A program made the translations under genes and the position numbers. From Kribbella kalugense (lineage in GTDB: Bacteria > Actinomycetota > Actinomycetes > Propionibacteriales > Kribbellaceae), in contig NZ_SODF01000002.1 of the NCBI RefSeq assembly GCF_004365875.1, positions 930,001-994,000 of the forward strand: a stretch of 64,000 nucleotides of DNA, read 5' to 3'. The notes beneath the pieces are model-generated. The model did not search any database. It worked only from the letters and a program-made list of their open reading frames with translations, and was not told the DNA's origin. Shown here piece by piece: positions 1-64,000 of the stretch. Within the stretch, counting starts at the first letter, position 1. Each line of letters begins with the position of its first letter.

Positions 1-232
1 GCCCGCGGCTGCGATTGGCCAGATAAGTCCGCATGTCATCGATACCGACACCGGCTGCCCGCAGGCACGCCAGGGCTTCGAGTGCGTCGACATCCGCGTC
101 GCCGTACCGTCGATGCCCGCTGCTCGTGTCCCGGCCGATCGGGCCGACGAGGCCGACGTCCTCGTAGTACCGCAGCGTGGGTTCGCTCAGGCCGCTGCGG
201 CGCGCGACCTGCTGGATGGTGAAGCTTGTCAT
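1..232 (-). CDS. MerR family transcriptional regulator (5' part)
   Basis: The reading frame starts at an ATG at 232 and runs off the left edge, so only about 77 N-terminal residues are visible. It opens MTSFTIQQVARRSGLSEPTL and continues RYYEDVGLVGP, then RRYGDADVDAL. This is the classic MerR winged-helix DNA-binding domain, with the R-Y-Y-E-x-x-G-L signature at residues 21-28. The effector domain lies outside the window, so the signal it senses is unknown. A perfect 16-bp palindrome lies 19 bp upstream of the start, in the usual place for autoregulation. The family is certain; the inducer is not. Confidence 0.9.
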   Translation of the reverse strand, partial: MTSFTIQQVARRSGLSEPTLRYYEDVGLVGPIGRDTSSGHRRYGDADVDALEALACLRAAGVGIDDMRTYLANRSRG

Positions 233-250
233 GTCACCCACGGTCACATA

Positions 251-266
251 CCTCAAGCGCTTGAGG
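251..266. promoter_or_regulatory. Palindromic MerR-type operator
   Basis: CCTCAAGCGCTTGAGG is a perfect 16-bp palindrome just upstream of the merR start. MerR/SoxR regulators typically bind CTCAAG...CTTGAG dyads lying between -35 and -10, so autoregulation is the simplest reading. No second divergent target gene is present here, because the neighbour to the right ends toward it. Confidence 0.6.
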
Positions 267-272
267 TCAAAC

Positions 273-322
273 GATGTGGGGAGGATTTCGTACCCGGATC
301 GGGCCGAAATCCTCCCCACATC
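273..322 (-). terminator. Strong hairpin terminator after the dehydrogenase operon
   Basis: A perfect 18-bp inverted repeat occupies 273-290 and 305-322, with a 14-nt loop. It sits six bases past the stop codon of the E2 gene, so it most likely ends the minus-strand bkd operon and insulates the merR promoter. There is no long T tract, as is common in high-GC actinomycetes. Confidence 0.75.
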
Positions 323-327
323 CGCGA

Positions 328-1710
328 CTAGAACATCAGGGCGCGAGCTGGGTCCTCGAGGATGCTTGCTACGTCGGCGAGGAAGGTGGAGCCCTTTTCG
401 CCGTCGATCAGGCGGTGGTCGAAGGACAGGGCGAGCGTGGTGATCCAGCGTGGGACGATCTCGTCGTCCACCACCCACGGCTGCTTGCGGACCGCGCCGA
501 ACGCGAGGATCGCGGCCTCGCCCGGGTTGATGATCGGCGTACCGGCGTCGACGCCGAAGACGCCGACGTTGGTGATCGTGAACGAACCGCCGGCCTGGTC
601 CGCCGGTTGGGTCTTGCCCTCGCGGGCGACGGCGACCAGGTCGTTCAGCGCCCTGCACAGGTCGGGCAGGGTGAGGGTGTCGGCGCCCTTGATGTTCGGG
701 ACGATCAGCCCGCGCGGGGTGGCCGCGGCGATGCCGAGGTTGACCGCGCCCTTGTAGACGATCTCCTGCGCCTGCTCGTCCCAGGCCGCGTTGATGATCG
801 GCGTACGACGGGCTGCCAGGGTGACCGCTTTTGCGACGATCAGTAGCGGGGAGACTCGGAGGTCGCGGAACGCCTTGTCTGCCTTCAACCGCTCGACCAG
901 GTCCATCGTGGCGCTGACGTCGACGGTGATCCACTCGGTGACATGCGGTGCGGTGAACGCACTGGCAACCATCGCCTGCGCCATCACCTTCTGCACACCC
1001 TTGACCGGCACGCGGGTGTCGCCGCGACCGCTCACTACCGGCGCAGGCTCGTAGGCAACCTCCGCCACCGGAGCAGCAGTCGAATGCCCTTCGACGTCAG
1101 CCCGGGTGATGATCCCACCCGGCCCGGTCGCCGTCACGGTCGCCAGATCGATCCCCAGATCCTTGGCCAACTTCCGCACCGGCGGCTTGGCCAACACATG
1201 CACACCGTTGCCCCCAGCAACTTCCCCAGCAATAGGAGCATGCTGCACCGCAGCCATGGGCGCGGAAGGAGCGGGCGCGACGACTGCCGCCACCGGAGCA
1301 GGAGCCGGCGGCGCCGAGGCAGGAGCCGCACCTGCGGGAGCCTTACGAGCCCGCCGCTTGGCTTCTGTGGTTTTCGGGCCGTAGCCAACAAGCACAGCAG
1401 TCCGACCGCCGGTCTTGTCTTCCTCGGGGACGACCGGGACCAGATCCTCCGGCGAACCCTCCGCCGACGACTCAGTCTCCACCGAGATGATCGGCGTACC
1501 GACCGGCACCGTCTCACCCTCAGGCACCAACAACTCAGTAATCGTCCCAGCGAACGGAACCGGCAGCTCAACGAGCGACTTAGCCGTCTCGATCTCGACC
1601 ACGGTGTCGTTGAGCTTGACGGTGTCGCCCGGCTTGACCTTCCAGCTGACGATCTCGGCCTCGACCAGGCCCTCTCCCACGTCCGGGAGGCGGAACTGCT
1701 GGATGCCCAT
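328..1710 (-). CDS. bkdC: Branched-chain 2-oxoacid dehydrogenase E2 (dihydrolipoamide acyltransferase)
   Basis: This is the core acyltransferase of a 2-oxoacid dehydrogenase complex, passing the acyl group from lipoamide to CoA. The 460 residues read in the canonical order. An N-terminal lipoyl domain comes first, with the lipoylated lysine in ETAKS (K44), followed by an Ala/Pro-rich linker at about 110-165. A peripheral-subunit-binding domain spans about 173-208 (VRKLAKDLGIDL), and the catalytic domain ends with DHRLIDG near residue 431, supplying the active-site His and Asp. The ATG at 1710 overlaps the TGA of the E1-beta gene (TGATG), so the genes are translationally coupled. The longer upstream in-frame extension is discarded because the lipoyl domain starts exactly here. 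Confidence 0.95.
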   Translation of the reverse strand: MGIQQFRLPDVGEGLVEAEIVSWKVKPGDTVKLNDTVVEIETAKSLVELPVPFAGTITELLVPEGETVPVGTPIISVETESSAEGSPEDLVPVVPEEDKTGGRTAVLVGYGPKTTEAKRRARKAPAGAAPASAPPAPAPVAAVVAPAPSAPMAAVQHAPIAGEVAGGNGVHVLAKPPVRKLAKDLGIDLATVTATGPGGIITRADVEGHSTAAPVAEVAYEPAPVVSGRGDTRVPVKGVQKVMAQAMVASAFTAPHVTEWITVDVSATMDLVERLKADKAFRDLRVSPLLIVAKAVTLAARRTPIINAAWDEQAQEIVYKGAVNLGIAAATPRGLIVPNIKGADTLTLPDLCRALNDLVAVAREGKTQPADQAGGSFTITNVGVFGVDAGTPIINPGEAAILAFGAVRKQPWVVDDEIVPRWITTLALSFDHRLIDGEKGSTFLADVASILEDPARALMF

Positions 1711-2687
1711 CAGTACCCCATCACCCGGTCGACGCCGTCCAGCACCCGGTCCAGGTCGGGGAGGTAGTCTTCCTCGGTCCGCGACGCGGGGTAGGGCATG
1801 TCGTATCCGGTAACGCGCAGTACCGGCGCCTCGAGGTGGTAGAAGCACTCCTCGGTCACCCGCGCCGCGATCTCCGAACCCGGGCCGAGCGACAGCGGCG
1901 CCTCGTGCACCACGACCGCCCGCCGAGTCTTCTTGACGGACGCGAAGATCGTCGCCAGGTCCAGCGGCGCGATCGTCCGCAGGTCGATGACCTCGAGCTG
2001 CCGGCCGTCCTCGACCGCAGCCTCGGCGGCCTGCAGGCACGTCTTCACCATCGGGCCGTAACAGAACAGTGTGGCGTCGGTGCCCTCGCGGACCACCTTC
2101 GCCTGGTGCAGCGGCAGCGTCGGCTGGACGGACTCGTCCAGCTCGGCCTTCTCGTGGTACCGGCGCTTCGGCTCGAAGAAGACGACCGGGTCGTCCGAGG
2201 CGATCGCCTGCTGGATCATCCAGTACGCGTCGACCGGGTCGCCGCAGGCAACCACCTTGAGACCCGGGACGTGCGCGAACAGCGTCTCCGGCGACTCCGA
2301 GTGGTGCTCGACCGCGCCGATGCCGCCGCCGAACGGGATCCGGATGACGACCGGCATCTTGATCCGCCCAGCCGACCGGTAGTGCATCTTCGCGACCTGG
2401 TTGATGATCTGGTCGTACGCCGGGAACACGAAACCGTCGAACTGGATCTCGCAGACCGGCCGGTACCCGCGCAGCGCCAGGCCGACCGCGGTCCCGATGA
2501 TGCCGGACTCGGCCAGCGGGGTGTCGATCACCCGGTCCTCGCCGAAGTCCTTCTGCAGTCCTTCAGTAACTCGGAAAACACCGCCGAGCTTGCCGATGTC
2601 CTCACCCATGATGATGACCTTGGGGTCGGCCTCCATCGCGGCCCGCAGGCCGGCGTTGATGCCCTTGCCGAGAGTGATCTTCGTCAT
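1710..2687 (-). CDS. bkdB: 2-oxoacid dehydrogenase E1 component, beta subunit
   Basis: This 325-residue protein is the transketolase-like beta chain of a branched-chain (or related) 2-oxoacid dehydrogenase. It pairs with the alpha subunit immediately upstream to form the heterotetrameric, thiamine-diphosphate-dependent E1. The start MTKITLGKGINAGLRAAMEA, the segment IIMGEDIGKLGGVF with its conserved glutamate, and GTAVGLALRGYRPVCEIQF are typical. The C-terminal half holds the transketolase-C domain. The alpha gene ends 3 nt before this start and the E2 gene overlaps its stop, so the three form one operon. Substrate assignment (branched-chain oxoacids rather than pyruvate) is inferred from split E1 subunits and operon order. 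Confidence 0.94.
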   Translation of the reverse strand: MTKITLGKGINAGLRAAMEADPKVIIMGEDIGKLGGVFRVTEGLQKDFGEDRVIDTPLAESGIIGTAVGLALRGYRPVCEIQFDGFVFPAYDQIINQVAKMHYRSAGRIKMPVVIRIPFGGGIGAVEHHSESPETLFAHVPGLKVVACGDPVDAYWMIQQAIASDDPVVFFEPKRRYHEKAELDESVQPTLPLHQAKVVREGTDATLFCYGPMVKTCLQAAEAAVEDGRQLEVIDLRTIAPLDLATIFASVKKTRRAVVVHEAPLSLGPGSEIAARVTEECFYHLEAPVLRVTGYDMPYPASRTEEDYLPDLDRVLDGVDRVMGY

Positions 2688-2690
2688 CGC

Positions 2691-3854
2691 TCAGCCCTCG
2701 CCTTCGAACGAAGCGGCGTACGCGGTGAACTGGTCCCGTTGCTCGGCCAGCTGCGGCGTCTCCTCGACGTACACGTGCTGGAAGAAGTCGGTCAGCTCCG
2801 GATCCGGCAGCGCCAGGCAGCCGGCCCGCAGCTCCGCGGCGATCTTGTCGGCCTCGGCGTCGACCTGGTCGAAGAAGTCGTGCTCGACCCCGGCGTGCCG
2901 GGACAGGTAGGCGTGCACCCGCTCGATCGGGTCCTTGAGCTTCCAGTGCTCGAGGTCCTCGTTCAACCGGTACTTCGTCGGGTCGTCGGACGTGGTGTGG
3001 GCACCCATCCGGTACGTGTAGGCCTCGATCAGGGTCGGGCCGCTGCCCTCGCGGGCCCGCTTCAGCGCCTGCTGCGTGACGGCGTACGTCGCGAGTACGT
3101 CGTTACCGTCGACGCGGACGCCGGGGAATCCGAAGCCGGCCGCGCGCTGGTAGAGCGGGATCCGGGTCTGCCGGTCGATCGGCTCCGAGATGGCCCACTG
3201 GTTGTTCTGGCAGAAGAACACGACCGGCGCGTTGAAGACGGAGGCCCAGATGAACGCCTCGTTCACGTCGCCCTGGCTGCTGGCGCCGTCACCGAAGTAC
3301 GCGATCGTCGCCTCGCCGTCCTCGGCGTCGCCGATCGCGTGGTCGCGCTGCTGACCCATCGCATACCCGGTCGCGTGCAGCGTCTGGGCGCCGATCACGA
3401 TCGTGTACAGGTGGAAGTTGTTGTCCTTCGGGTCCCAGCCGCCCTGGTCGACGCCGCGGAACAGGCCGAGCAGCCGCAGCGGGTCGACGCCCTGGCACCA
3501 CGCGACGCCGTGCTCGCGGTACGTCGGGAAGACCATGTCCTTCTTGTTCAGCGCACGGGCGGAGCCGATCTGCGCGGCCTCCTGACCGAGCAGGGACGCC
3601 CACAGGCCGAGCTCACCCTGACGCTGCAGGGCGGTCGCCTCGGTGTCGATCCGGCGGACCAGGGTCATGTCCCGGTAGAAGCTCTTGACGACGTCGTCGT
3701 CGAGGGCGAACGAGTAGTCCGGGTGCTCGACGCGCTCACCTTCAGGCGTCAGCAGCTGGACGAACTCGACCTCTTCCAAGGCCTGGGGCGGACTGACCGG
3801 CGCCTCGACGGACGCGAACACTTCCGGGGCAAGGCCCGGTACCGACTCACTCAC
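2691..3854 (-). CDS. bkdA: 2-oxoacid dehydrogenase E1 component, alpha subunit
   Basis: This is the thiamine-diphosphate-binding alpha chain of the branched-chain-type dehydrogenase, decarboxylating 2-oxoacids from valine, leucine and isoleucine. The cofactor motif GDGASSQGDVNEAFIW followed by CQNNQW is clear. The frame stays open upstream to about 4112. I chose the GTG at 3854 because a GAGGA ribosome site lies 6 nt upstream and because family N-termini fit a start near MSESVPGLAPEV. A second GTG at 3860 directly abuts the GAGGA and is less likely. The product has 387 residues and is first in a three-gene operon. No E3 gene is present here, so lipoamide dehydrogenase must be encoded elsewhere. 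Confidence 0.93.
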   Translation of the reverse strand: MSESVPGLAPEVFASVEAPVSPPQALEEVEFVQLLTPEGERVEHPDYSFALDDDVVKSFYRDMTLVRRIDTEATALQRQGELGLWASLLGQEAAQIGSARALNKKDMVFPTYREHGVAWCQGVDPLRLLGLFRGVDQGGWDPKDNNFHLYTIVIGAQTLHATGYAMGQQRDHAIGDAEDGEATIAYFGDGASSQGDVNEAFIWASVFNAPVVFFCQNNQWAISEPIDRQTRIPLYQRAAGFGFPGVRVDGNDVLATYAVTQQALKRAREGSGPTLIEAYTYRMGAHTTSDDPTKYRLNEDLEHWKLKDPIERVHAYLSRHAGVEHDFFDQVDAEADKIAAELRAGCLALPDPELTDFFQHVYVEETPQLAEQRDQFTAYAASFEGEG

Positions 3855-4141
3855 ATGCACTCCTCGGGTTCGAGCGCGGGATCGCCGCGACCGCAACGTT
3901 GCACGGGGCCGGCCCGTTGCGCCGGATGAGGCTTTCGCAGGCTGGTCCGCGTGATTCCAGGGGTTGATGCACTGCTGGCAGTGGACCACCTCACCGGTCT
4001 CACTCCCATCTTGCCGGACACCGTACCTAGCAGGTGCCTGATCCGCTAACTGTCTGGACGCTGGCGGGTACGGCGGTACCGAAAAGGGTCCTGGGGTGAG
4101 ACACCAGTCCATCCACTGGTCCCATCTTCGCGCTCATATTA
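3855..4141 (-). promoter_or_regulatory. Long leader and promoter of the bkd operon
   Basis: About 460 bp separate this operon from the divergent DMT gene. On the minus strand a TAATAT sequence at 4141-4136 is the best -10 candidate; the -35 is weak. It would give a leader of roughly 270 nt before the E1-alpha start. A perfect 6-bp stem (ACCAGT / ACTGGT) lies at 4103-4120 in that leader. I recognise no known riboswitch family. The rest of the interval to 4316 shows nothing beyond the ribosome site of the next gene. Confidence 0.35.
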
Positions 4142-4316
4142 CAGAGATCAAGCGTACCGACGGCATCTGTCACAAATTCATCTCGATCACCGCGACCACC
4201 CGCCTGGCGGGAAACGGTGGGCGGCTGGCCGGAAACCGGCTTGCGCGGCGGATCGCCGAAGCCTAGCGTAAGGATCGTTCTTGCATGACACCCCTGACAT
4301 CCCTCAAGGAGCCACC

Positions 4317-5249
4317 ATGGTCGCCTCTGCTCCGGCGCGAGTACCGGAGTCCCGGACGGCCTCGGGCGCGATGATCTGGACCGCGCTGGTGGTCGTGTAC
4401 GTCGTCTGGGGTTCGACGTACCTGGCGATCCGGGTGGTCGTGGACGCCAAGATCCCGCCGATGCTCGGGATGGCGACCCGCTTCCTGACCGCCGCGGTGC
4501 TGATGGCCATTGGCCTGACCATCAAGTCGGGCTGGCGGCGGCTGCGGATCACCCGGCGGGAGGCGGTCGGCGCGGCCACGGTCGGCGTACTGCTTCTTGC
4601 CTTTGGCAACGGCGCGGTGGCGATCGCGGAGCAGACCGTCCCGTCCGGCTTGGCTGCTCTATTAGTGGCCGCGATCCCGCTGTGGCTGATGCTGCTGCGC
4701 GTCGGAGGCGGTGAACGGCCGCGCGGGATGACCTGGGTCGGCGTGCTGATCGGCTTCGGCGGGGCGGCATTGCTCGCGTTGTCAGGGGGCAACACGAGCG
4801 CGAAGCCGCTGTCGGTCGCGGTCCTGGTGGTCGGCACGATCTGCTGGGCAACCGGCTCCCGGTTCGCTCCCCAGCTCGGTCTGCCACGGGACCCACTGGT
4901 GACCGCGCTCTACGAAATGGTCTTCGGCGGTACGGCGATGGTGCTGCTCGGCGTACTGCGGGGTGAGCCGGCGCGTCTGCATCTGGACCGAATCGACGGC
5001 TCGGGGTGGATCGGGCTGGCGTACCTGGTGGTGTTCGGGTCGCTGCTGGCCTACACGGCGTACTCGTATCTGCTGGCCAACGCGCCGATCTCACTGGTCG
5101 GGACGTACGCGTACGTGAACCCGGCGGTCGCCGTCTTCCTCGGCTGGCTGATCCTGAACGAGAGCCTGACCTGGCAGATCCTGCTCGGCGGCGCGGTGAT
5201 CATCGTCGGGGTCGCGCTCGTGGTCACGTCGGAACGCCGCCGCACCTGA
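4317..5249 (+). CDS. EamA/DMT-superfamily transporter
   Basis: This is a ten-helix drug/metabolite transporter of the inner membrane. The two EamA repeats are visible: WTALVVVYVVWGSTYLAIRV opens the first, and GTICWATGSRFAPQ opens the second. The ATG at 4317 follows AAGGA by six bases, giving 310 residues; a TTG 36 nt upstream is less likely. The substrate cannot be read from sequence; amino acids or purine derivatives are usual for the family. The gene contains the adjacent rare codons CTA TTA near 4659, and a TTA codon can make translation depend on a bldA-type tRNA. It stands alone and is followed by a hairpin. Confidence 0.88.
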   Translation: MVASAPARVPESRTASGAMIWTALVVVYVVWGSTYLAIRVVVDAKIPPMLGMATRFLTAAVLMAIGLTIKSGWRRLRITRREAVGAATVGVLLLAFGNGAVAIAEQTVPSGLAALLVAAIPLWLMLLRVGGGERPRGMTWVGVLIGFGGAALLALSGGNTSAKPLSVAVLVVGTICWATGSRFAPQLGLPRDPLVTALYEMVFGGTAMVLLGVLRGEPARLHLDRIDGSGWIGLAYLVVFGSLLAYTAYSYLLANAPISLVGTYAYVNPAVAVFLGWLILNESLTWQILLGGAVIIVGVALVVTSERRRT

Positions 5250-5292
5250 CCATCGGGGCCGTCAGGGCCGTCGGCACGTCGGGCAAAAGGAA

Positions 5293-5321
5293 AGACCCGA
5301 GCCCACGAGGGACCCGGGTCT
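5293..5321 (+). terminator. Probable terminator after the DMT transporter
   Basis: AGACCCG at 5293-5299 pairs with CGGGTCT at 5315-5321 around a 15-nt loop, 43 bp past the stop codon. There is no T run, so it is a hairpin of the actinobacterial type. Confidence 0.5.
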
Positions 5322-5758
5322 CCCACCGCTGCCGATGCGCGCGGCAGCGGGTCCGGCGCCGGTCGCGCCTTGCCCCGAAAAAACATGGCGCGAATCTCCG
5401 GCAATGGTTCCAACGATATTCCGATGTATCGTGGTATTGCCAATTCGGCGACCACCGAGCCCACCGACAACAATGTTCCGATTCACCGGGCATCCGTCAC
5501 CCGCGCTGACTCAACGACGTACCCGGAGCTCGGTTACGGGTGCTTCTGTCTCAATTTCCGCTCGCTCTCCGCACCGTGCCGTTGCCGGTAAGTTGCCTGG
5601 TCAGCACGGTTTTCGTTGCTCTGTCAGGAAACTCATCACCAGGAAACTATGCGAGCCAACATGAGCGAAAAAAGTTGACGAAAAAGTTTGTAACCGGCCG
5701 TGCCAGGTGTCGTTAGCACTAAGACGAATCCGTCAAACCCGAAAGGAAACCTGGCATA
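5322..5758 (+). promoter_or_regulatory. AT-richer upstream region of the secreted repeat protein
   Basis: This roughly 440-bp gene-free stretch is clearly lower in GC than its neighbours. Two copies of AGGAAACT lie at 5626-5633 and 5641-5648, exactly 15 bp apart. A TTGACG sequence at about 5676 and the TTAGCACT stretch near 5713 are the best promoter elements, but their spacing is poor. A purine-rich GAAAGGAAA ribosome site at 5741-5749 serves the gene at 5759. Short open frames inside have no homology I recognise. Confidence 0.35.
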
Positions 5759-6352
5759 ATGCAGGTAACTCGCAAGATCGTCGCCGCCGCGGCGGTGGCG
5801 ACCATCGCCACCCTCGGTCTGGCGACTGTCGTGAGCGCCAACGTTCTCGACGACACCCAGAAGAAGGCTCAGGACGCGGGCCTGGCTGACGCGGCGTCTG
5901 CGGCCAGCGGCGCTTACGGCGGCAACCACGGCTGGTACGGCGTGAAGCGCGACGGCAAGCTCGTCGCCCTCGACGACAACAACATCGGCCCGTTCCAGGC
6001 CTGCCACCTGTTCGGCTCGGGCACCGGCATCGGCGGCAACGTGCCGGCCGATGACATCACCGGCGTCGTGGGCTTCTTCAACAACGGCAACTCGGTCACC
6101 GCGGTCAAGACCTGCGAGCAGGGCAACGCGCAGACCAACCGCAAGTTCTACAAGATGGGTGACGACGGCGTCGTCTCCATGAGCCGCAACAACGTCGGCC
6201 CGTTCCAGGCCTGCCACAACGAGCTGTCGGCCACCGGCATCGGCGGCAACGTCCCGCTGACCAGCCTGGCCGGCGTTCTGGGCGCGTTCAACGACGGCAA
6301 CTCCGTTGACACGCTGAAGACCTGCGAGCAGGACTCCGAGCAGAACAACTGA
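5759..6352 (+). CDS. Secreted protein with two 70-residue cysteine-pair repeats
   Basis: I do not recognise this 197-residue protein. It starts with a Sec signal peptide (MQVTRKIVAAAAVATIATLG, likely cleaved after Val-Ser-Ala near residue 27). The mature part contains two repeats with exact 70-residue periodicity: N74/N144, GPFQACH at 77-83 and 147-153, TGIGGNVP at 89-96 and 159-166, and K-T-C-E-Q at 117-121 and 187-191. Each repeat has two cysteines 37 residues apart, suggesting one disulfide per repeat. The small, Gly/Asn-rich, cysteine-paired design recalls chaplins and rodlins, but the spacing and motifs do not match either. It stands alone between its own leader and a strong terminator. 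Confidence 0.85.
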   Translation: MQVTRKIVAAAAVATIATLGLATVVSANVLDDTQKKAQDAGLADAASAASGAYGGNHGWYGVKRDGKLVALDDNNIGPFQACHLFGSGTGIGGNVPADDITGVVGFFNNGNSVTAVKTCEQGNAQTNRKFYKMGDDGVVSMSRNNVGPFQACHNELSATGIGGNVPLTSLAGVLGAFNDGNSVDTLKTCEQDSEQNN

Positions 6353-6430
6353 CCCTCCCTGGTCAGTGATGCAGGACCCGAAAGAGCCACCTCGGTGGGG
6401 TGACTGACTTCGGAGCAACACGCAACAACC

Positions 6431-6468
6431 GCGGCGCCGGGAGCAAGCCTCACTCCTCCCGGCGCCGC
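6431..6468. terminator. Bidirectional hairpin terminator
   Basis: GCGGCGCCGGGAG at 6431-6443 pairs perfectly with CTCCCGGCGCCGC at 6456-6468. It lies between the ends of the plus-strand secreted-protein gene and the minus-strand SDR gene, so it can serve both. Confidence 0.8.
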
Positions 6469-6499
6469 TTCACGTCTGCCGCCGTCTATCTGGCGCCGT

Positions 6500-7210
6500 T
6501 CAGAGGTCGCGGAGGTCGACGCAGGAGCCGTTGGGAAGGTCGCGAGACAGCAGCGACCAGATGCCGGCGGCTGCGTCCTCTGGCGTCGTCAGGGCACCGG
6601 ACTCTTCAAGAGCGTGGAAGCGGGCTACGGCGGGGAACGACTCCTCGTCGGTGGCGCGGATTTCCGCCTGCATGCCGGTGTCTACTACGCCTGGGGCCAC
6701 CGCGATGACGCGGCAACCATCGACGGGCTGTTCCTGACCTACGGTGCGGACCCACTGCTCTACGGCTGCTTTGCCGGCGTTGTACGACGACCAGCCGGCG
6801 TACGCGGTCTTGGCCGCGCCGGAGGAGAGCATCACGAGGTGACGCTCGCAGGCGAGGTGGGCGGAGGCACGCAGGAACGCCGCACCCAGGACCTGCGGGG
6901 CGGCCGAGTTCAGCAGGACTGCTCTCGCATAGGCGTCCGGGTCGGTGCCGCCAGCGGGCCCGATGGGGGTGATGGTGCCCGCATTGTGGATGAAGACGAC
7001 CCGCTCTCCGTCGTACGCCGCCAACTCCTGGGTGAAGTGGTCCTCGACACGGATCCAATCGGCGGGGTCCGAGAGGTCCGCCTTGAGGTGGTTCGGCGTA
7101 CCACCTCGGCGGGAGATGTCGATGACTCTGGCGTCCGGGAACGGCACTGCCGCAGCGAGGGCGGCGCCGATCCCAGCCGAGGCTCCAGAGATCCAGACGA
7201 GTGCACTCAC
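6500..7210 (-). CDS. Short-chain dehydrogenase/reductase
   Basis: This is a cytoplasmic NAD(P)-dependent oxidoreductase of 236 residues. The Rossmann motif GASAGIGAAL is near residue 9. NNAG is replaced by HNAG (FIHNAGTITPIGP), and the active site reads MLSSGAAKTAYAGWSSYNAG followed by K, giving the Ser and Y-x-x-x-K residues. The IDISRR segment after the second strand suggests NADP preference, as in sepiapterin and benzil reductases. It starts with GTG directly abutting the TGA of the aminotransferase gene upstream, so the two are co-translated. The substrate is unknown. Confidence 0.88.
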   Translation of the reverse strand: MSALVWISGASAGIGAALAAAVPFPDARVIDISRRGGTPNHLKADLSDPADWIRVEDHFTQELAAYDGERVVFIHNAGTITPIGPAGGTDPDAYARAVLLNSAAPQVLGAAFLRASAHLACERHLVMLSSGAAKTAYAGWSSYNAGKAAVEQWVRTVGQEQPVDGCRVIAVAPGVVDTGMQAEIRATDEESFPAVARFHALEESGALTTPEDAAAGIWSLLSRDLPNGSCVDLRDL

Positions 7211-8290
7211 TCAGCGGGACCAGGTGCGGGCGACCTTGAGGAAGAGGTTGTTGGCTTCGGGTTCGCCGATGGTGACGCGGACGCCTTCGCCGGGGAACGC
7301 GCGGACGGAGACGCCCTCGGCCTGGACGGCCTCGGCGAACTTCACGGTGTCCTCGCCCAGGTCGAGCCAGACGAAGTTGGTCTCCGACTCGGGTACGTCC
7401 CAGCCGGCCGCACGCAGTTCGCCGACCACGCGGGTCCGCTCGACGATCAGCGCGTCGACCCGCTCGAGGAGCTCGTCCTCGACGGCCAGGGACGCGATCG
7501 CGGCCGCCTGCGCGACGTAGCTGACCCCGAACGGCAGCGCGCACTTCCGGATCGCGGCGACCACGTCCGGGTGCCCGATCGCGTACCCGACCCGGAACCC
7601 GGCCAGACCGTAGGCCTTCGAGAACGTCCGCAGTACCAGCACGTTCGGCCGGTCGCGGTACAGGTCGACACCGTCGACGACGTCGGTCTCCCGGACGAAC
7701 TCGCGGTACGCCTCGTCGATCACGACCAGGACATTGCGCGGTACGGCGTCCAGGAAGGCGATCAACTCGTCCCGGCGGACGACCGGTCCGGTCGGGTTGT
7801 TCGGCGTACAGACCACCACGACCTTGGTGCGGTCGATGATCGCGGCCTCCATCGCCTTGAGGTCGTGGCGGGCGTCGGCGGTCAGCGGCACCTGGACGGA
7901 CGTGGCGCCGGTCAGCTGCACCGCGATCGGGTACGCCTCGAACGATCGCCAGGCGTAGATCACCTCGTCACCGGCCGTAACCGTCGCCTGCAGCAGGTGG
8001 TAGAGCAGCGCGACCGATCCGGTCCCGACCGCGAGATCGCTCACCGGTACGCCGAACCGGTCCGACAGCGCCTCGAGCAGGTCGACGGCACCCATGTCCG
8101 GGTACCGGTTCATCTCGGCCGCGGCCGCGGTCGCGGCGGCGAGCACACCCGGGAGCGGCGGGTACGGGTTCTCGTTGCTGGACAACTTGTACGTCGGTCG
8201 GCCGTCGGTGCGCGCCGGCGGACGGCCCGGCTTGTAAGCCGCGACGTCGTCCAGGCAGGCGCGAAATCGAACCTCGTTGTCAGGGGTCAT
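7211..8290 (-). CDS. Histidinol-phosphate aminotransferase-like PLP enzyme
   Basis: This fold-type I aminotransferase of 359 residues has the HisC features [12 protein letters not shown] near the N-terminus and [19 protein letters not shown] around the PLP lysine. HisC converts imidazole-acetol phosphate to histidinol phosphate. Stand-alone HisC-like enzymes outside the his operon often act on aromatic amino acids instead. Here it is paired only with an SDR gene and no other histidine gene, so I keep the specificity open and give no symbol. The start at 8290 lies about 100 bp from a GntR-type palindrome shared with the divergent gene. Confidence 0.9.
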
Positions 8291-8387
8291 GTCCGCAGGT
8301 TAGTCCTTACCCCAACCCCAGAACCACCCTCGCCGGAGCGACCTCGCGCACATCGTTTGACTCCGAGTACGTCGAGCCTCAAACTGA

Positions 8388-8406
8388 CTGATTGTCGGAC
8401 AATCAG
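8388..8406. promoter_or_regulatory. GntR/FCD-type operator palindrome
   Basis: CTGATTGTCGGACAATCAG is a perfect 19-bp palindrome between the divergent aminotransferase and dimethylargininase-like genes, 40 bp before the latter's start. Its core TTGTCGGACAA matches the TNGTNNNACNA pattern known for FCD-type GntR regulators. No regulator gene adjoins it. The nearest FCD regulator starts at 11759. Confidence 0.6.
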
Positions 8407-8445
8407 GAGATCTACACTGGGTCTCAACGGGTCAGGGAGGGTGTC

Positions 8446-9318
8446 ATGGGACAGCCGCTGGAGTGGGGTCGTCGCTATCTGATGGTCCGGCCGGACCACT
8501 TCCGGATCGACTACGTGATCAACCCGTACATGTCGACGCAGGACCAGCCCGACCCGGCGCTGGCGCTGAAGCAGTGGGACTCACTGCGGCAGGCGATCAT
8601 CGACGCCGGCGGCATGGTCGACGTACTGGCGCAGCGCCCGGACTCACCCGACATGGTCTACGCGATGAACCTCGGGCTGGCCGCCGCGGACGGTCGCGCG
8701 ATGCTCTCGCACATGCGCTTCGAACCTCGCCGCAAGGAGTCGGTGAGCGCGGCGGAGTGGTTCACCGGGAACGGGTTCCGGCTCGACCGGACCGGCGGCG
8801 AGGGCGTCGGTCCGCACTTCGAGTCCGGCGACGCGTTCGTGTACGGCGACAGCCTGGTCGTCGGGTACGGACCGCGGACGGAGGCTGACGCGCTCAAGCA
8901 CCTGGCGACCGGGTGGGACATCCGGGTCCGTGGGCTGCGGATCGCGCACGAGGGGATGTACCACCTCGACCTGCCGTTCTGCCCGGTGGACAGCACGCAC
9001 GCGATGGTCTACCCGCCGGCGTTCGACGCCGCCAGCCAGGCGGAGCTGTCCGGGATCGTCCCGGAGCCGATCGTGCTGACCGACGAGGAGGCGTTCGCGT
9101 TCAGCGCGAACTCGATCGTGGTCGGCGAGACGATCATCATGCCGGCCTGCTCACCGCGGCTGCGGGACATCTTCACCGGTCTCGGCCTGCGGGTCGTCGT
9201 CCTGGACCTGACCGAGTTCCACAAGGGCGGCGGCTCGGCCCGCTGCCTCACGAACCCACTGGACTTCCCACTGGCTCCGATCACCGTCCCAGGCGGAGAG
9301 CTGGTCCTCCCCGCCTGA
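8446..9318 (+). CDS. Dimethylargininase / arginine deiminase-related hydrolase
   Basis: This 290-residue protein belongs to the guanidino-group-modifying superfamily. The catalytic set is present: HFESGD near residue 124, the histidine in MYHLDLPFCPVD, and the nucleophilic cysteine in GGGSARCLTNPL near the C-terminus. Such enzymes hydrolyse methylated arginines or arginine to citrulline. Which substrate is used here is inference. The ATG at 8446 follows AGGGAGG by five bases. The gene is monocistronic, with a GntR-type palindrome in its promoter region, so induction by a small metabolite is likely. Confidence 0.86.
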   Translation: MGQPLEWGRRYLMVRPDHFRIDYVINPYMSTQDQPDPALALKQWDSLRQAIIDAGGMVDVLAQRPDSPDMVYAMNLGLAAADGRAMLSHMRFEPRRKESVSAAEWFTGNGFRLDRTGGEGVGPHFESGDAFVYGDSLVVGYGPRTEADALKHLATGWDIRVRGLRIAHEGMYHLDLPFCPVDSTHAMVYPPAFDAASQAELSGIVPEPIVLTDEEAFAFSANSIVVGETIIMPACSPRLRDIFTGLGLRVVVLDLTEFHKGGGSARCLTNPLDFPLAPITVPGGELVLPA

Positions 9319-9321
9319 CGA

Positions 9322-9942
9322 CTACTTGCCAGTGGTCCAGATCAGGTCGAGGGTGTCAGGGTCCCAGCCGTTGCTCTGGATCCATTGCAGGGCTTTCTCT
9401 TTACCCGTGGCGGCGTAGACCTCCACGGCGACCGAGATGGCTTCGGGGTTCTTCGGGTCGGTCTTGGATGCGGCCTGGGTCGCCTCGAAGCCGTCGCCGA
9501 TGTACGGAAGCTGGCTGATGACCGGGTACTTGGCCCGCAGCCGGTCGTTCATCTCGTCGAAGCGTTTACCGGCCTCCTGCTCCAGTTGCAGCTCCTGCTC
9601 GGGGTTCGTCTTGGCCCACTGCCGGCCCTCCGCGCTGTTGGCGTAGAGGTACATGTTGTAGCTGACCGCGTCGCCGGCCGCAGTGATCGTCGTGGAGTAG
9701 CTCTGGAAACCCCGGCGCGAGCCCGCCAGGGTGTGCTCGCCGGGCTTGACGTTGACCTCGCCGTTCGCCGGGATCTCGTGTCCGTCCAGGGTCAGCGTCA
9801 GGTCGCCCGGGATCGACTGCACGACGAGCTTCGTCTGGTCGCCGCCCGCGCCGCGGAGGAGCAGGATGCCGCCGATCAGTACGACGATCACCGCGAGCGC
9901 GACTGCGCCGATCAGGAACGATCGCCGGTTCTCCTCAAGCAT
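9322..9942 (-). CDS. Membrane-anchored protein with PEGA-like domain
   Basis: The 206-residue protein has one N-terminal transmembrane helix (about residues 9-30, FLIGAVALAVIVVLIGGIL) and an exported remainder. Residues about 37-95 (LVVQSIPGDLTLTLDGHEIP, then GEVNVKPGEHTLAGSRRGF) match the PEGA-type beta-sandwich pattern. The C-terminal half is helical and unassigned. It is encoded 18 bp downstream of the three-domain cell-wall hydrolase and is probably its partner at the cell surface. A general role in envelope processes is inferred only from that context. Confidence 0.75.
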   Translation of the reverse strand: MLEENRRSFLIGAVALAVIVVLIGGILLLRGAGGDQTKLVVQSIPGDLTLTLDGHEIPANGEVNVKPGEHTLAGSRRGFQSYSTTITAAGDAVSYNMYLYANSAEGRQWAKTNPEQELQLEQEAGKRFDEMNDRLRAKYPVISQLPYIGDGFEATQAASKTDPKNPEAISVAVEVYAATGKEKALQWIQSNGWDPDTLDLIWTTGK

Positions 9943-9960
9943 GCCTGCAACCGTCCTTAC

Positions 9961-11586
9961 TCAGTTCGCCGTCGTCGTCGGTGTGGTCCCGCCCTTGACC
10001 CGGAACACCCAGAAACCACTGGGTCCCACGCCGTACAGATTGTCCGCGGTCGGGACGTGCTGGCCGAGCGACCCGGCCGCCGAGTTCCACCCGTTGCCGT
10101 CGCCCCACGGACCGACATACAGGTACGTGTGGCCCGGTCCGTTCAGGATGTCACCTGGCTTCATCCCGCCCGGTGGCGTCGACTCCCAATGGTCGTAGAT
10201 CTCCGGGTGGTCCAGCATGTACTGCCGCTGGGTGGGCGTGTACACGTTCGGGAACTTCGGGTCGGCGCCGCTCATGTGCAGCACGGTCGCGACGAAGCGC
10301 CCGCAGTCACTGTACGGAGTCTGACCGTTGGGGCCGTCGTTGTACTTCGCCATCGCTTCCACGTACTCGGGCTTGGCCGCGCTCGCATCGACGCTCCAGT
10401 GCGCATGCGGCCCCTGCGGCCACGCGAGGTTCTTGGCGACCATGGCGATGTTGCCGCTACCGGCACCGCAGCCGCTCGTGTCACCCGGCTTGCCCTGCGC
10501 CGGGGCCGAAGCCGCGAACGTGTCGAACACGTGCCTCGCGTTCGCCCTCCGCCGGTCGTACTCGGGGTCGTTCGGATTGAGGGTGAACCGCTCGAACTTC
10601 GAGGCGAACGTGAAGGCGGCGTCCTCGGGCGTCTTCGTCGCGCGCAGAGCGGGCCCGACGGCCGGCTCCGGCAGCGGACCCTTGCCGTTGATCTGCTTGT
10701 TGACGAAGTCGAGCTGATACGCCAGGGAACCGATGGTCTTGTCGTCGACGCCGGCGTCGCGGGACGGCTGGATCATCTTCTTGCCCGGATACCACTGGAC
10801 GAGACCCCAGGCCCCCGGCTTGCTGATCGCATCGGCCGGTTGGGTCTTGGTTCCGGTGGGTGTGCCGTCGTTCAGCTTCAGCGGATCGACGCCCGACTCG
10901 CTGATCATGTTGCCGACGATGCCGGCGGCCTGTTCCTTGCTCCATCCGTTCTGGACGAAGTAGTTGAAGGCCTGCTGCTGGGCGTTGGCGCCGTCGAGGT
11001 CGGTGGTAGCGCAACTGCAGCCGCCGCCCCCGGAGTCGGAGGTGTCGGCTTCGAACGGGTTGCTCTCGGGCTTCTGGGTGGACCAGTCGCCGTTGCTCTC
11101 CTTGTCGACCCACATCTCGAAGTGCACGTGGGCGCCGCTCAGACCAGGCAGACTCTCGTCGCCGGAGCCCGAGGTGCCGATCTGGTCGCCGCGCTTGACC
11201 GTGTCGCCGAGCCCGCGGAAGAAATGGATGAACTTGTACCGGACCTCGACGTTCTCGTTCCGGATCCGGATGTCATCGCCCTTGGCGTACGAGATCTTGC
11301 CGTCGATGGACGCGTAGACCTTGCTCTCCTCGGGCACCTTGAAGTCCCACGCGTGGTGCGCCTCGGTGCCCGCATCCGGGTCTGCCTCGGCCCAGTCCTG
11401 GTCGATCTTGTGCTGGTCGGTCGGCCAGCCGAACATCGCCTGGTCCGGAGCGCTGGTCGTGCACTGCGCCGCGGCCTCGGAGGTGCCGGACAGCACGCCG
11501 AGCAGGAGCACCAGGACGATCAGCAGCGGGAGGAACAGCAACAACAGGAATCCGCCGACGATCGGCAGCACTTTGCTGGCTCCCAC
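9961..11586 (-). CDS. Three-domain cell-wall hydrolase (M23 + phage-type lysozyme + NlpC/CHAP-like)
   Basis: This 541-residue protein begins with a membrane helix (about 8-33). A LytM/M23 peptidase domain follows, with zinc ligands H77/D81 and H153-V-H155. A lysozyme-like domain then has a candidate catalytic glutamate in GNMISES (E230) and GAWGLVQW, as in phage-tail lysozymes. The last domain has a Cys (YSDCG, C428) and His (GHTYLYVG, H486) consistent with an NlpC/P60- or CHAP-type amidase. Two Cys-containing Gly-rich linkers join them. The enzyme could therefore cut both glycan and peptide bonds. Similar proteins occur in conjugation or phage-like machines, but none of those genes adjoin it. 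Start is GTG with GAGG 9 nt upstream. Confidence 0.82.
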   Translation of the reverse strand: MGASKVLPIVGGFLLLLFLPLLIVLVLLLGVLSGTSEAAAQCTTSAPDQAMFGWPTDQHKIDQDWAEADPDAGTEAHHAWDFKVPEESKVYASIDGKISYAKGDDIRIRNENVEVRYKFIHFFRGLGDTVKRGDQIGTSGSGDESLPGLSGAHVHFEMWVDKESNGDWSTQKPESNPFEADTSDSGGGGCSCATTDLDGANAQQQAFNYFVQNGWSKEQAAGIVGNMISESGVDPLKLNDGTPTGTKTQPADAISKPGAWGLVQWYPGKKMIQPSRDAGVDDKTIGSLAYQLDFVNKQINGKGPLPEPAVGPALRATKTPEDAAFTFASKFERFTLNPNDPEYDRRRANARHVFDTFAASAPAQGKPGDTSGCGAGSGNIAMVAKNLAWPQGPHAHWSVDASAAKPEYVEAMAKYNDGPNGQTPYSDCGRFVATVLHMSGADPKFPNVYTPTQRQYMLDHPEIYDHWESTPPGGMKPGDILNGPGHTYLYVGPWGDGNGWNSAAGSLGQHVPTADNLYGVGPSGFWVFRVKGGTTPTTTAN

Positions 11587-11758
11587 AATCGTGCTCCTCG
11601 CTCATTCGAGTGGACTCCCGCGCCGGTCCGCGGAGAGGGGCGGCCACTGAGCAAATGTTGCCCGAAAACCGGGTCATCATGTCGGAAGTTATCCACAGGC
11701 CGGGCAGCCAGGGCGGGGCGGGCGCGACAACGGGGCGGGACTGGACGAGAATCAGCCC

Positions 11759-12427
11759 ATGTACGAACGGCTGCGGGTGGACCGCTCGACCACGGTGGAC
11801 CGGGTGGTCGACGCGCTTCGTGCCGCCCTGTTCGCGGGTGACCTGGAGCCGGGTACGCCGCTCCGGGAGCAGCCGCTGGCCGAGGCACTGGGGGTCGCCC
11901 GGAGCACGATCCGTGAGGCGATGACCATGCTGGTCACCGAGGGCCTCGCGGTCCGCGAGCCGAACAAGGGTGTCAGCGTCGCGATCCTGCACCCCGACGC
12001 GGTGGCGGACATCTGCAGGGCCAGGTTCGTCCTGGAGTCGGCCGGTATCCGGGCCTGGTTCGATGCCGACGAGGCGGCCCGAGAGCGGGTCCGGGAGGCG
12101 ATGCGGGTGTTCGCCGCCACCGCCAAGGACGGCGCCGACCCGGAGGCCTTGACCGAGACGCACCTCACCATCCACCGCAGCCTGGTCGCGTTGACCGGCA
12201 GCGAGCGGCTGATCGCCACCGCCGACTCGATCACCGGCGAGGCGCGGCTCGCCCTGGCGCGGGTGGACGCGCTGCGGCAGGACGCGCGCCAACAGGTCGC
12301 GTCCCACCGCAAGCTCATCCGCCTCCTCGAGCGCGGCGAGCTCGACGAATGCGTCGAGGAGCTCCGCCGTCACCTGGCCGGCGCCGAGGAGTCCCTCCTC
12401 GAAGCCATCGCGATGCCCCCGAGCTGA
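11759..12427 (+). CDS. GntR family regulator, FCD subfamily
   Basis: The 222-residue protein has an N-terminal winged helix (REQPLAEALGVARSTIREAM at about 43-62) and a C-terminal all-helical FCD ligand-binding domain. It is monocistronic, divergent from the hydrolase gene and convergent with the glycosidase operon. No Shine-Dalgarno is visible; GAGAAT ends six bases before the ATG, so translation may be leaderless. Its target is unknown; the palindrome at 8388-8406 is a candidate site. A TTATCCACA sequence at 11688 is a single DnaA-box-like match without further support. Confidence 0.88.
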   Translation: MYERLRVDRSTTVDRVVDALRAALFAGDLEPGTPLREQPLAEALGVARSTIREAMTMLVTEGLAVREPNKGVSVAILHPDAVADICRARFVLESAGIRAWFDADEAARERVREAMRVFAATAKDGADPEALTETHLTIHRSLVALTGSERLIATADSITGEARLALARVDALRQDARQQVASHRKLIRLLERGELDECVEELRRHLAGAEESLLEAIAMPPS

Positions 12428-12428
12428 C

Positions 12429-14462
12429 TCAGACCAGTCCGTCGGCGGTGACGTCGTACGTCGTTGTGCCGACTCGGAGACCGGTCAGTCGGGCGTCTGG
12501 GTCTAGGGCTGCGACCTGGGGGTTTGCGGTGACGGTGCCGTCGAGGGCTACCTCGATGCCGAAGATGCCCTCCAGGACCAGGCTGACCCATGCGCCGGAC
12601 GACGAGCAGGACCAGTCGATCAGGTAGGGGAACTGCGGCGGAGACTTGCGTGCTCCCCCGGCCATCGCCGGCTGCGCCTCCTCGACGAAGTGCGCCTGCC
12701 CGCACGGACCCTGGTTAGCAGTACGCGCCAGACCGGGCAGCCAGTCCAGTAGTACGTCGCCCCGGCCAAGTGCGAAGAGGGCACGACCAGCGTCCGCCGG
12801 CCAGGCCGGGTACGCACCGTTCCACTGGTGGTCCGGACGGACGCTGAAGGCTGCATCAGCGTCGTACGGCGACAATGCGCGCATCCAGGTGGGCGTCTGC
12901 AGCTCCCGCTGGAAGAACGACACCATCTCGGCACACTGCGACTCCGACAGGTCGTCGGGCATCGTCGTACCAATGATGTTGAAGTCGTAGCAGTGCCGGA
13001 CCGGGACTAGTGACCCGTCTGGTTGCCGCGCGTGCCAGAAGCCCTTGCCCTCGGCGTACAGCTCGTTGACATGGCCGGCTTGCGCGGACGCCTCCTTGCG
13101 CAGCAGGGCGGCACGGTCGGAGTCACCGGAGCGGTCTGCGATCTCGGCGGCGACTCGCATGCACCACACGTTGGCGGCGTTGAAGCTGGCAACCTCGTGC
13201 ACGTAGCTGCTGACGCACTCCAGCAGGTTGTCGATGCCGCCGTAGTCGGCCAGCGCGTGCTCGCCGCGCAGGCCGCGCCACGCGGTCGCCCAGTCGTACA
13301 CGTGCTCCCCGACCTGCTTCGGTCCCACCGGAGCGTCCAGGAACCCAGCGTCGCCGGTGAAGCGCACGTAGTCCCGCACCAGCCGGGTCATCGCGAAGTC
13401 GTTCACCGAGTACCACTGCCCGACCGGTCCGCCGGTCAGCCACTCGGTACCGAAGTGCTCGTGGATGTCCAGGTCGATCCAGTGCTCGATGTGCTTCCGC
13501 ATCGGCTCCGGGTCCAGCAGGGCATGGGTCAGCGACGACAGGCTGTAGTCCCAGATGAACGTCGTGGTCTGCCAGTACCGCGGCATCAACGTGTCGTACG
13601 TCCGCCCGAGCACGCTGGCCGGGTTGTCCCGCCGGAACCAGATGACCCCGAGCACACCCCACCAATACAGCTTCTGCAGCGCCTCGTTAGACGTCTCCAG
13701 AACAGGCAGAGACCCACTAAACCCTTCACTAGAAGGGTCGAAGGCGTCGGCCAGCGCCATGTCCCACACGCCCTCCGCCACTGCGAGCACCGCGGGTACG
13801 TCGGCCACGCAGACGTCGAAGTGCTCGGTCGCCTCCTCCAGCGACCCGGCGAGCACATGCACGTAGTTCAGTCGCGCGTGCCCGGAGTCGTCCAGCTCGA
13901 CAGTTGCCTCCAGCATCGCCCGGTCGACGACGGCCGGCACGTCCAGGCCCTGCACACTCACTGCGGACCCGGACTCCCCCGTTCCGACGACACGGCCGTC
14001 GACGGCACGCAACGTGTTCGGCTCCGACGGCGGCTCCGGCCGGAGCCAGCCCTTGTCCGACCGGGTCGCCGTGCTCTCGAGAGCAAGCCCGAGCCGAACA
14101 GTGCGTCCGGGAGTGCCAGAGACCTCCAGCTGTACGACGACCGCCGGGCGGCCCGGTGCGCACGCAGTGGTCGTCCGCAGGTGCAGGCCGTCCACCGTGG
14201 TCGACCGGACGACGCAGTCCGGGCGCCACACCACTTCCACAGTCCCGCCGTACGAGCGGGCCAGCCGGCCGTCGACGTACAGCTGGCCGGTGATGGTGTC
14301 GCCGTGTGAGTACGGCGGGAAGTTCACACTGCGGATCGCGAGGACGTCGTGGTCGACCTGCGCCGTACCCAGGAAGTTGGTCAGCCCGGGCGGGTTGAAC
14401 ATGTCGTCGTAGGTATGAGTGAGGACGTCGCTGGCCAGGTCGGCGCTGCGAGGGATGGTCAT
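12429..14462 (-). CDS. Six-hairpin glycosidase-like intracellular enzyme
   Basis: The 677-residue protein has no signal peptide. The first roughly 220 residues are beta-rich, and the rest forms an alpha/alpha-barrel typical of six-hairpin glycosidases. Acidic, aromatic-rich segments such as RYWQTTTFIWDYSLSSL and WLTGGPVGQWYSVNDFAM resemble the catalytic face of GH63/GH78/GH95-type enzymes. I cannot fix a family. It is the last gene of the CUT1 sugar operon, 114 bp after the dehydratase gene, so it probably cleaves imported oligosaccharides in the cytoplasm. Its ribosome site GGGAGG lies inside a hairpin, suggesting separate translational control. Confidence 0.8.
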   Translation of the reverse strand: MTIPRSADLASDVLTHTYDDMFNPPGLTNFLGTAQVDHDVLAIRSVNFPPYSHGDTITGQLYVDGRLARSYGGTVEVVWRPDCVVRSTTVDGLHLRTTTACAPGRPAVVVQLEVSGTPGRTVRLGLALESTATRSDKGWLRPEPPSEPNTLRAVDGRVVGTGESGSAVSVQGLDVPAVVDRAMLEATVELDDSGHARLNYVHVLAGSLEEATEHFDVCVADVPAVLAVAEGVWDMALADAFDPSSEGFSGSLPVLETSNEALQKLYWWGVLGVIWFRRDNPASVLGRTYDTLMPRYWQTTTFIWDYSLSSLTHALLDPEPMRKHIEHWIDLDIHEHFGTEWLTGGPVGQWYSVNDFAMTRLVRDYVRFTGDAGFLDAPVGPKQVGEHVYDWATAWRGLRGEHALADYGGIDNLLECVSSYVHEVASFNAANVWCMRVAAEIADRSGDSDRAALLRKEASAQAGHVNELYAEGKGFWHARQPDGSLVPVRHCYDFNIIGTTMPDDLSESQCAEMVSFFQRELQTPTWMRALSPYDADAAFSVRPDHQWNGAYPAWPADAGRALFALGRGDVLLDWLPGLARTANQGPCGQAHFVEEAQPAMAGGARKSPPQFPYLIDWSCSSSGAWVSLVLEGIFGIEVALDGTVTANPQVAALDPDARLTGLRVGTTTYDVTADGLV

Positions 14463-14566
14463 GGGGCCTCCCGGCCTGGACTGAGGAGTGGAGGAGCGAA
14501 GCGACTGGAACGACGAGGGAAGGCCGGGAGTTACAGCCCCATGACCCGCCGCGCCGGAGGCGCGGC
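14461..14566 (-). promoter_or_regulatory. Intercistronic hairpins masking the glycosidase ribosome site
   Basis: On the minus strand AGGCCGGGAG (14477-14468) pairs perfectly with CTCCCGGCCT (14530-14521). The outer GGGGC/CCCAT bases also pair (14461-14466 with 14537-14542). The GGGAGG ribosome site of the gene starting at 14462 is in this stem. A second perfect 7-bp stem with a 3-nt loop lies at 14549-14565, just after the dehydratase gene. Together they look like an intercistronic attenuation or processing region. Confidence 0.55.
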
Positions 14567-14576
14567 ATGAGCACTG

Positions 14577-15791
14577 TCATGAGGGGTCGGCCCAATCGGT
14601 GTTCGGGAGCAGGGGATACCAGTCCGGGCGAGCCGGATCGCGGTCGTAGGGATAGGGGCCGAGCTCGCGGAACAGTTCGGCGTACTCGGCCAGCTTGTCG
14701 CGGTCCAGCTCGACACCCAGCCCGGGTGCGTCCGGTACGGCGATCGCGCCGTCGACGTACGGAAGCTTGCCGCCGGCAATGATGTCGTCACGCAGGTGGT
14801 GGTAGTGCGCGTCCGCCGCGAACGACAGGTTCGGTACGACGGCGCCGAGCTGCAGCATCGTCGCGAGCTGGATCCCCAGCTCGCCGGACGAGTGCACGGC
14901 GACGCCGAGCTGGAACGTCTCGCAGACGCCGGCCGCCTTGATACACGGCCGGATGCCACCCCAGAAGGTGGTGTCGAGCAGGATCACGTCGACGGCCGGA
15001 TCACGAACGTTGGCGGCGAGCTGCTCGAAGTTCACCACGACGGTGTTGGTGGCGAGCGGGATCGGAGTGTTCTCGCGGACCCGGCGCATCCCGTTCAGAC
15101 CCCAGGTCGGATCCTCGAGGTAGTCGTTGTCGAGGTCGTCGATACCGCGGGCGAACCGGATCGCCTCCTCGACACTGAACGCGCCGTTCGGGTCGAACCG
15201 GACGCGGTGCCCGGGGAACGCCTCGGCCAAGGCACGAAAGACCTCGCGCTCGTAGTCCGGCGGGAACACGCCGCCCTTCAGCTTGTGCACGCTGAACCCG
15301 TGCTCGTCGACCAACTCCCGAGCATGCGCGACCAACTGCTCCGCGGTCCGGATCTCACCGGTCCCGTCGTCGTTCGGATGCCGGAAGAACAAGTAGCTCG
15401 CGAACGGCACCCGATCGCGAACCCTGCCGCCGAGCAGCTCGTGCACCGGTACGCCGAGTTCGCGCCCCTGCAGGTCGAGGCAGGCGAACTCGATTGCCGC
15501 CAGCAACTGAGTGCGGTTGTTGTACAGGCTCGCGGTCGGGTTGGCGAGCATCCAGCGCAACGCCTCGGTGCGCGCCGGGTCGTGACCGAGCAGGTACGGC
15601 TTCAGCCCGGTGACGGCGGCCTCGGCGCTCTGGCCGCCGCCACCCATTTCGCCGAGGCCGATCAGCCCGTTGTCCGCCTCGACCTCTACGACAGTCCGTA
15701 CGAAGCGTCCCCAGTGCGCTCCGTTGCTGTGCCGTAGCGGCGCCTCGAGTGGGACAGTGACCGTGGTGGCGCGGATATCGACGATCTTCAC
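14577..15791 (-). CDS. Enolase-superfamily sugar-acid dehydratase, glucarate dehydratase-like
   Basis: This 404-residue enzyme should abstract a proton alpha to a carboxylate and eliminate water from an aldonic or aldaric acid. Enolase-superfamily features are HKLKGG (K-x-K base), FDPNGA and EDPTWG (metal ligands), TNTVVVNF, and AVHSSGELG, where the His and the HSS pattern are of the glucarate-dehydratase subgroup. The C-terminal [11 protein letters not shown] is also typical. The GTG start at 15791 overlaps the SDR stop (GTGA), with GAGGA upstream. Neighbouring SDR and CUT1 transporter suggest a sugar oxidised and then dehydrated. The actual substrate is not deducible. Confidence 0.88.
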
Positions 15792-16534
15792 TTCGCGTCC
15801 TCCGGCAGTACGACGGCCAGCCCGGCGGTCAGCCCGCCGTCGACCTTCACATCCGCACCGGTCACGAACGACGCGGCCGGCGAGGACAGGAAGTAGATGA
15901 CCTCGGCAACTTCTCCGGGCGTCGCCACCCGGCCGAGCGGATGCGACCGGCCCCATTCGGCGACCACCTCGTCGGTCGACCGCCCGCCACCGAACTGCGC
16001 GGCGGACGTTCGCAGCATTGGCGTGTCGACGGAGCCCGGGCAGACCGCGTTCACCCGGATCCCGTCCGCGGCGTGATCGACGGCCATCGCCCGGACGAGG
16101 CTCAGCAAGGCGCCCTTTCCCATCGAGTACGCCGCGACGCTCGTCTGCGCGGCGTACGCCTGGACGGACGAGACCACTACGACACTGCCACCGCGCGGGA
16201 GCTTCGGGATGAACGCCTGGCAGGCGAAGAACACGCCGCCGACGTTGATCGCCATCACCTCGTCGAAGATCTCCGGTGAGGTGTCGACAACAGTCCCGTA
16301 CCGCTGGACTCCCGCAGCACAAACCAGCGCATCCACCGCGCCGATCTCGGCCGCTGCAGATGCCAGCGCAGCCCGATCCGAAACATCTACCTGAACGCTG
16401 GTCACCCCATCACCAAGGTCTGCAGCATCACGATCGAGCGCAAACACCCGATCCCCCGCGGCGACAAATCGTTCGACAGCACCACGCCCGATCCCGGCAG
16501 CACCACCGGTGATCACGACTGTGCGGCTACTCAT
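15788..16534 (-). CDS. SDR family oxidoreductase (sugar or polyol dehydrogenase)
   Basis: This classical SDR has 248 residues: [10 protein letters not shown] at the N-terminus, the aspartate of FALDRD favouring [32 protein letters not shown] with catalytic Ser, Tyr and Lys, and the PG motif CPGSVDTPM. Its place between the importer genes and the sugar-acid dehydratase suggests it oxidises the imported sugar or an intermediate. The ATG at 16534 follows AAAGGGA with normal spacing. The TGA overlaps the next gene's GTG, so translation is coupled. Confidence 0.9.
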
Positions 16535-16545
16535 ATACGTCCCTT

Positions 16546-17355
16546 TCAGAACTGACCGAGGGCTAGGCCTCGGGAGAAGAAGCGTTGGGCGGCAAGGAAC
16601 AAGATCACGGTGGGAAGCGACACCAGCAGACCGCCGGCCAGCACAGTCGGCAGAGCGGCGCCGCCGTACGTGCTCTGCAAACCCGTCAGCGCAGGCATGA
16701 TCGGCCGGACCGAATCCGACTGACTCAGCGTCAGCCCCAGCAGCAGGTCGTTCCACACGAAGGTCGCCTGCAGGATGAAGATCGCGGCCAGCGCCGCGCC
16801 CGCCATCGGCAGGTAGATGCTGCGGAAGATCCGGAACAACCCGCCGCCGTCCACCACGGCCGCCTCAAAGACGCTGCGCGCGATCCCGGTGAAGAAGTTC
16901 CGCATCACGAACGCCGAGAACGGCACGCTGATCGCGGTGTACACGATGATCATCCCGGCCCGCGTGTCGTAAAGCCCCGAGTTCGCATACCCCGAGAACA
17001 ACGGCATCAGGATCATCTGCAACGGAAAGATCGTCCCGCCGAAGATGAACACGAACCACAGGAAGCCTCGCTTCAACCGCAGTACGACGATCGCGTACCC
17101 GGCCGCCGCACCGATCAGCACCGCGAGCACCGGCGCGATCACGCTGTACATCGTGGTCGCGACCAGCGTGTCGCCGAGCGAGGCCTTGCTCCACGCGTCC
17201 CCGAAGTTCGTGAACAGCGAGAATCCTGCTGGCTTCCACACCGTCTTGGCGTCGTACGAGTCGATCGGCTTGGACGCGTTCACCACCAGCAGGTAGACCG
17301 GCGCGAGCCAGATCAGTCCCAGTACGACGAGAACCGCGGTCTTAACCCTGCTCAC
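16546..17355 (-). CDS. CUT1 sugar ABC transporter permease, MalG type
   Basis: The 269-residue integral membrane protein has six predicted helices. The cytoplasmic EAA loop reads FEAAVVDGGGLFRIFRSIYL, followed by PMAGAALA, and it contacts an ATPase. The C-terminus GLALGQF is typical of MalG-like subunits. It overlaps the MalF-type gene by 14 bp. No ATPase gene is in the operon, so a shared MsiK-like ATPase encoded elsewhere is expected, as known for actinobacterial CUT1 systems. Confidence 0.93.
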   Translation of the reverse strand: MSRVKTAVLVVLGLIWLAPVYLLVVNASKPIDSYDAKTVWKPAGFSLFTNFGDAWSKASLGDTLVATTMYSVIAPVLAVLIGAAAGYAIVVLRLKRGFLWFVFIFGGTIFPLQMILMPLFSGYANSGLYDTRAGMIIVYTAISVPFSAFVMRNFFTGIARSVFEAAVVDGGGLFRIFRSIYLPMAGAALAAIFILQATFVWNDLLLGLTLSQSDSVRPIMPALTGLQSTYGGAALPTVLAGGLLVSLPTVILFLAAQRFFSRGLALGQF

Positions 17356-18268
17356 GCGATTCCCCCAACTGGTAGCGCAGATAGAGGATCGAGGCCGCGA
17401 AGGTGACCAGGCTCAGGAACAGCGCGATCGCCGCACCCTGGCCGTAGTCGTTCAGCACGAACGTCTCCTTGTACATCGACAGCGCCAACGTCTCGGACGA
17501 CGTACCCGGGCCGCCCTGCGTCATCACCCACACCACGTCGAACGTCTTCAGGCTGCCCACGATCGACAGTCCGATGACCACTGTGGTGATCGGCCGGAGC
17601 TGCGGCCACAGGTGATGCCGGAAGAGACTGAACCCTTCCGCTCCATCCAGCTTGGCCGCCTCGAGCGGCTCAGCCGGGATCGACTGCAGCCCGACGACGA
17701 ACAGCAGCGCGTTCACGCCGGCCGCCTGCCAGGTGACCGCCACGATCATCATCAGCGTGTTGCCCGGACCAGCCTGCAGCCATCCGGTGTGCGCACCCGG
17801 CAGCCCGAAGAACCCGAGCGCCTGACCCAGTGCGCCGTCCGGCTGCAGGACAAAGCCCCAGATGACGCCGACGGCCACACCGGAGATCGCATACGGCAGC
17901 AGGAACGGCAGCCGCAACCACGTGCCCCACTTGTGTCCATACGTCAGTACGGCGACCAGTAGGCCGAGCGCTACCGGCAGCGTGACCATTCCGACGACCC
18001 ACAGCAGCGTGTTGACCAGTGCCCCGACCAGATCGGGGTCGCTGAACATCGCCTTGTAGTTGGCCAGCCCGGACCACGCCGGCGACGCCAACCCGTCGTA
18101 CTGCGTGAAGCTGACGTACGTCGTCCACAGGAACGGCAGGTACAGCAGCAGTGCGACCACCGCGGCGGCAGGCAGCCCGAACAGCGGCGCCATCCGGGCG
18201 CCGGTCCGATCCGGGCGCTGACTGCTCGCCCGGACCTTGACCGGCGGCCGCTCGATCGTGGAAGTCAC
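17342..18268 (-). CDS. CUT1 sugar ABC transporter permease, MalF type
   Basis: The 308-residue membrane protein has a basic N-terminal tail and six helices. Its EAA loop is PLEAAKLDGAEGFSLFRHHL. It pairs with the MalG-type permease downstream (14-bp overlap) and follows the binding protein with an ATGA overlap, making one importer for a soluble sugar or oligosaccharide. Nothing is missing in the frame. Confidence 0.93.
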   Translation of the reverse strand: MTSTIERPPVKVRASSQRPDRTGARMAPLFGLPAAAVVALLLYLPFLWTTYVSFTQYDGLASPAWSGLANYKAMFSDPDLVGALVNTLLWVVGMVTLPVALGLLVAVLTYGHKWGTWLRLPFLLPYAISGVAVGVIWGFVLQPDGALGQALGFFGLPGAHTGWLQAGPGNTLMMIVAVTWQAAGVNALLFVVGLQSIPAEPLEAAKLDGAEGFSLFRHHLWPQLRPITTVVIGLSIVGSLKTFDVVWVMTQGGPGTSSETLALSMYKETFVLNDYGQGAAIALFLSLVTFAASILYLRYQLGESREQG

Positions 18269-19551
18269 TTCTGCTTGGCCCAGTACGCGTCCGCCTCGGC
18301 CTGGATCTTCTGCAGGCCCGGCATCGGGTCACCCGGCTTGGTCACGAACGCGCCGAACACCTCGAGTGCCTTGTTCGCAACGGGTACGGGCGTCGCTTCG
18401 AACCACCTGTTGATCAGCCGGTACCCGTCGCCGCCGACGTCCTTGTTCAGCGTCGCCAGGCCCGGGTCCTTGACCTCGGCCTTCGGGTTGAACGACAGGT
18501 CGCCGCGGGAGTTCGCCCAGGCGGTCTGCGCCTGCGGCGTGACCCACCAGTCGGTCCACTTCTTCACCGTCGAGGCGTGGTCACTCGCCGCAGCCGAGCA
18601 GACCGGGCCGGTCTCGAAGATCATCGACGTCTTCGGCAGGGCCGGGTTCACGTTCGGGATCACGAAGAAGTCGTAGTCGGTGCCGGCCTTCATCTTCAGC
18701 GTGTTCAGGTTGCCGCTGAACCAGGTGCCGAAGTTGATCATCGCGACGTCGCCGTTCTTCAGCTGCGCCTGCGGCTCGGTCTTCGACCCCGGGTCACTGA
18801 AGTACCCGGCGTCGATCATCTTCTTCCACTCGTTCATCACGTCGACCACGCCAGGATCGGTGTACTTCGCCTTGCCGGCCGCGAGCCGGTCGTAGAGGTC
18901 CGGGTCCTTGCCGGCCAGCAGCGTCTCGAACCAGACGAACGAGAACAGGATGTTGGTCTGGTAGAACGGCTTCACGCCGATCGCCTTGACCTTGTCGGCG
19001 GCCTGGGTCAGCTCGGCCCACGTCTTCGGCTTCTCGGTGATGCCGGCCTTCTTGAAGACGGCCTTGTTGTAGTACATCACCCAGTAGCCGGCGTTCAGCG
19101 GGACGCAGTACTGCTTGTCGTCGTAGGTGAAGTACTGCTTCAGCTGGGCCGGGACGTTGCCGTCGGCAATCGCCTTGGTCCACTGGTCGGTGGTCTCGGC
19201 GACGAGCTTCTGGTCCACCAGATCCTGAAGCTCCTTGCCGGTGTGCCAGCTGAACAGGTCCGCCTTCTCCTTGGTCCGGAACGAGGACCGGATGAACGCG
19301 GTGTAGGTGTTCGAGTCGGAGTACCCGACCGGCTCCATCCCGACGCCGATGTCCTTCTTACTCGCCGCACCGACCTGGGTGAACGCGTCCTTCCAACCAC
19401 CCTTGTCGTTGTAGAACTTCAGCGAGTCGACCGGCTTGTCAGCGCCGCTCTTGGCGGCACCCGCTGCGCCGCCGCCTCCACAGGCGGACAGTGCAAGCGT
19501 GCCGGCGATCACCAGGGCAGCCAGCGCCTTGCGGTTGATATTGCGTTGCAT
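18265..19551 (-). CDS. CUT1 sugar-binding lipoprotein
   Basis: The 428-residue extracytoplasmic binding protein of the importer starts MQRNINRKALAALVIAGTLA and has the lipobox L-S-A-C with the lipidated cysteine at residue 24. A Gly/Ala linker follows, then a two-lobed family-1 solute-binding fold (CVPLNAGYWVMYYNKAVFKK is the typical hinge segment). It overlaps the first permease gene by four bases. The ligand is unknown, but the linked dehydratase, SDR and glycosidase point to a plant- or fungal-derived oligosaccharide or uronide. Confidence 0.92.
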   Translation of the reverse strand: MQRNINRKALAALVIAGTLALSACGGGGAAGAAKSGADKPVDSLKFYNDKGGWKDAFTQVGAASKKDIGVGMEPVGYSDSNTYTAFIRSSFRTKEKADLFSWHTGKELQDLVDQKLVAETTDQWTKAIADGNVPAQLKQYFTYDDKQYCVPLNAGYWVMYYNKAVFKKAGITEKPKTWAELTQAADKVKAIGVKPFYQTNILFSFVWFETLLAGKDPDLYDRLAAGKAKYTDPGVVDVMNEWKKMIDAGYFSDPGSKTEPQAQLKNGDVAMINFGTWFSGNLNTLKMKAGTDYDFFVIPNVNPALPKTSMIFETGPVCSAAASDHASTVKKWTDWWVTPQAQTAWANSRGDLSFNPKAEVKDPGLATLNKDVGGDGYRLINRWFEATPVPVANKALEVFGAFVTKPGDPMPGLQKIQAEADAYWAKQK

Positions 19552-19568
19552 TGGTGCGTCCTTCCAGC

Positions 19569-20276
19569 TCAGGGATGCTGAAGTCGTTGGTTGATGACGG
19601 CCAGTACGCCGTCGAGGTGCTCGCGGGTGAGCAGTTCGGCGAGGTCTGAGTCGCCGGACTGGACTGCGTCGTAGATCGCGCGGTGCTCGTCCAGGTCGGC
19701 CTGCCGGTCGCCGTGGATGTGCAGGATCTCCAGCTGCTCCCGTGCGTTCACGACGGTCACCGACTCGACCACCTCGGCCAGGGTGGCGTTGCCGGACGCC
19801 TGTGCCAGTGAGCGGTGGAAGTCCATGTTCACCTCGGCCAGCCGGGCATGGTCGCCGGAAGCGATCAGCTCGGCCGCAGTGGCAAGGTCCCGCGCCATCT
19901 GCTCGAGTGCGGCCGCATCGCGCGTGTTGGCGGCCAGTGCTGCAACAGGTGGCTCGATCAGTGCGCGTGCCTGCAGTAGCTCGACCAAACGGTCCGCACT
20001 CGGTGCCAGCGCCAGGGGGTTCGCCAGGACGAGCCGGCCGACGTTAGGACCGACGTACACCCCAGAGCCGTGCCGGAGCTCCACAGCACCGGTTGCCTCC
20101 AGTCGACGGAGCGCCTCCCGGACGGTGGGTACGGCGACCTTGAACCGCTCGGCCAGCGACCGTACGGACTCGAACTGGTCGCCGACCGACAGCTTCCGGT
20201 CGGCGATCAACGCGAGCATCGATGTCGCCAGATCGTCCAGCAGACTCCGGCGTACGACGCCACCCGACGTACTCAC
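19569..20276 (-). CDS. GntR family regulator, FadR/FCD type
   Basis: The 235-residue repressor-type protein has an N-terminal winged helix (SVRSLAERFKVAVPTVREAL at about 37-56) and an FCD domain whose histidines (D-F-H-R-S-L and the later E-H-L-D) can hold a metal. The GTG at 20276 overlaps the stop of the upstream secreted enzyme gene (GTGA). Being inside the sugar operon, it probably autoregulates it through the long palindrome at 21380-21408. Its ligand is likely a sugar acid made by this pathway (inference). Confidence 0.88.
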   Translation of the reverse strand: MSTSGGVVRRSLLDDLATSMLALIADRKLSVGDQFESVRSLAERFKVAVPTVREALRRLEATGAVELRHGSGVYVGPNVGRLVLANPLALAPSADRLVELLQARALIEPPVAALAANTRDAAALEQMARDLATAAELIASGDHARLAEVNMDFHRSLAQASGNATLAEVVESVTVVNAREQLEILHIHGDRQADLDEHRAIYDAVQSGDSDLAELLTREHLDGVLAVINQRLQHP

Positions 20277-21379
20277 TTGGCAGCCGCCAGAGTGACCGAC
20301 AGGAACCGCGGCCGGTAGATGCTCACGTCGCCGTACAGATCGTCGCTGACGAGGCTGTTGACGTTGTAGCTGACCAGGAGCTCGTTGCCGCGACGCAGCT
20401 CCGGGTGCTCGTGGGAGTTGTAGGTGATGATGTTCCCGCTGGTCTCCGGCGTCTGGTACATCTCGACCGGCTTCACCCACGGACCTGTCGGCGAGCAGGA
20501 GAAGTACCCGACGACGCGCTTGCTGAACAGCTCTGTGGTGTCGTGCGTGACCAGCAGATAGCCGTCCTTGAAGTTGGTAACGCTGTGCTCGTTGGCCACG
20601 CCCTCGAGCACCCGGGCCGACGCGGCCTCGTCGGACGACCAACTGGAGCCGGTCCAGTACTCCCACGGCTTCGCGGTCAGGTCGTCACCACGAACCCTGG
20701 CGACGTGCTGGTACTTCGAGGAGCCCAGGTCCTCGACGCCGTAGATGTAGGTGTACCCGTGGTCCCGCAGCAGCCAGCCGGACCACTGCACGTTCGCCGC
20801 GGACGGGATCGGCGTGAGGCTCTTGAGCTTGAAGGTCTTGCTGTCGAACCGGGCGAGGTAGTTGCTGGCCCAGTGCCAGTCCCACTGACCTGTCCCGGTC
20901 TTCACGAAGCGGAGCGCCGTCACGTCGAGGTCGCGGCCGCCGTGGCTGGTCTGGGCGGCTCCGATCCAGTACCAGCCGTCGGACGGCGGCGGGATGAGTG
21001 CCGTCGGGCTGGTCGCCGTACCGCCGGTGACCGTCTTCAGCTGACTGCCGTGCTGGACCACGATCGAGTTGTTGACGAACGGCGCTGTCGTCGGGCGACT
21101 GCCGTCCGGGTTCACCGGGCCGAGGAACGTGTCGGAGAAGATCCACGCCGTACGCCCACCGCTGAGCGAGACGGAGTAGGTGCTGTCCGCTCCCGTCCAC
21201 CCCTTCCCGGTGTTGCTGTACGCGTTCAGGAGCCCCTCGGGCGCGACGTGCGGCGTCGTCTGAGCGGTCCAATTGGTCCGCACGGCGCTGCAGCTCGAAG
21301 GGGTGGCGGAGGCGGCAGGAACACCAAGACCTGCTGCCGTGAGAGACAACGCGACAACCGCAACCAGTGGGCGTGACAT
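20273..21379 (-). CDS. Secreted beta-propeller protein (DUF5005/DUF4185-like), probable exo-glycosidase
   Basis: The 368-residue protein has a Sec signal peptide (MSRPLVAVVALSLTAAGLGV, cleavage near ASA-TP). Repeated blade-like segments follow, such as RTAWIFSDTFLGPV, PFVNNSIVVQHGSQ and GWYWIGAAQTSHGG. This resembles DUF5005/DUF4185 proteins, which share the five-bladed propeller fold with GH43-like enzymes. It is the first gene of the CUT1 operon and should act outside the cell on the polymer whose fragments are then imported. Enzymatic activity is inferred, not shown. The start codon is one base from the predicted transcription start. Confidence 0.75.
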   Translation of the reverse strand: MSRPLVAVVALSLTAAGLGVPAASATPSSCSAVRTNWTAQTTPHVAPEGLLNAYSNTGKGWTGADSTYSVSLSGGRTAWIFSDTFLGPVNPDGSRPTTAPFVNNSIVVQHGSQLKTVTGGTATSPTALIPPPSDGWYWIGAAQTSHGGRDLDVTALRFVKTGTGQWDWHWASNYLARFDSKTFKLKSLTPIPSAANVQWSGWLLRDHGYTYIYGVEDLGSSKYQHVARVRGDDLTAKPWEYWTGSSWSSDEAASARVLEGVANEHSVTNFKDGYLLVTHDTTELFSKRVVGYFSCSPTGPWVKPVEMYQTPETSGNIITYNSHEHPELRRGNELLVSYNVNSLVSDDLYGDVSIYRPRFLSVTLAAAK

Positions 21380-21416
21380 GAAAATGATCAGATCACTTGG
21401 TCATTTTCCCTGTCAA
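21380..21416 (-). promoter_or_regulatory. Operon promoter overlapped by a long palindrome
   Basis: On the minus strand TTGACA (21416-21411) and TCTGAT (21392-21387), spaced 18 bp, form a good promoter. Its start point would be about one base before the ATG at 21379, implying a leaderless or nearly leaderless transcript. Across it lies GAAAATGATC-N9-GGTCATTTTC (21380-21408), arms matching 9 of 10. This is the obvious operator for the GntR protein encoded second in the operon. Confidence 0.65.
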
Positions 21417-21481
21417 GTGCCAGGGTTGGATCAGGGTGTGTACCGAGCTTGGTGCTACCGGGTGAGTGGGAGGATCGGGGC

Positions 21482-21868
21482 ATGAAGAACTTGATCATCA
21501 GGTTGCTGGCCAACGCGGTCGCGCTGGCGGCGGCGAGCTGGCTCGTCTCCGGCATCACCCTGCAGGGCGCGACCACCAGCCGACGGGTGCTCACGCTGCT
21601 GATCGTGGCCGCGATCTTCGGGATCGTGAACGCGATCGTGAAGCCAGTCGTGAAGGTGCTGTCCTTCCCGCTGCTGATCCTCACCCTCGGTCTGCTGACC
21701 TTCGTGATCAACGCCCTGATGCTGTGGCTGACGTCCTGGATCACCGGCAAGCTCGACGTCCAGTTCCACGTCGCCGGCTTCTGGGCCGCGCTGTTCGGCG
21801 CGCTGATCATCACCGTCGTCGGCATGATCATCAACGCCGTCCTCCCGGAGAAGGCCGAAGTCCACTAG
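21482..21868 (+). CDS. Phage holin family 4-TM membrane protein (PF04020-like)
   Basis: The 128-residue protein has four transmembrane segments: MKNLIIRLLANAVALAAASW, then LLIVAAIFGIVNAIVKPVV, LLILTLGLLTFVINALMLWL and the last near ALFGALIITVVGMIINAVL. This matches the mycobacterial-type 4-TM family annotated as holin-like, whose function is unknown despite the name. The ATG follows a GGGAGGA site at 21468-21474. Its TAG overlaps the GTG of a decayed tyrosine phosphatase gene, showing the two were once an operon. Confidence 0.85.
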   Translation: MKNLIIRLLANAVALAAASWLVSGITLQGATTSRRVLTLLIVAAIFGIVNAIVKPVVKVLSFPLLILTLGLLTFVINALMLWLTSWITGKLDVQFHVAGFWAALFGALIITVVGMIINAVLPEKAEVH

Positions 21869-22151
21869 TGCAGCACGTCGAGATCGTCTGCACCGGGAAC
21901 ATCTGGCGCCCCGACGCGGGTACGACGGCAGCACGCACCGGGCCCGTCAGTTCCGGCGGAACTGGGACCGGGACCTGGTCCTGGCGATGGACTCGGGTCA
22001 CCTTGCGACGCTCGGCGGCGAGGCGCGGCTGTTCGCGGCAGACGACGTACCGGATCCGTACTACGGCGGGGACGACGGCTTCGACGAAGTCCTTGCGCAG
22101 ATAGAGAAGGCGGCCGACCAGTGGGTCGGCCGCCTCAGTTCTCAGGCCTGA
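21868..22151 (+). pseudogene. Decayed low-molecular-weight protein tyrosine phosphatase
   Basis: A GTG overlapping the previous stop begins V-Q-H-V-E-I-V-C-T-G-N-I-W-R, the C-x5-R phosphatase loop, but with Trp in place of Cys and Pro after the Arg. The frame then shifts. A second frame carries RGYDGSTHRARQF, RDLVLAMDSGHL and DVPDPYYGGDDGF, all hallmark blocks of this family in order. About 45 residues between the first and second blocks, and about 20 before the DPYYGG block, are missing compared with the usual 155-160. The first frame ends at TAG near 22106 and the second at TGA 22149-22151, inside the end of the convergent phosphofructokinase gene. Confidence 0.85.
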
Positions 22152-23353
22152 CCGATCTCCGACTTCAGGCCGGTGAACCAGTCGACGGTCGGGTCGAACT
22201 CCTTGCCGCCGGCGATCCGCGGGAACTCGATCGCGCGCAGCTCGTCGCCGCGCTCCTCGTCGTGGCCGACGACACCGCTCTCACCGCGCAGCGCCGCGTC
22301 GACGGCGTAGTCGGTGCACTCCTTGATCAGGGCGAGGTCGCGGTCGTTGGACGCGGCCGAGCGGCTGAAGTACCCGCTCTTCTGCACCATCGTCTTCTCG
22401 GCGCCGATCCGCTCCGCGAACTGCTTCGCGAACCAGGCGCCCGGGTTGATCGTGTCCAGCTTGACGTGCCCGAACGGGTCGCGCGGGACGTCCTCACCGC
22501 GAGCCTCCAGCTCGGCCACGATCGACGGCACGCCGGCGCCCTCGGACAGGAAGATGTTGACGCAGTCCTCCTCGTCCATCACCTTCCGCAGCCGCTCCGC
22601 CTCCGCGTCCAGATCGATCGTTGCCTCCGGCACGTACACCGCGTGCACCGACCAGCCGCCCTTGTCCAGGCCGATGCCCGGGTTCCACTCCTGCTCGTCG
22701 ACCCACTGCTGGTACGCCTGGGCCGTTGCCGCGGTCAACCATCCGCAGTTCCGGCCCATCACCTCGTGGACGATCAGCATCCGCGGATTCGAGCTGTGCT
22801 CGCCGATGATGTTGCGGGCGAACAGCGCGCCCTGCTCGGCCGCGGTCCACGCGCCCAGGCTCTGCCGGATCGGGATCACGTCGTTGTCGATGGTCTTCGG
22901 CAGGCCGACCACGGTCAGGTCGTAGTCGTGCTCGTGCAGGTACGCCGCCAGGTCCGCAGCGGTCGTATTCGTGTCGTCACCGCCGATGGTGTGCAGTACG
23001 TCGACACCGTCCGCGACCAGCCGCTCGGCGGCGACCTGGAGGGCGTTCTGCCCGTCCTGGATCAGGCCGCGCTTGACCAGGTCCGCGGTGTTGGTCAGCT
23101 TCACCCGGCTGTTGCCGATCGGGCTGCCGCCGAACTTGTGCAGCAGGGACGCCTTCTCCCGCACCTCCGGCGTCACCTCGAGGAACCGGCCGCTGAGCAG
23201 ACCGTGGTACCCGTTCAGGTAGGCGATGATCTCGACGTCGGGCGCCACCTCCGTGTAGCGCTCGATCAGCCCGCCGACGGCGGATGACAGGCAGGGCGCG
23301 AGCCCGCCGGCGGTGAGCAGGGCAACTCTGCGGACAGACGAGTCGGCAGCCAT
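22142..23353 (-). CDS. Phosphofructokinase, PPi-dependent type
   Basis: The 403-residue glycolytic enzyme phosphorylates fructose 6-phosphate. Two positions discriminate the phosphoryl donor: IGGDDTNTTA has Asp where ATP enzymes have Gly, and GLPKTIDND has Lys where ATP enzymes have Gly. Both favour pyrophosphate over ATP, making the reaction reversible. VMGRNCGW and the GEGxGVPS-like segment complete the substrate site. It ends inside the remnant phosphatase gene on the other strand. It is not linked to other glycolytic genes. Confidence 0.92.
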   Translation of the reverse strand: MAADSSVRRVALLTAGGLAPCLSSAVGGLIERYTEVAPDVEIIAYLNGYHGLLSGRFLEVTPEVREKASLLHKFGGSPIGNSRVKLTNTADLVKRGLIQDGQNALQVAAERLVADGVDVLHTIGGDDTNTTAADLAAYLHEHDYDLTVVGLPKTIDNDVIPIRQSLGAWTAAEQGALFARNIIGEHSSNPRMLIVHEVMGRNCGWLTAATAQAYQQWVDEQEWNPGIGLDKGGWSVHAVYVPEATIDLDAEAERLRKVMDEEDCVNIFLSEGAGVPSIVAELEARGEDVPRDPFGHVKLDTINPGAWFAKQFAERIGAEKTMVQKSGYFSRSAASNDRDLALIKECTDYAVDAALRGESGVVGHDEERGDELRAIEFPRIAGGKEFDPTVDWFTGLKSEIGQA

Positions 23354-23430
23354 GGTCCAGGTCCTTCCGGGAGCGTCGCTGAAGTCGCCCCCAGACTAGT
23401 GATGGAGACCACCATGGGGAGTGGTCGGGG

Positions 23431-23892
23431 CTACCTGAGCGGGACTGATCGCGGCGGCACCGGTGTGGAGACGATGAACGAACTCGTCGTCTGCCCGTGC
23501 ACCAAGAACTTGTCCAGGACGTCCTCGAGGGCAGCGATCTCGGCGACCTGGACGCGCATCAGGAAGCAGTCCTCACCGGAGATCCGGTGGCACTCGACGA
23601 CCTCCGGCGTACGGCCGGCCAGCTCGATGATCTTCGGGATCTGGTTCGGTCCGGGACGCAGCCGCACCCAGGCCGCAACCGGCAGGCCGAGCGCAGCCGG
23701 GTCGACGTCGAGGCGGTACCCACGGATCACGCCCGACTCCTCCAGCCGCGTAACCCGCTCCCGAACCGTCGGCGTGGACACCCCGAGCCGGCGGGCGAGC
23801 TCGGTGGTCCGCAGCCGAGGATCCGCAGTCAGCTCATCCAGGATCCGATTATTGAGATCATCCAGCACTTGGCTTTTCGTTTCGGTAAGCAA
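23431..23892 (-). CDS. Lrp/AsnC family regulator
   Basis: The 153-residue protein has an N-terminal helix-turn-helix (TTELARRLGVSTPTVRERVT) and a RAM ligand-binding domain (ECHRISGEDCFLMRVQV). The frame extends to an ATG at 23919. I prefer the TTG at 23892, because AGGAGG lies four bases upstream and because it leaves room for the divergent promoter. It is divergent from a DMT exporter and an F420-type enzyme, so it probably controls export of an amino acid-like compound. Confidence 0.87.
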   Translation of the reverse strand: MLTETKSQVLDDLNNRILDELTADPRLRTTELARRLGVSTPTVRERVTRLEESGVIRGYRLDVDPAALGLPVAAWVRLRPGPNQIPKIIELAGRTPEVVECHRISGEDCFLMRVQVAEIAALEDVLDKFLVHGQTTSSFIVSTPVPPRSVPLR

Positions 23893-23954
23893 AATGCCTC
23901 CTAGGCTCCGATCTGCCATGGAAACTCGCAGACTCCGTTCCTACTGTAGTGACC

Positions 23955-24854
23955 GTGACAACCCTCGCAGAAGCTCCGCCCCGAACCGGCCTCGCCACCG
24001 GCGCCGCCGCGATCACGGTCGTCCTGTGGGCCTCGTCGTTCGTCGCAATCCGCCACGTCGGCACCGAGATCTCCGCAGGCGCCCTGTCGCTGGCCCGGCT
24101 CGGGCTGGGCAGCATCTTCCTCGGCGCCCTCCTCTTCACCCGTCCGCGGCCGGCAGCGACCGTACGCCGATGGCCCGCCCGGCGGGACTGGCTTCCGCTG
24201 ATCGCGTGCGGCGTGCTCTGGTTCGGCGTCTACAACCTGACCCTCAACGAGGCCGAGCGTCGTCTCGACGCCGGTACGTCGGCCATGCTCGTCCACATCG
24301 CCCCGCTCCTTATCGCCGTACTCGCGGGCCTCGGCCTCGGCGAGGGCTTCCCGCGGCAACTGGTGATCGGCAGCCTGGTCGCGTTCGCCGGCATCGTCGT
24401 GATCGGTACGTCGACCTCCAGCGGACGCGCCGAGACCTGGGGCGTCGTCCTCTGCATCATCGCCGCGATCTCGTACGCCGTCGGCGTGGTCACGCAGAAG
24501 CCACTGCTGAGCCGGCTGCCTGCCGCTGAGGTCACCTGGCTCGCCTGCACGATCGGTGCGGTCGTTTGCCTCCCCTTCGCGCCCACGCTGGTCGAGGAGC
24601 TCCGTACTGCGGACGCGGCGACCATCTGGTGGGTCGTGTACCTGGCCGCGTTCCCCACCGCTCTTGGCTTCACCACGTGGGCCTTTGCACTCCGGCGTAC
24701 CAGCGCGGGCCGGATGGGCGTGACGGTGTACGCCGTGCCGGTTATCGCGATCGCGCTCGGCTGGCTGTTCCTAGGTGAGACCCCTGCCGTCCTTGCGTTG
24801 GCCGGCGGGGCGCTGTGCTTGATCGGAGTAGCAATCTCTCGGAGGACCGCATGA
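23955..24854 (+). CDS. EamA/DMT-superfamily transporter
   Basis: This is a ten-helix exporter of about 299 residues with two EamA repeats (TVVLWASSFVAIRHVGTEIS, and GVVLCIIAAISYAVGVV). Two GTG codons could start it, at 23949 and 23955. TACTGT ends seven bases before the second, with no ribosome site, so a leaderless start at 23955 is favoured. Its ATGA overlap with the next gene means co-translation. Pairing with an Lrp regulator is common for amino-acid exporters; the substrate itself is unknown. Confidence 0.87.
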   Translation: MTTLAEAPPRTGLATGAAAITVVLWASSFVAIRHVGTEISAGALSLARLGLGSIFLGALLFTRPRPAATVRRWPARRDWLPLIACGVLWFGVYNLTLNEAERRLDAGTSAMLVHIAPLLIAVLAGLGLGEGFPRQLVIGSLVAFAGIVVIGTSTSSGRAETWGVVLCIIAAISYAVGVVTQKPLLSRLPAAEVTWLACTIGAVVCLPFAPTLVEELRTADAATIWWVVYLAAFPTALGFTTWAFALRRTSAGRMGVTVYAVPVIAIALGWLFLGETPAVLALAGGALCLIGVAISRRTA

Positions 24855-25825
24855 AATTCGGAGTGTTCGTACCGCAGGGCTGGCGGATGGATCTGGTCGA
24901 GCTCGCCGACCCTGTCGAGCAGTGGGAGGCCATGACCGCCGTGGCCAAGGCAGCCGACGCAGGGCCGTGGGATTCGATCTGGCTGTTCGACCACTTCCAC
25001 ACGGTGCCTGAGGAGGTCCGGTCGACTGTCTTCGAGGTGTGGACGACGACGGCCGCTCTGGCTCGTGACACGTCGCGGGTCAAGCTCGGCCAGCTGGTCG
25101 GCTGCAACGGGTACCGCAACCCGGCACTGCTCGCCAAGATGGCCGCCACGGTGGACGTGGCCAGCCACGGGCGCGTGTACGCCGGGATTGGAGCCGGCTG
25201 GTCGGAGACCGAGTGGAAGGCCTACGGCTACCCCTGGGCGAGTCAGCGGGAGCGGATGGGTTCGTTCGCCGAGTCTGTCGAGCTGCTCCACCGGTTGTGG
25301 ACCGAGGACGACGTGGTGTTCAACGGGAAGTACCACTCGGTCGACAAGCCGTTCGTCGAGCCGCGTCGCAAGCCGAAGCTCTGGATCGGTGGCGGCGGTG
25401 AACGCGTCACATTGCGACTAGTTGCAAAGTACGGCGACGCCTGCAACTTCGGCACCGGGCGTGTCGACGTGATCAAACGGAAGCTCGACATCCTCCGTCA
25501 GCATTGCGAGGAGGTCGGCCGCGACTACGACGAGATCACCAAATCGACCAGCCTGAACGTGTTCCCGATCGAGGCCGGTGCTGATCCGGAGACTGCGACT
25601 GCCAAGGCACGCGGGCGGTACAGCCTGGATGAGTTCAGGGACATCGGCTCCGGCGGGACGTCCCACGTGCAGGCGGACGTCATCACGACGAAGGAGCTCA
25701 GCGAGCACGTGGAGCAGCTGGCCGAGGCCGGGGTCGACTACGTGATCTCTTACATCCCCGGGGTCGCGTACGACCACGAGCCGATGCAGCGGTTCGCGGA
25801 GGACGTCGTACGGCAGTTCAGCTGA
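24851..25825 (+). CDS. LLM-class F420-dependent oxidoreductase
   Basis: The 324-residue TIM-barrel enzyme has MKFGVFVPQGWRMD at the start, FDHFHTVPEE, NPALLAKMAATVDVASHGRV and GIGAGWSETEW. These are typical of luciferase-like monooxygenases and F420 oxidoreductases of actinomycetes. The GGAGG at 24841 sits inside the end of the DMT gene, and the start overlaps its stop. The reaction is unknown. It ends overlapping a convergent gene by eight bases. Confidence 0.9.
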   Translation: MKFGVFVPQGWRMDLVELADPVEQWEAMTAVAKAADAGPWDSIWLFDHFHTVPEEVRSTVFEVWTTTAALARDTSRVKLGQLVGCNGYRNPALLAKMAATVDVASHGRVYAGIGAGWSETEWKAYGYPWASQRERMGSFAESVELLHRLWTEDDVVFNGKYHSVDKPFVEPRRKPKLWIGGGGERVTLRLVAKYGDACNFGTGRVDVIKRKLDILRQHCEEVGRDYDEITKSTSLNVFPIEAGADPETATAKARGRYSLDEFRDIGSGGTSHVQADVITTKELSEHVEQLAEAGVDYVISYIPGVAYDHEPMQRFAEDVVRQFS

Positions 25826-26816
25826 TTGATCGCAGGTGCTGGTGGATCCCGTCGTACGCCGTGACCGGTGGGAGTAGCCGCTTCGGGATCTTGGTGACCA
25901 CGCTGTAGTTGGCGTCGACCACGTTGGCCAGTGGGACCTCGCTGATCTGGCTGAGCAGCTGGTACGCGTCCAGCTTGTCCAGGCCGTAGAGCGAGCCGAG
26001 CCAGTTGACCATGTCGACCTGGCCGGCTCGCCACGCGTCTTCGAGCGGTCGGCTGGACCCGACGACAGCCAGGTAGTCGTCGTTCTCCAGCCGCGGCCAA
26101 ACCGGTCCGGGCGTCTTGAGCAGGTCGACGATCAGTACTACGTTCATCGCGCCCTCGACCGCGGTCCCGCAGGACTCACCTTCGCCCTGGCGGTAGTGAC
26201 CGTCGCCGACCGAGAACAATGCGCCCTCGACGTTGACCCTGAGGTAGCACGTCGTACCAGCGCGCATCTCTGGCGTGTCCATGTTGCCGCCGAACACATC
26301 CGGCACCAGCGCTGACCGGACCTCACCTGCGGCCGGCGCGACCCCGACCGTGCCCAGCATCGGCTCCAGCGGCAGGGCGACCTCCAGGTCGCTGCCCTGT
26401 GCCTGGAATCCGACGGTCTGCCGAGCGGTGTCCACCTCGTAGATCCAGGTCCGCTCCGGCAGCGGGTCCTGCAGCGTGGCGGTCCGGTCGGTGCTGGTGA
26501 GTCCACCGAAGAACGGGATGGTCGCCGAGGCGCCCCAGCTCCGGGCAGGCGTCAGCTCGACGAAGTGCAGCACCAGGGTGTCCCCCGGCTCGGCGCCCTC
26601 CACGTAGAACGGCCCGGTCTGCGGGTTGACGAACGGCATCGTCAGCGAGGCGCTCGCCAGGTCCGTCGTACTGCGGAGGCTGCCGACGAACGCGTCCTCG
26701 GTCCACAGCCGCAGCAGGGTCCCTGGCTTGACCCGGCGTACCGGTGGGACACCACCGAAGGTCCAGGCGAGATCGGCGGGTTCCGGGGTGAATTCGAGGA
26801 CGTCCACGAACTGCAA
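25818..26816 (-). CDS. Acetamidase/formamidase family protein
   Basis: The 332-residue protein matches the FmdA/AmdA fold. [19 protein letters not shown] and the [19 protein letters not shown] block contain the conserved catalytic and metal-binding residues. A C-terminal [18 protein letters not shown] is also characteristic. Such enzymes hydrolyse short amides to ammonia and acid. It lies alone, convergent with the F420 enzyme and about 110 bp from the divergent response regulator. Substrate is not known. Confidence 0.9.
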
Positions 26817-26856
26817 CTTAAGGTGTGCAGGAGGTGTTGTGCGAGCGATCAGCGGG

Positions 26857-26875
26857 TTCTCAGGCGATTCTCACA
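26857..26875 (+). promoter_or_regulatory. Response-regulator box upstream of the mprA-like gene
   Basis: TTCTCAGG at 26857 and TTCTCACA at 26868 are direct repeats exactly 11 bp apart. OmpR-type response regulators, including MprA, bind such tandem repeats. The site lies 50-68 bp upstream of the regulator's start and would allow autoregulation. The same motif recurs upstream of the protease gene. Confidence 0.55.
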
Positions 26876-26924
26876 GAAGCGACTTACTCTCGGTTGCGGA
26901 ACTTCGAGCGGAGCGGGGCAGACG

Positions 26925-27617
26925 ATGCGGGTACTGGTGGTGGACGACGACCGGGCGGTCCGGGACTCGCTGCGCCGTTCGCTGGAGTTCAACGACTTCG
27001 AGGTGGTGACCGCGTCCGACGGCGCCGAGGCGCTCGCGGTGATCGGCAACGTCGAGCCGGACGTCGTGGTGATGGACGTGATGATGCCGCGGCTGGACGG
27101 GCTCGAGACCACCAAGGCCTTGCGGGCTGCGGGCAACAATGTGCCGATCCTGGTGCTGACCGCGCGGGACGCGGTCGCGGACCGGGTGGACGGCCTCGAC
27201 GCCGGCGGCGACGACTACCTGACCAAGCCGTTCGCGCTGGAGGAGCTGCTGGCCCGGCTCCGCGCGCTCCTGCGCCGCAGTACGACGCCTGGCGAGGGCG
27301 GCCAGCGCGGCGAGGTGCTGCAGTACGCCGACCTCGTGGTTGACGTGGACGCGCACGAGGTGCACCGGGGAGACGTCGCGATGCAACTCACCCGGACCGA
27401 GTTCTCGCTGCTCGAGCTGCTCATCCGCAACCCGCGCCGCGTGCTCGAGCGCGCGGTCATCCTGGACGCGGTCTGGGGCTACGACTTCCCGACGACGGCG
27501 AACTCGCTCGAGGTCTACATCGGCTACCTGCGCCGCAAGACCGAGGTCAACGGTCTGCCGCGCCTGATCCACACCGTCCGCGGCATCGGGTACGTGCTGA
27601 GAGACACCCCACCGTGA
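26925..27617 (+). CDS. mprA: OmpR-family response regulator, MprA-like
   Basis: The 230-residue regulator has a receiver domain with acidic pocket DDD at 7-9, phospho-acceptor D51 in [13 protein letters not shown]79 and K101 in LTKPF. A winged-helix effector ends with [10 protein letters not shown]. Its GTGA overlap with the histidine kinase, and the HtrA-type protease gene downstream, reproduce the mprA-mprB-pepD order known from mycobacteria, which senses envelope stress. I infer that role from order and family. Confidence 0.9.
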
Positions 27618-29206
27618 GCGAGCAACACCCCGACGGCTTCCCGTCGTACGCCGGACGACCGCAACCGCAACAACCCGCAGAACCTGTTGTCAAGAGCAAC
27701 GGAAACCGGGTGGCGGCGACTGCTGCCCGCACCCAGAGCTGGTGGAACGAATCCCTCCACAAGCTCAGCCTGCATGCCCGCGTGACGCTGCTCGCCGCGG
27801 TCGCGGTCGGTCTGGCAGTGGCGATCGTGAGCATCGCGGCGTACATGACTGTGCGGCAGCAGATGTACCAGAACCTCGACAACAGCCTCACCGAGCGCGC
27901 TGCCTCGGCGGCGAAGAAGGGCGTGCTGACCGACCTCACGATCCTGCAGGGTGTTCCCTCCGACGCTCTCGGTCTGAGTGACATCCGCGTGGGCGTGATC
28001 AGTGCGGACGGGCAGCAGTTCGGGCCGCCGAACAGCCTGCTGCCGCCGATGGGCCAGGACGAGCTCCAGGTAGCGCGAGAGCAGGGCAACGAGGCAAACC
28101 TGCGGACTGTCGGCGTACGCAACGGCGGCTCGCACTTCCGCGTGGTCGCTGTCCCCGCGAGCTACTGTCCGGCGACACTGAGCCGGGCCTGTCAGGCAGA
28201 ACCGGAGAACTACCTGCAGCCCGGGGCTTTGGTCGTGGCTCAGTCGCTGGGACCGATCGACGAGACGCTTCACAACCTGGGCGTAGTGCTGTGGGCGTTC
28301 GGGCTGATCGGTGTCATCGGTGCCGCGTTGGCCGGCAACGCGGTTGCGCGATCCGGTCTGCGCCCGTTGGCGCGGCTGACCGGTGCAGCTGAGCACGTCG
28401 CGCGGACCGAGGACCTGAAACCGATCCCGGTAGGCGGCACGGACGAGATCTCCCGCCTGGCCGTGGCATTCAACGCGATGCTTGGAGCCCTCGCACAGTC
28501 CCGCGACCGGCAGCGCCGGCTCGTAGGTGACGCCGGGCACGAGCTGCGGACTCCGCTCACCAGCGTCCGTACCAACCTCGATTTGCTCGCCCAGGCGGAC
28601 AAACGCGGCGGACTGCGGCCTGAGGACCGTCAGCAGCTACTGGACGACGTACGCGCGCAGATGGACGAGCTGACCACGCTGATCGGTGACCTGACAGAGC
28701 TGGCCCGCGACACCCCGCAGGTGCGCAACGCCGAGCTCATCGAGGTCTCCAACCTCGTTGAGGACGCGGTGATGAAGGTACGCCGCCGCGCACCCGGACT
28801 GGAGTGGGACGTCCAGATCACGCCGTTCCCGGTCTGGGGTGACGAGCGCCTCCTCGGGCGTGCCGTCACCAACCTGCTCGACAACGCGGCGAAGTACAGC
28901 GTCCCTGAGGGCGCGGAGCAGCGCAGCGACGGACAGCCGGTAGGGCACGTGACAGTACGTCTGCTGGACGGCGTACTCACGGTCACAGACTCCGGCCCCG
29001 GCATAGCTGAGGCCGACCTGCCACATGTCTTCGAGCGCTTCTACCGCTCCAGCGAGGCCCGCAGCCGTCCTGGATCGGGCCTGGGGCTGGCCATCGTCAA
29101 GCACGCGGCCGAGCAGCACGGCGGCATGATCTACGCCCGCAACGTCCCCGGCGCAGGAGCCCAGTTCACCCTCTGGCTCCCCCACGCCGCCACGCAGACC
29201 CGTTGA
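27614..29206 (+). CDS. mprB: Sensor histidine kinase, MprB-like
   Basis: The 530-residue kinase has a Pro/Gln-rich cytoplasmic tail, transmembrane helices at about 56-79 and 222-243, and an extracytoplasmic sensor domain of about 140 residues with two cysteines. HAMP, a dimerisation domain with phospho-acceptor H309 ([13 protein letters not shown]), and a GHKL ATPase domain ([37 protein letters not shown]) follow. It should phosphorylate the regulator encoded just upstream. GTG start overlaps that gene's stop. Confidence 0.92.
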
Positions 29207-29285
29207 CAGCGACCTGACAGGTCCTTCAGGGGATCTTCACGGAGTTCTTCGGTCACTCCGAGCGGATCTTCAGGGCCCTCTCAGG
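29204..29285 (+). promoter_or_regulatory. Three pairs of 11-bp-phased repeats before the HtrA gene
   Basis: Three repeat pairs each have an exact 11-bp step: TGACAG at 29204 and 29215; TTCAGG at 29225 and TTCACG at 29236; TCAGG at 29270 and 29281. They begin at the kinase stop codon and cover the whole gap before the protease start at 29308. This array looks like a multi-site promoter for an OmpR-type regulator, most simply the MprA-like protein. Confidence 0.55.
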
Positions 29286-29307
29286 TCCGGCGGACAAAGT
29301 ACCTGCC

Positions 29308-30738
29308 ATGACCGAGAACCAGCCGCCGCAGCAGCCGCAGAACCAGCCCGGCCAGAACCCCCAGGGTCCGCAGAACCCGCTGGGTTCACAGGGGCCGGAG
29401 CGGACGCAGCAGTTGCCGATGTATGGGCAGCATCAGCAGCAGCAGTTCGCGCCGCAGGGTGGTCAGCCGGGTGGGCAGCACGGGCAGGACTCGGGGCGGC
29501 AAGGGCAGTACCCCTCAGGTGGTGGTACTTACCCGCAGTTCGGGCCGGGGACGCATCAGGGGACGTCTCCGGGCCCGAACTGGCCCTTCGGCCCGCAGCC
29601 GCCCACTGGGGCTACAGCGACCAAGGAGAAGCCGAAGCGGCGTGCAGGGCTGGCAGTGGTGGCGCTGGTGGCGCTGCTGGTCGGCACCGCGGGTGGCGTC
29701 GGCGGCGCGGCGGTCTACTCGGCCACCAACGACCACAGCACGAACACCCCGTCGGTGACCGCACCGCTGAACGGCAACCAGGCGGCTCCCGCCTCGGCGC
29801 CGGACGGCTCGGTGCAGGCCGCCGCGGCGAAGGTGCTGCCGAGCGTCGTCAAGATCGCGGTCGCGACGTCGCAGGGCGCGGCGACCGGGTCCGGCATCGT
29901 GATCAGCAAGGACGGCCTGATCGTCACCAACAACCACGTGGTCACCGGCGCCGGGCAGGGCGCGTCGATCAGCGTGATGCTGAACGACGGCCGGACCGTA
30001 ACAGCCACGGTCAAGGGCACCGACCCACTCACCGACCTCGCCGTGATCCACGCCAACGCGACCGACCTGACCCCGGCCTCACTCGGCCAGAGTGGGAAGC
30101 TCGCGGTCGGGCAGGGCGTGGTCGCGATCGGCTCGCCGTTCGGCCTGGAGGCGACCGTGACCAGCGGAATCGTCTCGGCGCTGAACCGCCCGGTGACGTC
30201 CGGCGACGAGCAGCAGGACAGTACGACGGTCTTCCCAGCAATCCAGACGGACGCCGCGATCAATCCGGGGAACTCCGGCGGCGCCCTGATCGACCTCGCC
30301 GGCCAGGTGGTCGGTATCAACAGCGCGATCAAAACCGCCGGCGGATCGGGACAATCCGAGGGCGGCAACATCGGCCTGGGCTTCGCTATCCCGATCGACC
30401 AGGCCAAGCCGATCATCGACGAGCTGGTGGCCAAGGGCAAGGCCACGCATGCGCGGCTCGGTGTGACGGTCGGCGACGCGCAGTCCTCCGACGGGCTCAC
30501 CAACGGAGCACGCCTAGGCGAGGTCACGTCCGGCGGTGCGGCGGACAAAGCCGGTCTGCAGTCAGGTGATGTGGTCACCGCTGTGGACGGCAAGGCGATC
30601 GCGTCAGGGGACGCGTTGGTCGCCGCAGTCCGTTCGCACCGCCCGGGCGACCAGGTGAAACTCACCGTCACCCGCAGCGGCAAGTCCCAGACCATCGACG
30701 CCACCCTGGGCTCCGACAACGGGAACCCCACCGGCTGA
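29308..30738 (+). CDS. HtrA/PepD-type serine protease with PDZ domain
   Basis: The 476-residue membrane-anchored protease starts with about 105 cytoplasmic residues rich in Gln, Pro and Gly, then a transmembrane helix (about 113-137). The trypsin-like domain has catalytic H210 (VTNNHVVTG), D243 (LTDLAVI) and S323 (INPGNSGGAL). A PDZ domain at about 385-470 contains AGLQSGDVVTAVDG. HtrA proteases degrade misfolded envelope proteins. Context and the upstream repeats suggest induction by the linked two-component system. Confidence 0.93.
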   Translation: MTENQPPQQPQNQPGQNPQGPQNPLGSQGPERTQQLPMYGQHQQQQFAPQGGQPGGQHGQDSGRQGQYPSGGGTYPQFGPGTHQGTSPGPNWPFGPQPPTGATATKEKPKRRAGLAVVALVALLVGTAGGVGGAAVYSATNDHSTNTPSVTAPLNGNQAAPASAPDGSVQAAAAKVLPSVVKIAVATSQGAATGSGIVISKDGLIVTNNHVVTGAGQGASISVMLNDGRTVTATVKGTDPLTDLAVIHANATDLTPASLGQSGKLAVGQGVVAIGSPFGLEATVTSGIVSALNRPVTSGDEQQDSTTVFPAIQTDAAINPGNSGGALIDLAGQVVGINSAIKTAGGSGQSEGGNIGLGFAIPIDQAKPIIDELVAKGKATHARLGVTVGDAQSSDGLTNGARLGEVTSGGAADKAGLQSGDVVTAVDGKAIASGDALVAAVRSHRPGDQVKLTVTRSGKSQTIDATLGSDNGNPTG

Positions 30739-30758
30739 CCAAGCGTCTACCCCAAACC

Positions 30759-30791
30759 GGGACTGCGCCGCCCACCGAGCGGCGCAGTCCC
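30759..30791 (+). terminator. Terminator after the HtrA gene
   Basis: GGGACTGCGCCGC at 30759-30771 pairs perfectly with GCGGCGCAGTCCC at 30779-30791 around a 7-nt loop. CCTTTGTCT follows, a short pyrimidine tract. It closes the mprA-mprB-htrA unit. Confidence 0.85.
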
Positions 30792-30829
30792 CTTTGTCTG
30801 TGGCCCGACGGCTGGGCTAGGTTCCGGGC

Positions 30830-31333
30830 ATGGATCTCTACGCGGCGCGGCCGCCCATCGCGGCGGACGAGCGGACGCAGTTGATCGGCTGGCTCGACCT
30901 GCAACGGATGCTGGTACGCCGGAAACTCGAAGGGCTGGCGTCCGCCGACGAGCATCGGTCCGTATTCCCCACGTCGCCGCTGATGACCCCGGCTGGGCTG
31001 GTGTCGCACCTGCGGTGGAACGAGCATCTCTGGTTCCACGCCGTCTTCCTCGACGAGCCGGCGGACAACCCGGTCTTCCAGAAGGAGCCGAGCAGCGCCG
31101 ACTGGCGGGTGGACGGCGTACCGCTGGCACGGCTGCTGGACGAGTTCGACGCGCAGTGGGCGGACTCGAACGAGATCACCGCCGCCCACGCGCTGGACGA
31201 CGTCGGAGAGGACCCCGAGTTCCAGCCGACGTTGCGATGGATTCTGATCCACATGGTCGAGGAAACCGCGCGGCACGTCGGGCAGCTCGACACCATGCGC
31301 GAGCTGCTCGACGGTGAGACCGGGTATTACTAG
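30830..31333 (+). CDS. DinB-fold protein (DUF664)
   Basis: The 167-residue four-helix-bundle protein has three histidines in family positions (GLVSHLRWNEHLWFH, and IHMVEETARHVGQLD), the likely metal site of DinB/YfiT-type proteins. A similar gene lies at 61961. Members include thiol-dependent enzymes in actinomycetes, but no reaction can be assigned here. TAGGTT ends six bases before the ATG and no ribosome site is seen, so the mRNA is probably leaderless. Confidence 0.85.
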   Translation: MDLYAARPPIAADERTQLIGWLDLQRMLVRRKLEGLASADEHRSVFPTSPLMTPAGLVSHLRWNEHLWFHAVFLDEPADNPVFQKEPSSADWRVDGVPLARLLDEFDAQWADSNEITAAHALDDVGEDPEFQPTLRWILIHMVEETARHVGQLDTMRELLDGETGYY

Positions 31334-31338
31334 ATCTC

Positions 31339-32034
31339 ATGGAGATCCGGCGGGCAGGTGAGCGGTTCCGGACTGCGAGTGGGTGGCTGGAGTCGTGGCA
31401 TTCGTTTTCGTTCGGGGCGGACTACGACCCGGCGAATGTCGGGTTCGGGTTGTTGGTGGCGCACAACGACGAGACGGTTGCTCCTGGCACCGGGTTTGAG
31501 ACGCATCCACATCAGGACCTGGAGATCGTCACCTGGGTACTGCGGGGTGCGCTGGCGCACCGTGATTCGGAAGGGAACAGCGGCCTGGTCTACCCGGGCC
31601 TGGCCCAGCGGATGAGTGCCGGCTCCGGGATCCAGCACTCGGAGTGGAACGACGGCGGCGAACCGGTGCACTACGTCCAGATGTGGGTGCGGCCGGAGGC
31701 GTTCGATCTGCCGCCGTCCTACGAGCAGGCGGAGTTGGACCTGACCACGGGTGAGCTGATCCCCGTCGTGTCGGGGCTGGCCAAGCACGCCTCGAGTACG
31801 GCGATCCACCTCAACCAGCCCCAGGCCGGGATGTCGGTCGCGCGACTCATGCCGGCGCAGGCGGTCGAGCTGCCGGCAGCGCCGTACCTGCATCTGTTCG
31901 TGGCGAGCGGTACGGCCGAGCTCGAGGGCGCCGGTGAGCTGGGCACCGCGGACGCTGTGCGAATGAGCGACTCAGGCGGGCGTCTCACCGCCGGGCCGGG
32001 TGGCGCCGAGGTGCTCGTCTGGGAGATGTACTAG
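31339..32034 (+). CDS. Pirin family protein
   Basis: The 231-residue bicupin has the pirin metal motif in the first cupin: FETHPHQDLEIVTWVLRG and a later GIQHSEW supply His and Glu ligands. Bacterial pirins often act as quercetinase-type dioxygenases or metabolic modulators. It begins six bases after the previous stop, so the two may be co-transcribed. The stop overlaps the convergent gene's stop within a single CTAG. Confidence 0.9.
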   Translation: MEIRRAGERFRTASGWLESWHSFSFGADYDPANVGFGLLVAHNDETVAPGTGFETHPHQDLEIVTWVLRGALAHRDSEGNSGLVYPGLAQRMSAGSGIQHSEWNDGGEPVHYVQMWVRPEAFDLPPSYEQAELDLTTGELIPVVSGLAKHASSTAIHLNQPQAGMSVARLMPAQAVELPAAPYLHLFVASGTAELEGAGELGTADAVRMSDSGGRLTAGPGGAEVLVWEMY

Positions 32035-32360
32035 TCGGCCTGCTCGCTCATGGTCCAGACGTGGCGTAGGGACTGGCCGGCTACGCCTTCGGGGTTTTGG
32101 GCGAAGCCTTCGACGAACTGGCTCATGTGTTGCTGCCAGCGCTGGTCGGTCGGGTCGTCGCGCAGGTAGGCGACCGCGGCCTCGAAGTCGTCGGACACGA
32201 CCAGGTGGAACAGGTCGCGGCCGCTGCGCCAGATCGACCAGTCGCTGATGCCGGCGGTGTGCATCGCGGTGATCAGTTCCGGCCAGACACGAGCGTGCTC
32301 GATCTCGTAGGCCTCTTCGGTGCCGGGAATCAGGCGGCTGTGCAGAGCAAGGCGGGTCAC
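32031..32360 (-). CDS. rhaM: L-rhamnose mutarotase family protein
   Basis: The 109-residue protein matches the dimeric ferredoxin-like rhamnose mutarotase family: MTRLALHSRLIPGTEEAYE, HARVWPELITAMHTAGISDW (with the active-site His) and FVEGFAQNP-type C-terminus. It interconverts anomers of L-rhamnose or L-fucose. I chose the GTG at 32360 from family length; TATTCT lies eight bases upstream and no ribosome site is visible. No rhamnose genes adjoin it, but a sugar-acid operon at 42.9-51.2 kb could use the same sugars. Confidence 0.85.
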   Translation of the reverse strand: MTRLALHSRLIPGTEEAYEIEHARVWPELITAMHTAGISDWSIWRSGRDLFHLVVSDDFEAAVAYLRDDPTDQRWQQHMSQFVEGFAQNPEGVAGQSLRHVWTMSEQAD

Positions 32361-32590
32361 AAGGGTGCAGAATACGCCGGGTACGACGAGGCTGGAACGC
32401 GGTTCCACCATCCGTGCAGACCGATTCGCGCAGACTCTTGCCCCTGATTCACGCTCCCTCTGGCGCCAACTCCTGAGCGGGACTGAGCGTCGTACTTGGG
32501 TGGGTTGAGTAGTTTCGCCCTCGTGGTGAGGTAGCCACACGCCGAAGACTGTGCCCGGTGTCCATCCGTCGTCGTGCGAGAGTTGGGATT

Positions 32591-34492
32591 GTGAAGCGAA
32601 CCACTGCGATCGTCTGCCTGAGTAGTCTGCTGATCACCGCGGGTTGTTCGGACAGCAAGTCCGGCAGCGGGAAATCCGGGAACGACGAGCAGAAGGCGTC
32701 CGGTGCCGTCATCAAGCAGTTCGCCGACGCCTGGGTGAAGGCGTGGGCGCCGGACGGGAAGCCTGACGCCGCAGGAGCGCTCACCGACAACCCGACGGTG
32801 TTCGCCAAGCGGCTCGACGACACCGACACCGCGCTGGTCGCCAGCACCGTGACAGTGAGCCCACAGGGCGACCCGAAGTGCAGCGACGCCAACAACTGCA
32901 CGCAGGAGCTGGCCGTCGAGGCGCAGCTCCGCGGCATCGGCGCGATGAAGTGGACCAGTACGGCGACCGCCGTGAAGACCGGCGACGCCTGGAAGATCAA
33001 GGCCTCCGGCGACACCATCTACCCGGGCCTGGGTGACGCCAACTATCTGAAGCGGGTCCGCGCCCTTCCGGCCCGGGCCTCGATCCTCGACCGCAACGGC
33101 GTCGCCCTCACCGCGAACCGGCCGGTCGTCATCGTCGGAGTCGCGTCCGGCATCACCGCGACACCGGCGACGTACGCCGCATTCACGAAGAACCTGCAGG
33201 TCGACGGTGCCAAGCTCGCCGCGCGGGCGAAGGCGGCGCCGGCCGGGCAGTTCGTGGACGCGATCACGATCCGGGCCGAGCAGTGGGAAGCGCTCCGGCC
33301 GACGATGAGCAAGCTCCCCGGCGTGCTGACCATGGGTGGCACCCAGTCGCTGCCGCCGAACGCGACGTTCGCCCGGTCGATCATCGGCACGATGAAGACC
33401 GCGACCGCGGACACCCTGAAGAACGCGGGCACACAGGCGTCCGCGCAGGACCAGGTCGGTACGACGGGCCTGCAGTACGCGTTCCAGCAGCAGCTCGCCG
33501 GTACGCCGGGCGGCACGGTCACGCTGCGGGACGGCAAGACCAAGCTGACGATCAAGACCGTCTTCAGCCAGAAGGGCACCGCCGGCAAGCCGGTGAAGAC
33601 CACCCTGGACACGAACATGCAGAAGGCCGCCGAGGCCGCGCTGGCGACCAGCAAACTGCAGGCGTCGCTGGTCGCGGTACAGGCGTCGACCGGCCAGATC
33701 CTGGCTGCGGCGAACGGTCCGACGGTCGCGGCGTACAACCGCGCCTTCCAGGGCCAATACGCACCGGGCTCGACGTTCAAGATCGTCACCTCGGCGGCGC
33801 TGCTGGCCAGTGGTGAGACCGCCGCGACCCCGCTGCCGTGCACGAACACGATCAACGTGTTCGGCAAGACGTTCAAGAACTACGACGGTCTGGCGGCGTA
33901 CGGCGCGGGGACGATGCAGAAGGCGTTCAACGAGTCTTGCAACACGGCGTTCATCTCGCAGCACGCGCGGCTGCCGAAGGACGCGATGACCAAGACCGCG
34001 GCGATGTTCGGCATCGGCCGGGACCTGAACCTGTCGATCTCGGCGTACGGCGGTCAGGTGCCGGCGCCGAAGGACGACGTGGCCGAGGCCGCGTCGATGA
34101 TCGGCCAGGGTACGGTCACCGCGAGCCCGCTGGCGATCTCGCTGGTCGCGGCCGCGGTCGACCACGGTACGGCGATGAAGCCGGTACTCGTACCGGGCAA
34201 GGACGCTGCCGGTGCGGCCGCCTCACCGTTGCCCGCAGCAACGGTCGCGAACCTGCGGACCTTCATGCGGACGACGGTCACCAGCGGTACGGGAAGCGTG
34301 CTGGCCGGCAGCGGTGCGGTCGCGGCCAAGACCGGTACCGCCGAGGTCGTGTCGGGCGGCAAGGTCATCACCAACGCGTGGATGGCCGGCTACCGCGGCG
34401 ACGTGGCGTTCGCGGTCATCGTCGAGGGCGGCACGTCCGGCTCGCACACGGCCGGCCCGATCCTGAAGACCTTCCTCGCCAGCTTCAAATGA
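32591..34492 (+). CDS. Penicillin-binding protein with MecA-like N-terminal domain (lipoprotein)
   Basis: This D,D-transpeptidase of about 633 residues is anchored as a lipoprotein (SLLITAGCSD lipobox). An NTF2-like MecA-N domain spans about residues 30-155, a dimerisation domain follows, and the transpeptidase domain has the active-site triad PGSTFK, SCN and KTGTAE. It crosslinks peptidoglycan. MecA-like enzymes can have low beta-lactam affinity, but that cannot be read here. A GTG at 32558 would add eleven basic residues. I prefer 32591 because it gives a standard lipoprotein signal. Confidence 0.88.
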   Translation: MKRTTAIVCLSSLLITAGCSDSKSGSGKSGNDEQKASGAVIKQFADAWVKAWAPDGKPDAAGALTDNPTVFAKRLDDTDTALVASTVTVSPQGDPKCSDANNCTQELAVEAQLRGIGAMKWTSTATAVKTGDAWKIKASGDTIYPGLGDANYLKRVRALPARASILDRNGVALTANRPVVIVGVASGITATPATYAAFTKNLQVDGAKLAARAKAAPAGQFVDAITIRAEQWEALRPTMSKLPGVLTMGGTQSLPPNATFARSIIGTMKTATADTLKNAGTQASAQDQVGTTGLQYAFQQQLAGTPGGTVTLRDGKTKLTIKTVFSQKGTAGKPVKTTLDTNMQKAAEAALATSKLQASLVAVQASTGQILAAANGPTVAAYNRAFQGQYAPGSTFKIVTSAALLASGETAATPLPCTNTINVFGKTFKNYDGLAAYGAGTMQKAFNESCNTAFISQHARLPKDAMTKTAAMFGIGRDLNLSISAYGGQVPAPKDDVAEAASMIGQGTVTASPLAISLVAAAVDHGTAMKPVLVPGKDAAGAAASPLPAATVANLRTFMRTTVTSGTGSVLAGSGAVAAKTGTAEVVSGGKVITNAWMAGYRGDVAFAVIVEGGTSGSHTAGPILKTFLASFK

Positions 34493-34498
34493 GGACTT

Positions 34499-34526
34499 GC
34501 TGAGAGTTCGCTGAAAGCTCGCTGTG
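34499..34526. promoter_or_regulatory. 11-bp direct repeats upstream of the zinc-ribbon gene
   Basis: GCTGAGAGTTC (34499), GCTGAAAGCTC (34510) and GCTGTGA (34521) repeat every 11 bp, 30-57 bp before the next start. Read on the minus strand they give TTTCAGC and TCTCAGC, close to the boxes of the mprA-like operon in reverse orientation. Confidence 0.4.
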
Positions 34527-34555
34527 ACGGCGAAATCGTCACTTAGGGTTGCTGG

Positions 34556-34822
34556 ATGGAGAGCTTGGTTTGCCCTAAGTGCCGCGGCGGAATGCGTACG
34601 TACGAACGCAGTGGGATCACCGTCGACCAGTGCGGCGAGTGCCGTGGGATCTTCCTCGACCGGGGCGAGCTGGAGCGCTTGGTGGACGCCGAGGCTCGCT
34701 TCAACGCCCCGCAGCAGCAGCCTCGGTACGAAGAGAAGAAGAAATACGACGACCGCCGCTACGACAACCAGTACCAGCACAAAAAGAAGAAGAAGTCCTT
34801 CCTCGAAGACCTCTTCGACTAA
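34556..34822 (+). CDS. TFIIB-type zinc-ribbon protein
   Basis: The 88-residue protein has one zinc ribbon (LVCPKCRGGMRTYERSGI, then VDQCGECRGIFLDRGELERL) with two C-x2-C knuckles. A very basic, Tyr/Gln/Lys-rich C-terminus includes a run of five lysines and ends FLEDLFD. This is the widespread zf-TFIIB family of unknown function. TAGGGT ends six bases before the ATG, with no ribosome site, suggesting a leaderless mRNA. Confidence 0.88.
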   Translation: MESLVCPKCRGGMRTYERSGITVDQCGECRGIFLDRGELERLVDAEARFNAPQQQPRYEEKKKYDDRRYDNQYQHKKKKKSFLEDLFD

Positions 34823-34841
34823 CTGACGAGGACGTGTGTGG

Positions 34842-35255
34842 TCATCGGGTCAGGGCGATGACGGTGCCCTGGGCGATGGCGCAGAGGGTGGTTGTGCCGG
34901 CTTCGTCGGTGGTGGTGAGTTCGCAGGTGCAGGTGGCCTGGCGTTTGCCCGAGTGGGCGACTTTCGCTTCGGCGCGGAGGGTCGCGCCTCGGGCCGGGCG
35001 GAGGTAGCTGATCGTGAACCCGCCGGTGAGTACGTCGGCGCCCAGCGTCGTACCGCCGGCGAACGTGATGGCGTTGTCGGCTGCATAGGCGAGTACGCCG
35101 CCGTGCAGGAAACCGTTCTGCTGCTGGAGATCCTCGCGGATGTCGACCTCCAGCGTCGCGCCGCCGTCACCGAATGCGGTCACCCGGGCCCCGACCAGCA
35201 CGCTGAACGGCTGCGCGGCCAACAGCTTCTGAGCCACCTCGAGCGTCAACTCCAT
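34842..35255 (-). CDS. PaaI-type hotdog thioesterase
   Basis: The 137-residue single-hotdog protein has NGFLHGGVLAYAADNA, the PaaI thioesterase signature with the conserved H-G-G, and GADVLTGGFTISYLRPARG in the core. It should hydrolyse an acyl- or aryl-CoA. It is monocistronic, divergent from the acetyltransferase gene with about 30 bp between them. Confidence 0.87.
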   Translation of the reverse strand: MELTLEVAQKLLAAQPFSVLVGARVTAFGDGGATLEVDIREDLQQQNGFLHGGVLAYAADNAITFAGGTTLGADVLTGGFTISYLRPARGATLRAEAKVAHSGKRQATCTCELTTTDEAGTTTLCAIAQGTVIALTR

Positions 35256-35288
35256 GCCGCTAGGCTAACGGGCGGCTATCGTCAGCAT

Positions 35289-35762
35289 GTGACGACGCCA
35301 ACCCCGCCTGCGGTGGTCCTCCGCCCCATTACCGACGCCGAGTACCCGGACTGGAAGGACCTGACCGCGACATCGTTCGCGGCCGGCATCGGTCCGGTCC
35401 GAGGACTGAATGCCGACGAGGCGGTGAAGTTCGCATACGAAGAGACCGAGCGGCTGCTTCCGGACGGGCCGGCCACCGAACACCACCTGATCTGGATCGC
35501 CGAGGCCGGTGACGAACCGGTCGGCAGCCTGTGGATCAGCCTGCGCTCGAAGATCCCGTTCATCTTCGGCATCGAGGTGGACAGCACTCAGCGCGGCAAG
35601 GGGTACGGCCGGGCGATCATGCTCGCCGGCCAGGATGAGTGCCGCCGCCTCGGCCACACCCAGATCGACCTGAACGTCTTCGCGGACAACACCACCGCGG
35701 TCGGGTTGTACGACTCGCTCGGGTACGCCGTCATTTCTCAGCAGATGCGCCTCGACCTCTGA
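35289..35762 (+). CDS. GNAT family N-acetyltransferase
   Basis: The 157-residue protein carries the acetyl-CoA motif A (IEVDSTQRGKGYGRAIM) and C-terminal motif B (LNVFADNTTAVGLYDSLGY). The acceptor is unknown. The GTG at 35289 is preceded at six bases by TATCGT, so it is probably leaderless; there is no ribosome site. Its end overlaps the convergent hydrolase by 32 bp. Confidence 0.88.
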   Translation: MTTPTPPAVVLRPITDAEYPDWKDLTATSFAAGIGPVRGLNADEAVKFAYEETERLLPDGPATEHHLIWIAEAGDEPVGSLWISLRSKIPFIFGIEVDSTQRGKGYGRAIMLAGQDECRRLGHTQIDLNVFADNTTAVGLYDSLGYAVISQQMRLDL

Positions 35763-36588
35763 CGAACTCCCTGATCAAGCCGGCGAACTCCGCCGGCTGG
35801 TCCAGCGGCATAAGCGTGTAGCTGTCCGCAACCTCAGCGAACTGGGCCTGGGGCAACAGTTCGGCGAGCCGACGGCCGTGGTCGAGGGGCATCACGCGGT
35901 CCTCGGACGCCCAGACCACCAGCGCAGGCTTGTCGAAGTGCGCGAGCTCCGGCGCGGTCTCGACCAAGAGATTGCGGTCCGCGAAGACAGCCCGGAGCAT
36001 CCGTACCGTCTCCGCACGGATCTCGGGCTGCTCGAGCACCGGCCTGATCCATCGGGCGGTCACCGCGTCGCCGCGCTTCGTCAGTGTCCCGAAAGCGAGC
36101 GGCGTACGACGGACAGCCCGGACCCGCAACTGCTGCATGAACGCGCCGAACAACCCCGGCGACAGCTTGCCGGACAACGCGAGCGTCTTTCCCGTCAGTC
36201 CAGGCGGCAGGTTGTCGAACGCCTCGCACGACGCCAGCACAGCCCGTCCCACCCGCTTCGCACCATCGCGCAGTACGAGCTGTACGACGGCCCCGCCGGT
36301 GTCGTTCCCGACCAGTACGACGTCGTGCAGATCGAGCCGGTCGAGGAACTCGGCGACCAGGCCGGCGATCCCCGGCAGAGACAAGTCGGCATCCGGACTC
36401 ATCGGCCGCCGGTGTGCTCCGAGCGGCAGGGTGGGCGCGATGCAGCGGTGGTCAGTGCTCAGGTCGGCGATCACGTCGTCCCAGAGCGAGGCATCCATCA
36501 GCAGCCCGTGCAGCAGCACGACCACGGGTCCGTCGGTACCGCTGTCGACGTACTGCAAGGTCCCGGCCGAGAGCTCGATCTCATTCAT
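35731..36588 (-). CDS. Alpha/beta hydrolase with aspartate nucleophile
   Basis: The 285-residue alpha/beta hydrolase has oxyanion motif HGLLMDASLW and a nucleophile elbow reading GNDTGG, so Asp replaces Ser, as in epoxide hydrolases and haloalkane dehalogenases. An acid residue is available in WASEDRVMP. Where the catalytic His is expected, the sequence reads DSYTLMPLDQP and no His is seen. Activity is therefore uncertain. It starts beneath a consensus TATAAT and a 13-bp palindrome. Confidence 0.85.
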   Translation of the reverse strand: MNEIELSAGTLQYVDSGTDGPVVVLLHGLLMDASLWDDVIADLSTDHRCIAPTLPLGAHRRPMSPDADLSLPGIAGLVAEFLDRLDLHDVVLVGNDTGGAVVQLVLRDGAKRVGRAVLASCEAFDNLPPGLTGKTLALSGKLSPGLFGAFMQQLRVRAVRRTPLAFGTLTKRGDAVTARWIRPVLEQPEIRAETVRMLRAVFADRNLLVETAPELAHFDKPALVVWASEDRVMPLDHGRRLAELLPQAQFAEVADSYTLMPLDQPAEFAGLIREFVRGRGASAEK

Positions 36589-36608
36589 ACGGGAATCATA
36601 TTATATGA
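36589..36608 (-). promoter_or_regulatory. Consensus -10 inside a palindrome
   Basis: TCATATTATATGA (36596-36608) is a perfect 13-bp palindrome. On the minus strand it contains TATAAT (36605-36600), giving a start point about five bases before the hydrolase ATG. An operator overlapping a -10 suggests repression of this hydrolase; the regulator is not identified. Confidence 0.5.
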
Positions 36609-36904
36609 ACCTCATACACGCCGAGGAAACGTGGTGGACGACGCTTTCCGGGACGGCATACCGTTAGCGGTGGCAGCCGCACGTCGGAAGGACCCACAGG
36701 GAGCGATGCCTACACCTCGCCGAGATAAGGGTTGATTTTGCGTCAACCGGCGCGATCGTCCTGGATCGCGCAGCCGAGACGGACCTCGAGGGCCGCCCGG
36801 TAGTTCTCGTACGGCGGAGTGACCGGCCTGTGCTCTGCGCGTTGTGCGCGGTGACGCTGCCCGGTCCGTAGTCAACCGACTCTCTCGAAAGCGGTGCATC
36901 GCCC
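36605..36904 (+). other. Gene-free leader of the ABC exporter with hairpins and a possible 20-codon ORF
   Basis: This 300-bp stretch precedes the ABC ATPase. It holds a possible leader ORF, 36605-36667 (MNLIHAEETWWTTLSGTAYR), with two adjacent Trp codons. A GGTTGA/TCAACC stem lies at 36730-36748, and a perfect 8-bp stem GCGCGATC/GATCGCGC at 36750-36771. The hairpins could be an attenuator. No known RNA family is recognised. Confidence 0.3.
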
Positions 36905-37927
36905 GTGACATCTGCTCACGCCTTGCCGCCTGTCATCGCGGCACACGATCTGACCAAGACCTACACGTTCCACCAGCAGCGCGCCGGACTCGGCGGGGCG
37001 CTGAAGAGCCTGGTGAAACGCAAGTACGAAACCCGGCTCGCGGTCGACCGCGTCACCTTCGACATTGAGCGCGGCGAAGTAGTCGGCCTGCTCGGCCCGA
37101 ACGGCGCCGGCAAGACGACCACGCTGAAGATGCTCTCCGGCTTGCTCTACAAGACCTCCGGCGACCTGGAGGTTCTCGGCCACACGCCCTCGGATCGCAA
37201 GCACGATTACCTGCGCCGGATCGCGCTCGTCATGGGTCAGAAGACCATGCTCTGGTGGGACGTCCCGGCGATGGAGAGCCTCCTGCTGCACAAGGACATG
37301 TACGGCTTGTCCACAGCGGAGTTCGACCGCAACGTGGCCGAGCTGGCCGAGTTGCTCGAGGTCGAGCACCTGCTGAACGTCCAGGTCCGCAAGACCTCAC
37401 TCGGTGAACGGATGAAGCTCGAGCTGATGGCGGCGCTCGTCCACGGCCCGGAGATCCTGTTCCTCGACGAGCCGACGATCGGCCTCGACGTGGTCGCGAA
37501 GGCCCGGGTCCGGACGTTCCTCGCCGACGTGAACCGGCGCCGCGGTACGACGATCCTGATCACCAGCCACGACATGGACGACATCGAGGCGCTCTGCTCG
37601 CGGGTGATGATCATCGACCACGGCCGGCTGCAGTTCGACGGCGGTCTGGATGATCTGGTTCGTACGGCGCAACCGCGCAAGCTGGTGCGGGCGACGTACG
37701 CGACACCGGTCGACGGCGCCCGGCTCGAAGGGCTGGAAGGTGTGACCGCGGTCGAGGTCTCCGGCCAGACGGTCAAGCTCCAAGCCGATCGGGAGCGGGC
37801 CGGTTTCGTGATGGAGCAGCTCACCCGGCTCGGTCCGCTGGTCGACCTGGATGTTGCGGACGCGGACGTCGAGGACATCATGCGCGACCTGTTCCTCCGC
37901 CGCAGCACGCTGGGGGACGCCTCATGA
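36905..37927 (+). CDS. ABC exporter ATP-binding protein
   Basis: The 340-residue ATPase has Walker A GPNGAGKTTT, Q-loop MGQKTMLWWD, a modified signature SLGERMKLEL, Walker B ILFLDEPTIGLD and the switch His in TSHDMDD. The Q-loop and signature variants are typical of the ABC-2 group with paired DUF990-like permeases. About 100 residues of C-terminal regulatory domain follow. It starts with GTG and overlaps the first permease gene (ATGA). Confidence 0.93.
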   Translation: MTSAHALPPVIAAHDLTKTYTFHQQRAGLGGALKSLVKRKYETRLAVDRVTFDIERGEVVGLLGPNGAGKTTTLKMLSGLLYKTSGDLEVLGHTPSDRKHDYLRRIALVMGQKTMLWWDVPAMESLLLHKDMYGLSTAEFDRNVAELAELLEVEHLLNVQVRKTSLGERMKLELMAALVHGPEILFLDEPTIGLDVVAKARVRTFLADVNRRRGTTILITSHDMDDIEALCSRVMIIDHGRLQFDGGLDDLVRTAQPRKLVRATYATPVDGARLEGLEGVTAVEVSGQTVKLQADRERAGFVMEQLTRLGPLVDLDVADADVEDIMRDLFLRRSTLGDAS

Positions 37928-38736
37928 GCACAGTCGCCCGGAACCTTCGCGTCGTACGGCGGATGACGGCGGCCGAGATCGCCCAGCAGTCCGTGTACCG
38001 CGGCGCCTGGATCATCTTCATGCTGGCCAACATCTGCATGCCGATCATCTCGCTGCTGATCTGGCGGACCGCGCTCTCGAACGGCGCTCAGCTCCCAGTC
38101 GACGAGCGCTACATCACGACGTACTTCGTGCTGCTCGGGTTCGTCACGATGGCGACGTCGTCCTGGATGGCGGCGTTCCTGGCCAACGACATCCGGCTGG
38201 GGAAGTTGTCGAGCTGGATGGTGCGGCCGGCGTCGTTGCTGGTCGGCTTCGTGGCGAACAACCTGTCGGAGAAGTTCCTGAAGCTGTTCGCGCTGGTGCC
38301 GATGATCGGCATCGTCTGGTGGATCTTCCGCGACTCGATGAACATCCCGGCCGGGCCGGGCCGGTGGGCGCTGTTCGCGGTCAGCATCGTGCTTGGAGCG
38401 GTGCTGGTGTTCACGATCGACATCCTGATCGCGGCGCTGGCGTTCTGGATGGATGACGTCGGCGCGTTGGTGCAGGCGCGGGTGATCATCTCGAGTGTGC
38501 TGTCGGGAGCCGTCGTACCGCTGGCGTTGATGCCTACGTGGTCGCGGGGTTTCGTTGATCACCAGCCGTTTCGGTTCACGGTGTCGTTCCCGGTCGAGAT
38601 CGTGGCGGGACAGCTGACCGGGCGCGAGTTGCTGGCGGGCTTTGGGATCCAGCTCGGGTACGTCGTCGTGCTCGGAGTGATCGCCCGGCTCGTGTGGTCG
38701 GCGGGGATCCGCGCGTACTCGGCGGTGGGCGCATGA
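37924..38736 (+). CDS. ABC-2 family exporter permease
   Basis: The 270-residue membrane protein has six predicted helices in the DUF990/ABC-2 pattern (RGAWIIFMLANICMPIISLL, and FTIDILIAALAFWMDD with the characteristic W-M-D-D). It forms a heterodimer with the next permease, which it overlaps by four bases. Substrate is unknown. Confidence 0.88.
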   Translation: MSTVARNLRVVRRMTAAEIAQQSVYRGAWIIFMLANICMPIISLLIWRTALSNGAQLPVDERYITTYFVLLGFVTMATSSWMAAFLANDIRLGKLSSWMVRPASLLVGFVANNLSEKFLKLFALVPMIGIVWWIFRDSMNIPAGPGRWALFAVSIVLGAVLVFTIDILIAALAFWMDDVGALVQARVIISSVLSGAVVPLALMPTWSRGFVDHQPFRFTVSFPVEIVAGQLTGRELLAGFGIQLGYVVVLGVIARLVWSAGIRAYSAVGA

Positions 38737-39557
38737 GCACACCGCTTGATCGGAACTGGATGCACAAGCAGTGGCGGCATCTCCGGCTGTGGCGGCGGTT
38801 CTTTGCACAGGCGGTCGTTCGGGAGACGCACTACCGCGCGCATTTCCTGACCACGCTGCTCGTCGGTCTGGTCCAGCTGGGGTTGGGGATCGTGCCGACG
38901 CTGCTGCTGTTCGGGTTCACGTCGGAGGTGCACGGATGGTCGCGGGCCGAGGTGATCGCGCTGGTCGGCGTGTACCAGATCGTCACCGGGCTGATGGCGA
39001 CGTTCGTCGCGCCGAACATGAACCGGATGACGTCGTACCTCACCGAGGGTGAGCTGGACGTCGTCCTGCTGCGGCCGGTGTCGAGCCAGTTCTACCTGAC
39101 CTTGCGGTGGATCAACATCGCAGAGCTGACGAACGTTGCCAGCGGCATCGTTGTGCTCGTGATCGGGTTGGTGCAGTCGGATCTGCGGCCGGGTTTCGGG
39201 CAGGTGGTGCAGGCCGTCGTACTGGCCGGCTGCGGGTTGGTGTTGCTGACGGCGGTGTGGTCGGCGATGTCGTTCCTGGCGTTCTGGCTGCAGTCGGTGG
39301 GCCCGATCGGGGTCGTGTACCTGAGCGCGGTCGAGGCCGGCCGGTACCCGTTGGTGTTCTTTCCGGTCGCGGTACGGGCGTTCCTGACGTTCGCGTTTCC
39401 GGTGGCGTTCGCGACGACGTACCCGGTGCGGGCGCTGGCGGGCGATCTGGGCTGGGGCTGGGTCGCGCTCGGCGCTGGGCTTGCGGTGGTGGCAATGACC
39501 CTAGTTCGTTTGTTGTGGCGGCGTGGATTGCTCACGTACGCGAGCGCGTCTAGCTGA
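38733..39557 (+). CDS. ABC-2 family exporter permease
   Basis: The 274-residue membrane protein is the second permease of the exporter, with about six helices (HFLTTLLVGLVQLGLGIVPT at the first). The LTEGELDVVLLRPVSSQFY cytoplasmic segment is typical of DUF990-like subunits. The ATG at 38733 overlaps the previous stop. The exporter is complete: one ATPase and two permeases. Confidence 0.88.
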   Translation: MSTPLDRNWMHKQWRHLRLWRRFFAQAVVRETHYRAHFLTTLLVGLVQLGLGIVPTLLLFGFTSEVHGWSRAEVIALVGVYQIVTGLMATFVAPNMNRMTSYLTEGELDVVLLRPVSSQFYLTLRWINIAELTNVASGIVVLVIGLVQSDLRPGFGQVVQAVVLAGCGLVLLTAVWSAMSFLAFWLQSVGPIGVVYLSAVEAGRYPLVFFPVAVRAFLTFAFPVAFATTYPVRALAGDLGWGWVALGAGLAVVAMTLVRLLWRRGLLTYASASS

Positions 39558-39575
39558 TGTGGTTATCTGTGAGGT

Positions 39576-40664
39576 ATGAGCTGGTGGGTCCTGCACGTGG
39601 ACATGGATCAGTTCATCGCGGCCGTGGAGATCCGGCGGCGGCCTGAGCTGCGTGGGCTGCCTGTCGTGGTGGGCGGATCCGGGGATCCGACCCAACCACG
39701 GCAGGTGGTCGCCACGGCGTCGTACGAGGCCCGGGAGTACGGCGTACATTCCGGGATGCCAGTGCGGGCGGCGTACAAGAAGTGCCCGCAGGCGGTGTTC
39801 CTGCCCACGGACCCGACGGCGTACGACGCGGCGTCTGTCGAGGTCATGGACGTGTTGCGCGGGTTTCCGGTCGTGGTCGAGGTGTGGGGCTGGGACGAGT
39901 GCTTCGTCGGAGCCGAGACAGACGACCCGGAGGCACTCGCCGCCTCGCTCCGCGCCGCCGTCGCGTCTCAGACCAAGCTGACCTGCGCGGTCGGCATCGG
40001 CGACAACAAAACCCGGGCCAAGCTGGCCACCAACTTCGCCAAACACACCCGCTCCCATGCCGAACCTTTCACCGGCGCCGGTGAAGGCTCATCCGCCGGC
40101 GTCTACCGACTCACGGCCGCCAACTGGCGCGAGGTGATGAACCACCGCCCGATCCGCGATCTCTGGGGCATCGGCAGCCGGATGGAGAAGAACCTCAACG
40201 AACTCGGCATCACCACCGTCGCCGACCTCACCGCCGCCGACGTCGACGCCCTGAAGAAACGCTTCGGCCCCAACATGGGCGCCTGGTACGCCGCCCTCGG
40301 CCGCGGCCTCGGCGACACCCAGGTCACCGACGTCCCCCGCGAACCCGTCTCCCGCAGCCACGAAGAAACCTTCCCCACCGACCTGGTCGAACTCCCCGAC
40401 ATCGAACGCGAACTCCGCCGCATCGCCGAAGAGGTCACCCGCGAAGTAGTCGCCGACGGCCGCACCATCCAACGCGTCTGGGTAAAACTCCGCTTCACCA
40501 GCTTCTACACCCCCATCAAAAGCCGAAAACTAAAAACCCCAACCCAAGATCCAGAGGTCATCTCCACCACAGCCCTTGAATTGTTGAAGAAGTTCGAGAT
40601 CCGCCGCCCCATCCGCCTGATCGGCGTCCGCGTCGAGTTCGTCCCTCCCGAGCCCGCGCGATAG
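39576..40664 (+). CDS. dinB: DNA polymerase IV (Y-family)
   Basis: The 362-residue translesion polymerase starts MSWWVLHVDMDQFIAAVEIR, with metal-binding Asp and a Phe steric gate. The second acidic site reads VWGWDECFVG, where most relatives have S-x-D-E. Two HhH segments (RDLWGIGSRMEKNLNELGI) and a little-finger domain follow. No C-terminal beta-clamp motif is seen, as in some mycobacterial DinB paralogs. The 3' part has unusually A-rich codons near 40510-40545, but the frame is intact. Confidence 0.92.
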   Translation: MSWWVLHVDMDQFIAAVEIRRRPELRGLPVVVGGSGDPTQPRQVVATASYEAREYGVHSGMPVRAAYKKCPQAVFLPTDPTAYDAASVEVMDVLRGFPVVVEVWGWDECFVGAETDDPEALAASLRAAVASQTKLTCAVGIGDNKTRAKLATNFAKHTRSHAEPFTGAGEGSSAGVYRLTAANWREVMNHRPIRDLWGIGSRMEKNLNELGITTVADLTAADVDALKKRFGPNMGAWYAALGRGLGDTQVTDVPREPVSRSHEETFPTDLVELPDIERELRRIAEEVTREVVADGRTIQRVWVKLRFTSFYTPIKSRKLKTPTQDPEVISTTALELLKKFEIRRPIRLIGVRVEFVPPEPAR

Positions 40665-40680
40665 CTCCAGCAGAGACGTC

Positions 40681-40713
40681 ATATATAACTTTAACCCGAT
40701 AACGTTGTATAGT
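40681..40713 (+). promoter_or_regulatory. AT-rich promoter/operator of the Fic gene
   Basis: TATAGT at 40708-40713 is a good -10, ending seven bases before the GTG at 40721. Upstream, AACTTTA-N6-TAACGTT (40687-40706) is an inverted repeat matching 6 of 7 per arm. This is the most AT-rich spot in the surrounding kilobases, consistent with a regulated promoter, perhaps by the Fic protein's own C-terminal winged helix. Confidence 0.5.
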
Positions 40714-40720
40714 GGCAGAC

Positions 40721-41926
40721 GTGAACCAATCCGCAGACGCTCAGCTCGCGGTCGGCTGGGAACGCTGCACCTGGGACGGGGCCGACACCCCCATGTCCCG
40801 TCGTGAACGGGCAGTAGCGCAAGGCCCGTACCTGGCAGCGGTCCCGCCTGCGATCTCGGGCATGGACTTCGACATCACGTCCGCGATTGCCACCGAGGCC
40901 GAGGATGCGCTGGTCGAGATCTCTCATTTCGACGCCGAGTTGGCCAACAGCCTTCCGCGAGCTGATGGAGAGCTCGCTCCACTTGCCGTCGTCCTGCTGC
41001 GCACCGAGTCGGCGTCCTCCTCGCAGATCGAAGGCGTCACCGCCGGAGCGAAGGCGTTGGCCATCGCGACCCTGCACGAGTCGTCAGGCCAGAACGCCCG
41101 AATGGTCGCCGCCAACGTCGAGGCCATGCAAAGGGCGATCGACCTGGCCGACGACCTCAGCACGGACTCGATCCTCGCCGCCCACCGTGCCCTGATGGAT
41201 GGTCAGGCCTACGCAGGTCCCGGACGACTGCGGGACGGCCAGGTTTGGATCGGAGGCGGCCCAACTCCCCACACCGCGACATTCGTTCCGCCCCGGTACG
41301 AGCGGGTCCCGGCCTTGATGGAAGATCTGGTGGCGTTCTGCAATCGGACGGATATCCCGGTTCTGACCCAGGTCTCGATCGCGCACGCTCAGTTCGAGAC
41401 GATCCATCCGTTCAACGACGGGAACGGACGTACCGGCCGGACCCTGGTCCACGCGATGCTGCGCCGGTCTGGCGTGACGCGACGTCTGACGGTCCCGGTC
41501 TCGGCCGGTCTACTCACGGACACCGAGGCGTACTTCGCCGCGCTTGGATCGTATCGAGACGGCGATCCCGCACCGATCATCACCCAGTTCAGCCGTGCCT
41601 CCTTCGCCGCGGTCGGCAACGGGCGGCACTTGGTCACTGACCTCACCGAGATCTACGCCGACTGGCAGCAGGATCTCCCGTCTCGACAGGGCTCGGCCGC
41701 CCGTCGACTGCTGCCGCACCTGCTCAGTCAGCCCGCAGTCGCGGTCAAGCACATCCAGCAGCATCTGGAGGTCTCACAGCCGGCCGCACAACGGGCCGTC
41801 GACCAACTTGTCGAAGCCGGAATCCTGAAGCAGATCTCAACTGGAAAGCGCGATCGCGTGTGGATCGCACGTGAGGTGATCACTGCGCTCGACAACTTCG
41901 CAACCCGCTCCGGCCGCCGCGGTTGA
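40721..41926 (+). CDS. Fic family protein (AMP-transferase) with inhibitory motif and winged helix
   Basis: The 401-residue protein has the N-terminal inhibitory helix motif SSSQIEG, the Fic core HPFNDGNGRTGR, and a C-terminal winged helix (VKHIQQHLEVSQPAAQRAVD). Such class II Fic proteins usually AMPylate targets or themselves and are held off by the glutamate of the inhibitory motif. An upstream in-frame GTG at 40712 overlaps the -10 and is rejected. No separate antitoxin gene adjoins it. Confidence 0.92.
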   Translation: MNQSADAQLAVGWERCTWDGADTPMSRRERAVAQGPYLAAVPPAISGMDFDITSAIATEAEDALVEISHFDAELANSLPRADGELAPLAVVLLRTESASSSQIEGVTAGAKALAIATLHESSGQNARMVAANVEAMQRAIDLADDLSTDSILAAHRALMDGQAYAGPGRLRDGQVWIGGGPTPHTATFVPPRYERVPALMEDLVAFCNRTDIPVLTQVSIAHAQFETIHPFNDGNGRTGRTLVHAMLRRSGVTRRLTVPVSAGLLTDTEAYFAALGSYRDGDPAPIITQFSRASFAAVGNGRHLVTDLTEIYADWQQDLPSRQGSAARRLLPHLLSQPAVAVKHIQQHLEVSQPAAQRAVDQLVEAGILKQISTGKRDRVWIAREVITALDNFATRSGRRG

Positions 41927-41973
41927 CCCCAGGTGGTTGGGACTACCTGCTTTCCGGTTCGGGAAGGAGCAGC

Positions 41974-42921
41974 TCAGCCGAGCTCGGTCAGTGCCTTTGC
42001 TAGTGCTTCGTAGCTCTCCCGGACGGCTTCGGGGTTGTTGAGGCGGTGGCGTTCTAGGCGGGTTGCGGCTAGGTGGCGGGCTTCGTAGAGGGTGGCTCGC
42101 CAGAGGGCGGTTGGGGTGCGGTCCAAGGCGCCGTACGTTTGCCAGAAGGCTTCTCGTTCGTCGGGTTTTGCTTGGGCCATTCGGATTGTCCAGTCCGCGG
42201 CGGGGTCTCCGAACTCGGCTCGGTCGAAGTCGAGCACTCCGGAGATCACCGGTTCGGGCGCCTTGGGGTCCAGTAGGCAGTTGACGGTCCAGAGGTCGCC
42301 GGTCAGCAGGCGCGGCTCCTGTATCTCGTCCAGCTTCGCTCGGCCGCGGGCAGCCAGCGTGGCGGCCGTTCGTACGTCCTCGGCGTCGAGGCCTACGTGT
42401 TCCAGGTCGGCTGCGATCTGGGTGAACGATGCGATCACGACCTCGCTCCAGGACGAGTACGCCGGCCCGTCCACTCGGCCGAAGTACGGGCCACGTACGG
42501 CGTGCACGGAGTGGGTGATCGCGCCGAGTTGCCGAAAGAACGTCGTACGCCCGGACCGTGGGTATCGCCCCAAACCATCCGGTGCCGGGACGCCGGGCAG
42601 GCAGGTCTGGATCATCCAGTCGCGGTCGACGACGGCGTGCGACCAGTCCACGGCGAGCACCCGAGGCATCAGTTCCGCAACCACCGCCAGCCAGGGCACC
42701 GCGGCGTACTCGTTCCGCATCAGATGCCGTTCGGACCCGAACTGCGCACTCTCCTCAGGCGCCACCCGCAGCACCACCGGCTCGTCCCGCCCGGCCAGGT
42801 CCACCCGGTACACGCTGTTGTACCCCGCATATCCCAGCTCGACCGCCGTCACCGGCACCACGCCTGTACCGAACGCCCGCTGGCAAACCGCCTCGATCTC
42901 GGCGGGGGTCAACGCGCCCAC
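41974..42921 (-). CDS. APH-fold phosphotransferase
   Basis: The 315-residue kinase has the aminoglycoside-phosphotransferase fold: the ATP lysine position lies in PVVLRVAP, where Arg replaces Lys; the catalytic loop is LLTGDLWTVNCLLD; the metal site is GVLDFDRAEFGDPAADW. It is last in the sugar-acid operon and overlaps the lactonase stop (TAGTG). A role in phosphorylating a sugar or amino alcohol is more likely than drug resistance, but this is inference. Confidence 0.82.
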   Translation of the reverse strand: MGALTPAEIEAVCQRAFGTGVVPVTAVELGYAGYNSVYRVDLAGRDEPVVLRVAPEESAQFGSERHLMRNEYAAVPWLAVVAELMPRVLAVDWSHAVVDRDWMIQTCLPGVPAPDGLGRYPRSGRTTFFRQLGAITHSVHAVRGPYFGRVDGPAYSSWSEVVIASFTQIAADLEHVGLDAEDVRTAATLAARGRAKLDEIQEPRLLTGDLWTVNCLLDPKAPEPVISGVLDFDRAEFGDPAADWTIRMAQAKPDEREAFWQTYGALDRTPTALWRATLYEARHLAATRLERHRLNNPEAVRESYEALAKALTELG

Positions 42922-43760
42922 TAGAGGTTGTAGGTGCGGGTGGCGGTGGTGGTGAAGATTGCTTCGTGGTCTGTGGGGGTGAGGTTGGTGGTGAGGGTTT
43001 TGGCGGTTTCTACGACCTGGTCATAGGTGGCGGCTAGTAGGCAGACGGGCCAGTCGGAGCCGAACATGACTCGGTTTGGGCCGAAGGACTCGAGGACTAC
43101 GTCGGCGTACGGCTGGAGGTCGGTGGGTTTCCAGGTGGTCCAGGGGGCCTCGGTGACCATGCCGGAGAGTTTGCAGGTGACGTTGGGAAGGGCGGCCAGT
43201 TCGCGGAGGTGACCCGCCCACGGCTCCAAGGGTTCGCCGATGACGGGCTTGGAGATGTGGTCGACGACGAAGGTGAGTTGGGGGAGGTTGCGGACGGTCT
43301 GGATCGCGGCGGGAAGGTGCGGGGTCTTGGTGAGGAGGTCGTAGGCCAGGCCGGCGTCGGCGACGGCGGTCAGGCCGCGTTGTACGTCGGGCCGGAGGAG
43401 CCAGTCGACGTCGGGTTCGTCGTGGACCTGGTGCCGGATCGCCTTCAGATACGAGCCGTCCGGGCGGGACAGTAGGCTGTCGAGGACCTCGGCAATGTCC
43501 GGGGCGGTCAGATCCACCCAGCCGACAACCCCTGCCACGAGATCGTTGCTTGCAGCAATCTCTAGGAACTCGACGGTCTCGTCGACCAACCCGACTGTTT
43601 GGACCAGCACGGTCGACGTGACGTCGGCCGCAGCGGCGAGTGGCGCGAGGTCTTCGAGCGAGAAGTTCCGCCGGATCGGGTCCAGCTCCGGACCGACCAT
43701 CCAGGTCTGCTCCCGGACGCTCAAGTCCCAGACATGGTGATGCGCGTCGACTCTACTCAT
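42921..43760 (-). CDS. Amidohydrolase family sugar lactonase (fuconolactonase/rhamnonolactonase-like)
   Basis: The 279-residue TIM-barrel hydrolase has VDAHHHVWDLSVREQTWM at the start (metal-binding H-x-H), VVDHISKPVIGEP and MFGSDWPVC near the end with the catalytic Asp. This is the COG3618 group that opens L-fuconolactone or L-rhamnonolactone. Its position between the importer genes and a sugar-acid dehydratase fits that step. ATGA overlap with the ATPase gene upstream. Confidence 0.9.
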   Translation of the reverse strand: MSRVDAHHHVWDLSVREQTWMVGPELDPIRRNFSLEDLAPLAAAADVTSTVLVQTVGLVDETVEFLEIAASNDLVAGVVGWVDLTAPDIAEVLDSLLSRPDGSYLKAIRHQVHDEPDVDWLLRPDVQRGLTAVADAGLAYDLLTKTPHLPAAIQTVRNLPQLTFVVDHISKPVIGEPLEPWAGHLRELAALPNVTCKLSGMVTEAPWTTWKPTDLQPYADVVLESFGPNRVMFGSDWPVCLLAATYDQVVETAKTLTTNLTPTDHEAIFTTTATRTYNL

Positions 43761-45274
43761 GCGGCGGTGGTCCCCTCGGCGTGGATGAGGCGGATGACTT
43801 GCTGGCTCATGCGGTCGTAGTCGTGGTCGTTCGGAAGCTCACCCTGTACGGCGTGGTCGCGCATGACGACGACCCGGTCGGCGAGGGTGATCATCTCCGG
43901 GAGGTCGGAGGTGATCAGCAGGATCGCCAGCCCGTTGGCGGCAAGGTCCCAGATCAGCGTGTGAAAGGCGTCCTTGGTGCGTACGTCGATACCGACCGTC
44001 GGCTCGTCGATGATCAGGATCTCGGTCTGCGCGGCCAGCCACTTCGCCAGCGAGACCTTCTGCTGATTGCCGCCGGACAGCGTCCCGGCATGCTGCGCCG
44101 GGGAAGCGATCCGGATGCCGAGCTGCTCGACGTACGTCGCAACCGTCGAGGTCTCCTCCTTCGCGGGGACGTAGCCGAGCGCCTTCCGCAGCCGGTCCCA
44201 GATCGTCACCGCGATGTTCCGGCTGACGGACTGCTCGAGGAAGACGCCTTCCTCTTTCCGGTTCTCGGTGACGTACCCGATCTTGTAGTTCCGCAACGCG
44301 TCCCGCACATTCCGGATCCGCACCGCCGAGCCACGCACCCGCACCTCGCCGGCCGTGATCCGATCCAGACCGAGCAGCGCCTTCGCCAGCTCGCTCCGCC
44401 CGGCACCGACCAGACCGTACAGCCCGACGATCTCCCCCGGCCGTACGGCGAGGTCCACGTCGACATGCCCGGTCGCCGTACTCACGCCGGCCAGCTCCAG
44501 GATCGGCGCCACGTCGCGATCGACCGCGCGAGGAGGCAACGAGAGCGCTTCGTGGGTGCGACCAACCATCAGGTCGACGACCTGGTCGCGGGTCAGGTCG
44601 GAGAGCGCACCGCCGGAGAGTACGGACGCGCCGTCGCGAAGGACCGTGACCGTGTCACAGATCTGGAAGACCTCCTCCAGCTTGTGACTCACGAACAGCA
44701 CGGCACGTCCATCGTTCTTCAGCTTGTCGACGACCCGGAACAGCAGTGCCGACTCGTTCGGCGTGATGGAGGCGGTGGGCTCGTCCAGCAACAGCACCCG
44801 ACTCTCGATCGACAGCGCCTTGGCGATCTCGACGAGCTGCGCTTGCGCGACAGACAGCTCGGTCACCGGCTGATCCGGGTCGATGTCGAGCTCCAGCTCG
44901 GCCAGCCACCGCGACGCCTCCGAGCGGATCGCCGCCCGGTCGACCAGCCCGCGGGACGTCGGCAGCTTCTGCAGCAGGATGTTCTCCCCGACCGTGAAGC
45001 CCGGGATCAGGTTCCGCTCCTGGTGTACGACGCCGATGCCCGCCGAGGCCGACTCATGCGGTGAGCCGAATGAGACCTCGCGCCCGTCGAGCAACAACCG
45101 CCCGCCATCGGGCCGATAGAGGCCCGTGATGACCTTGATCAGCGTCGACTTGCCCGCGCCGTTCTCGCCGAGCAGCGCGTGCACCGATCCCGCTTCGAGC
45201 GCGAGATCCACGCGGTCAAGCGCCCGTACGCCGGGAAATACCTTCTCCACCTTCTCAGCCTGGAACAGCGTCAT
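43757..45274 (-). CDS. CUT2 sugar ABC transporter ATPase (duplicated domain)
   Basis: The 505-residue protein has two ABC domains as in RbsA. The first has GENGAGKST, LSVAQAQLVEIAKALS and VLLLDEPTAS. The second is degenerate at Walker A (YGLVGAGRSE) but has LSGGNQQKVSLAKWL and IIDEPTVGIDVRTK. It drives the CUT2 importer with two permeases and a binding protein in the same operon. It overlaps both neighbours by four bases. Confidence 0.94.
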   Translation of the reverse strand: MTLFQAEKVEKVFPGVRALDRVDLALEAGSVHALLGENGAGKSTLIKVITGLYRPDGGRLLLDGREVSFGSPHESASAGIGVVHQERNLIPGFTVGENILLQKLPTSRGLVDRAAIRSEASRWLAELELDIDPDQPVTELSVAQAQLVEIAKALSIESRVLLLDEPTASITPNESALLFRVVDKLKNDGRAVLFVSHKLEEVFQICDTVTVLRDGASVLSGGALSDLTRDQVVDLMVGRTHEALSLPPRAVDRDVAPILELAGVSTATGHVDVDLAVRPGEIVGLYGLVGAGRSELAKALLGLDRITAGEVRVRGSAVRIRNVRDALRNYKIGYVTENRKEEGVFLEQSVSRNIAVTIWDRLRKALGYVPAKEETSTVATYVEQLGIRIASPAQHAGTLSGGNQQKVSLAKWLAAQTEILIIDEPTVGIDVRTKDAFHTLIWDLAANGLAILLITSDLPEMITLADRVVVMRDHAVQGELPNDHDYDRMSQQVIRLIHAEGTTAA

Positions 45275-46266
45275 GACACACCTCCGGCGACTGTGGCGTC
45301 TGGTGCCTTCACGACGGTACGGCGTTGTTGCCGGCGGGTTCGCACCTGGCCGAGGACGACCGAACCGAGGACCACCGCGCCGACCACGAAGTTCACCCAG
45401 GACGGCTCGAGCGAGAACTCGGCCCGCGCCGTGTCCACGAACCGCACGATGAACGCGGCCAGCACCGTCCCGAGCACCACAACGGACCCACCCGTGAGCA
45501 AGGCCCCACCGATGATCGGAGCCGCGAACGAAGGCAGCAGCCAGTCGCCCCCGATGCTCTTGTTCACACCCGGCGAGGACGCGACGGTCAGGATCGCGGC
45601 CACACCCAAGACCGCTCCGGACAAGGTGTGCGCGATGATCACCGAGCGGTCGTTCGAGATCCCGGACAGCCGTGCCGCGATCGGGTTGCCCCCAGACGCG
45701 AGCAACTGCCGTCCAGGCACGGTACGACGGAGCAGCACCGACAGCGCGCCCGCGACGATCAGCGCGACGATGAAGATCAACGGAAGTACGCCGAAGAGCG
45801 CGAACGACCCAAAGTCCTTCAATCCTTGGGGATACGCATCAACAGTCCTCGTGCCGACCAGACGGTACTGCACGCCAAGCAGCACGGTCATCGTCGCCAA
45901 CGTGACGATGAACCCGTTGATCCGGGTCAAGACAACAAGCACCCCGTTGACCAGCCCGGCCGCAGCGGCCAACAGGAATCCGATCAGCAGCGCGAGTGGA
46001 ACAGGGACGCCGTGGTCGGCCATGAGCACACCCATTGCCGCCGAGGCGAATCCACCGATCGCACCGACGGCCAGGTTGAGTTGACCCACAGCCAGAACCA
46101 CCATTTGAGCCAACCCGATCAAAACCGGCACCGCAAGGAACTGAAGCAGCACTCTTAAGGAATTCGCTGAGACCAGATCACCCTTCGAAGCGATCACCAG
46201 GAACACGAAGAACACCACGCAGATCGCCAGCAAGGTCATCTCGGTGGACCGCGCGAAACGCCTCAT
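45271..46266 (-). CDS. CUT2 sugar ABC transporter permease
   Basis: The 331-residue RbsC-type permease has about eight to ten helices. The cytoplasmic segment AARLSGISNDRSVIIAHTLS, then GAVLGVAAIL, contacts the ATPase. It is one of two permeases here, implying a heterodimeric channel as in rhamnose (RhaPQ-type) importers. Both ends overlap neighbours (ATGA). Confidence 0.93.
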   Translation of the reverse strand: MRRFARSTEMTLLAICVVFFVFLVIASKGDLVSANSLRVLLQFLAVPVLIGLAQMVVLAVGQLNLAVGAIGGFASAAMGVLMADHGVPVPLALLIGFLLAAAAGLVNGVLVVLTRINGFIVTLATMTVLLGVQYRLVGTRTVDAYPQGLKDFGSFALFGVLPLIFIVALIVAGALSVLLRRTVPGRQLLASGGNPIAARLSGISNDRSVIIAHTLSGAVLGVAAILTVASSPGVNKSIGGDWLLPSFAAPIIGGALLTGGSVVVLGTVLAAFIVRFVDTARAEFSLEPSWVNFVVGAVVLGSVVLGQVRTRRQQRRTVVKAPDATVAGGVS

Positions 46267-47333
46267 CGCCGTCGCACCCCCTGCCGCTCGGACAGCACTG
46301 TCCGGATCCGATCGGTCGACAAGGCAACGAGCAGGATGAGGCCGAGGTAGATGTTGAGGCTCTCCAGCCCAACCCCCAGCAAATCAAGGCCTTTCCGGAT
46401 CACCGTGGTGAGGGCCGTGCCCAGCAACGTTCCCCAGATAGACACGAAACCGCCGGCCAGCAACGTCCCGCCGAGGATCGGGCCAAGGAAGGACGGGAGC
46501 ATGAACTCCGCGCCGATCGTTGCCTTGATGGACCCAGTCGAGATCGCGAGCATGAAGCCGGCCAGTGCGGCGAGGCAACCGGACATGGCGTGCGCGACGA
46601 TGACTCGGCGCGCGGTCGGGATGCCGGACAGCTCGGCAGCGCGCACCGACGAGCCGGTCATCAACAGCTCGCGGCCGAGCCGCGTCCGCGTGAAGATCCA
46701 CCCGACGACGGCCATTGCGACGACCGCGAAGATCGCCAACTGCGGCACGGCCGGCGAACCACACACGTTCCCGACACAGATGTCGGCCAGCGAGTAGTTG
46801 CGCAACTCCCGCATCCCGGGAGGCTTGGTAACGAACGCCGCGTTGTCGGTCAACGCCGTGTACACCAACGGGATCAACCCCAACAGCAGGAAGTCCAGCG
46901 CCAGCGTGACCACGAACGAGTTCACTCCGGTCCGCGCGATCACCCAGCCCGCCAGCGCGCCGATCGCCGTACCGGCAATGAGTCCGACCAGCAGGCCGGA
47001 GTACAGCGTGAAGTGCCAGAGGTCGTACGAGATGCCGGTGATCATCATCGAGAACGCGGCCATCCGGCCGACAGCCAGGTTCATGTGACCGATCGACAGC
47101 ACACTCAGCTGCGCCAACCCGACCACAGTGAACATCGCGATGTCCCGCAGCAACGGGAACACCACGAGCTGCTGGTTGAAGAACGCAGGCCGTAGTACGC
47201 CGAACAGCGCGGACAGCAGCACCACCAGGATGAGCAGTCCGATCCGCTGGTTGGCCCACCACGGTGTACGCCGGAGTGCCGCAACCGGAGCGTCTTCCTG
47301 CAACGCCTCAGTGGCGGTCGAGGAGACGCTCAT
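46263..47333 (-). CDS. CUT2 sugar ABC transporter permease
   Basis: The 356-residue RbsC-type permease has helices and the conserved segment RAAELSGIPTARRVIVAHAM. Between helices a periplasmic loop contains two cysteines (SLADICVGNVCGSPA), unusual for the family and possibly disulfide-bonded. It pairs with the permease encoded next. Confidence 0.93.
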   Translation of the reverse strand: MSVSSTATEALQEDAPVAALRRTPWWANQRIGLLILVVLLSALFGVLRPAFFNQQLVVFPLLRDIAMFTVVGLAQLSVLSIGHMNLAVGRMAAFSMMITGISYDLWHFTLYSGLLVGLIAGTAIGALAGWVIARTGVNSFVVTLALDFLLLGLIPLVYTALTDNAAFVTKPPGMRELRNYSLADICVGNVCGSPAVPQLAIFAVVAMAVVGWIFTRTRLGRELLMTGSSVRAAELSGIPTARRVIVAHAMSGCLAALAGFMLAISTGSIKATIGAEFMLPSFLGPILGGTLLAGGFVSIWGTLLGTALTTVIRKGLDLLGVGLESLNIYLGLILLVALSTDRIRTVLSERQGVRRR

Positions 47334-48418
47334 CCGACACGCCGATCGTCAATCGCGTCCTGATCCCAGTCGATGCCCAGACCGGGTACGTCGGGAGCCA
47401 CAGCGTGCCCGTCGACCACCGTCATCTCTGACTGCGTGATCGCCCGCAGTTGCGGGATGTGCTCCACATAGCGCCCATTCGGCACCGCAGCGGTCAGACT
47501 GACGTGCAGCTCCATCAAGAAGTGCGGACACACCTCCAGGTTGAACGTCTCCGCCAGATGCGCGACCTTGAGCCACGGTGTGATCCCACCGATCCGTGCC
47601 ACGTCCACCTGGACGATCCCGGCGCCACCAGCAGCGACGTACTCCCGGAACTGCGAAACGGAGTACAGCGACTCCCCTACCGCGATCGGGATGGACGTGG
47701 ACGCGGCTAGTCGCACGTGACCGGTGACGTCGTCAGCCGGCAACGGTTCCTCGAGCCACGAGAGGTCCACCTCCTCAAAGGCAGCGGCCCGGCGCTTTGC
47801 CTCGGCGTACGTCATGGACTGGTTCGCGTCGACCATGATGTCCATCGACGGGCCCACAGCGTCCCGCACCGCCCGCAGCCGCTCCACATCCTCGTGTACT
47901 CGCGGTTTGCCGACCTTGAGCTTCACACCGGGCCAGCCGGCCTTCTGTGAGGCCAGAGCGCCCGCGACCAGCTCATCCGTTGTCAGGTGCAACCAACCGC
48001 CCTCGGTGTCGTACAGCGGCACCTGCTGACGAAAACCACCTGCCAGTCGCCACAACGGCTCGTTGGCCCGCAAACAACGCAGATCCCACAGAGCGGTGTC
48101 CACAGCGGCCAGAGCCAGCGAGGTGATCGCACCGACCGTCGTAGCGTGCGTTGACCAGAACAGGTCGGACCAGAGCGCCTCCACGTTGCGTGCGTCCGTA
48201 CCGACGAGCCGGGGCAACAGGTGGTCTCGCAACAACGCCAGTACCGCGGTACCGCCCGTACCGATGGTGTACGAGTACCCCAGCCCGCTCAGCCCGTCCG
48301 ATGTCGACAAAGAGACGAAGATCGTCTCCTGCTTCAGAAACGCTTGTACGGCGTCGGTGCGGACCGTCTCGACCGCCAGGTCGACCAGGTACGCCTCTGC
48401 CGTGGTGATCGTGCTCAC
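47330..48418 (-). CDS. Enolase-superfamily sugar-acid dehydratase, MR subgroup
   Basis: The 362-residue enzyme has the mandelate-racemase-type set: VKLKVGKP (K-x-K), VDANQS, LEEPLPADD and VGESLYS as metal ligands, and the catalytic His in CPHFLMELHVSL. Such enzymes dehydrate L-fuconate, L-rhamnonate, galactarate or related acids to 2-keto-3-deoxy acids. The GTG at 48418 overlaps the binding-protein stop (GTGA). Neighbouring lactonase and FAH hydrolase favour a 6-deoxy-aldonate. Confidence 0.9.
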   Translation of the reverse strand: MSTITTAEAYLVDLAVETVRTDAVQAFLKQETIFVSLSTSDGLSGLGYSYTIGTGGTAVLALLRDHLLPRLVGTDARNVEALWSDLFWSTHATTVGAITSLALAAVDTALWDLRCLRANEPLWRLAGGFRQQVPLYDTEGGWLHLTTDELVAGALASQKAGWPGVKLKVGKPRVHEDVERLRAVRDAVGPSMDIMVDANQSMTYAEAKRRAAAFEEVDLSWLEEPLPADDVTGHVRLAASTSIPIAVGESLYSVSQFREYVAAGGAGIVQVDVARIGGITPWLKVAHLAETFNLEVCPHFLMELHVSLTAAVPNGRYVEHIPQLRAITQSEMTVVDGHAVAPDVPGLGIDWDQDAIDDRRVG

Positions 48419-49500
48419 TGGCAGCTCAGGTGGCTTGCGAATTCGGTCTGGAGCTCCTTGGTCTTCGCCTGCCGCTCCTGGTCGTAGGTGTCGACGTTGG
48501 CCTTGGTGACGACGAACGACCCGGAGTCGACGATCACACCGGGGTCCTTCATCGTGCACTGCTTGGACTGCAGCAGGGCGAGCAGCCAGGCACCGACGTA
48601 CGCCTGGCCGACCGGGTTCTGCGTGACGGTCGCGGCGACCCCGCCGGACTTGATCCCGGCCAGGATCTTCGCGTCGTCGTCGATCGCCACCACCTTGATC
48701 GGAAGCTTGCTGCCGGCAACACCGTCGGCCGCGGCCACGGCCGGGTTGTAGGCGGTGGTGACGATGCCCTTGATGTCCTTGCCCTTGGAGGCGAGCAGGT
48801 CGGCGACCGCCTTCTGCGCGGTGGACAGGTCCGTGTCGATATCGGTGATCACCGGCAGTTCGGTGACCTTGCCGCCGGTCTCGGCGACCGCCTTCTTCAC
48901 GCCGGCGATCCGGCGCTGGGTGTTGGAGTCGACGTTGTTGCCGGTCAGGTGCACGATCGTGCCCTGACCGCCGATCGCCGCGATGGTCGCCTTGGCCGCC
49001 TTGTAAGCCGCCGTCTCGACGTCGGTGGACAGGCAGAAGTCGGCCGAGTTGGCGTTGCCGGCCGGGCAGGACGCCAGCGAGCCGACCGCGAACCCCTTCG
49101 CCTTGAGGTCCTCGAAGGTGGAGTTGATGTCGGTCGGCGACACGCCGAAGATGCCGAACGCGTTGTACCCCTGCGCGGCCAGCGAGTTGATCACGTTGTT
49201 CTGCTTGCCCTGGTCCCACTCGCTGGTTTCGTTGAACGTCACGTCACCCAGCTTGAACTCGGTCTTGTCCTGCTGACCGGTGCTCTTCCACGGCTGGAAA
49301 TACGGGTGCGCCCCGCCGGGAATCAGGGCTAGCTTGACCTTCGAGCCGTCCTTCAGCGTGACCGGTCCGGACGAGGTGCTGGTGGACGCGTCGTCTCCGG
49401 TGCTGGTGCCGCCGGAGTCTCCTGTGTTCTTCGTGGTGCATCCGGCGACGAGGGCCACGGTGGCCAGACACACCGCTGTCCTACGGAACGTGACGTTCAT
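48415..49500 (-). CDS. CUT2 sugar-binding lipoprotein
   Basis: The 361-residue binding protein has the lipobox LVAGC (Cys 21), a Ser/Thr/Gly-rich linker and a periplasmic-binding-protein type 1 fold (GGAHPYFQPW, and QGYNAFGIFGVSPTDIN). It is the first gene of the operon. Its ATG follows GGAG, and a 12-bp palindrome lies just upstream at the promoter. Confidence 0.92.
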   Translation of the reverse strand: MNVTFRRTAVCLATVALVAGCTTKNTGDSGGTSTGDDASTSTSSGPVTLKDGSKVKLALIPGGAHPYFQPWKSTGQQDKTEFKLGDVTFNETSEWDQGKQNNVINSLAAQGYNAFGIFGVSPTDINSTFEDLKAKGFAVGSLASCPAGNANSADFCLSTDVETAAYKAAKATIAAIGGQGTIVHLTGNNVDSNTQRRIAGVKKAVAETGGKVTELPVITDIDTDLSTAQKAVADLLASKGKDIKGIVTTAYNPAVAAADGVAGSKLPIKVVAIDDDAKILAGIKSGGVAATVTQNPVGQAYVGAWLLALLQSKQCTMKDPGVIVDSGSFVVTKANVDTYDQERQAKTKELQTEFASHLSCQ

Positions 49501-49513
49501 GGGGCGGCTCCAG

Positions 49514-49525
49514 ATCCTATAGGAT
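49514..49525. promoter_or_regulatory. GntR-type operator between divergent sugar-acid operons
   Basis: ATCCTATAGGAT is a perfect 12-bp palindrome 14 bp upstream of the binding-protein ATG, in the gap shared with the divergent GntR gene. AT..TATAGGAT-type dyads are typical FCD-GntR sites. It also contains TATAGG, a possible -10 on the minus strand. Confidence 0.6.
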
Positions 49526-49625
49526 ATTGCGAATCCGATGCTGCCGCTTCACACTGGACCCGTCAAGAGTCGTGCAGGTAACGATGAGGGTTGGGCAGAA
49601 TGGGAGCTTCCCGGGAGGAGCGACG

Positions 49626-50321
49626 GTGACAGATGCGCATGTGGGTCTGGCGGGGCAGCTCGCCCGCCTGCCGCAGCGACAGGTGCTGAGCGACGACGTC
49701 TACGAGACGGTCAAGGGCCTGATCATGGACAGCGTGGTCGAGCCCGGCACGCGGCTGAACATCGACGCGCTGACGCGCGAGCTGGGCATCTCGCAGACCC
49801 CGATCCGGGAGTCGCTGGCCCGGCTGGAGTCCGACGGTCTGGTGATCAAGGAACCGCTGCGCGGCTACCGGGTGTCGTCCCGGCTGACCCGCGAGGAGTT
49901 CGAGGACCTGTTCGAGTACCGGCTGCACATCGAGCCGTGGGCGGCCGGGCGCGCCGCCGAGCGAGCCGCGGCCGACGACCTGGCCAGGCTGAAGGCGGAG
50001 ATGCTCAGCTACACCGACGTACCGGACCGTCCGTCGTACGAGAGCTATCGGGCGATGGCGGCGCACGACCAGCGGTTCCACGACCTGGTCCTCGAGCTGG
50101 CCGGTAACGAGACCGCCCGGCTGTCCTTCCAGCGGACACACTGCCACCTGCACCTGTTCCGGCTGTACTACGGTGGCGGCATCGCGACGAAGGCGTTGCG
50201 AGAGCACAAGGTAGTGGTGACCGCCGTCCGCAAGGGCGACCCTGAGGATGCGGCCGCGGCAATGCGGTCGCACATCGAGGCCTCGCGCGCGCGGCTGCGT
50301 CCCATCTTCGACCAGGACTGA
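49626..50321 (+). CDS. GntR family regulator, FCD subfamily
   Basis: The 231-residue protein has a winged helix (LTRELGISQTPIRESLARLE) and an FCD domain with metal-ligand-type residues (E-Y-R-L-H-I, H-D-Q-R-F-H). The GTG at 49626 follows GGGAGGAG by five bases, so the 33-codon upstream extension is dropped. It is divergent from the sugar-acid operon and 26 bp before the FAH hydrolase gene. It very probably represses both through the palindrome at 49514. Confidence 0.9.
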   Translation: MTDAHVGLAGQLARLPQRQVLSDDVYETVKGLIMDSVVEPGTRLNIDALTRELGISQTPIRESLARLESDGLVIKEPLRGYRVSSRLTREEFEDLFEYRLHIEPWAAGRAAERAAADDLARLKAEMLSYTDVPDRPSYESYRAMAAHDQRFHDLVLELAGNETARLSFQRTHCHLHLFRLYYGGGIATKALREHKVVVTAVRKGDPEDAAAAMRSHIEASRARLRPIFDQD

Positions 50322-50347
50322 ATTTCTTCTGACTCAGGGAGACATCT

Positions 50348-51199
50348 GTGGAACTGCTCCGCCTCGGCGCGGTCGGTGACGAGCGCCCGTACGTGCGCGC
50401 CACCGACGGCACCGTCCACGACCTGACGCCCCTCACCGCCGACATCGACGGCGCCTTCCTCGCCGCCGACGGCATCGCCCGTACGCGCGCCGCGCTGGAG
50501 GCCGGCGAACTTCCGGCCGCCGACGTCGACGGCCTGCGGATCGGCGCCCCGATCGCCCGGCCGGGCGCCGTGGTCTGCATCGGAATGAACTACGCCGCCC
50601 ACGCGGCCGAGTCCGGCTCCGAGCCGCCGAAGCAGCCGATCGTGTTCTTCAAGCACCCGAACACCGTCGTCGGCCCGGACGACGAGGTGCTCGTCCCGCG
50701 CGGCTCGGCCAAGACCGACTGGGAGGTCGAGCTCGCCGTCGTCATCGGCAAGCAGGCCCGGTACGTCGAGACCGACGAGGAAGCACTCGCCTGCGTCGCC
50801 GGGTACGCCGTCTCGAACGACGTGTCCGAGCGCGCGTTCCAGATCGAGGTCTCGGGCGGCCAGTGGTCGAAGGGCAAGTGCTGCGAGACCTTCAACCCGC
50901 TCGGGCCGGCGCTTGTGCCGGCTGATGAGGTCTCGGATGTCCAGGACCTTCGGCTGAAGTCATGGGTGAACGGCGAGGTCCGTCAGGACTCGAACACGCG
51001 CGACATGGTGTTCTCGGTGGCGGCGCTGATCCGCGACCTCTCGCAGTACATGGTGCTCAGCCCCGGCGACATCGTGAACACCGGAACGCCGGAGGGCGTG
51101 GCGCTGTCCGGCCGGTTCCCGTTCCTGTCTCCGGGCGACGTGATGGAGATGGAGATCGAGGGACTCGGTCACCAGAAGCAGGCACTCGGCAAGGCCTGA
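50348..51199 (+). CDS. Fumarylacetoacetate hydrolase family protein
   Basis: The 283-residue enzyme has the FAH core: CIGMNYAAHAAESG, FFKHPNTVVGP, KTDWEVELAVVIGK with metal-binding Glu residues, and NTGTPEGVALSG. In 6-deoxysugar-acid pathways this family cleaves 2,4-diketo-3-deoxy-L-fuconate or rhamnonate to pyruvate and lactate. That role fits the neighbouring lactonase and dehydratase. The 2-keto-3-deoxy acid dehydrogenase needed between them is not in this cluster. Confidence 0.9.
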   Translation: MELLRLGAVGDERPYVRATDGTVHDLTPLTADIDGAFLAADGIARTRAALEAGELPAADVDGLRIGAPIARPGAVVCIGMNYAAHAAESGSEPPKQPIVFFKHPNTVVGPDDEVLVPRGSAKTDWEVELAVVIGKQARYVETDEEALACVAGYAVSNDVSERAFQIEVSGGQWSKGKCCETFNPLGPALVPADEVSDVQDLRLKSWVNGEVRQDSNTRDMVFSVAALIRDLSQYMVLSPGDIVNTGTPEGVALSGRFPFLSPGDVMEMEIEGLGHQKQALGKA

Positions 51200-51232
51200 A
51201 AACTGTCCCCGGCCGGCTTTAGGGTCGGCCGG

Positions 51233-51883
51233 GTGACTGACTTCCTGGCCGACATCAGCAGCTCCTACGACAACGTCGCCGTCTCGTACGCCGAACGCGT
51301 GGTGGACGGACCCGAGTGGGAAGAGGCCGGCTTCGACCTGCTCGCTGAGCTCGTCTCCGGCCGGACCGCGCTGGAGGTCGGCTCGGTGTCGGACGTCGGC
51401 TCGCCGTTGGAGGTCGGCTCCGTACTGGACGTCGGTTGTGGGCCGGGGCGGACGACTGGGCTGCTGGCGGAGCGAGGTCTGCGGGTGATTGGGATCGATC
51501 TGTCGCCGGGGATGATCGAGGTCGCTCGCCGCGATCATCCGGACCTGGACTTCCGGGTCGGTTCGATGACCGCGTTGGAGTTGCCGGACGACTCAGTCGG
51601 CGGGGTCGTGTCCTGGTGGTCGATCATCCATCTGCCCCGCGATGTGGTCCCGCAGGCGTTCGCCGAGTTTCACCGCGTTCTCGCTCCTGGCGGAGTCCTG
51701 CTGATGGGCTTCCACGTCGGCGAGGAGTCCACTCACAAGACCTCCGGGTACGGCGGTCATCCGATGAACATCTACGTCCATCGATGGACAGCTGCCGCGC
51801 TCACCGAACTCGCGGTCGCGGCCGGCTTCACGCCGTACCCCGAGGTTGAAATTCCCGACCACTGCCTGCTGTTCCGGAAGTAG
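51233..51883 (+). CDS. Class I SAM-dependent methyltransferase
   Basis: The 216-residue protein has motif I VLDVGCGPGRTTGLLAERG, the acidic loop VIGIDLSPGM and HRVLAPGGVLLMGFH. Just before motif I an in-frame 36-bp tandem duplication (51371-51403 and 51407-51439) adds a second copy of LEVGSVxDVG. A GTG start is preceded at seven bases by TAGGGT, with no ribosome site. Substrate is unknown. Confidence 0.87.
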   Translation: MTDFLADISSSYDNVAVSYAERVVDGPEWEEAGFDLLAELVSGRTALEVGSVSDVGSPLEVGSVLDVGCGPGRTTGLLAERGLRVIGIDLSPGMIEVARRDHPDLDFRVGSMTALELPDDSVGGVVSWWSIIHLPRDVVPQAFAEFHRVLAPGGVLLMGFHVGEESTHKTSGYGGHPMNIYVHRWTAAALTELAVAAGFTPYPEVEIPDHCLLFRK

Positions 51884-51892
51884 TCTCGGCGC

Positions 51893-52270
51893 ATGACTTC
51901 CCGCGTGCGAACCGTGACGTTCGATACCCACGACCCTTACGAGCTGGCCGGTTTCTGGCTGCAGGTCCTGAAGGCCGAGCGTCCCGACGACGACAAGCCC
52001 GGCGACCCGTACGCCGCCGTGGTGACGGACTCCGTCACGCTGCTGTTCGAGCAGAACAACGACGAGAAGGCCGCCAAGAACCGCGTCCACCTCGACCTCG
52101 AACCGGACGGTACCCGGGACGAAGAGGTCGCCTGGCTCCTCACCCTCGGCGCCACCATCGCCCACGACCACCGCAACCCCGACGGCACCGGCTTCGTCGT
52201 CATGCACGACCCCGAAGCCAACGAATTCTGCGTCCTCCGAAGCGCCGCCGAACGAGCCGCCACCAGCTGA
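51893..52270 (+). CDS. VOC (glyoxalase-like) family protein
   Basis: The 125-residue protein is a single-domain glyoxalase-like VOC protein: VRTVTFDTHDPYELAGFWLQ at the start and MHDPEANEFCVL at the end, with RVHLDLEPDG between. It is probably a metal-dependent enzyme or binding protein of unknown substrate. TAGTCT, which includes the stop codon of the methyltransferase gene, ends six bases before the ATG, so it may have its own leaderless transcript. Confidence 0.85.
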   Translation: MTSRVRTVTFDTHDPYELAGFWLQVLKAERPDDDKPGDPYAAVVTDSVTLLFEQNNDEKAAKNRVHLDLEPDGTRDEEVAWLLTLGATIAHDHRNPDGTGFVVMHDPEANEFCVLRSAAERAATS

Positions 52271-52359
52271 TCGAGGAGTACAGCGGACGGCCCCGCGTGC
52301 TAGGCACCCGCTCCCCTCGTCGCGGTTGCAACGCGCGCCCCACCCACCCTCCGGCGGCC

Positions 52360-52684
52360 GCCGGCGCATCCTTTCCGGCTAACGCCGGGTTGTTGCGGGC
52401 TGCCGCCGCGGTTTGCGCTGCCGCGCGGGCGGAGGCTTGGCCGGCGCCCGTCGGAAGCTGACTGCGGTCTTGGGTGATCCTGGACGCGCTGGGCCTGAAC
52501 GCCTCCGCCGGACAACACCCCCTTTCCGGAAGAAAATTGCCCGATACCGCCTAAAAAGCTCCGGAAACCGAGCCACCCGCGGGCGGCAGCCCGCAACGCC
52601 CGGCGCAGCCGGAACGGGGCGGCCGGAACCGGGCGGCCGTGCCCGCAGCACCCGGCGGTAGCCGGAAGGGATGCACCGGCGCTG
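52360..52684. repeat. Nested inverted-repeat element, about 325 bp
   Basis: The gap 52271-52789 contains no gene. Its left arm at 52360-52400 is repeated inverted at 52641-52680 (about 36 of 41 bases match). A second inverted copy of the arm's inner part lies at 52582-52613. Shared core is CGCCGGGTTGTTGCGGGCTG. Related copies lie at 62504-62540 and 63058-63123. The middle includes an A-rich patch near 52530-52560. No ORF or transposase is seen. Confidence 0.7.
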
Positions 52685-52789
52685 AGCCGGGGCGGGTGGA
52701 GCCGGCGTGTTGCCGCGTCGAGGAGCGCAGCGACGAGAGAGCGGCTGCGTAGGCGCGTGGGTCGACCACATCCCCCGCGACCACGGCTG

Positions 52790-53176
52790 CTACAGGTCGT
52801 CGGCGTAGGGGGTTTGGCCGGTGAAGGTTAGGTGCCAGTCGGTGGATTTCGCGGAGGCGGTGAGGTCGTAGCCCTCGCGGCGGGCGGTTAGTTGGTGGTG
52901 GCCTTCGGTGACGTCGGCGAGGGTGACTTTCCAGCCGCGGGACTCGAGGGTTTCGGCCGCGAAGCTGATCTGAGCTTCGGGGTCGGGAGTGGTGGTCGGG
53001 TCGCCGGTTTCGACGGTGATCGTGCAGACGGACTCGTGGCCGCGGTCGTCGGAGAGGGCGCTCTGGTCCACTGGGCCGAGGTCCTGCGTCACCGTTGGGG
53101 TCTGGTCCGGTACGACGATTGCCGCCACCATGAGGAGTTCCGAACGCAGGTAGTTGCGGGCTTCGGTCAGCGTCAC
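52790..53176 (-). CDS. Small conserved protein, paralog of the next gene
   Basis: This 128-residue protein of unknown function aligns throughout with the product at 53233-53604. They share LRSELL-VAA-VVPDQ, a VCxITVETG strand, an E-T-L-E-S-R-G-W helix end and a final TDWHLTFTGQTP. No signal peptide or helix is clear. I chose the GTG at 53176 (MTLTEARNYLRSEL) because it matches the paralog's N-terminus. Upstream in-frame codons encode a copy of the hydrolase tail, so this is the outcome of a tandem duplication. Confidence 0.72.
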   Translation of the reverse strand: MTLTEARNYLRSELLMVAAIVVPDQTPTVTQDLGPVDQSALSDDRGHESVCTITVETGDPTTTPDPEAQISFAAETLESRGWKVTLADVTEGHHQLTARREGYDLTASAKSTDWHLTFTGQTPYADDL

Positions 53177-53232
53177 AACCCCGTCATACACCTTGCCATC
53201 AAGTCTTGCGAGGGACCGCAGCGAGTCGTCGG

Positions 53233-53604
53233 TCAGGAGACGAGGGGTGTCTCGCCGGTGAAGGTTATCCGCCAATCCGTCGCCCACGCGTGGACCGCGA
53301 CATCGAAACCGTCGCGGGTGGCGGCGACCCGGTAGTGGCCGTTCTCCGGGGGCGCGACCTCGACCGTCCATCCTCTGGCGCGGAGCGCTTCGGCCGCGGC
53401 CTGGACGGCGGCGGCCGGGTCCGGGGACTTCGGGTTGCCGGTCTCGACGGTGATCCGGCAGACGGTGGCGGGTCCGCGGCCGTCGAACAGTACGCCGGGA
53501 TTCACCGGCCCCGGGTCGTGTGTGACGACTGCCCGCTGGTCAGGTACGACGACCGCCGCAACGGCCAGCAGTTCGCTCCGGAGAAACTCCCGCCCGCCCG
53601 TCAT
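53233..53604 (-). CDS. Small conserved protein linked to DUF1023-type hydrolase
   Basis: This 123-residue protein of unknown function starts MTGGREFLRSELLAVAAVVV and ends TDWRITFTGETPLVS. The ATG overlaps the hydrolase stop (ATGA), so the two are translationally coupled and likely interact or act together. It has one cysteine and an alpha/beta pattern. The paralog downstream suggests dosage or specificity variation, as seen with immunity genes, but there is no direct evidence for that role. Confidence 0.75.
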   Translation of the reverse strand: MTGGREFLRSELLAVAAVVVPDQRAVVTHDPGPVNPGVLFDGRGPATVCRITVETGNPKSPDPAAAVQAAAEALRARGWTVEVAPPENGHYRVAATRDGFDVAVHAWATDWRITFTGETPLVS

Positions 53605-54836
53605 CGCCGCGGCCCTTCGAACGGCCGCGACCGCGCCTTACCTACCGCTCGAAACGCCCCACCACCCCGCCCACCAGCACCCTCCCGCGCACCAGAACCG
53701 GCCGCAGCACCGGCCGCCCCAGCACCAGACCCAGCACCAGGCCCAGCACCAGCACCAGGCCCAGCACCAGGCGACTCATGCCCGCCTCGCCCTGCCGCAG
53801 CGCGAGCGGAAGCCCGGGACGGTTTGGTAAGTGCCACAACCCCGTCGTACACCTTCGAAGCAGCCCGCGACGCAGCGTTCAGCGGCCCACCCCACGAACT
53901 CCCCAGGATCAGCTTGGACTCAGCGGCCCGGCTCGTGTCCGTCACCGTGATAGCGCCAAGATCTCCACGAACCACCCGACCAATATTGCGCAGCGCCTCG
54001 CTGTTAGTCCGGTAATACTCGTTATGCCAATGCACCGAAACCGCCTCGTCGTTCACCAGCGGATCGTTAGTCGCCATCCGAATCGCGTCGGGAAACGTCG
54101 CCGGATCCGGCCCATGCCACTCGGAATACGCCACGTAATCCCCCGGCGCCCGCTCGACGTACAGCCGAGTCGGCGGCGGCACGAAATCAGCGGCCTCATC
54201 GATGTACTTCGTAATCCCCGGCGACCCAGTCATCACCACGCGATCCGCCCGCCCGCCGGCCAACAAAGCCTGTCCCGCAACATCGGTGCCGTAGGAATGC
54301 GCAATCAACGTAGTCTCCGCGCCAGGCGCCTTCAGATCGTCAAGCTCGGTCAGGAAGTCCGCCAACCGAGGCCCAGCCTCAATCGCCGCGTCCTTGCTGG
54401 CAGCCTGCACTAGCCCCTGCGGCGAGTCGTAATCCAGCCACACCACAACCGCGCTATCCGGCCCCGCCTCCTGCCGGATCAGGTCGCCGCGATCCGACTG
54501 CCCGCGGAACGTCTCCAGACTGTTCCCCATCCCCGGAACCAGTACGCCGACATTCCGCGCCCGGTCGAGATCGCCGAGCACCTCCACCGCGCGTCCGCGA
54601 CCCTCCAGATCCACCTTCAGAAACTGGCGCGACCGCTGGACCTCGACGACGTTGCCGTCGGCATCCACCTCGGTGGCCGTGACCGGGGCGAGCAGTTCGG
54701 TGACGGTGGCCAGCCGCTCCCGCTCCTCGTCGGTCGCGGTGCCGGCATCGGCCGCAGCCTGCAGGCGGTCGCGGGCAGCGACCAGCAGTTCGTGGTTAGC
54801 GCGGTACTTCTCGGCAAGCTGATCTGGCTCGGTCAT
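53601..54836 (-). CDS. Alpha/beta hydrolase, DUF1023-like, with low-complexity tail
   Basis: The 411-residue protein has a helical N-terminal segment (about 1-65), then an alpha/beta hydrolase domain with VLVPGMGNSLETF, nucleophile elbow TTLIAHSYGTDVAG and catalytic His in SVHWHNEYY. The last roughly 75 residues are a Gly/Ala/Pro tail with G-A-G-P-type repeats encoded at 53690-53780, and end in a basic stretch. No signal peptide is seen. Similar proteins occur with ESX-type or toxin loci. Substrate is unknown. Confidence 0.82.
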   Translation of the reverse strand: MTEPDQLAEKYRANHELLVAARDRLQAAADAGTATDEERERLATVTELLAPVTATEVDADGNVVEVQRSRQFLKVDLEGRGRAVEVLGDLDRARNVGVLVPGMGNSLETFRGQSDRGDLIRQEAGPDSAVVVWLDYDSPQGLVQAASKDAAIEAGPRLADFLTELDDLKAPGAETTLIAHSYGTDVAGQALLAGGRADRVVMTGSPGITKYIDEAADFVPPPTRLYVERAPGDYVAYSEWHGPDPATFPDAIRMATNDPLVNDEAVSVHWHNEYYRTNSEALRNIGRVVRGDLGAITVTDTSRAAESKLILGSSWGGPLNAASRAASKVYDGVVALTKPSRASARAAAGRGGHESPGAGPGAGAGPGAGSGAGAAGAAAGSGAREGAGGRGGGAFRAVGKARSRPFEGPRR

Positions 54837-54894
54837 GCATGACTCCCCGTGACAGCCAACCACCTGGGCGTGAGATCGGCCTGTCCGCAGTGTG

Positions 54895-55455
54895 TCAGGC
54901 CGACGGCACGAAGGCCAGTGACCAGTTTCCGCTGTGGTGGGAGAGGTTGACGGCAGCCAGCGGCCGTACGTCGACGTGCCGGAGCGACTCGGCCGGGGCG
55001 TCGACGACGTACAGGACGATCGCCCGGACCACCGCGGGATGAACCACCGCGACCACCGCACTGCGCTCGTCGTGCCGCTCGGCCAGGTCACCGAGCCAAT
55101 CGGCGACCCGGACGAGTACGTCGTTCTCGGTCTCGCCGCCCGGCGTGGCGGTGTGCGGCCGCTCGAGCCATGCCGACACCCGCGACGGCTCGGCCGCGAG
55201 CAGTTCCTCCAGCTCGCGGCCGGCCCATTCGCCGTACTCGCGGTCCCGCAGAGTCGACTCCACGACCGGAGTGAATCCCAGTGCGGACGCGGTCTGTACG
55301 GCGGCCTGCTCGGGGCCGGCGTACACCGCATCGGCGGAGACCTTGAGATCGCGCGCCACCTCGACACTCGCCGGATCCGGTTCGGCGTCGCCGCCGAGCA
55401 CGAGCCCGCGCAACGCGGGAGTCAAGGCGTGCGCGATCACTGTCAGAGCCGTCAA
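54895..55455 (-). CDS. Histidine phosphatase family protein with degenerate RHG motif
   Basis: The 186-residue protein has the phosphoglycerate-mutase-like fold. The usual R-H-G near the N-terminus reads A-H-A (VIAHALTPALRG), and the second Arg of the S-P-x-x-R-A-x-Q-T-A segment is absent (YAGPEQAAVQTAS). The second catalytic His is kept in VAVVHPAVVRA. The TTG start overlaps the cbtA stop (TTGA). Being in a cobalamin-riboswitch operon, it may act on a cobalamin precursor phosphate or be a non-catalytic homolog. Confidence 0.8.
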   Translation of the reverse strand: MTALTVIAHALTPALRGLVLGGDAEPDPASVEVARDLKVSADAVYAGPEQAAVQTASALGFTPVVESTLRDREYGEWAGRELEELLAAEPSRVSAWLERPHTATPGGETENDVLVRVADWLGDLAERHDERSAVVAVVHPAVVRAIVLYVVDAPAESLRHVDVRPLAAVNLSHHSGNWSLAFVPSA

Positions 55456-56216
55456 GCGGCAGCCACCTTCGTTCGGACCAACCGGCGGTCCACCGCGGCC
55501 GCGTACCCGAATCCGAGCAAGAGCCACAGCGTCGCCTGCGTACCGAGCGAGGCGAACCGGAACTGCCACAGCAGCGTAGCGGGGAACGTCTCCGGAACCT
55601 CGTTGATTCGCGGCAGGATCAGGTACGCCGCCACGACGGTGGCAACCAGTCCGGCCACACCACCCGCGAGCCGGGCAACGTCGCCGTACCGCGCGGCCCA
55701 GCGGGACAGCGCGACCCCGGCCCAGACCGCGAGCAGCCCGATCACCAGCGTCAGCAGATACGTGACAGTCCGCCTGGTGATTGTGTCCGGATCGCCGACG
55801 GCCGGTGGATTCGGTGGGTACTTGAAGAACGGGACCAGCACGATGCCGATGAAGCCCGCGGCGGCGAGCCCGAGCGCGGCGTACGCGTCGTTCCCGGTCC
55901 GGAGCTTGCGACGGAGCAGCGTGAACGCGACGGCGAACATGCCGCCGAGCGCAACGCCGTACAGGCTGGTGGCGAGGAACAAGCCGGCCCTCTGGCCGTC
56001 CCGGCTGACGAGTGGCTCATCCTCTTGGGCGGCAGGCTCAGCACTGTCGGCATGGTCATTGTTGTGGTCATGTGAGTGCGCGGCGCCGGCCTCTTCGATC
56101 GCAATCGCCGCGTCGACACGCGGCTCGCCCATCACGTAGGCGAACGTTCCGGCCAGCAGGCCGGCGAAGAGTCCGACGATCAGTCCGCGCACCAGGAGCG
56201 ATCCGAAGGTGCGCAT
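55452..56216 (-). CDS. cbtA: CbtA-type cobalt transporter subunit
   Basis: The 254-residue membrane protein has about six helices and, after the first, a His-rich extracytoplasmic loop (HSHDHNNDHADS) likely to bind metal. This is the CbtA architecture of the CbtAB cobalt uptake system. It lies 3 nt after cbtB and under a cobalamin riboswitch, so cobalt import is shut off when B12 is plentiful. Confidence 0.9.
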   Translation of the reverse strand: MRTFGSLLVRGLIVGLFAGLLAGTFAYVMGEPRVDAAIAIEEAGAAHSHDHNNDHADSAEPAAQEDEPLVSRDGQRAGLFLATSLYGVALGGMFAVAFTLLRRKLRTGNDAYAALGLAAAGFIGIVLVPFFKYPPNPPAVGDPDTITRRTVTYLLTLVIGLLAVWAGVALSRWAARYGDVARLAGGVAGLVATVVAAYLILPRINEVPETFPATLLWQFRFASLGTQATLWLLLGFGYAAAVDRRLVRTKVAAA

Positions 56217-56219
56217 CGT

Positions 56220-56417
56220 CTAGTGGCAGGGCACGCCGAGAAGATGGCGACCGTCGTGCATCAGCTCGTGCAGATACATGCCGGACCGCGACACCGCACC
56301 CTGGTCGAAACCGACCAGGTACGCGAGCAGGAGCATCACGCCGACGCTGAGCAGCGCGGCGGCGAGGACCTTGGGTGAGAGAGCCGGTACGGCGACCGAC
56401 GAGGCAGGAGCTGCCAT
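56220..56417 (-). CDS. cbtB: CbtB-type cobalt transporter subunit
   Basis: The 65-residue protein has one transmembrane helix (VLAAALLSVGVMLLLAYLVG) and the CbtB C-terminal metal motif HELMHDGRHLLGVPCH. The ATG at 56417 has AGGAGGT eight bases upstream. It is the first gene after the cobalamin riboswitch. Confidence 0.92.
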   Translation of the reverse strand: MAAPASSVAVPALSPKVLAAALLSVGVMLLLAYLVGFDQGAVSRSGMYLHELMHDGRHLLGVPCH

Positions 56418-56449
56418 CAGACGTGACCTCCTGGGGAAGTGCGCGTTCC

Positions 56450-56590
56450 CCTTCGAAAGGCTGCTGGTGCCCGAGCGTCCTGACTTACGAGCCGAAGCTC
56501 GCTCACAGTGGCGCGGCCGTGCCGGACTCTCACCGGCTTCCCTCATGGCACCGCAGGTTGTCTCCCGAACCGTAGAGGCCGGGCCGGAAC
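56450..56590 (-). ncRNA. Cobalamin riboswitch upstream of cbtB
   Basis: The minus strand carries the ordered cobalamin-riboswitch elements: GGTGCC, GGAAGCCGGTGAGAGTCCGG, GCCACTGTGA, and the B12-box-like AAGTCAGGACGCTCGG, ending in GGGCACC. It sits 35-170 bases upstream of cbtB. Boundaries are approximate. Binding of adenosylcobalamin should reduce translation or transcription of cbtBA. Confidence 0.9.
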
Positions 56591-56679
56591 CCGGTCAACG
56601 CGGCACGGCGCGGCGGTGATCTATCCCACCCGCCGGATACCCTGCTGCGCCGCGACGCCGTCGCATCTACTCTGAGCAG

Positions 56680-57321
56680 ATGCCGTCCGCTCATCACCTG
56701 ATCGCCTTCGCGATCACCGCGTTCATCATCATCGTCGTTCCGGGGCCGAGTGTGCTGTTCATCGTCGGTCGCGCGCTCGCGGTCGGGCGTCGCGAGGCAG
56801 TGCTGACGATGCTCGGCAACACGATCGGCGCCGCCGTCATGCTGGCCCTGATCGCGCTCGGGCTCGGCACGCTGATCGCGGCCAGTGCGATCGCGCTGAC
56901 CGTCGTGAAGCTCGGCGGGGCGGCGTACCTGATCTATCTCGGCGTACACGCGTTCCGGTCGCGGAAGTCGCTGGTCGAGGCCATGACCAGTGGCGTGAAG
57001 CCGGGCAGCAGCCGGAAGACGATGCGGCAGGGCTTCCTGGTCGGTGTCACCAACGCCAAGACCGCGGTGTTCTTCGCGGCCGTGCTGCCGCAGTTCGTGG
57101 ACAAGAGCGCGAGCAGCCCGGCCTGGACGCAGATCCTGATGCTCGGCCTGATCTTCATCCTGATCGCGCTCTGCTCGGACAGCGTCTGGGCGGTCGTGGC
57201 CGGCACGGCGCGCGAGTGGTTCGCCCGCTCCCCGCGCCGGCTCGAGCTGGTCGGCGGCACCGGCGGCCTGATGATCATCGGCCTCGGCGCCAGCATCGCC
57301 ATAACTGGTTCTAAGGAGTAG
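56680..57321 (+). CDS. LysE/RhtB family exporter
   Basis: The 213-residue membrane protein has six helices. VVPGPSVLFIVGRALAVGRR is the conserved first-loop motif, and KLGGAAYLIYLGVHAFRS and GVTNAKTAVFFAAVLPQFVD are typical blocks. It probably exports an amino acid or homoserine-lactone-like compound. TACTCT ends six bases before the ATG, with no ribosome site. Its end overlaps the MFS gene by 11 bp. Confidence 0.9.
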   Translation: MPSAHHLIAFAITAFIIIVVPGPSVLFIVGRALAVGRREAVLTMLGNTIGAAVMLALIALGLGTLIAASAIALTVVKLGGAAYLIYLGVHAFRSRKSLVEAMTSGVKPGSSRKTMRQGFLVGVTNAKTAVFFAAVLPQFVDKSASSPAWTQILMLGLIFILIALCSDSVWAVVAGTAREWFARSPRRLELVGGTGGLMIIGLGASIAITGSKE

Positions 57322-58672
57322 TACGCCGACCTGCCTGTACACCGATCAAGGCGAGCAGGGCCGGGAATCCGAAGGCGACCAGGTACGCCGTGACCGCGGA
57401 GTGTGGCTCCATTGCCGCGAACAACGAACCGCCGATCGCGAGGATCGTTGCTGTCGACAACGAGTCGCTGAGTTGTGCTGCCGAGCTGTTGGCGCCCTGT
57501 TCGTCGCGTTCGGAGTACTCCAGCACCAGCACCGACAGCGTCGGGAAGACGGTCCCCATGCCGAGCCCGGTGAGGCTCCAGCCGAGGATGCCGACCAGGA
57601 CCGGCACCTGCGGGTTCAGAGTCAGGGCGGCCGTCACGATTCCGAGCACGATCGACAGCATCCCGGCCTGCAGGAACACCGCGTTCGAGAAGGGCTGGTT
57701 CGGCCGGCCGCGGTACCAGGAGGCCGCCGACCAGCTCAGCGCGCTCACGGTCAGTACTAAACCGGCCAGAGCCGGCGACAGGCCGCGCTGCCGGGTCAGC
57801 ATCAGCGGCAGGAACACCTCGGCGCCGAACCCGGACGCCGCAACCAATCCACGCAGCGCGATCACCGACGGCAGGCCGCGCCCGAACACGAACGTCCCGG
57901 ACGGCAGCAGCCGAGGCCCGAAAGCGATCACGCCGGCCAGGCCAATCACGAGCAAGACGATCTGGAGTGCGCCGCGCTGCTGCCCTCCGTAGTGCAGCAG
58001 TCCGACCCCCACCGCGGCCGCGATCGCCCACATCGCTCGCTTGTCCCACAGCTTCCCGGGCCGCGGCTCATGCTCGATGCCGCGCGCCAGCCCGGGCCGC
58101 ATCACCAGCGCGGCCGGGATCCCGATCACCGGCACGGCCAGGAACACGATCCGCCAGCTCGCATGCTCGACGATCAGTCCGGCGATCGCGGGGCCGACCA
58201 ACGATGGCACCACCCACGCCGTCGCGAACGCGGCGAAGATCTTCGGGCGCAGCCTGGCCGGGTACAGCTGGCCGACGACGACGTACAGCGCGACCGTGAG
58301 CAGACCTGAGCCGAATCCTTGGATGATCCGGCCGAGGACCAGGATCTCCATCGTCGGCGCGAACCCTGCGATCACCAGGCCGAACAGGAACCACGCCGTA
58401 CCGTGCCAGAGCGGGCGAGTCGGGCCCTTCAGGTCACTCCAGGTGCCGGAGACAACCATCGCGACCACGCCGGAGGCGAGCGGTCCGCCGAACGCGAGCG
58501 CGTACAGGCTGAGCCCGTTCAGCGCCTGCGCGACGGTCGGCATCGCGGTCGCAACCGCCAGGGACTCGAACGCGACCAGGGTGATCAGCGCGGTCATCCC
58601 GATGGTCAACGCGCGGTACTGCGGAGAGAGGACGCCGCCTGTCTCAGTGGTGGGCTCGGCAACGGTTGTCAT
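57311..58672 (-). CDS. MFS transporter
   Basis: The 453-residue protein has about 12-14 helices. The drug-exporter family features are FESLAVATAMPTVAQAL, GRIIQGFGSGLL (motif C-like region) and WVVPSLVGPAIAGLI. It probably exports a drug or metabolite by proton antiport; substrate is unknown. A monocistronic minus-strand gene, convergent with the LysE gene. Confidence 0.9.
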   Translation of the reverse strand: MTTVAEPTTETGGVLSPQYRALTIGMTALITLVAFESLAVATAMPTVAQALNGLSLYALAFGGPLASGVVAMVVSGTWSDLKGPTRPLWHGTAWFLFGLVIAGFAPTMEILVLGRIIQGFGSGLLTVALYVVVGQLYPARLRPKIFAAFATAWVVPSLVGPAIAGLIVEHASWRIVFLAVPVIGIPAALVMRPGLARGIEHEPRPGKLWDKRAMWAIAAAVGVGLLHYGGQQRGALQIVLLVIGLAGVIAFGPRLLPSGTFVFGRGLPSVIALRGLVAASGFGAEVFLPLMLTRQRGLSPALAGLVLTVSALSWSAASWYRGRPNQPFSNAVFLQAGMLSIVLGIVTAALTLNPQVPVLVGILGWSLTGLGMGTVFPTLSVLVLEYSERDEQGANSSAAQLSDSLSTATILAIGGSLFAAMEPHSAVTAYLVAFGFPALLALIGVQAGRRTTP

Positions 58673-58701
58673 GCCGAGAAGACTGGTTGCTCAAGTGTGC
58701 T

Positions 58702-59070
58702 TTAAGTCAAGGCGGCGAGAACGAGAGCGATGATCGGCGGGACGGCTTGGGTGGCCGCGGCGCGGACCATCCGGCGGTCGGAGGCAACGAGTACGACGCC
58801 GGCGCCGGCCATGCACGCGCAGGCGAACAGGGCGATGGCGTGGCCCTTGTCGCCGCCCCAGATCAGGCCGCCGAGTGCGCCGATCGCGAGGAACAGGTTG
58901 TAGAAGCCCTGATTGAACGCCCACGGCCGCGCGGCCGCCATCTCGGTCTCGTCCTTGACCAGGAACCGCCGGTAGGTGCTCGGCTTGCGGAACAGCAGGC
59001 TCTCCATCGCGAACACCACCAGATGGAACGCCCCGGCCAGCCCAACGAAGATCTGCGCAATGACGCTCAT
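58702..59070 (-). CDS. DUF1304 membrane protein
   Basis: The 122-residue protein has four helices. MSVIAQIFVGLAGAFHLVVF, then AMESLLF, and FNQGFYNLFLAIGALGG are DUF1304 hallmarks. Its function is unknown. It lies 29 bp upstream of the MFS gene and 15 bp downstream of the phosphotriesterase-like gene, so the three may form one transcript. Confidence 0.88.
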   Translation of the reverse strand: MSVIAQIFVGLAGAFHLVVFAMESLLFRKPSTYRRFLVKDETEMAAARPWAFNQGFYNLFLAIGALGGLIWGGDKGHAIALFACACMAGAGVVLVASDRRMVRAAATQAVPPIIALVLAALT

Positions 59071-59085
59071 GCCGGGAAGGTACCG

Positions 59086-59994
59086 CTACCCTCGCCAATC
59101 CGTGGTGAAGGCGCGCGCTGGGTTGTTCCGGAACACGGCGTCCGCCACGTCGGCACCGAAGTACTGCGTGATCCGCGGCTTCAGGTGGGTCAACAGGTAC
59201 GGCATACCCGGGCCTTCGCCGGTCGCCGCACGAGCGCGGGCGGTCGTGGTGTCGCCGCCGAGCAACAGGCGGTCCGTGTACCCGGCGTCGATCAGCGCCG
59301 CCAGACAGTCCATCATCCGCGGATCGGTGGCGTTGTTCGCCCGCGACGGCCCGTCGAACGCCAGCCACGCACCCCGCCGCGCCAACTCGAGCTGCACCCG
59401 ATGATCGGGGAAGCGGTTGAGATGACCGAGGATGACAGCGCCCGGATGTACGTCGAGCTTGTCGACCAGCAGGTCTAGTACGGCGTCGGCCGCGGAACCC
59501 AGCTCGTGGTGGACTGCGATGGGCGCGTTCGTCGCGTGATGGGCCTCGGCCGCGGCATGCATCACCAGCTCGGCGTGCGCGTCGAGGACGTGGAATCCGC
59601 CCGCCACCTTGATGAGTCCAGCCCGGACCTGGCTGTCCCCGATACCCGCGGTCAACTCACGGACGAAGATCTCGGCCAGTTGGTCCTGCACCTTGTCGAC
59701 GAACCCGTCCGGGTAGTGCTCCCGTCGATGCAGTCCGGTCGCGGCGACGATCGAAACCCCTGTGCTGCTTGAGATTCCGGGCAGCAGCTCGGCGCGGCGA
59801 TTCAGCCCGTGCGGTGTCCACTGGACGATCGCCTGACCACCTGAGTCCGCGAACGCACGTACTTCGGCCAGCGCGGCGGCCTCGTCGTCCAGCTCCTGGC
59901 CGGGCAGCGCGGCCGACCGGAAGAACAGGTGATCGTGCGAGTCACACACGCCGAGCGCGTCGGGACGCAGGTCCCCCAGAACAGTCCTGATCAC
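59086..59994 (-). CDS. Phosphotriesterase-like lactonase
   Basis: The 302-residue amidohydrolase has the binuclear metal site: CDSHDHLFF (H-x-H), LIKVAGG with the lysine likely carbamylated, AVHHELG and VILGHLNRF for the two further His, and LLLGGDTTT with the Asp. PTE-like lactonases hydrolyse lactones such as acyl-homoserine lactones; substrate is open here. The GTG at 59994 follows GAGGAGG. A terminator separates it from the upstream helicase. Confidence 0.88.
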   Translation of the reverse strand: MIRTVLGDLRPDALGVCDSHDHLFFRSAALPGQELDDEAAALAEVRAFADSGGQAIVQWTPHGLNRRAELLPGISSSTGVSIVAATGLHRREHYPDGFVDKVQDQLAEIFVRELTAGIGDSQVRAGLIKVAGGFHVLDAHAELVMHAAAEAHHATNAPIAVHHELGSAADAVLDLLVDKLDVHPGAVILGHLNRFPDHRVQLELARRGAWLAFDGPSRANNATDPRMMDCLAALIDAGYTDRLLLGGDTTTARARAATGEGPGMPYLLTHLKPRITQYFGADVADAVFRNNPARAFTTDWRG

Positions 59995-60036
59995 CGATCC
60001 TCCTCGTTCGATGGTCCAGTCATAACGCACAAAAGA

Positions 60037-60055
60037 CCCAGTCGGAGTGACTGGG
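60037..60055 (-). terminator. Intrinsic terminator after the helicase gene
   Basis: CCCAGTC (60037-60043) and GACTGGG (60049-60055) form a perfect stem with a 5-nt loop. On the minus strand it is followed by TCTTTT, a true T tract, 13 bases past the helicase stop. Confidence 0.85.
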
Positions 60056-60067
60056 CCTTTCTGCGGG

Positions 60068-61756
60068 TCAGCGACCGCGGCGGGAGCTGCCTGCGCGCGA
60101 GCCTGCGGAGAACGCTGCGGCTCCGGCGGGGCGAGCTGCCGATCCCGGAGTGCTCGTGCTGTAGCTCTTCGGGCCGCCCGAACCGGCGCGGGCCTTCGAG
60201 CGACCGGAGCCCCTTGAGCCACCTGCTGCCCGAGCCGACTGGCCGGAGCCGGACTGGCTCGACCGCTTGCCGGTGGCCGGCTGAGCGGGGCCCGAAGCGC
60301 GCCGACGGCGGTTGCCGCGGCCCGATCCGTTGCCGCCCGAGCTCGCGACGCGTTCCGGCTGGACCGGCCTCGCCGACGGCTCGACGTACGTCCGTTCGCC
60401 GGGGGCCAGCTCGGTCAGCAGCGGGTCGCCGGTGGTGAGCTTGGTGACCGTCGCGGCGATGCCGGCCTTGCGGGTCAGGTCGCGGACATCGCGGACCTGG
60501 TCGTCGGTCATCAGCGTGACCACGGTCCCCTCGGCGCCGGCTCGCGCCGTACGGCCGGAGCGGTGCAGGTACGCCTTGTGCTCGATCGGCGGGTCGGCGT
60601 GGATCACCAGCGTCACGTTGTCGACGTGGATGCCACGGGCCGCGATGTCGGTGGCGACCAGGGTCTTCGCCGACCCGTCCGAGAAGGCCTCGAGGTTCCG
60701 CGTGCGGGCGCCTTGCGACAGGTTCCCGTGCAGCTCGACCGCTGGGACGCCCTGGGCGATCAGCTTCTTGGTCAGCGACTTGGCGCCGTACTTCGTCCTG
60801 GTGAACACCAGCGAACGCCCGGGAGCAGCGGTCAGGTCGACCAGCACCGGGAGCCGCGTGTCCGGCTGCACATGCAGAACGTGGTGCGTCATCTTGGCGA
60901 CCGGCGAGCGGGCCGAGTCGACGCTGTGCGTGACCGGGTCGGTCATGAAGCGCCGGACCAGGACGTCGACGCCGGCATCCAGGGTGGCCGAGAACAGCAG
61001 CCGCTGGGCCGTGGCCGGGGTCGCCTCGAGAATCCGGCGCACGGCGGGAAGGAAGCCGAGGTCGGCCATGTGGTCAGCCTCGTCGAGCACGGTGATCTCC
61101 ACCGCGCCGAGCTTGGCGTGACCGGCCTGGATGTGGTCCTCGAGCCGGCCCGGGCAGGCGACGACGATGTCGGCGCCCTTGCGCAGGCCGTTGATCTGCG
61201 GGCCGTGCCCGACGCCGCCGAAGATCGTCATCGACCGCAGGCCGAGCGTGTCGGCGAGCGGCGTGATCGAAGCCTGGATCTGGGTGGCGAGCTCGCGGGT
61301 CGGCGCGAGGATCAGCGCACGCGGCTGGTTCGGCTTGCGCTTCGTGCTGCTCGCGGCAAGCCTCGCCAGCACCGGCAGGACGAAGGCGTAGGTCTTGCCC
61401 GAACCGGTCCGGCCGCGGCCGAGAACATCCTTACCAGCCAGGGAATCCGGCAACGTGGCCGACTGGATCGGGAACGGGTTCGTCACACCGGCCGCGTCGA
61501 GCGCGGTCACCAGCGGTGCCGGTACGCCGAGCTCCGCGAAGGTGCGGTTGTCGGGGGCAACTGTTTCGGTCTGCTCGTCAAAGTTGCTGGTGGCAACTGT
61601 CGACTGCTCGACGACGGCCGGCTTGGTGCGGCCGGCACCGGAGCCGCGGCGACGCCGTGGGCGTGCCGATCCGCCGCGCGCATCGCCGTTGGGCTTGCGG
61701 GACGGGGAGGTGGACTGGTTGGACGTGGGTGTAGACGTGGGGCGGCGGGCCGCCAT
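60068..61756 (-). CDS. DEAD-box RNA helicase
   Basis: The 562-residue helicase has a basic N-terminal tail (about 90 residues). The core motifs follow in order: Q motif with FPIQSATLPDSL, Walker A GRTGSGKT, APTRELATQ, the DEAD box VLDEADHMADLGF, SATLD, ARGIHVDNVTLV and HRSGRTARAG. A C-terminal tail of about 120 residues is rich in Ser, Gly and Arg and probably binds RNA. The ATG follows GGAG with normal spacing. It likely helps ribosome assembly or RNA decay at low temperature. Confidence 0.94.
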   Translation of the reverse strand: MAARRPTSTPTSNQSTSPSRKPNGDARGGSARPRRRRGSGAGRTKPAVVEQSTVATSNFDEQTETVAPDNRTFAELGVPAPLVTALDAAGVTNPFPIQSATLPDSLAGKDVLGRGRTGSGKTYAFVLPVLARLAASSTKRKPNQPRALILAPTRELATQIQASITPLADTLGLRSMTIFGGVGHGPQINGLRKGADIVVACPGRLEDHIQAGHAKLGAVEITVLDEADHMADLGFLPAVRRILEATPATAQRLLFSATLDAGVDVLVRRFMTDPVTHSVDSARSPVAKMTHHVLHVQPDTRLPVLVDLTAAPGRSLVFTRTKYGAKSLTKKLIAQGVPAVELHGNLSQGARTRNLEAFSDGSAKTLVATDIAARGIHVDNVTLVIHADPPIEHKAYLHRSGRTARAGAEGTVVTLMTDDQVRDVRDLTRKAGIAATVTKLTTGDPLLTELAPGERTYVEPSARPVQPERVASSGGNGSGRGNRRRRASGPAQPATGKRSSQSGSGQSARAAGGSRGSGRSKARAGSGGPKSYSTSTPGSAARPAGAAAFSAGSRAGSSRRGR

Positions 61757-61960
61757 ATAGGTACTCCAAAAGTCGGGGGTCGTCCTGCCCGGCGCGGCCG
61801 AGTGGGCCGCGGCGCGTGGTGGTCGACTGCTGGCGCACAGTAGTTGCGCTCACCGGCCCGAGGCAGAACTGGGCGGGCCGTCACCCATAGTGTACGTCAC
61901 CGGAGCCCAGCACCGGTTGGATATACACAGGACACTGGTCACACACGCTAGGTTCTGCTC

Positions 61961-62470
61961 GTGACGACAGAGTTCCGGGTGGACCCGCCCACCGCCGCCG
62001 ACGAGCGGACGCTCCTGCAGGGATTCCTCGACTTCCACCGCGGCACCCTGCTCTGGAAGGTCTCCGGCCTGACCGGCTCGCAACTGGTCCAACGCGCCGT
62101 CGACCCGTCCAGCATGTCGCTGATCGGACTGGTCCGGCACCTGAGCGAGGTCGAGAAGTACTGGTTCCACCGGGCTCTCGCCGGCCACGACTCGCCGCCT
62201 AAGTTCTGGACGGGCGAACACCCGGACGGCGACTTCGACCTCGCCGATCCTGAGCTGGCCGAGCAGGACGTCGAAGACTTCCGCCAGCTGGTGAAGACCT
62301 CCGACACGCTGGCCGCGGGCTACTCGCTGGACGACACGTTCACCCGCCCCGGCTACGAAGGCGCGTACTCGGTCCGCTACCTCTACATCCACATGATCGA
62401 GGAATACGCCCGCCACAACGGCCACGCCGACCTCCTCCGCGAACGCCTCGACGGCCAGACGGGCGAGTAG
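61961..62470 (+). CDS. DinB-fold protein (DUF664)
   Basis: The 169-residue four-helix protein resembles the product at 30830-31333. It has GLVRHLSEVEKYWFHRAL and IHMIEEYARHNGHADLL, supplying three histidines for a metal. No enzymatic role is assigned. The GTG is preceded at six bases by TAGGTT, the same arrangement as in its paralog, suggesting a leaderless mRNA. Confidence 0.86.
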   Translation: MTTEFRVDPPTAADERTLLQGFLDFHRGTLLWKVSGLTGSQLVQRAVDPSSMSLIGLVRHLSEVEKYWFHRALAGHDSPPKFWTGEHPDGDFDLADPELAEQDVEDFRQLVKTSDTLAAGYSLDDTFTRPGYEGAYSVRYLYIHMIEEYARHNGHADLLRERLDGQTGE

Positions 62471-62519
62471 TCCGCCCCACGCGTGCGCACCCGCCCGCCC
62501 CGGCGAGCTATCGCCGGGT

Positions 62520-63075
62520 GTTGCGGGCTGGCGCCCGCGGTTGCTCGCTCGGCTCGTGAGTGACTGCGAGGCGGGCGTCTGCTCACCGAGCTGGCGTGGT
62601 GGGAGGAGCTGTGGTCGGGAGTCGACCGTGATTTGCGGACCGCCACGCATGCAGAAGTCGCGCGGGGGCGCGGACCTGAGCGTGCGCACTCGCCGTGATG
62701 TGGGGTTCTGCATGCATGGCGGTCCGCCTCGCCGCAGCACGCACGCCCAGTTCGCGCTGGTGTGCGAAGACGTGCGGCCGGGTGTGATGCGAAGCGAGCT
62801 GTGGTGGGGAGGACCTGTGGTCGGGAGTCGACCCGGATTTGCGGACCGCCACGCATGCAGAAGTCGCGCGGGCGCGCCGACCTGAGCGTGCGCACCCGTC
62901 GCGACCCAGGGTTCTGCATGCATGGCGGTCCGCCCAGCCGTAGCGCGCAGGCCCAGTTCGCGCACGCGCGCGGGCACCGACCACAGCTCCTCCCGACCAC
63001 GATCGACCGTGAGCAGACGCCGGCCCGCAGTCACTCGCGAGCGGAGCGAGCAGAAGGCGGGCGGCAGCCCGCAAG
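62520..63075. repeat. Element of about 555 bp with long terminal inverted repeats
   Basis: The gap 62471-63218 has no convincing gene. Its left arm (about 62520-62618) is repeated inverted at about 62974-63075. Most of about 95 positions match, including TTGCGGGCTG, GAGTGACTGCG, GGCGTCTGCTCAC and GGGAGGAGCTGTGGTC. Between the arms are two tandem 206-bp units. All frames on both strands are open in places but carry no signature of coding. Confidence 0.75.
62611..62966. repeat. Two tandem 206-bp units, each with a 22-bp inverted repeat
   Basis: The block from 62611 to about 62760 repeats from 62817 to about 62966 with a period of exactly 206 bp. Each unit contains a 22-bp arm, GCGGACCGCCACGCATGCAG plus AA (62635-62656; 62841-62862). 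Its inverted partner lies at 62706-62727 or 62912-62933, with one mismatch and 49-nt spacers. The palindromic arms are better conserved than the spacers. Confidence 0.8.
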
Positions 63076-63123
63076 TCGTCGGCGCTAGCCGACAAGGCCC
63101 GGCGTCAGCCGGAAGGTATGCGC
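63058..63123. repeat. Dispersed repeat arm with internal insertion
   Basis: On the minus strand this reads GCGCATACCTTCCGGCTGAC, then GCCGGGCC and, after an inserted 22-bp small palindrome at about 63074-63095, CTTGCGGGCTGCCGCC. It matches the left arm at 52365-52407. It abuts the right end of the 555-bp element. Confidence 0.65.
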
Positions 63124-63218
63124 GGGCGCTAGCCCCCGAGGGCGAGCGGGTGCGCGCGTGGCGGGCGGGCCGAGGGGCGGAGCGGCGAGGGGCGGCTGCG
63201 GAGCATGCGGCGGAGGAA

Positions 63219-63884
63219 CTACTTGATTGAGCGGATCAGGCCGACTAGATCGTTCACTACGCCTCGTACGCCTGGGATGCGGGTGAGGCGGAGGAGGCGG
63301 TCGACGAGCGGTACTACGCGATCGATCAAAGCCTTTGTGCGGCGGACGTCGTCGCTTTGGTCGTGGACCCAGAACAAAACAACGCCCATCTGCACGAGCC
63401 AAAGGAGCTCAGGCAACTCCGTCCGCAGGTCGGCGGGAAGCTTCAGGTCGGACCCCTCGACCACTTGGCGGAAGATCTCCACACTCGCGTCCCGGGCCGG
63501 GCGGGACTCGTCGCTGAAGGGTGACAGCGGGCTCTTCGGATCCGCTGCCGTCTTGAAGAACGTGCCGGCGAACTCGTGGTACGGCGCGGCCACTTCGAGC
63601 CAAATCCGCAGTACCCCGGCCAGCCGTGGCACGAACCGCTTCTCCGAAGCAAGAATCGGCTCGACCGCGACACGATGCTGGTCCTGGAGCAGGTCGTAGT
63701 ACGCCTGCATCAGGTGGTCCTTGGAGCCGTAGTAGTAGTACGCGTTCCCGACCGAAACGCCGGCCTCGGTCGCGATCGCGCGCATGGTCGTCTTGCCGTA
63801 CCCCTGCTCCCGGAACAGCCGCAGCGCGGTCGACAGGATCAGCTCGCGGGTCTGCTCACCCTTCGTGGTCGCACCGTCCGTCAC
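63219..63884 (-). CDS. TetR family regulator
   Basis: The 221-residue protein has the TetR DNA-binding domain (TRELILSTALRLFREQGYGK, then ATEAGVSVGNAYYYYGSKDH) and a larger C-terminal ligand domain. The frame extends to a GTG at 63908. I prefer the GTG at 63884, because TACGCT ends seven bases upstream in the leaderless arrangement seen elsewhere in the window. Target and ligand unknown. Confidence 0.85.
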   Translation of the reverse strand: MTDGATTKGEQTRELILSTALRLFREQGYGKTTMRAIATEAGVSVGNAYYYYGSKDHLMQAYYDLLQDQHRVAVEPILASEKRFVPRLAGVLRIWLEVAAPYHEFAGTFFKTAADPKSPLSPFSDESRPARDASVEIFRQVVEGSDLKLPADLRTELPELLWLVQMGVVLFWVHDQSDDVRRTKALIDRVVPLVDRLLRLTRIPGVRGVVNDLVGLIRSIK

Positions 63885-64000
63885 ATCCGTCAGCGTAGTC
63901 ACCTCCACTCAACCGCCGCAGTCCTGCGGCTGCCTGCACCATTGCTCGCGCGACCGGCCGCATCGCTGGACTCGCCAGCCGTACGGCGGTGTGCCTGTGC
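63856..64000 (-). CDS. Possible 3' end of a gene running in from the right
   Basis: A minus-strand frame is open from the window edge to a TGA at 63858-63856. It reads AVRLASPAMRPVARAMVQAA and then AGLRRLSGGDYADGCDG, overlapping the TetR start by 29 bases. Its composition looks coding but no family is recognised, so this is tentative. Confidence 0.3.
   Translation of the reverse strand, partial: HRHTAVRLASPAMRPVARAMVQAAAGLRRLSGGDYADGCDGRCDHEG

Follow-up and report, generated by a model that had tools for sequence, protein, structure and literature searches.

What is the inverted block that lies between a DinB-fold gene and a TetR gene in Kribbella kalugense, and which part of it is the repeated unit? 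In the 64-kb stretch of DNA analysed here (the window), the original prediction recognised one intergenic element of ~555 bp with ~95-bp terminal inverted repeats and no transposase. It likened this element to a MITE or a foldback element, and named a structured RNA and an array of protein-binding sites as other options. Our results indicate that the block is almost certainly a composite, in which the 3' tails of two convergent genes enclose a tandem duplication with two palindromic dyads.

Anatomy of the inverted block

The block, its neighbours and a second pair of tails in the window comprise the following features:

52326–52427, plus strand: left member of the second tail pair, behind the glyoxalase-like gene 51893–52270 (PF18029); nhmmer E 3e-14
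52568–52713, minus strand: right member of the second tail pair, downstream of frame 52790–53371 (minus strand); nhmmer E 2.2e-16
61961–62470, plus strand: mycothiol-S-transferase/DinB_2 gene, left convergent neighbour (PF04978, E 1.6e-45; PF12867, E 5.9e-08)
62485–62618, plus strand: left 3' tail (the predicted left arm), with GGCTNNCGCC hairpins and then a TGCTCGCT..GTGAGTGACTGC block; sense to the left gene
62601–62806, plus strand: first copy of the 206-bp tandem unit, with the 166-nt direct repeat
62635–62727, no strand: dyad 1, 93 bp, with 22-nt arms, a 49-nt loop and TGAGCG near the centre; 64 bits
62807–62972, plus strand: second, shorter copy of the 206-bp tandem unit
62841–62933, no strand: dyad 2, 93 bp, arms and kernel as in dyad 1; 62 bits
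62974–63165, minus strand: right 3' tail (the predicted right arm), sense to the TetR gene
63219–63908, minus strand: TetR-family regulator gene, right convergent neighbour (PF00440, PF17931)

The predicted inverted arms, with their shared blocks in the right order, are present as four complementary pairs: 62521–62538/63057–63074 (94% complementary), 62542–62574/63020–63052 (88%), 62570–62586/63009–63025 (94%) and 62601–62618/62977–62994 (100%). Folding of the strand, proposed as a check, gave structures far beyond those of shuffled sequences (z = −14.9; none of 100 shuffles as good). The block does not fill the whole space between the two genes, as had been claimed, because the gap extends from stop to stop over 62471–63218 (748 bp). 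No supported open frame was found inside the block. An Rfam search returned only a cobalamin riboswitch, away from the block at 56456–56598 on the minus strand (RF00174, 40.9 bits).

The interior contains a 166-nt direct repeat (62601–62766 and 62807–62972) with a spacing of 206 bp and 87% identity. Each copy of the tandem unit holds one 93-bp palindrome, and the 22-nt arms of both palindromes read GCGGACCGCCACGCATGCAGAA. No other dyad in the 64-kb window pairs 17 or more of its 20 arm positions; shuffled windows contained 0, 1 and 0 such dyads. Several repeats of a GAACTGTGGT/GAGCTGTGGTCGG motif adjoin the 3' tails, both in the window (62601–62827) and at another locus (L037).

The 95-bp ‘terminal repeats’ are the tails of two convergent genes, since tails of this family, built of GGCTNNCGCC hairpins and a TGCTCGCT-CGAGCGA block, follow genes on their own strand. 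The core of the left tail (62502–62580, plus strand; nhmmer E 3.7e-12 in 464 kb) lies 31 nt past the stop of its gene, and that of the right tail (63020–63162, minus strand; E 1e-30) 56 nt past the TetR stop. A tail profile search of 464 kb of the genome, including the window, gave six matches, which form three facing pairs 0.4–2 kb apart. All six lie behind an own-strand gene: five at 17–105 nt according to a simple gene caller, and the sixth (52568–52713) behind the minus-strand frame 52790–53371, which the caller had missed. Tails of this family were also found behind other genes, and in relatives most of the called neighbours fit this pattern, apart from cases in which the caller was weak. 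The second tail pair (52326–52713) has an interior that differs from that of the block at 62 kb. A role of the tails at transcript ends is a guess.

That the whole block is a single foldback element or MITE of ~555 bp with 95-bp terminal repeats is highly improbable. Its inverted arms are in order, and all six tails in the 464 kb form facing pairs, as such an element would have it. However, only one full-length match exists in its own genome, tails also occur singly behind same-strand genes without this interior, one facing pair is 2 kb apart with two other, unrelated genes between its members, and the interior varies between tail pairs. The likeness to miniature mobile DNA holds insofar as this DNA is repeated, non-coding and without a transposase of its own, and MITEs and bacterial foldback elements are likewise short and non-coding, with inverted ends and many copies. 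It fails insofar as the block is not one element, its interior is variable, no transposase shares its ends and target duplications are lacking: none was seen by eye around the 555-bp block, and none was found in 178 flanks of the inner dyads. The single element was accordingly rejected as the unit, and the repeated unit is the inner dyad of 82 or 93 bp.

Dispersed dyads in Kribbella

A search of its own genome (G000) with the arm, allowing up to three mismatches, gave 27 matches in each orientation, and none for the reversed control. A covariance model found ~35 dyads in this genome, mostly of exactly 82 bp, and from 0 to 45 in each of 37 other Kribbella genomes, with the maximum in G019; in these counts the hits were halved because both strands match. 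Eight of the 38 Kribbella genomes have no dyads. Arms pair face to face in 90 cases and otherwise in 4. The lengths of the 90 facing pairs concentrate at 81 bp (19), 82 bp (62), 83 bp (3) and 93 bp (4), a distribution that is partly selected, as the loci had mainly been retrieved by a model of 82 positions. The arms begin with GCGGACC, while the loops vary widely. Support for mini-hairpins inside the loop is weak and confined to the left side (z = −3.4, compared with about −1 on the right).

Many dyads hold the same place in several species, which indicates that they are old. At sites common to several species (14 pairs), identity was 85% in the arms, 63% in the loops, 71% in the adjoining non-coding DNA and 86% in the coding flanks. 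The higher conservation of the arms than of neighbouring non-coding DNA also fits a cellular role. The DinB–TetR gap provides the best contrast between presence and absence: apart from G000, it holds a dyad in G016, single and without tails, and it is short and without a dyad in G017, G019, G005, G012 and G023. Joint flank matching among the fetched loci revealed no recent clean empty site, which the original prediction had proposed to look for, and the 178 dyad flanks contained no flank consensus or insertion motif. In G029 (L114–L119), the dyads are adjoined by another palindrome that is related to them and has a TGAARCGYTTCA-like centre, which looks as if new dyads go in next to older ones; three of these loci (L117–L119) have long similar flanks in common.

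Dyads often lie close to stop codons. A stop trinucleotide lies 0–3 nt away at 73 of the 178 dyad ends, compared with 3–5 per offset further out, and in 22 of 89 dyads both ends abut stops. A crude gene caller (coding fraction 0.65) placed 45 of 89 dyads between convergent genes; in the 464-kb stretch, convergent gaps make up 38 of 158. Either insertion was targeted to sites next to stops, or copies at such sites survived selectively.

The AbiEi-DUF559 nuclease gene and its flanking dyads

Two dyads ~966 bp apart bracket one particular gene in G000, G014, G029 and G005. In G000 this gene (C1:1680423–1681301) encodes a protein of 293 aa with an AbiEi_4 winged-helix domain followed by a DUF559/MTES_1575 domain; the AbiEi N-terminal domain PF13338 matches at E 1.2e-06, and PADLOC AbiEi models match as well. 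Most homologues have dyads on both sides, and other subfamilies carry other arm sequences. With one scoring rule for all flanks and a threshold of at least 17 of 20 arm pairs, strong dyads were present in 40 of 67 upstream and 32 of 67 downstream flanks, against 3 of 420 control windows; a clear dyad is absent from about one third of the nuclease-gene flanks. Among further Kribbella nuclease genes, 16 of 19 have at least one dyad. Of 25 genes from other families of the phylum, 5 reach the threshold, and by eye several more genes in one family have matching arms on both sides.

The arms match the protein. Arm identity is 14.9/20 between the two dyads of one gene and 9.9/20 between genes. On the protein tree, arm class requires 20 changes compared with 52.8 after shuffling (0 of 200 shuffles as low), with subfamily labels based on patterns written after the flanks had been viewed. 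Copy number follows the presence of the matching gene, both for the window dyad family (p = 1.9e-6) and for CATCACAAT dyads (p = 8e-7), although these p values overstate independence because the genomes are related and the distributions of dyads and genes follow species kinship. The two families also dissociate, as G029 and G027 have only window-type dyads and G007 and G013 only CATCACAAT dyads. The genome with most dyads of the window family, G019, has a broken copy of the matching nuclease gene (L237, C2:4477878–4481551), and G012, G010, G031 and G026 have CATCACAAT dyads without a matching gene among the loci read. In G026, the copy of the nuclease gene is a fragment only (L238). We are highly confident that nuclease and dyads are genetically paired.

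The loops share a short kernel. Against an expectation of 3.2, 35 of 117 flanking loops contain TGAGCG/CGCTCA, in most cases 4 nt from the centre, and this kernel recurs in dyads with unrelated arms. All four 93-bp dyads, including both copies in the window, have the kernel near their centre. The two dyads flanking the G000 nuclease gene (L057) have very similar loops, which look as if homogenised; elsewhere loops differ widely.

Residues E183, D214, E225, H232 and D241 are invariant in all 36 nuclease sequences, a set that we take to be of the EDxHD kind, as in Vsr-like homing enzymes. This E-D-E-H-D set suggests an active nuclease, as do weak profile matches to 3hrl (E 0.009) and to 3r3p, a protein of a mobile intron (E 0.04); single-sequence structure prediction of the C-terminal domain gave a pLDDT of 36, too low to be informative. 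Known EDxHD/Vsr-like homing endonucleases (3r3p) and DUF559/MTES_1575 proteins share these residues and weak profile similarities. Unlike such homing endonucleases, the gene is free-standing, outside an intron or intein, and its product would recognise DNA through the arms of dispersed dyads.

Relatives of the AbiEi/DUF559 nuclease occur in 108 of the 118 genomes of the order searched, often in several copies, and we know of no established role for them. Two AbiEi-DUF559 genes from another actinobacterial family (L267, L268) have GAGCAGACGCAAAAGCCCCC palindromes on both sides. The gene in G014 has as neighbours a CbiX gene and a short frame that resembles ribbon-helix-helix proteins; for the latter the query was slightly misread. 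We found no paper in the open-access literature that links DUF559 or AbiEi-nucleases to palindromic repeats, nor a description there of the nuclease–dyad pairing in Kribbella and other actinobacteria.

Interpretation of the dyads

The suggestion of a structured RNA did not survive for the inner dyads, as their arms show no covariation within species. Whole-stem covariation scores were within those of shuffles (19 copies, 17 from G000), and within-species shuffles matched the observed pairing in 192 of 1000 cases; the absence of compensatory changes in both tests argues against an RNA stem. The two arms vary independently within species, yet share species-specific letters, as expected if a protein, and not the partner arm, sets the sequence. 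Hence, the arms behave like protein half-sites, and the predicted option of protein-binding sites appears to be the best fit for the inner dyads.

A terminator role, in which dyads and tails would stop transcription in both directions or form the mRNA 3' ends of convergent genes and would have spread or persisted for this purpose, is weakened by the same lack of covariation, which implies that primary sequence, not pairing, is maintained. This reading would account for the strong folds, the 73 of 178 dyad ends 0–3 nt after a stop, the 45 of 89 dyads between convergent genes and the tails behind same-strand genes, but it is decidedly unlikely given that there is no U tract and that the identity of the arms with those at the nuclease flanks is left unexplained. 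Alternatively, the gene-adjacent dyads might be autoregulatory operators as in AbiE toxin–antitoxin promoters, with the scattered copies as regulon or titration sites and nothing mobile. Promoters of AbiEi-family genes do contain 23-bp inverted repeats to which the encoded proteins bind (PMC7319586), the upstream dyad sits in the promoter region, and arms are conserved at shared sites. Yet another dyad, with the same arms, overlaps the 3' end of the gene or lies beyond it, the scattered copies are mostly behind stop codons instead of in promoters, and the nuclease residues are invariant, which makes operators alone a rather unlikely explanation. Both functions may be compatible with the nuclease–dyad explanation.

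The dyads resemble the REPINs known from Pseudomonas and its relatives (PMC3116915). Both are inverted doublets in which a short conserved sequence frames a less conserved, variable spacer, with a few fixed lengths; both are extragenic, have species-specific variants and include copies that flank the gene of a DNA-processing enzyme. An ordinary REPIN family mobilised in trans by a Y1 (RAYT) transposase is nevertheless most improbable, as a different enzyme is consistently flanked, an AbiEi-winged-helix/EDxHD nuclease instead of a Y1 HUH transposase. Y1_Tnp (PF01797) is absent from G000 and from 37 of 38 Kribbella genomes, which argues against a RAYT as the mobiliser. In addition, the arms begin with GCGG and lack the GTAG or CGTC tag of REP ends, the 22-nt arms are not themselves hairpins, and the dyads, unlike REPINs, share a central kernel.

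We consider it somewhat probable that the dyads are dispersed non-coding partners of the AbiEi-winged-helix/EDxHD nuclease, which would bind them and would have helped them to spread. Binding of the dyads by the nuclease is itself probable. For the type IV antitoxins AbiEi and Rv2827c, the binding sites are paired 23-bp inverted repeats with 3 or 13 bp between them (PMC7319586). The dyads likewise have inverted half-sites of 22 bp, 38 or 49 bp apart; in each system the longer spacing exceeds the shorter by roughly one helical turn, and the nuclease shares the N-terminal AbiEi domain. The systems differ in that the nuclease has a C-terminal nuclease domain in place of the antitoxicity domain, that no AbiEii nucleotidyltransferase toxin gene was seen next to it in the G014 locus scanned, and that dyads also occur at the 3' end of the gene and genome-wide. 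Possibly, each 22-nt arm serves as a half-site for the AbiEi-like domain, and a protein dimer bridges the dyad across its fixed length of 82 or 93 bp, so that the nuclease domains come to lie above the loop. We conjecture that cutting at the loop has let dyads copy or insert elsewhere, where the host would tolerate them mainly right behind stop codons. Spread driven by the nuclease is a tentative proposal, on which we lean towards doubt.

With similar reserve, we suggest that the dyads might represent a selfish or domesticated class of actinobacterial DNA, whose dispersed palindromes are replicated or maintained by their own AbiEi-winged-helix/EDxHD nuclease. Through the dyads, an unknown nuclease family gains predicted DNA targets, both flanking its gene and scattered genome-wide. 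If true, the system would be a second, independently evolved counterpart of REPIN/RAYT, with a homing-endonuclease-like enzyme and arms that change together with the protein, and the REPIN way of life would not be tied to Y1 transposases.
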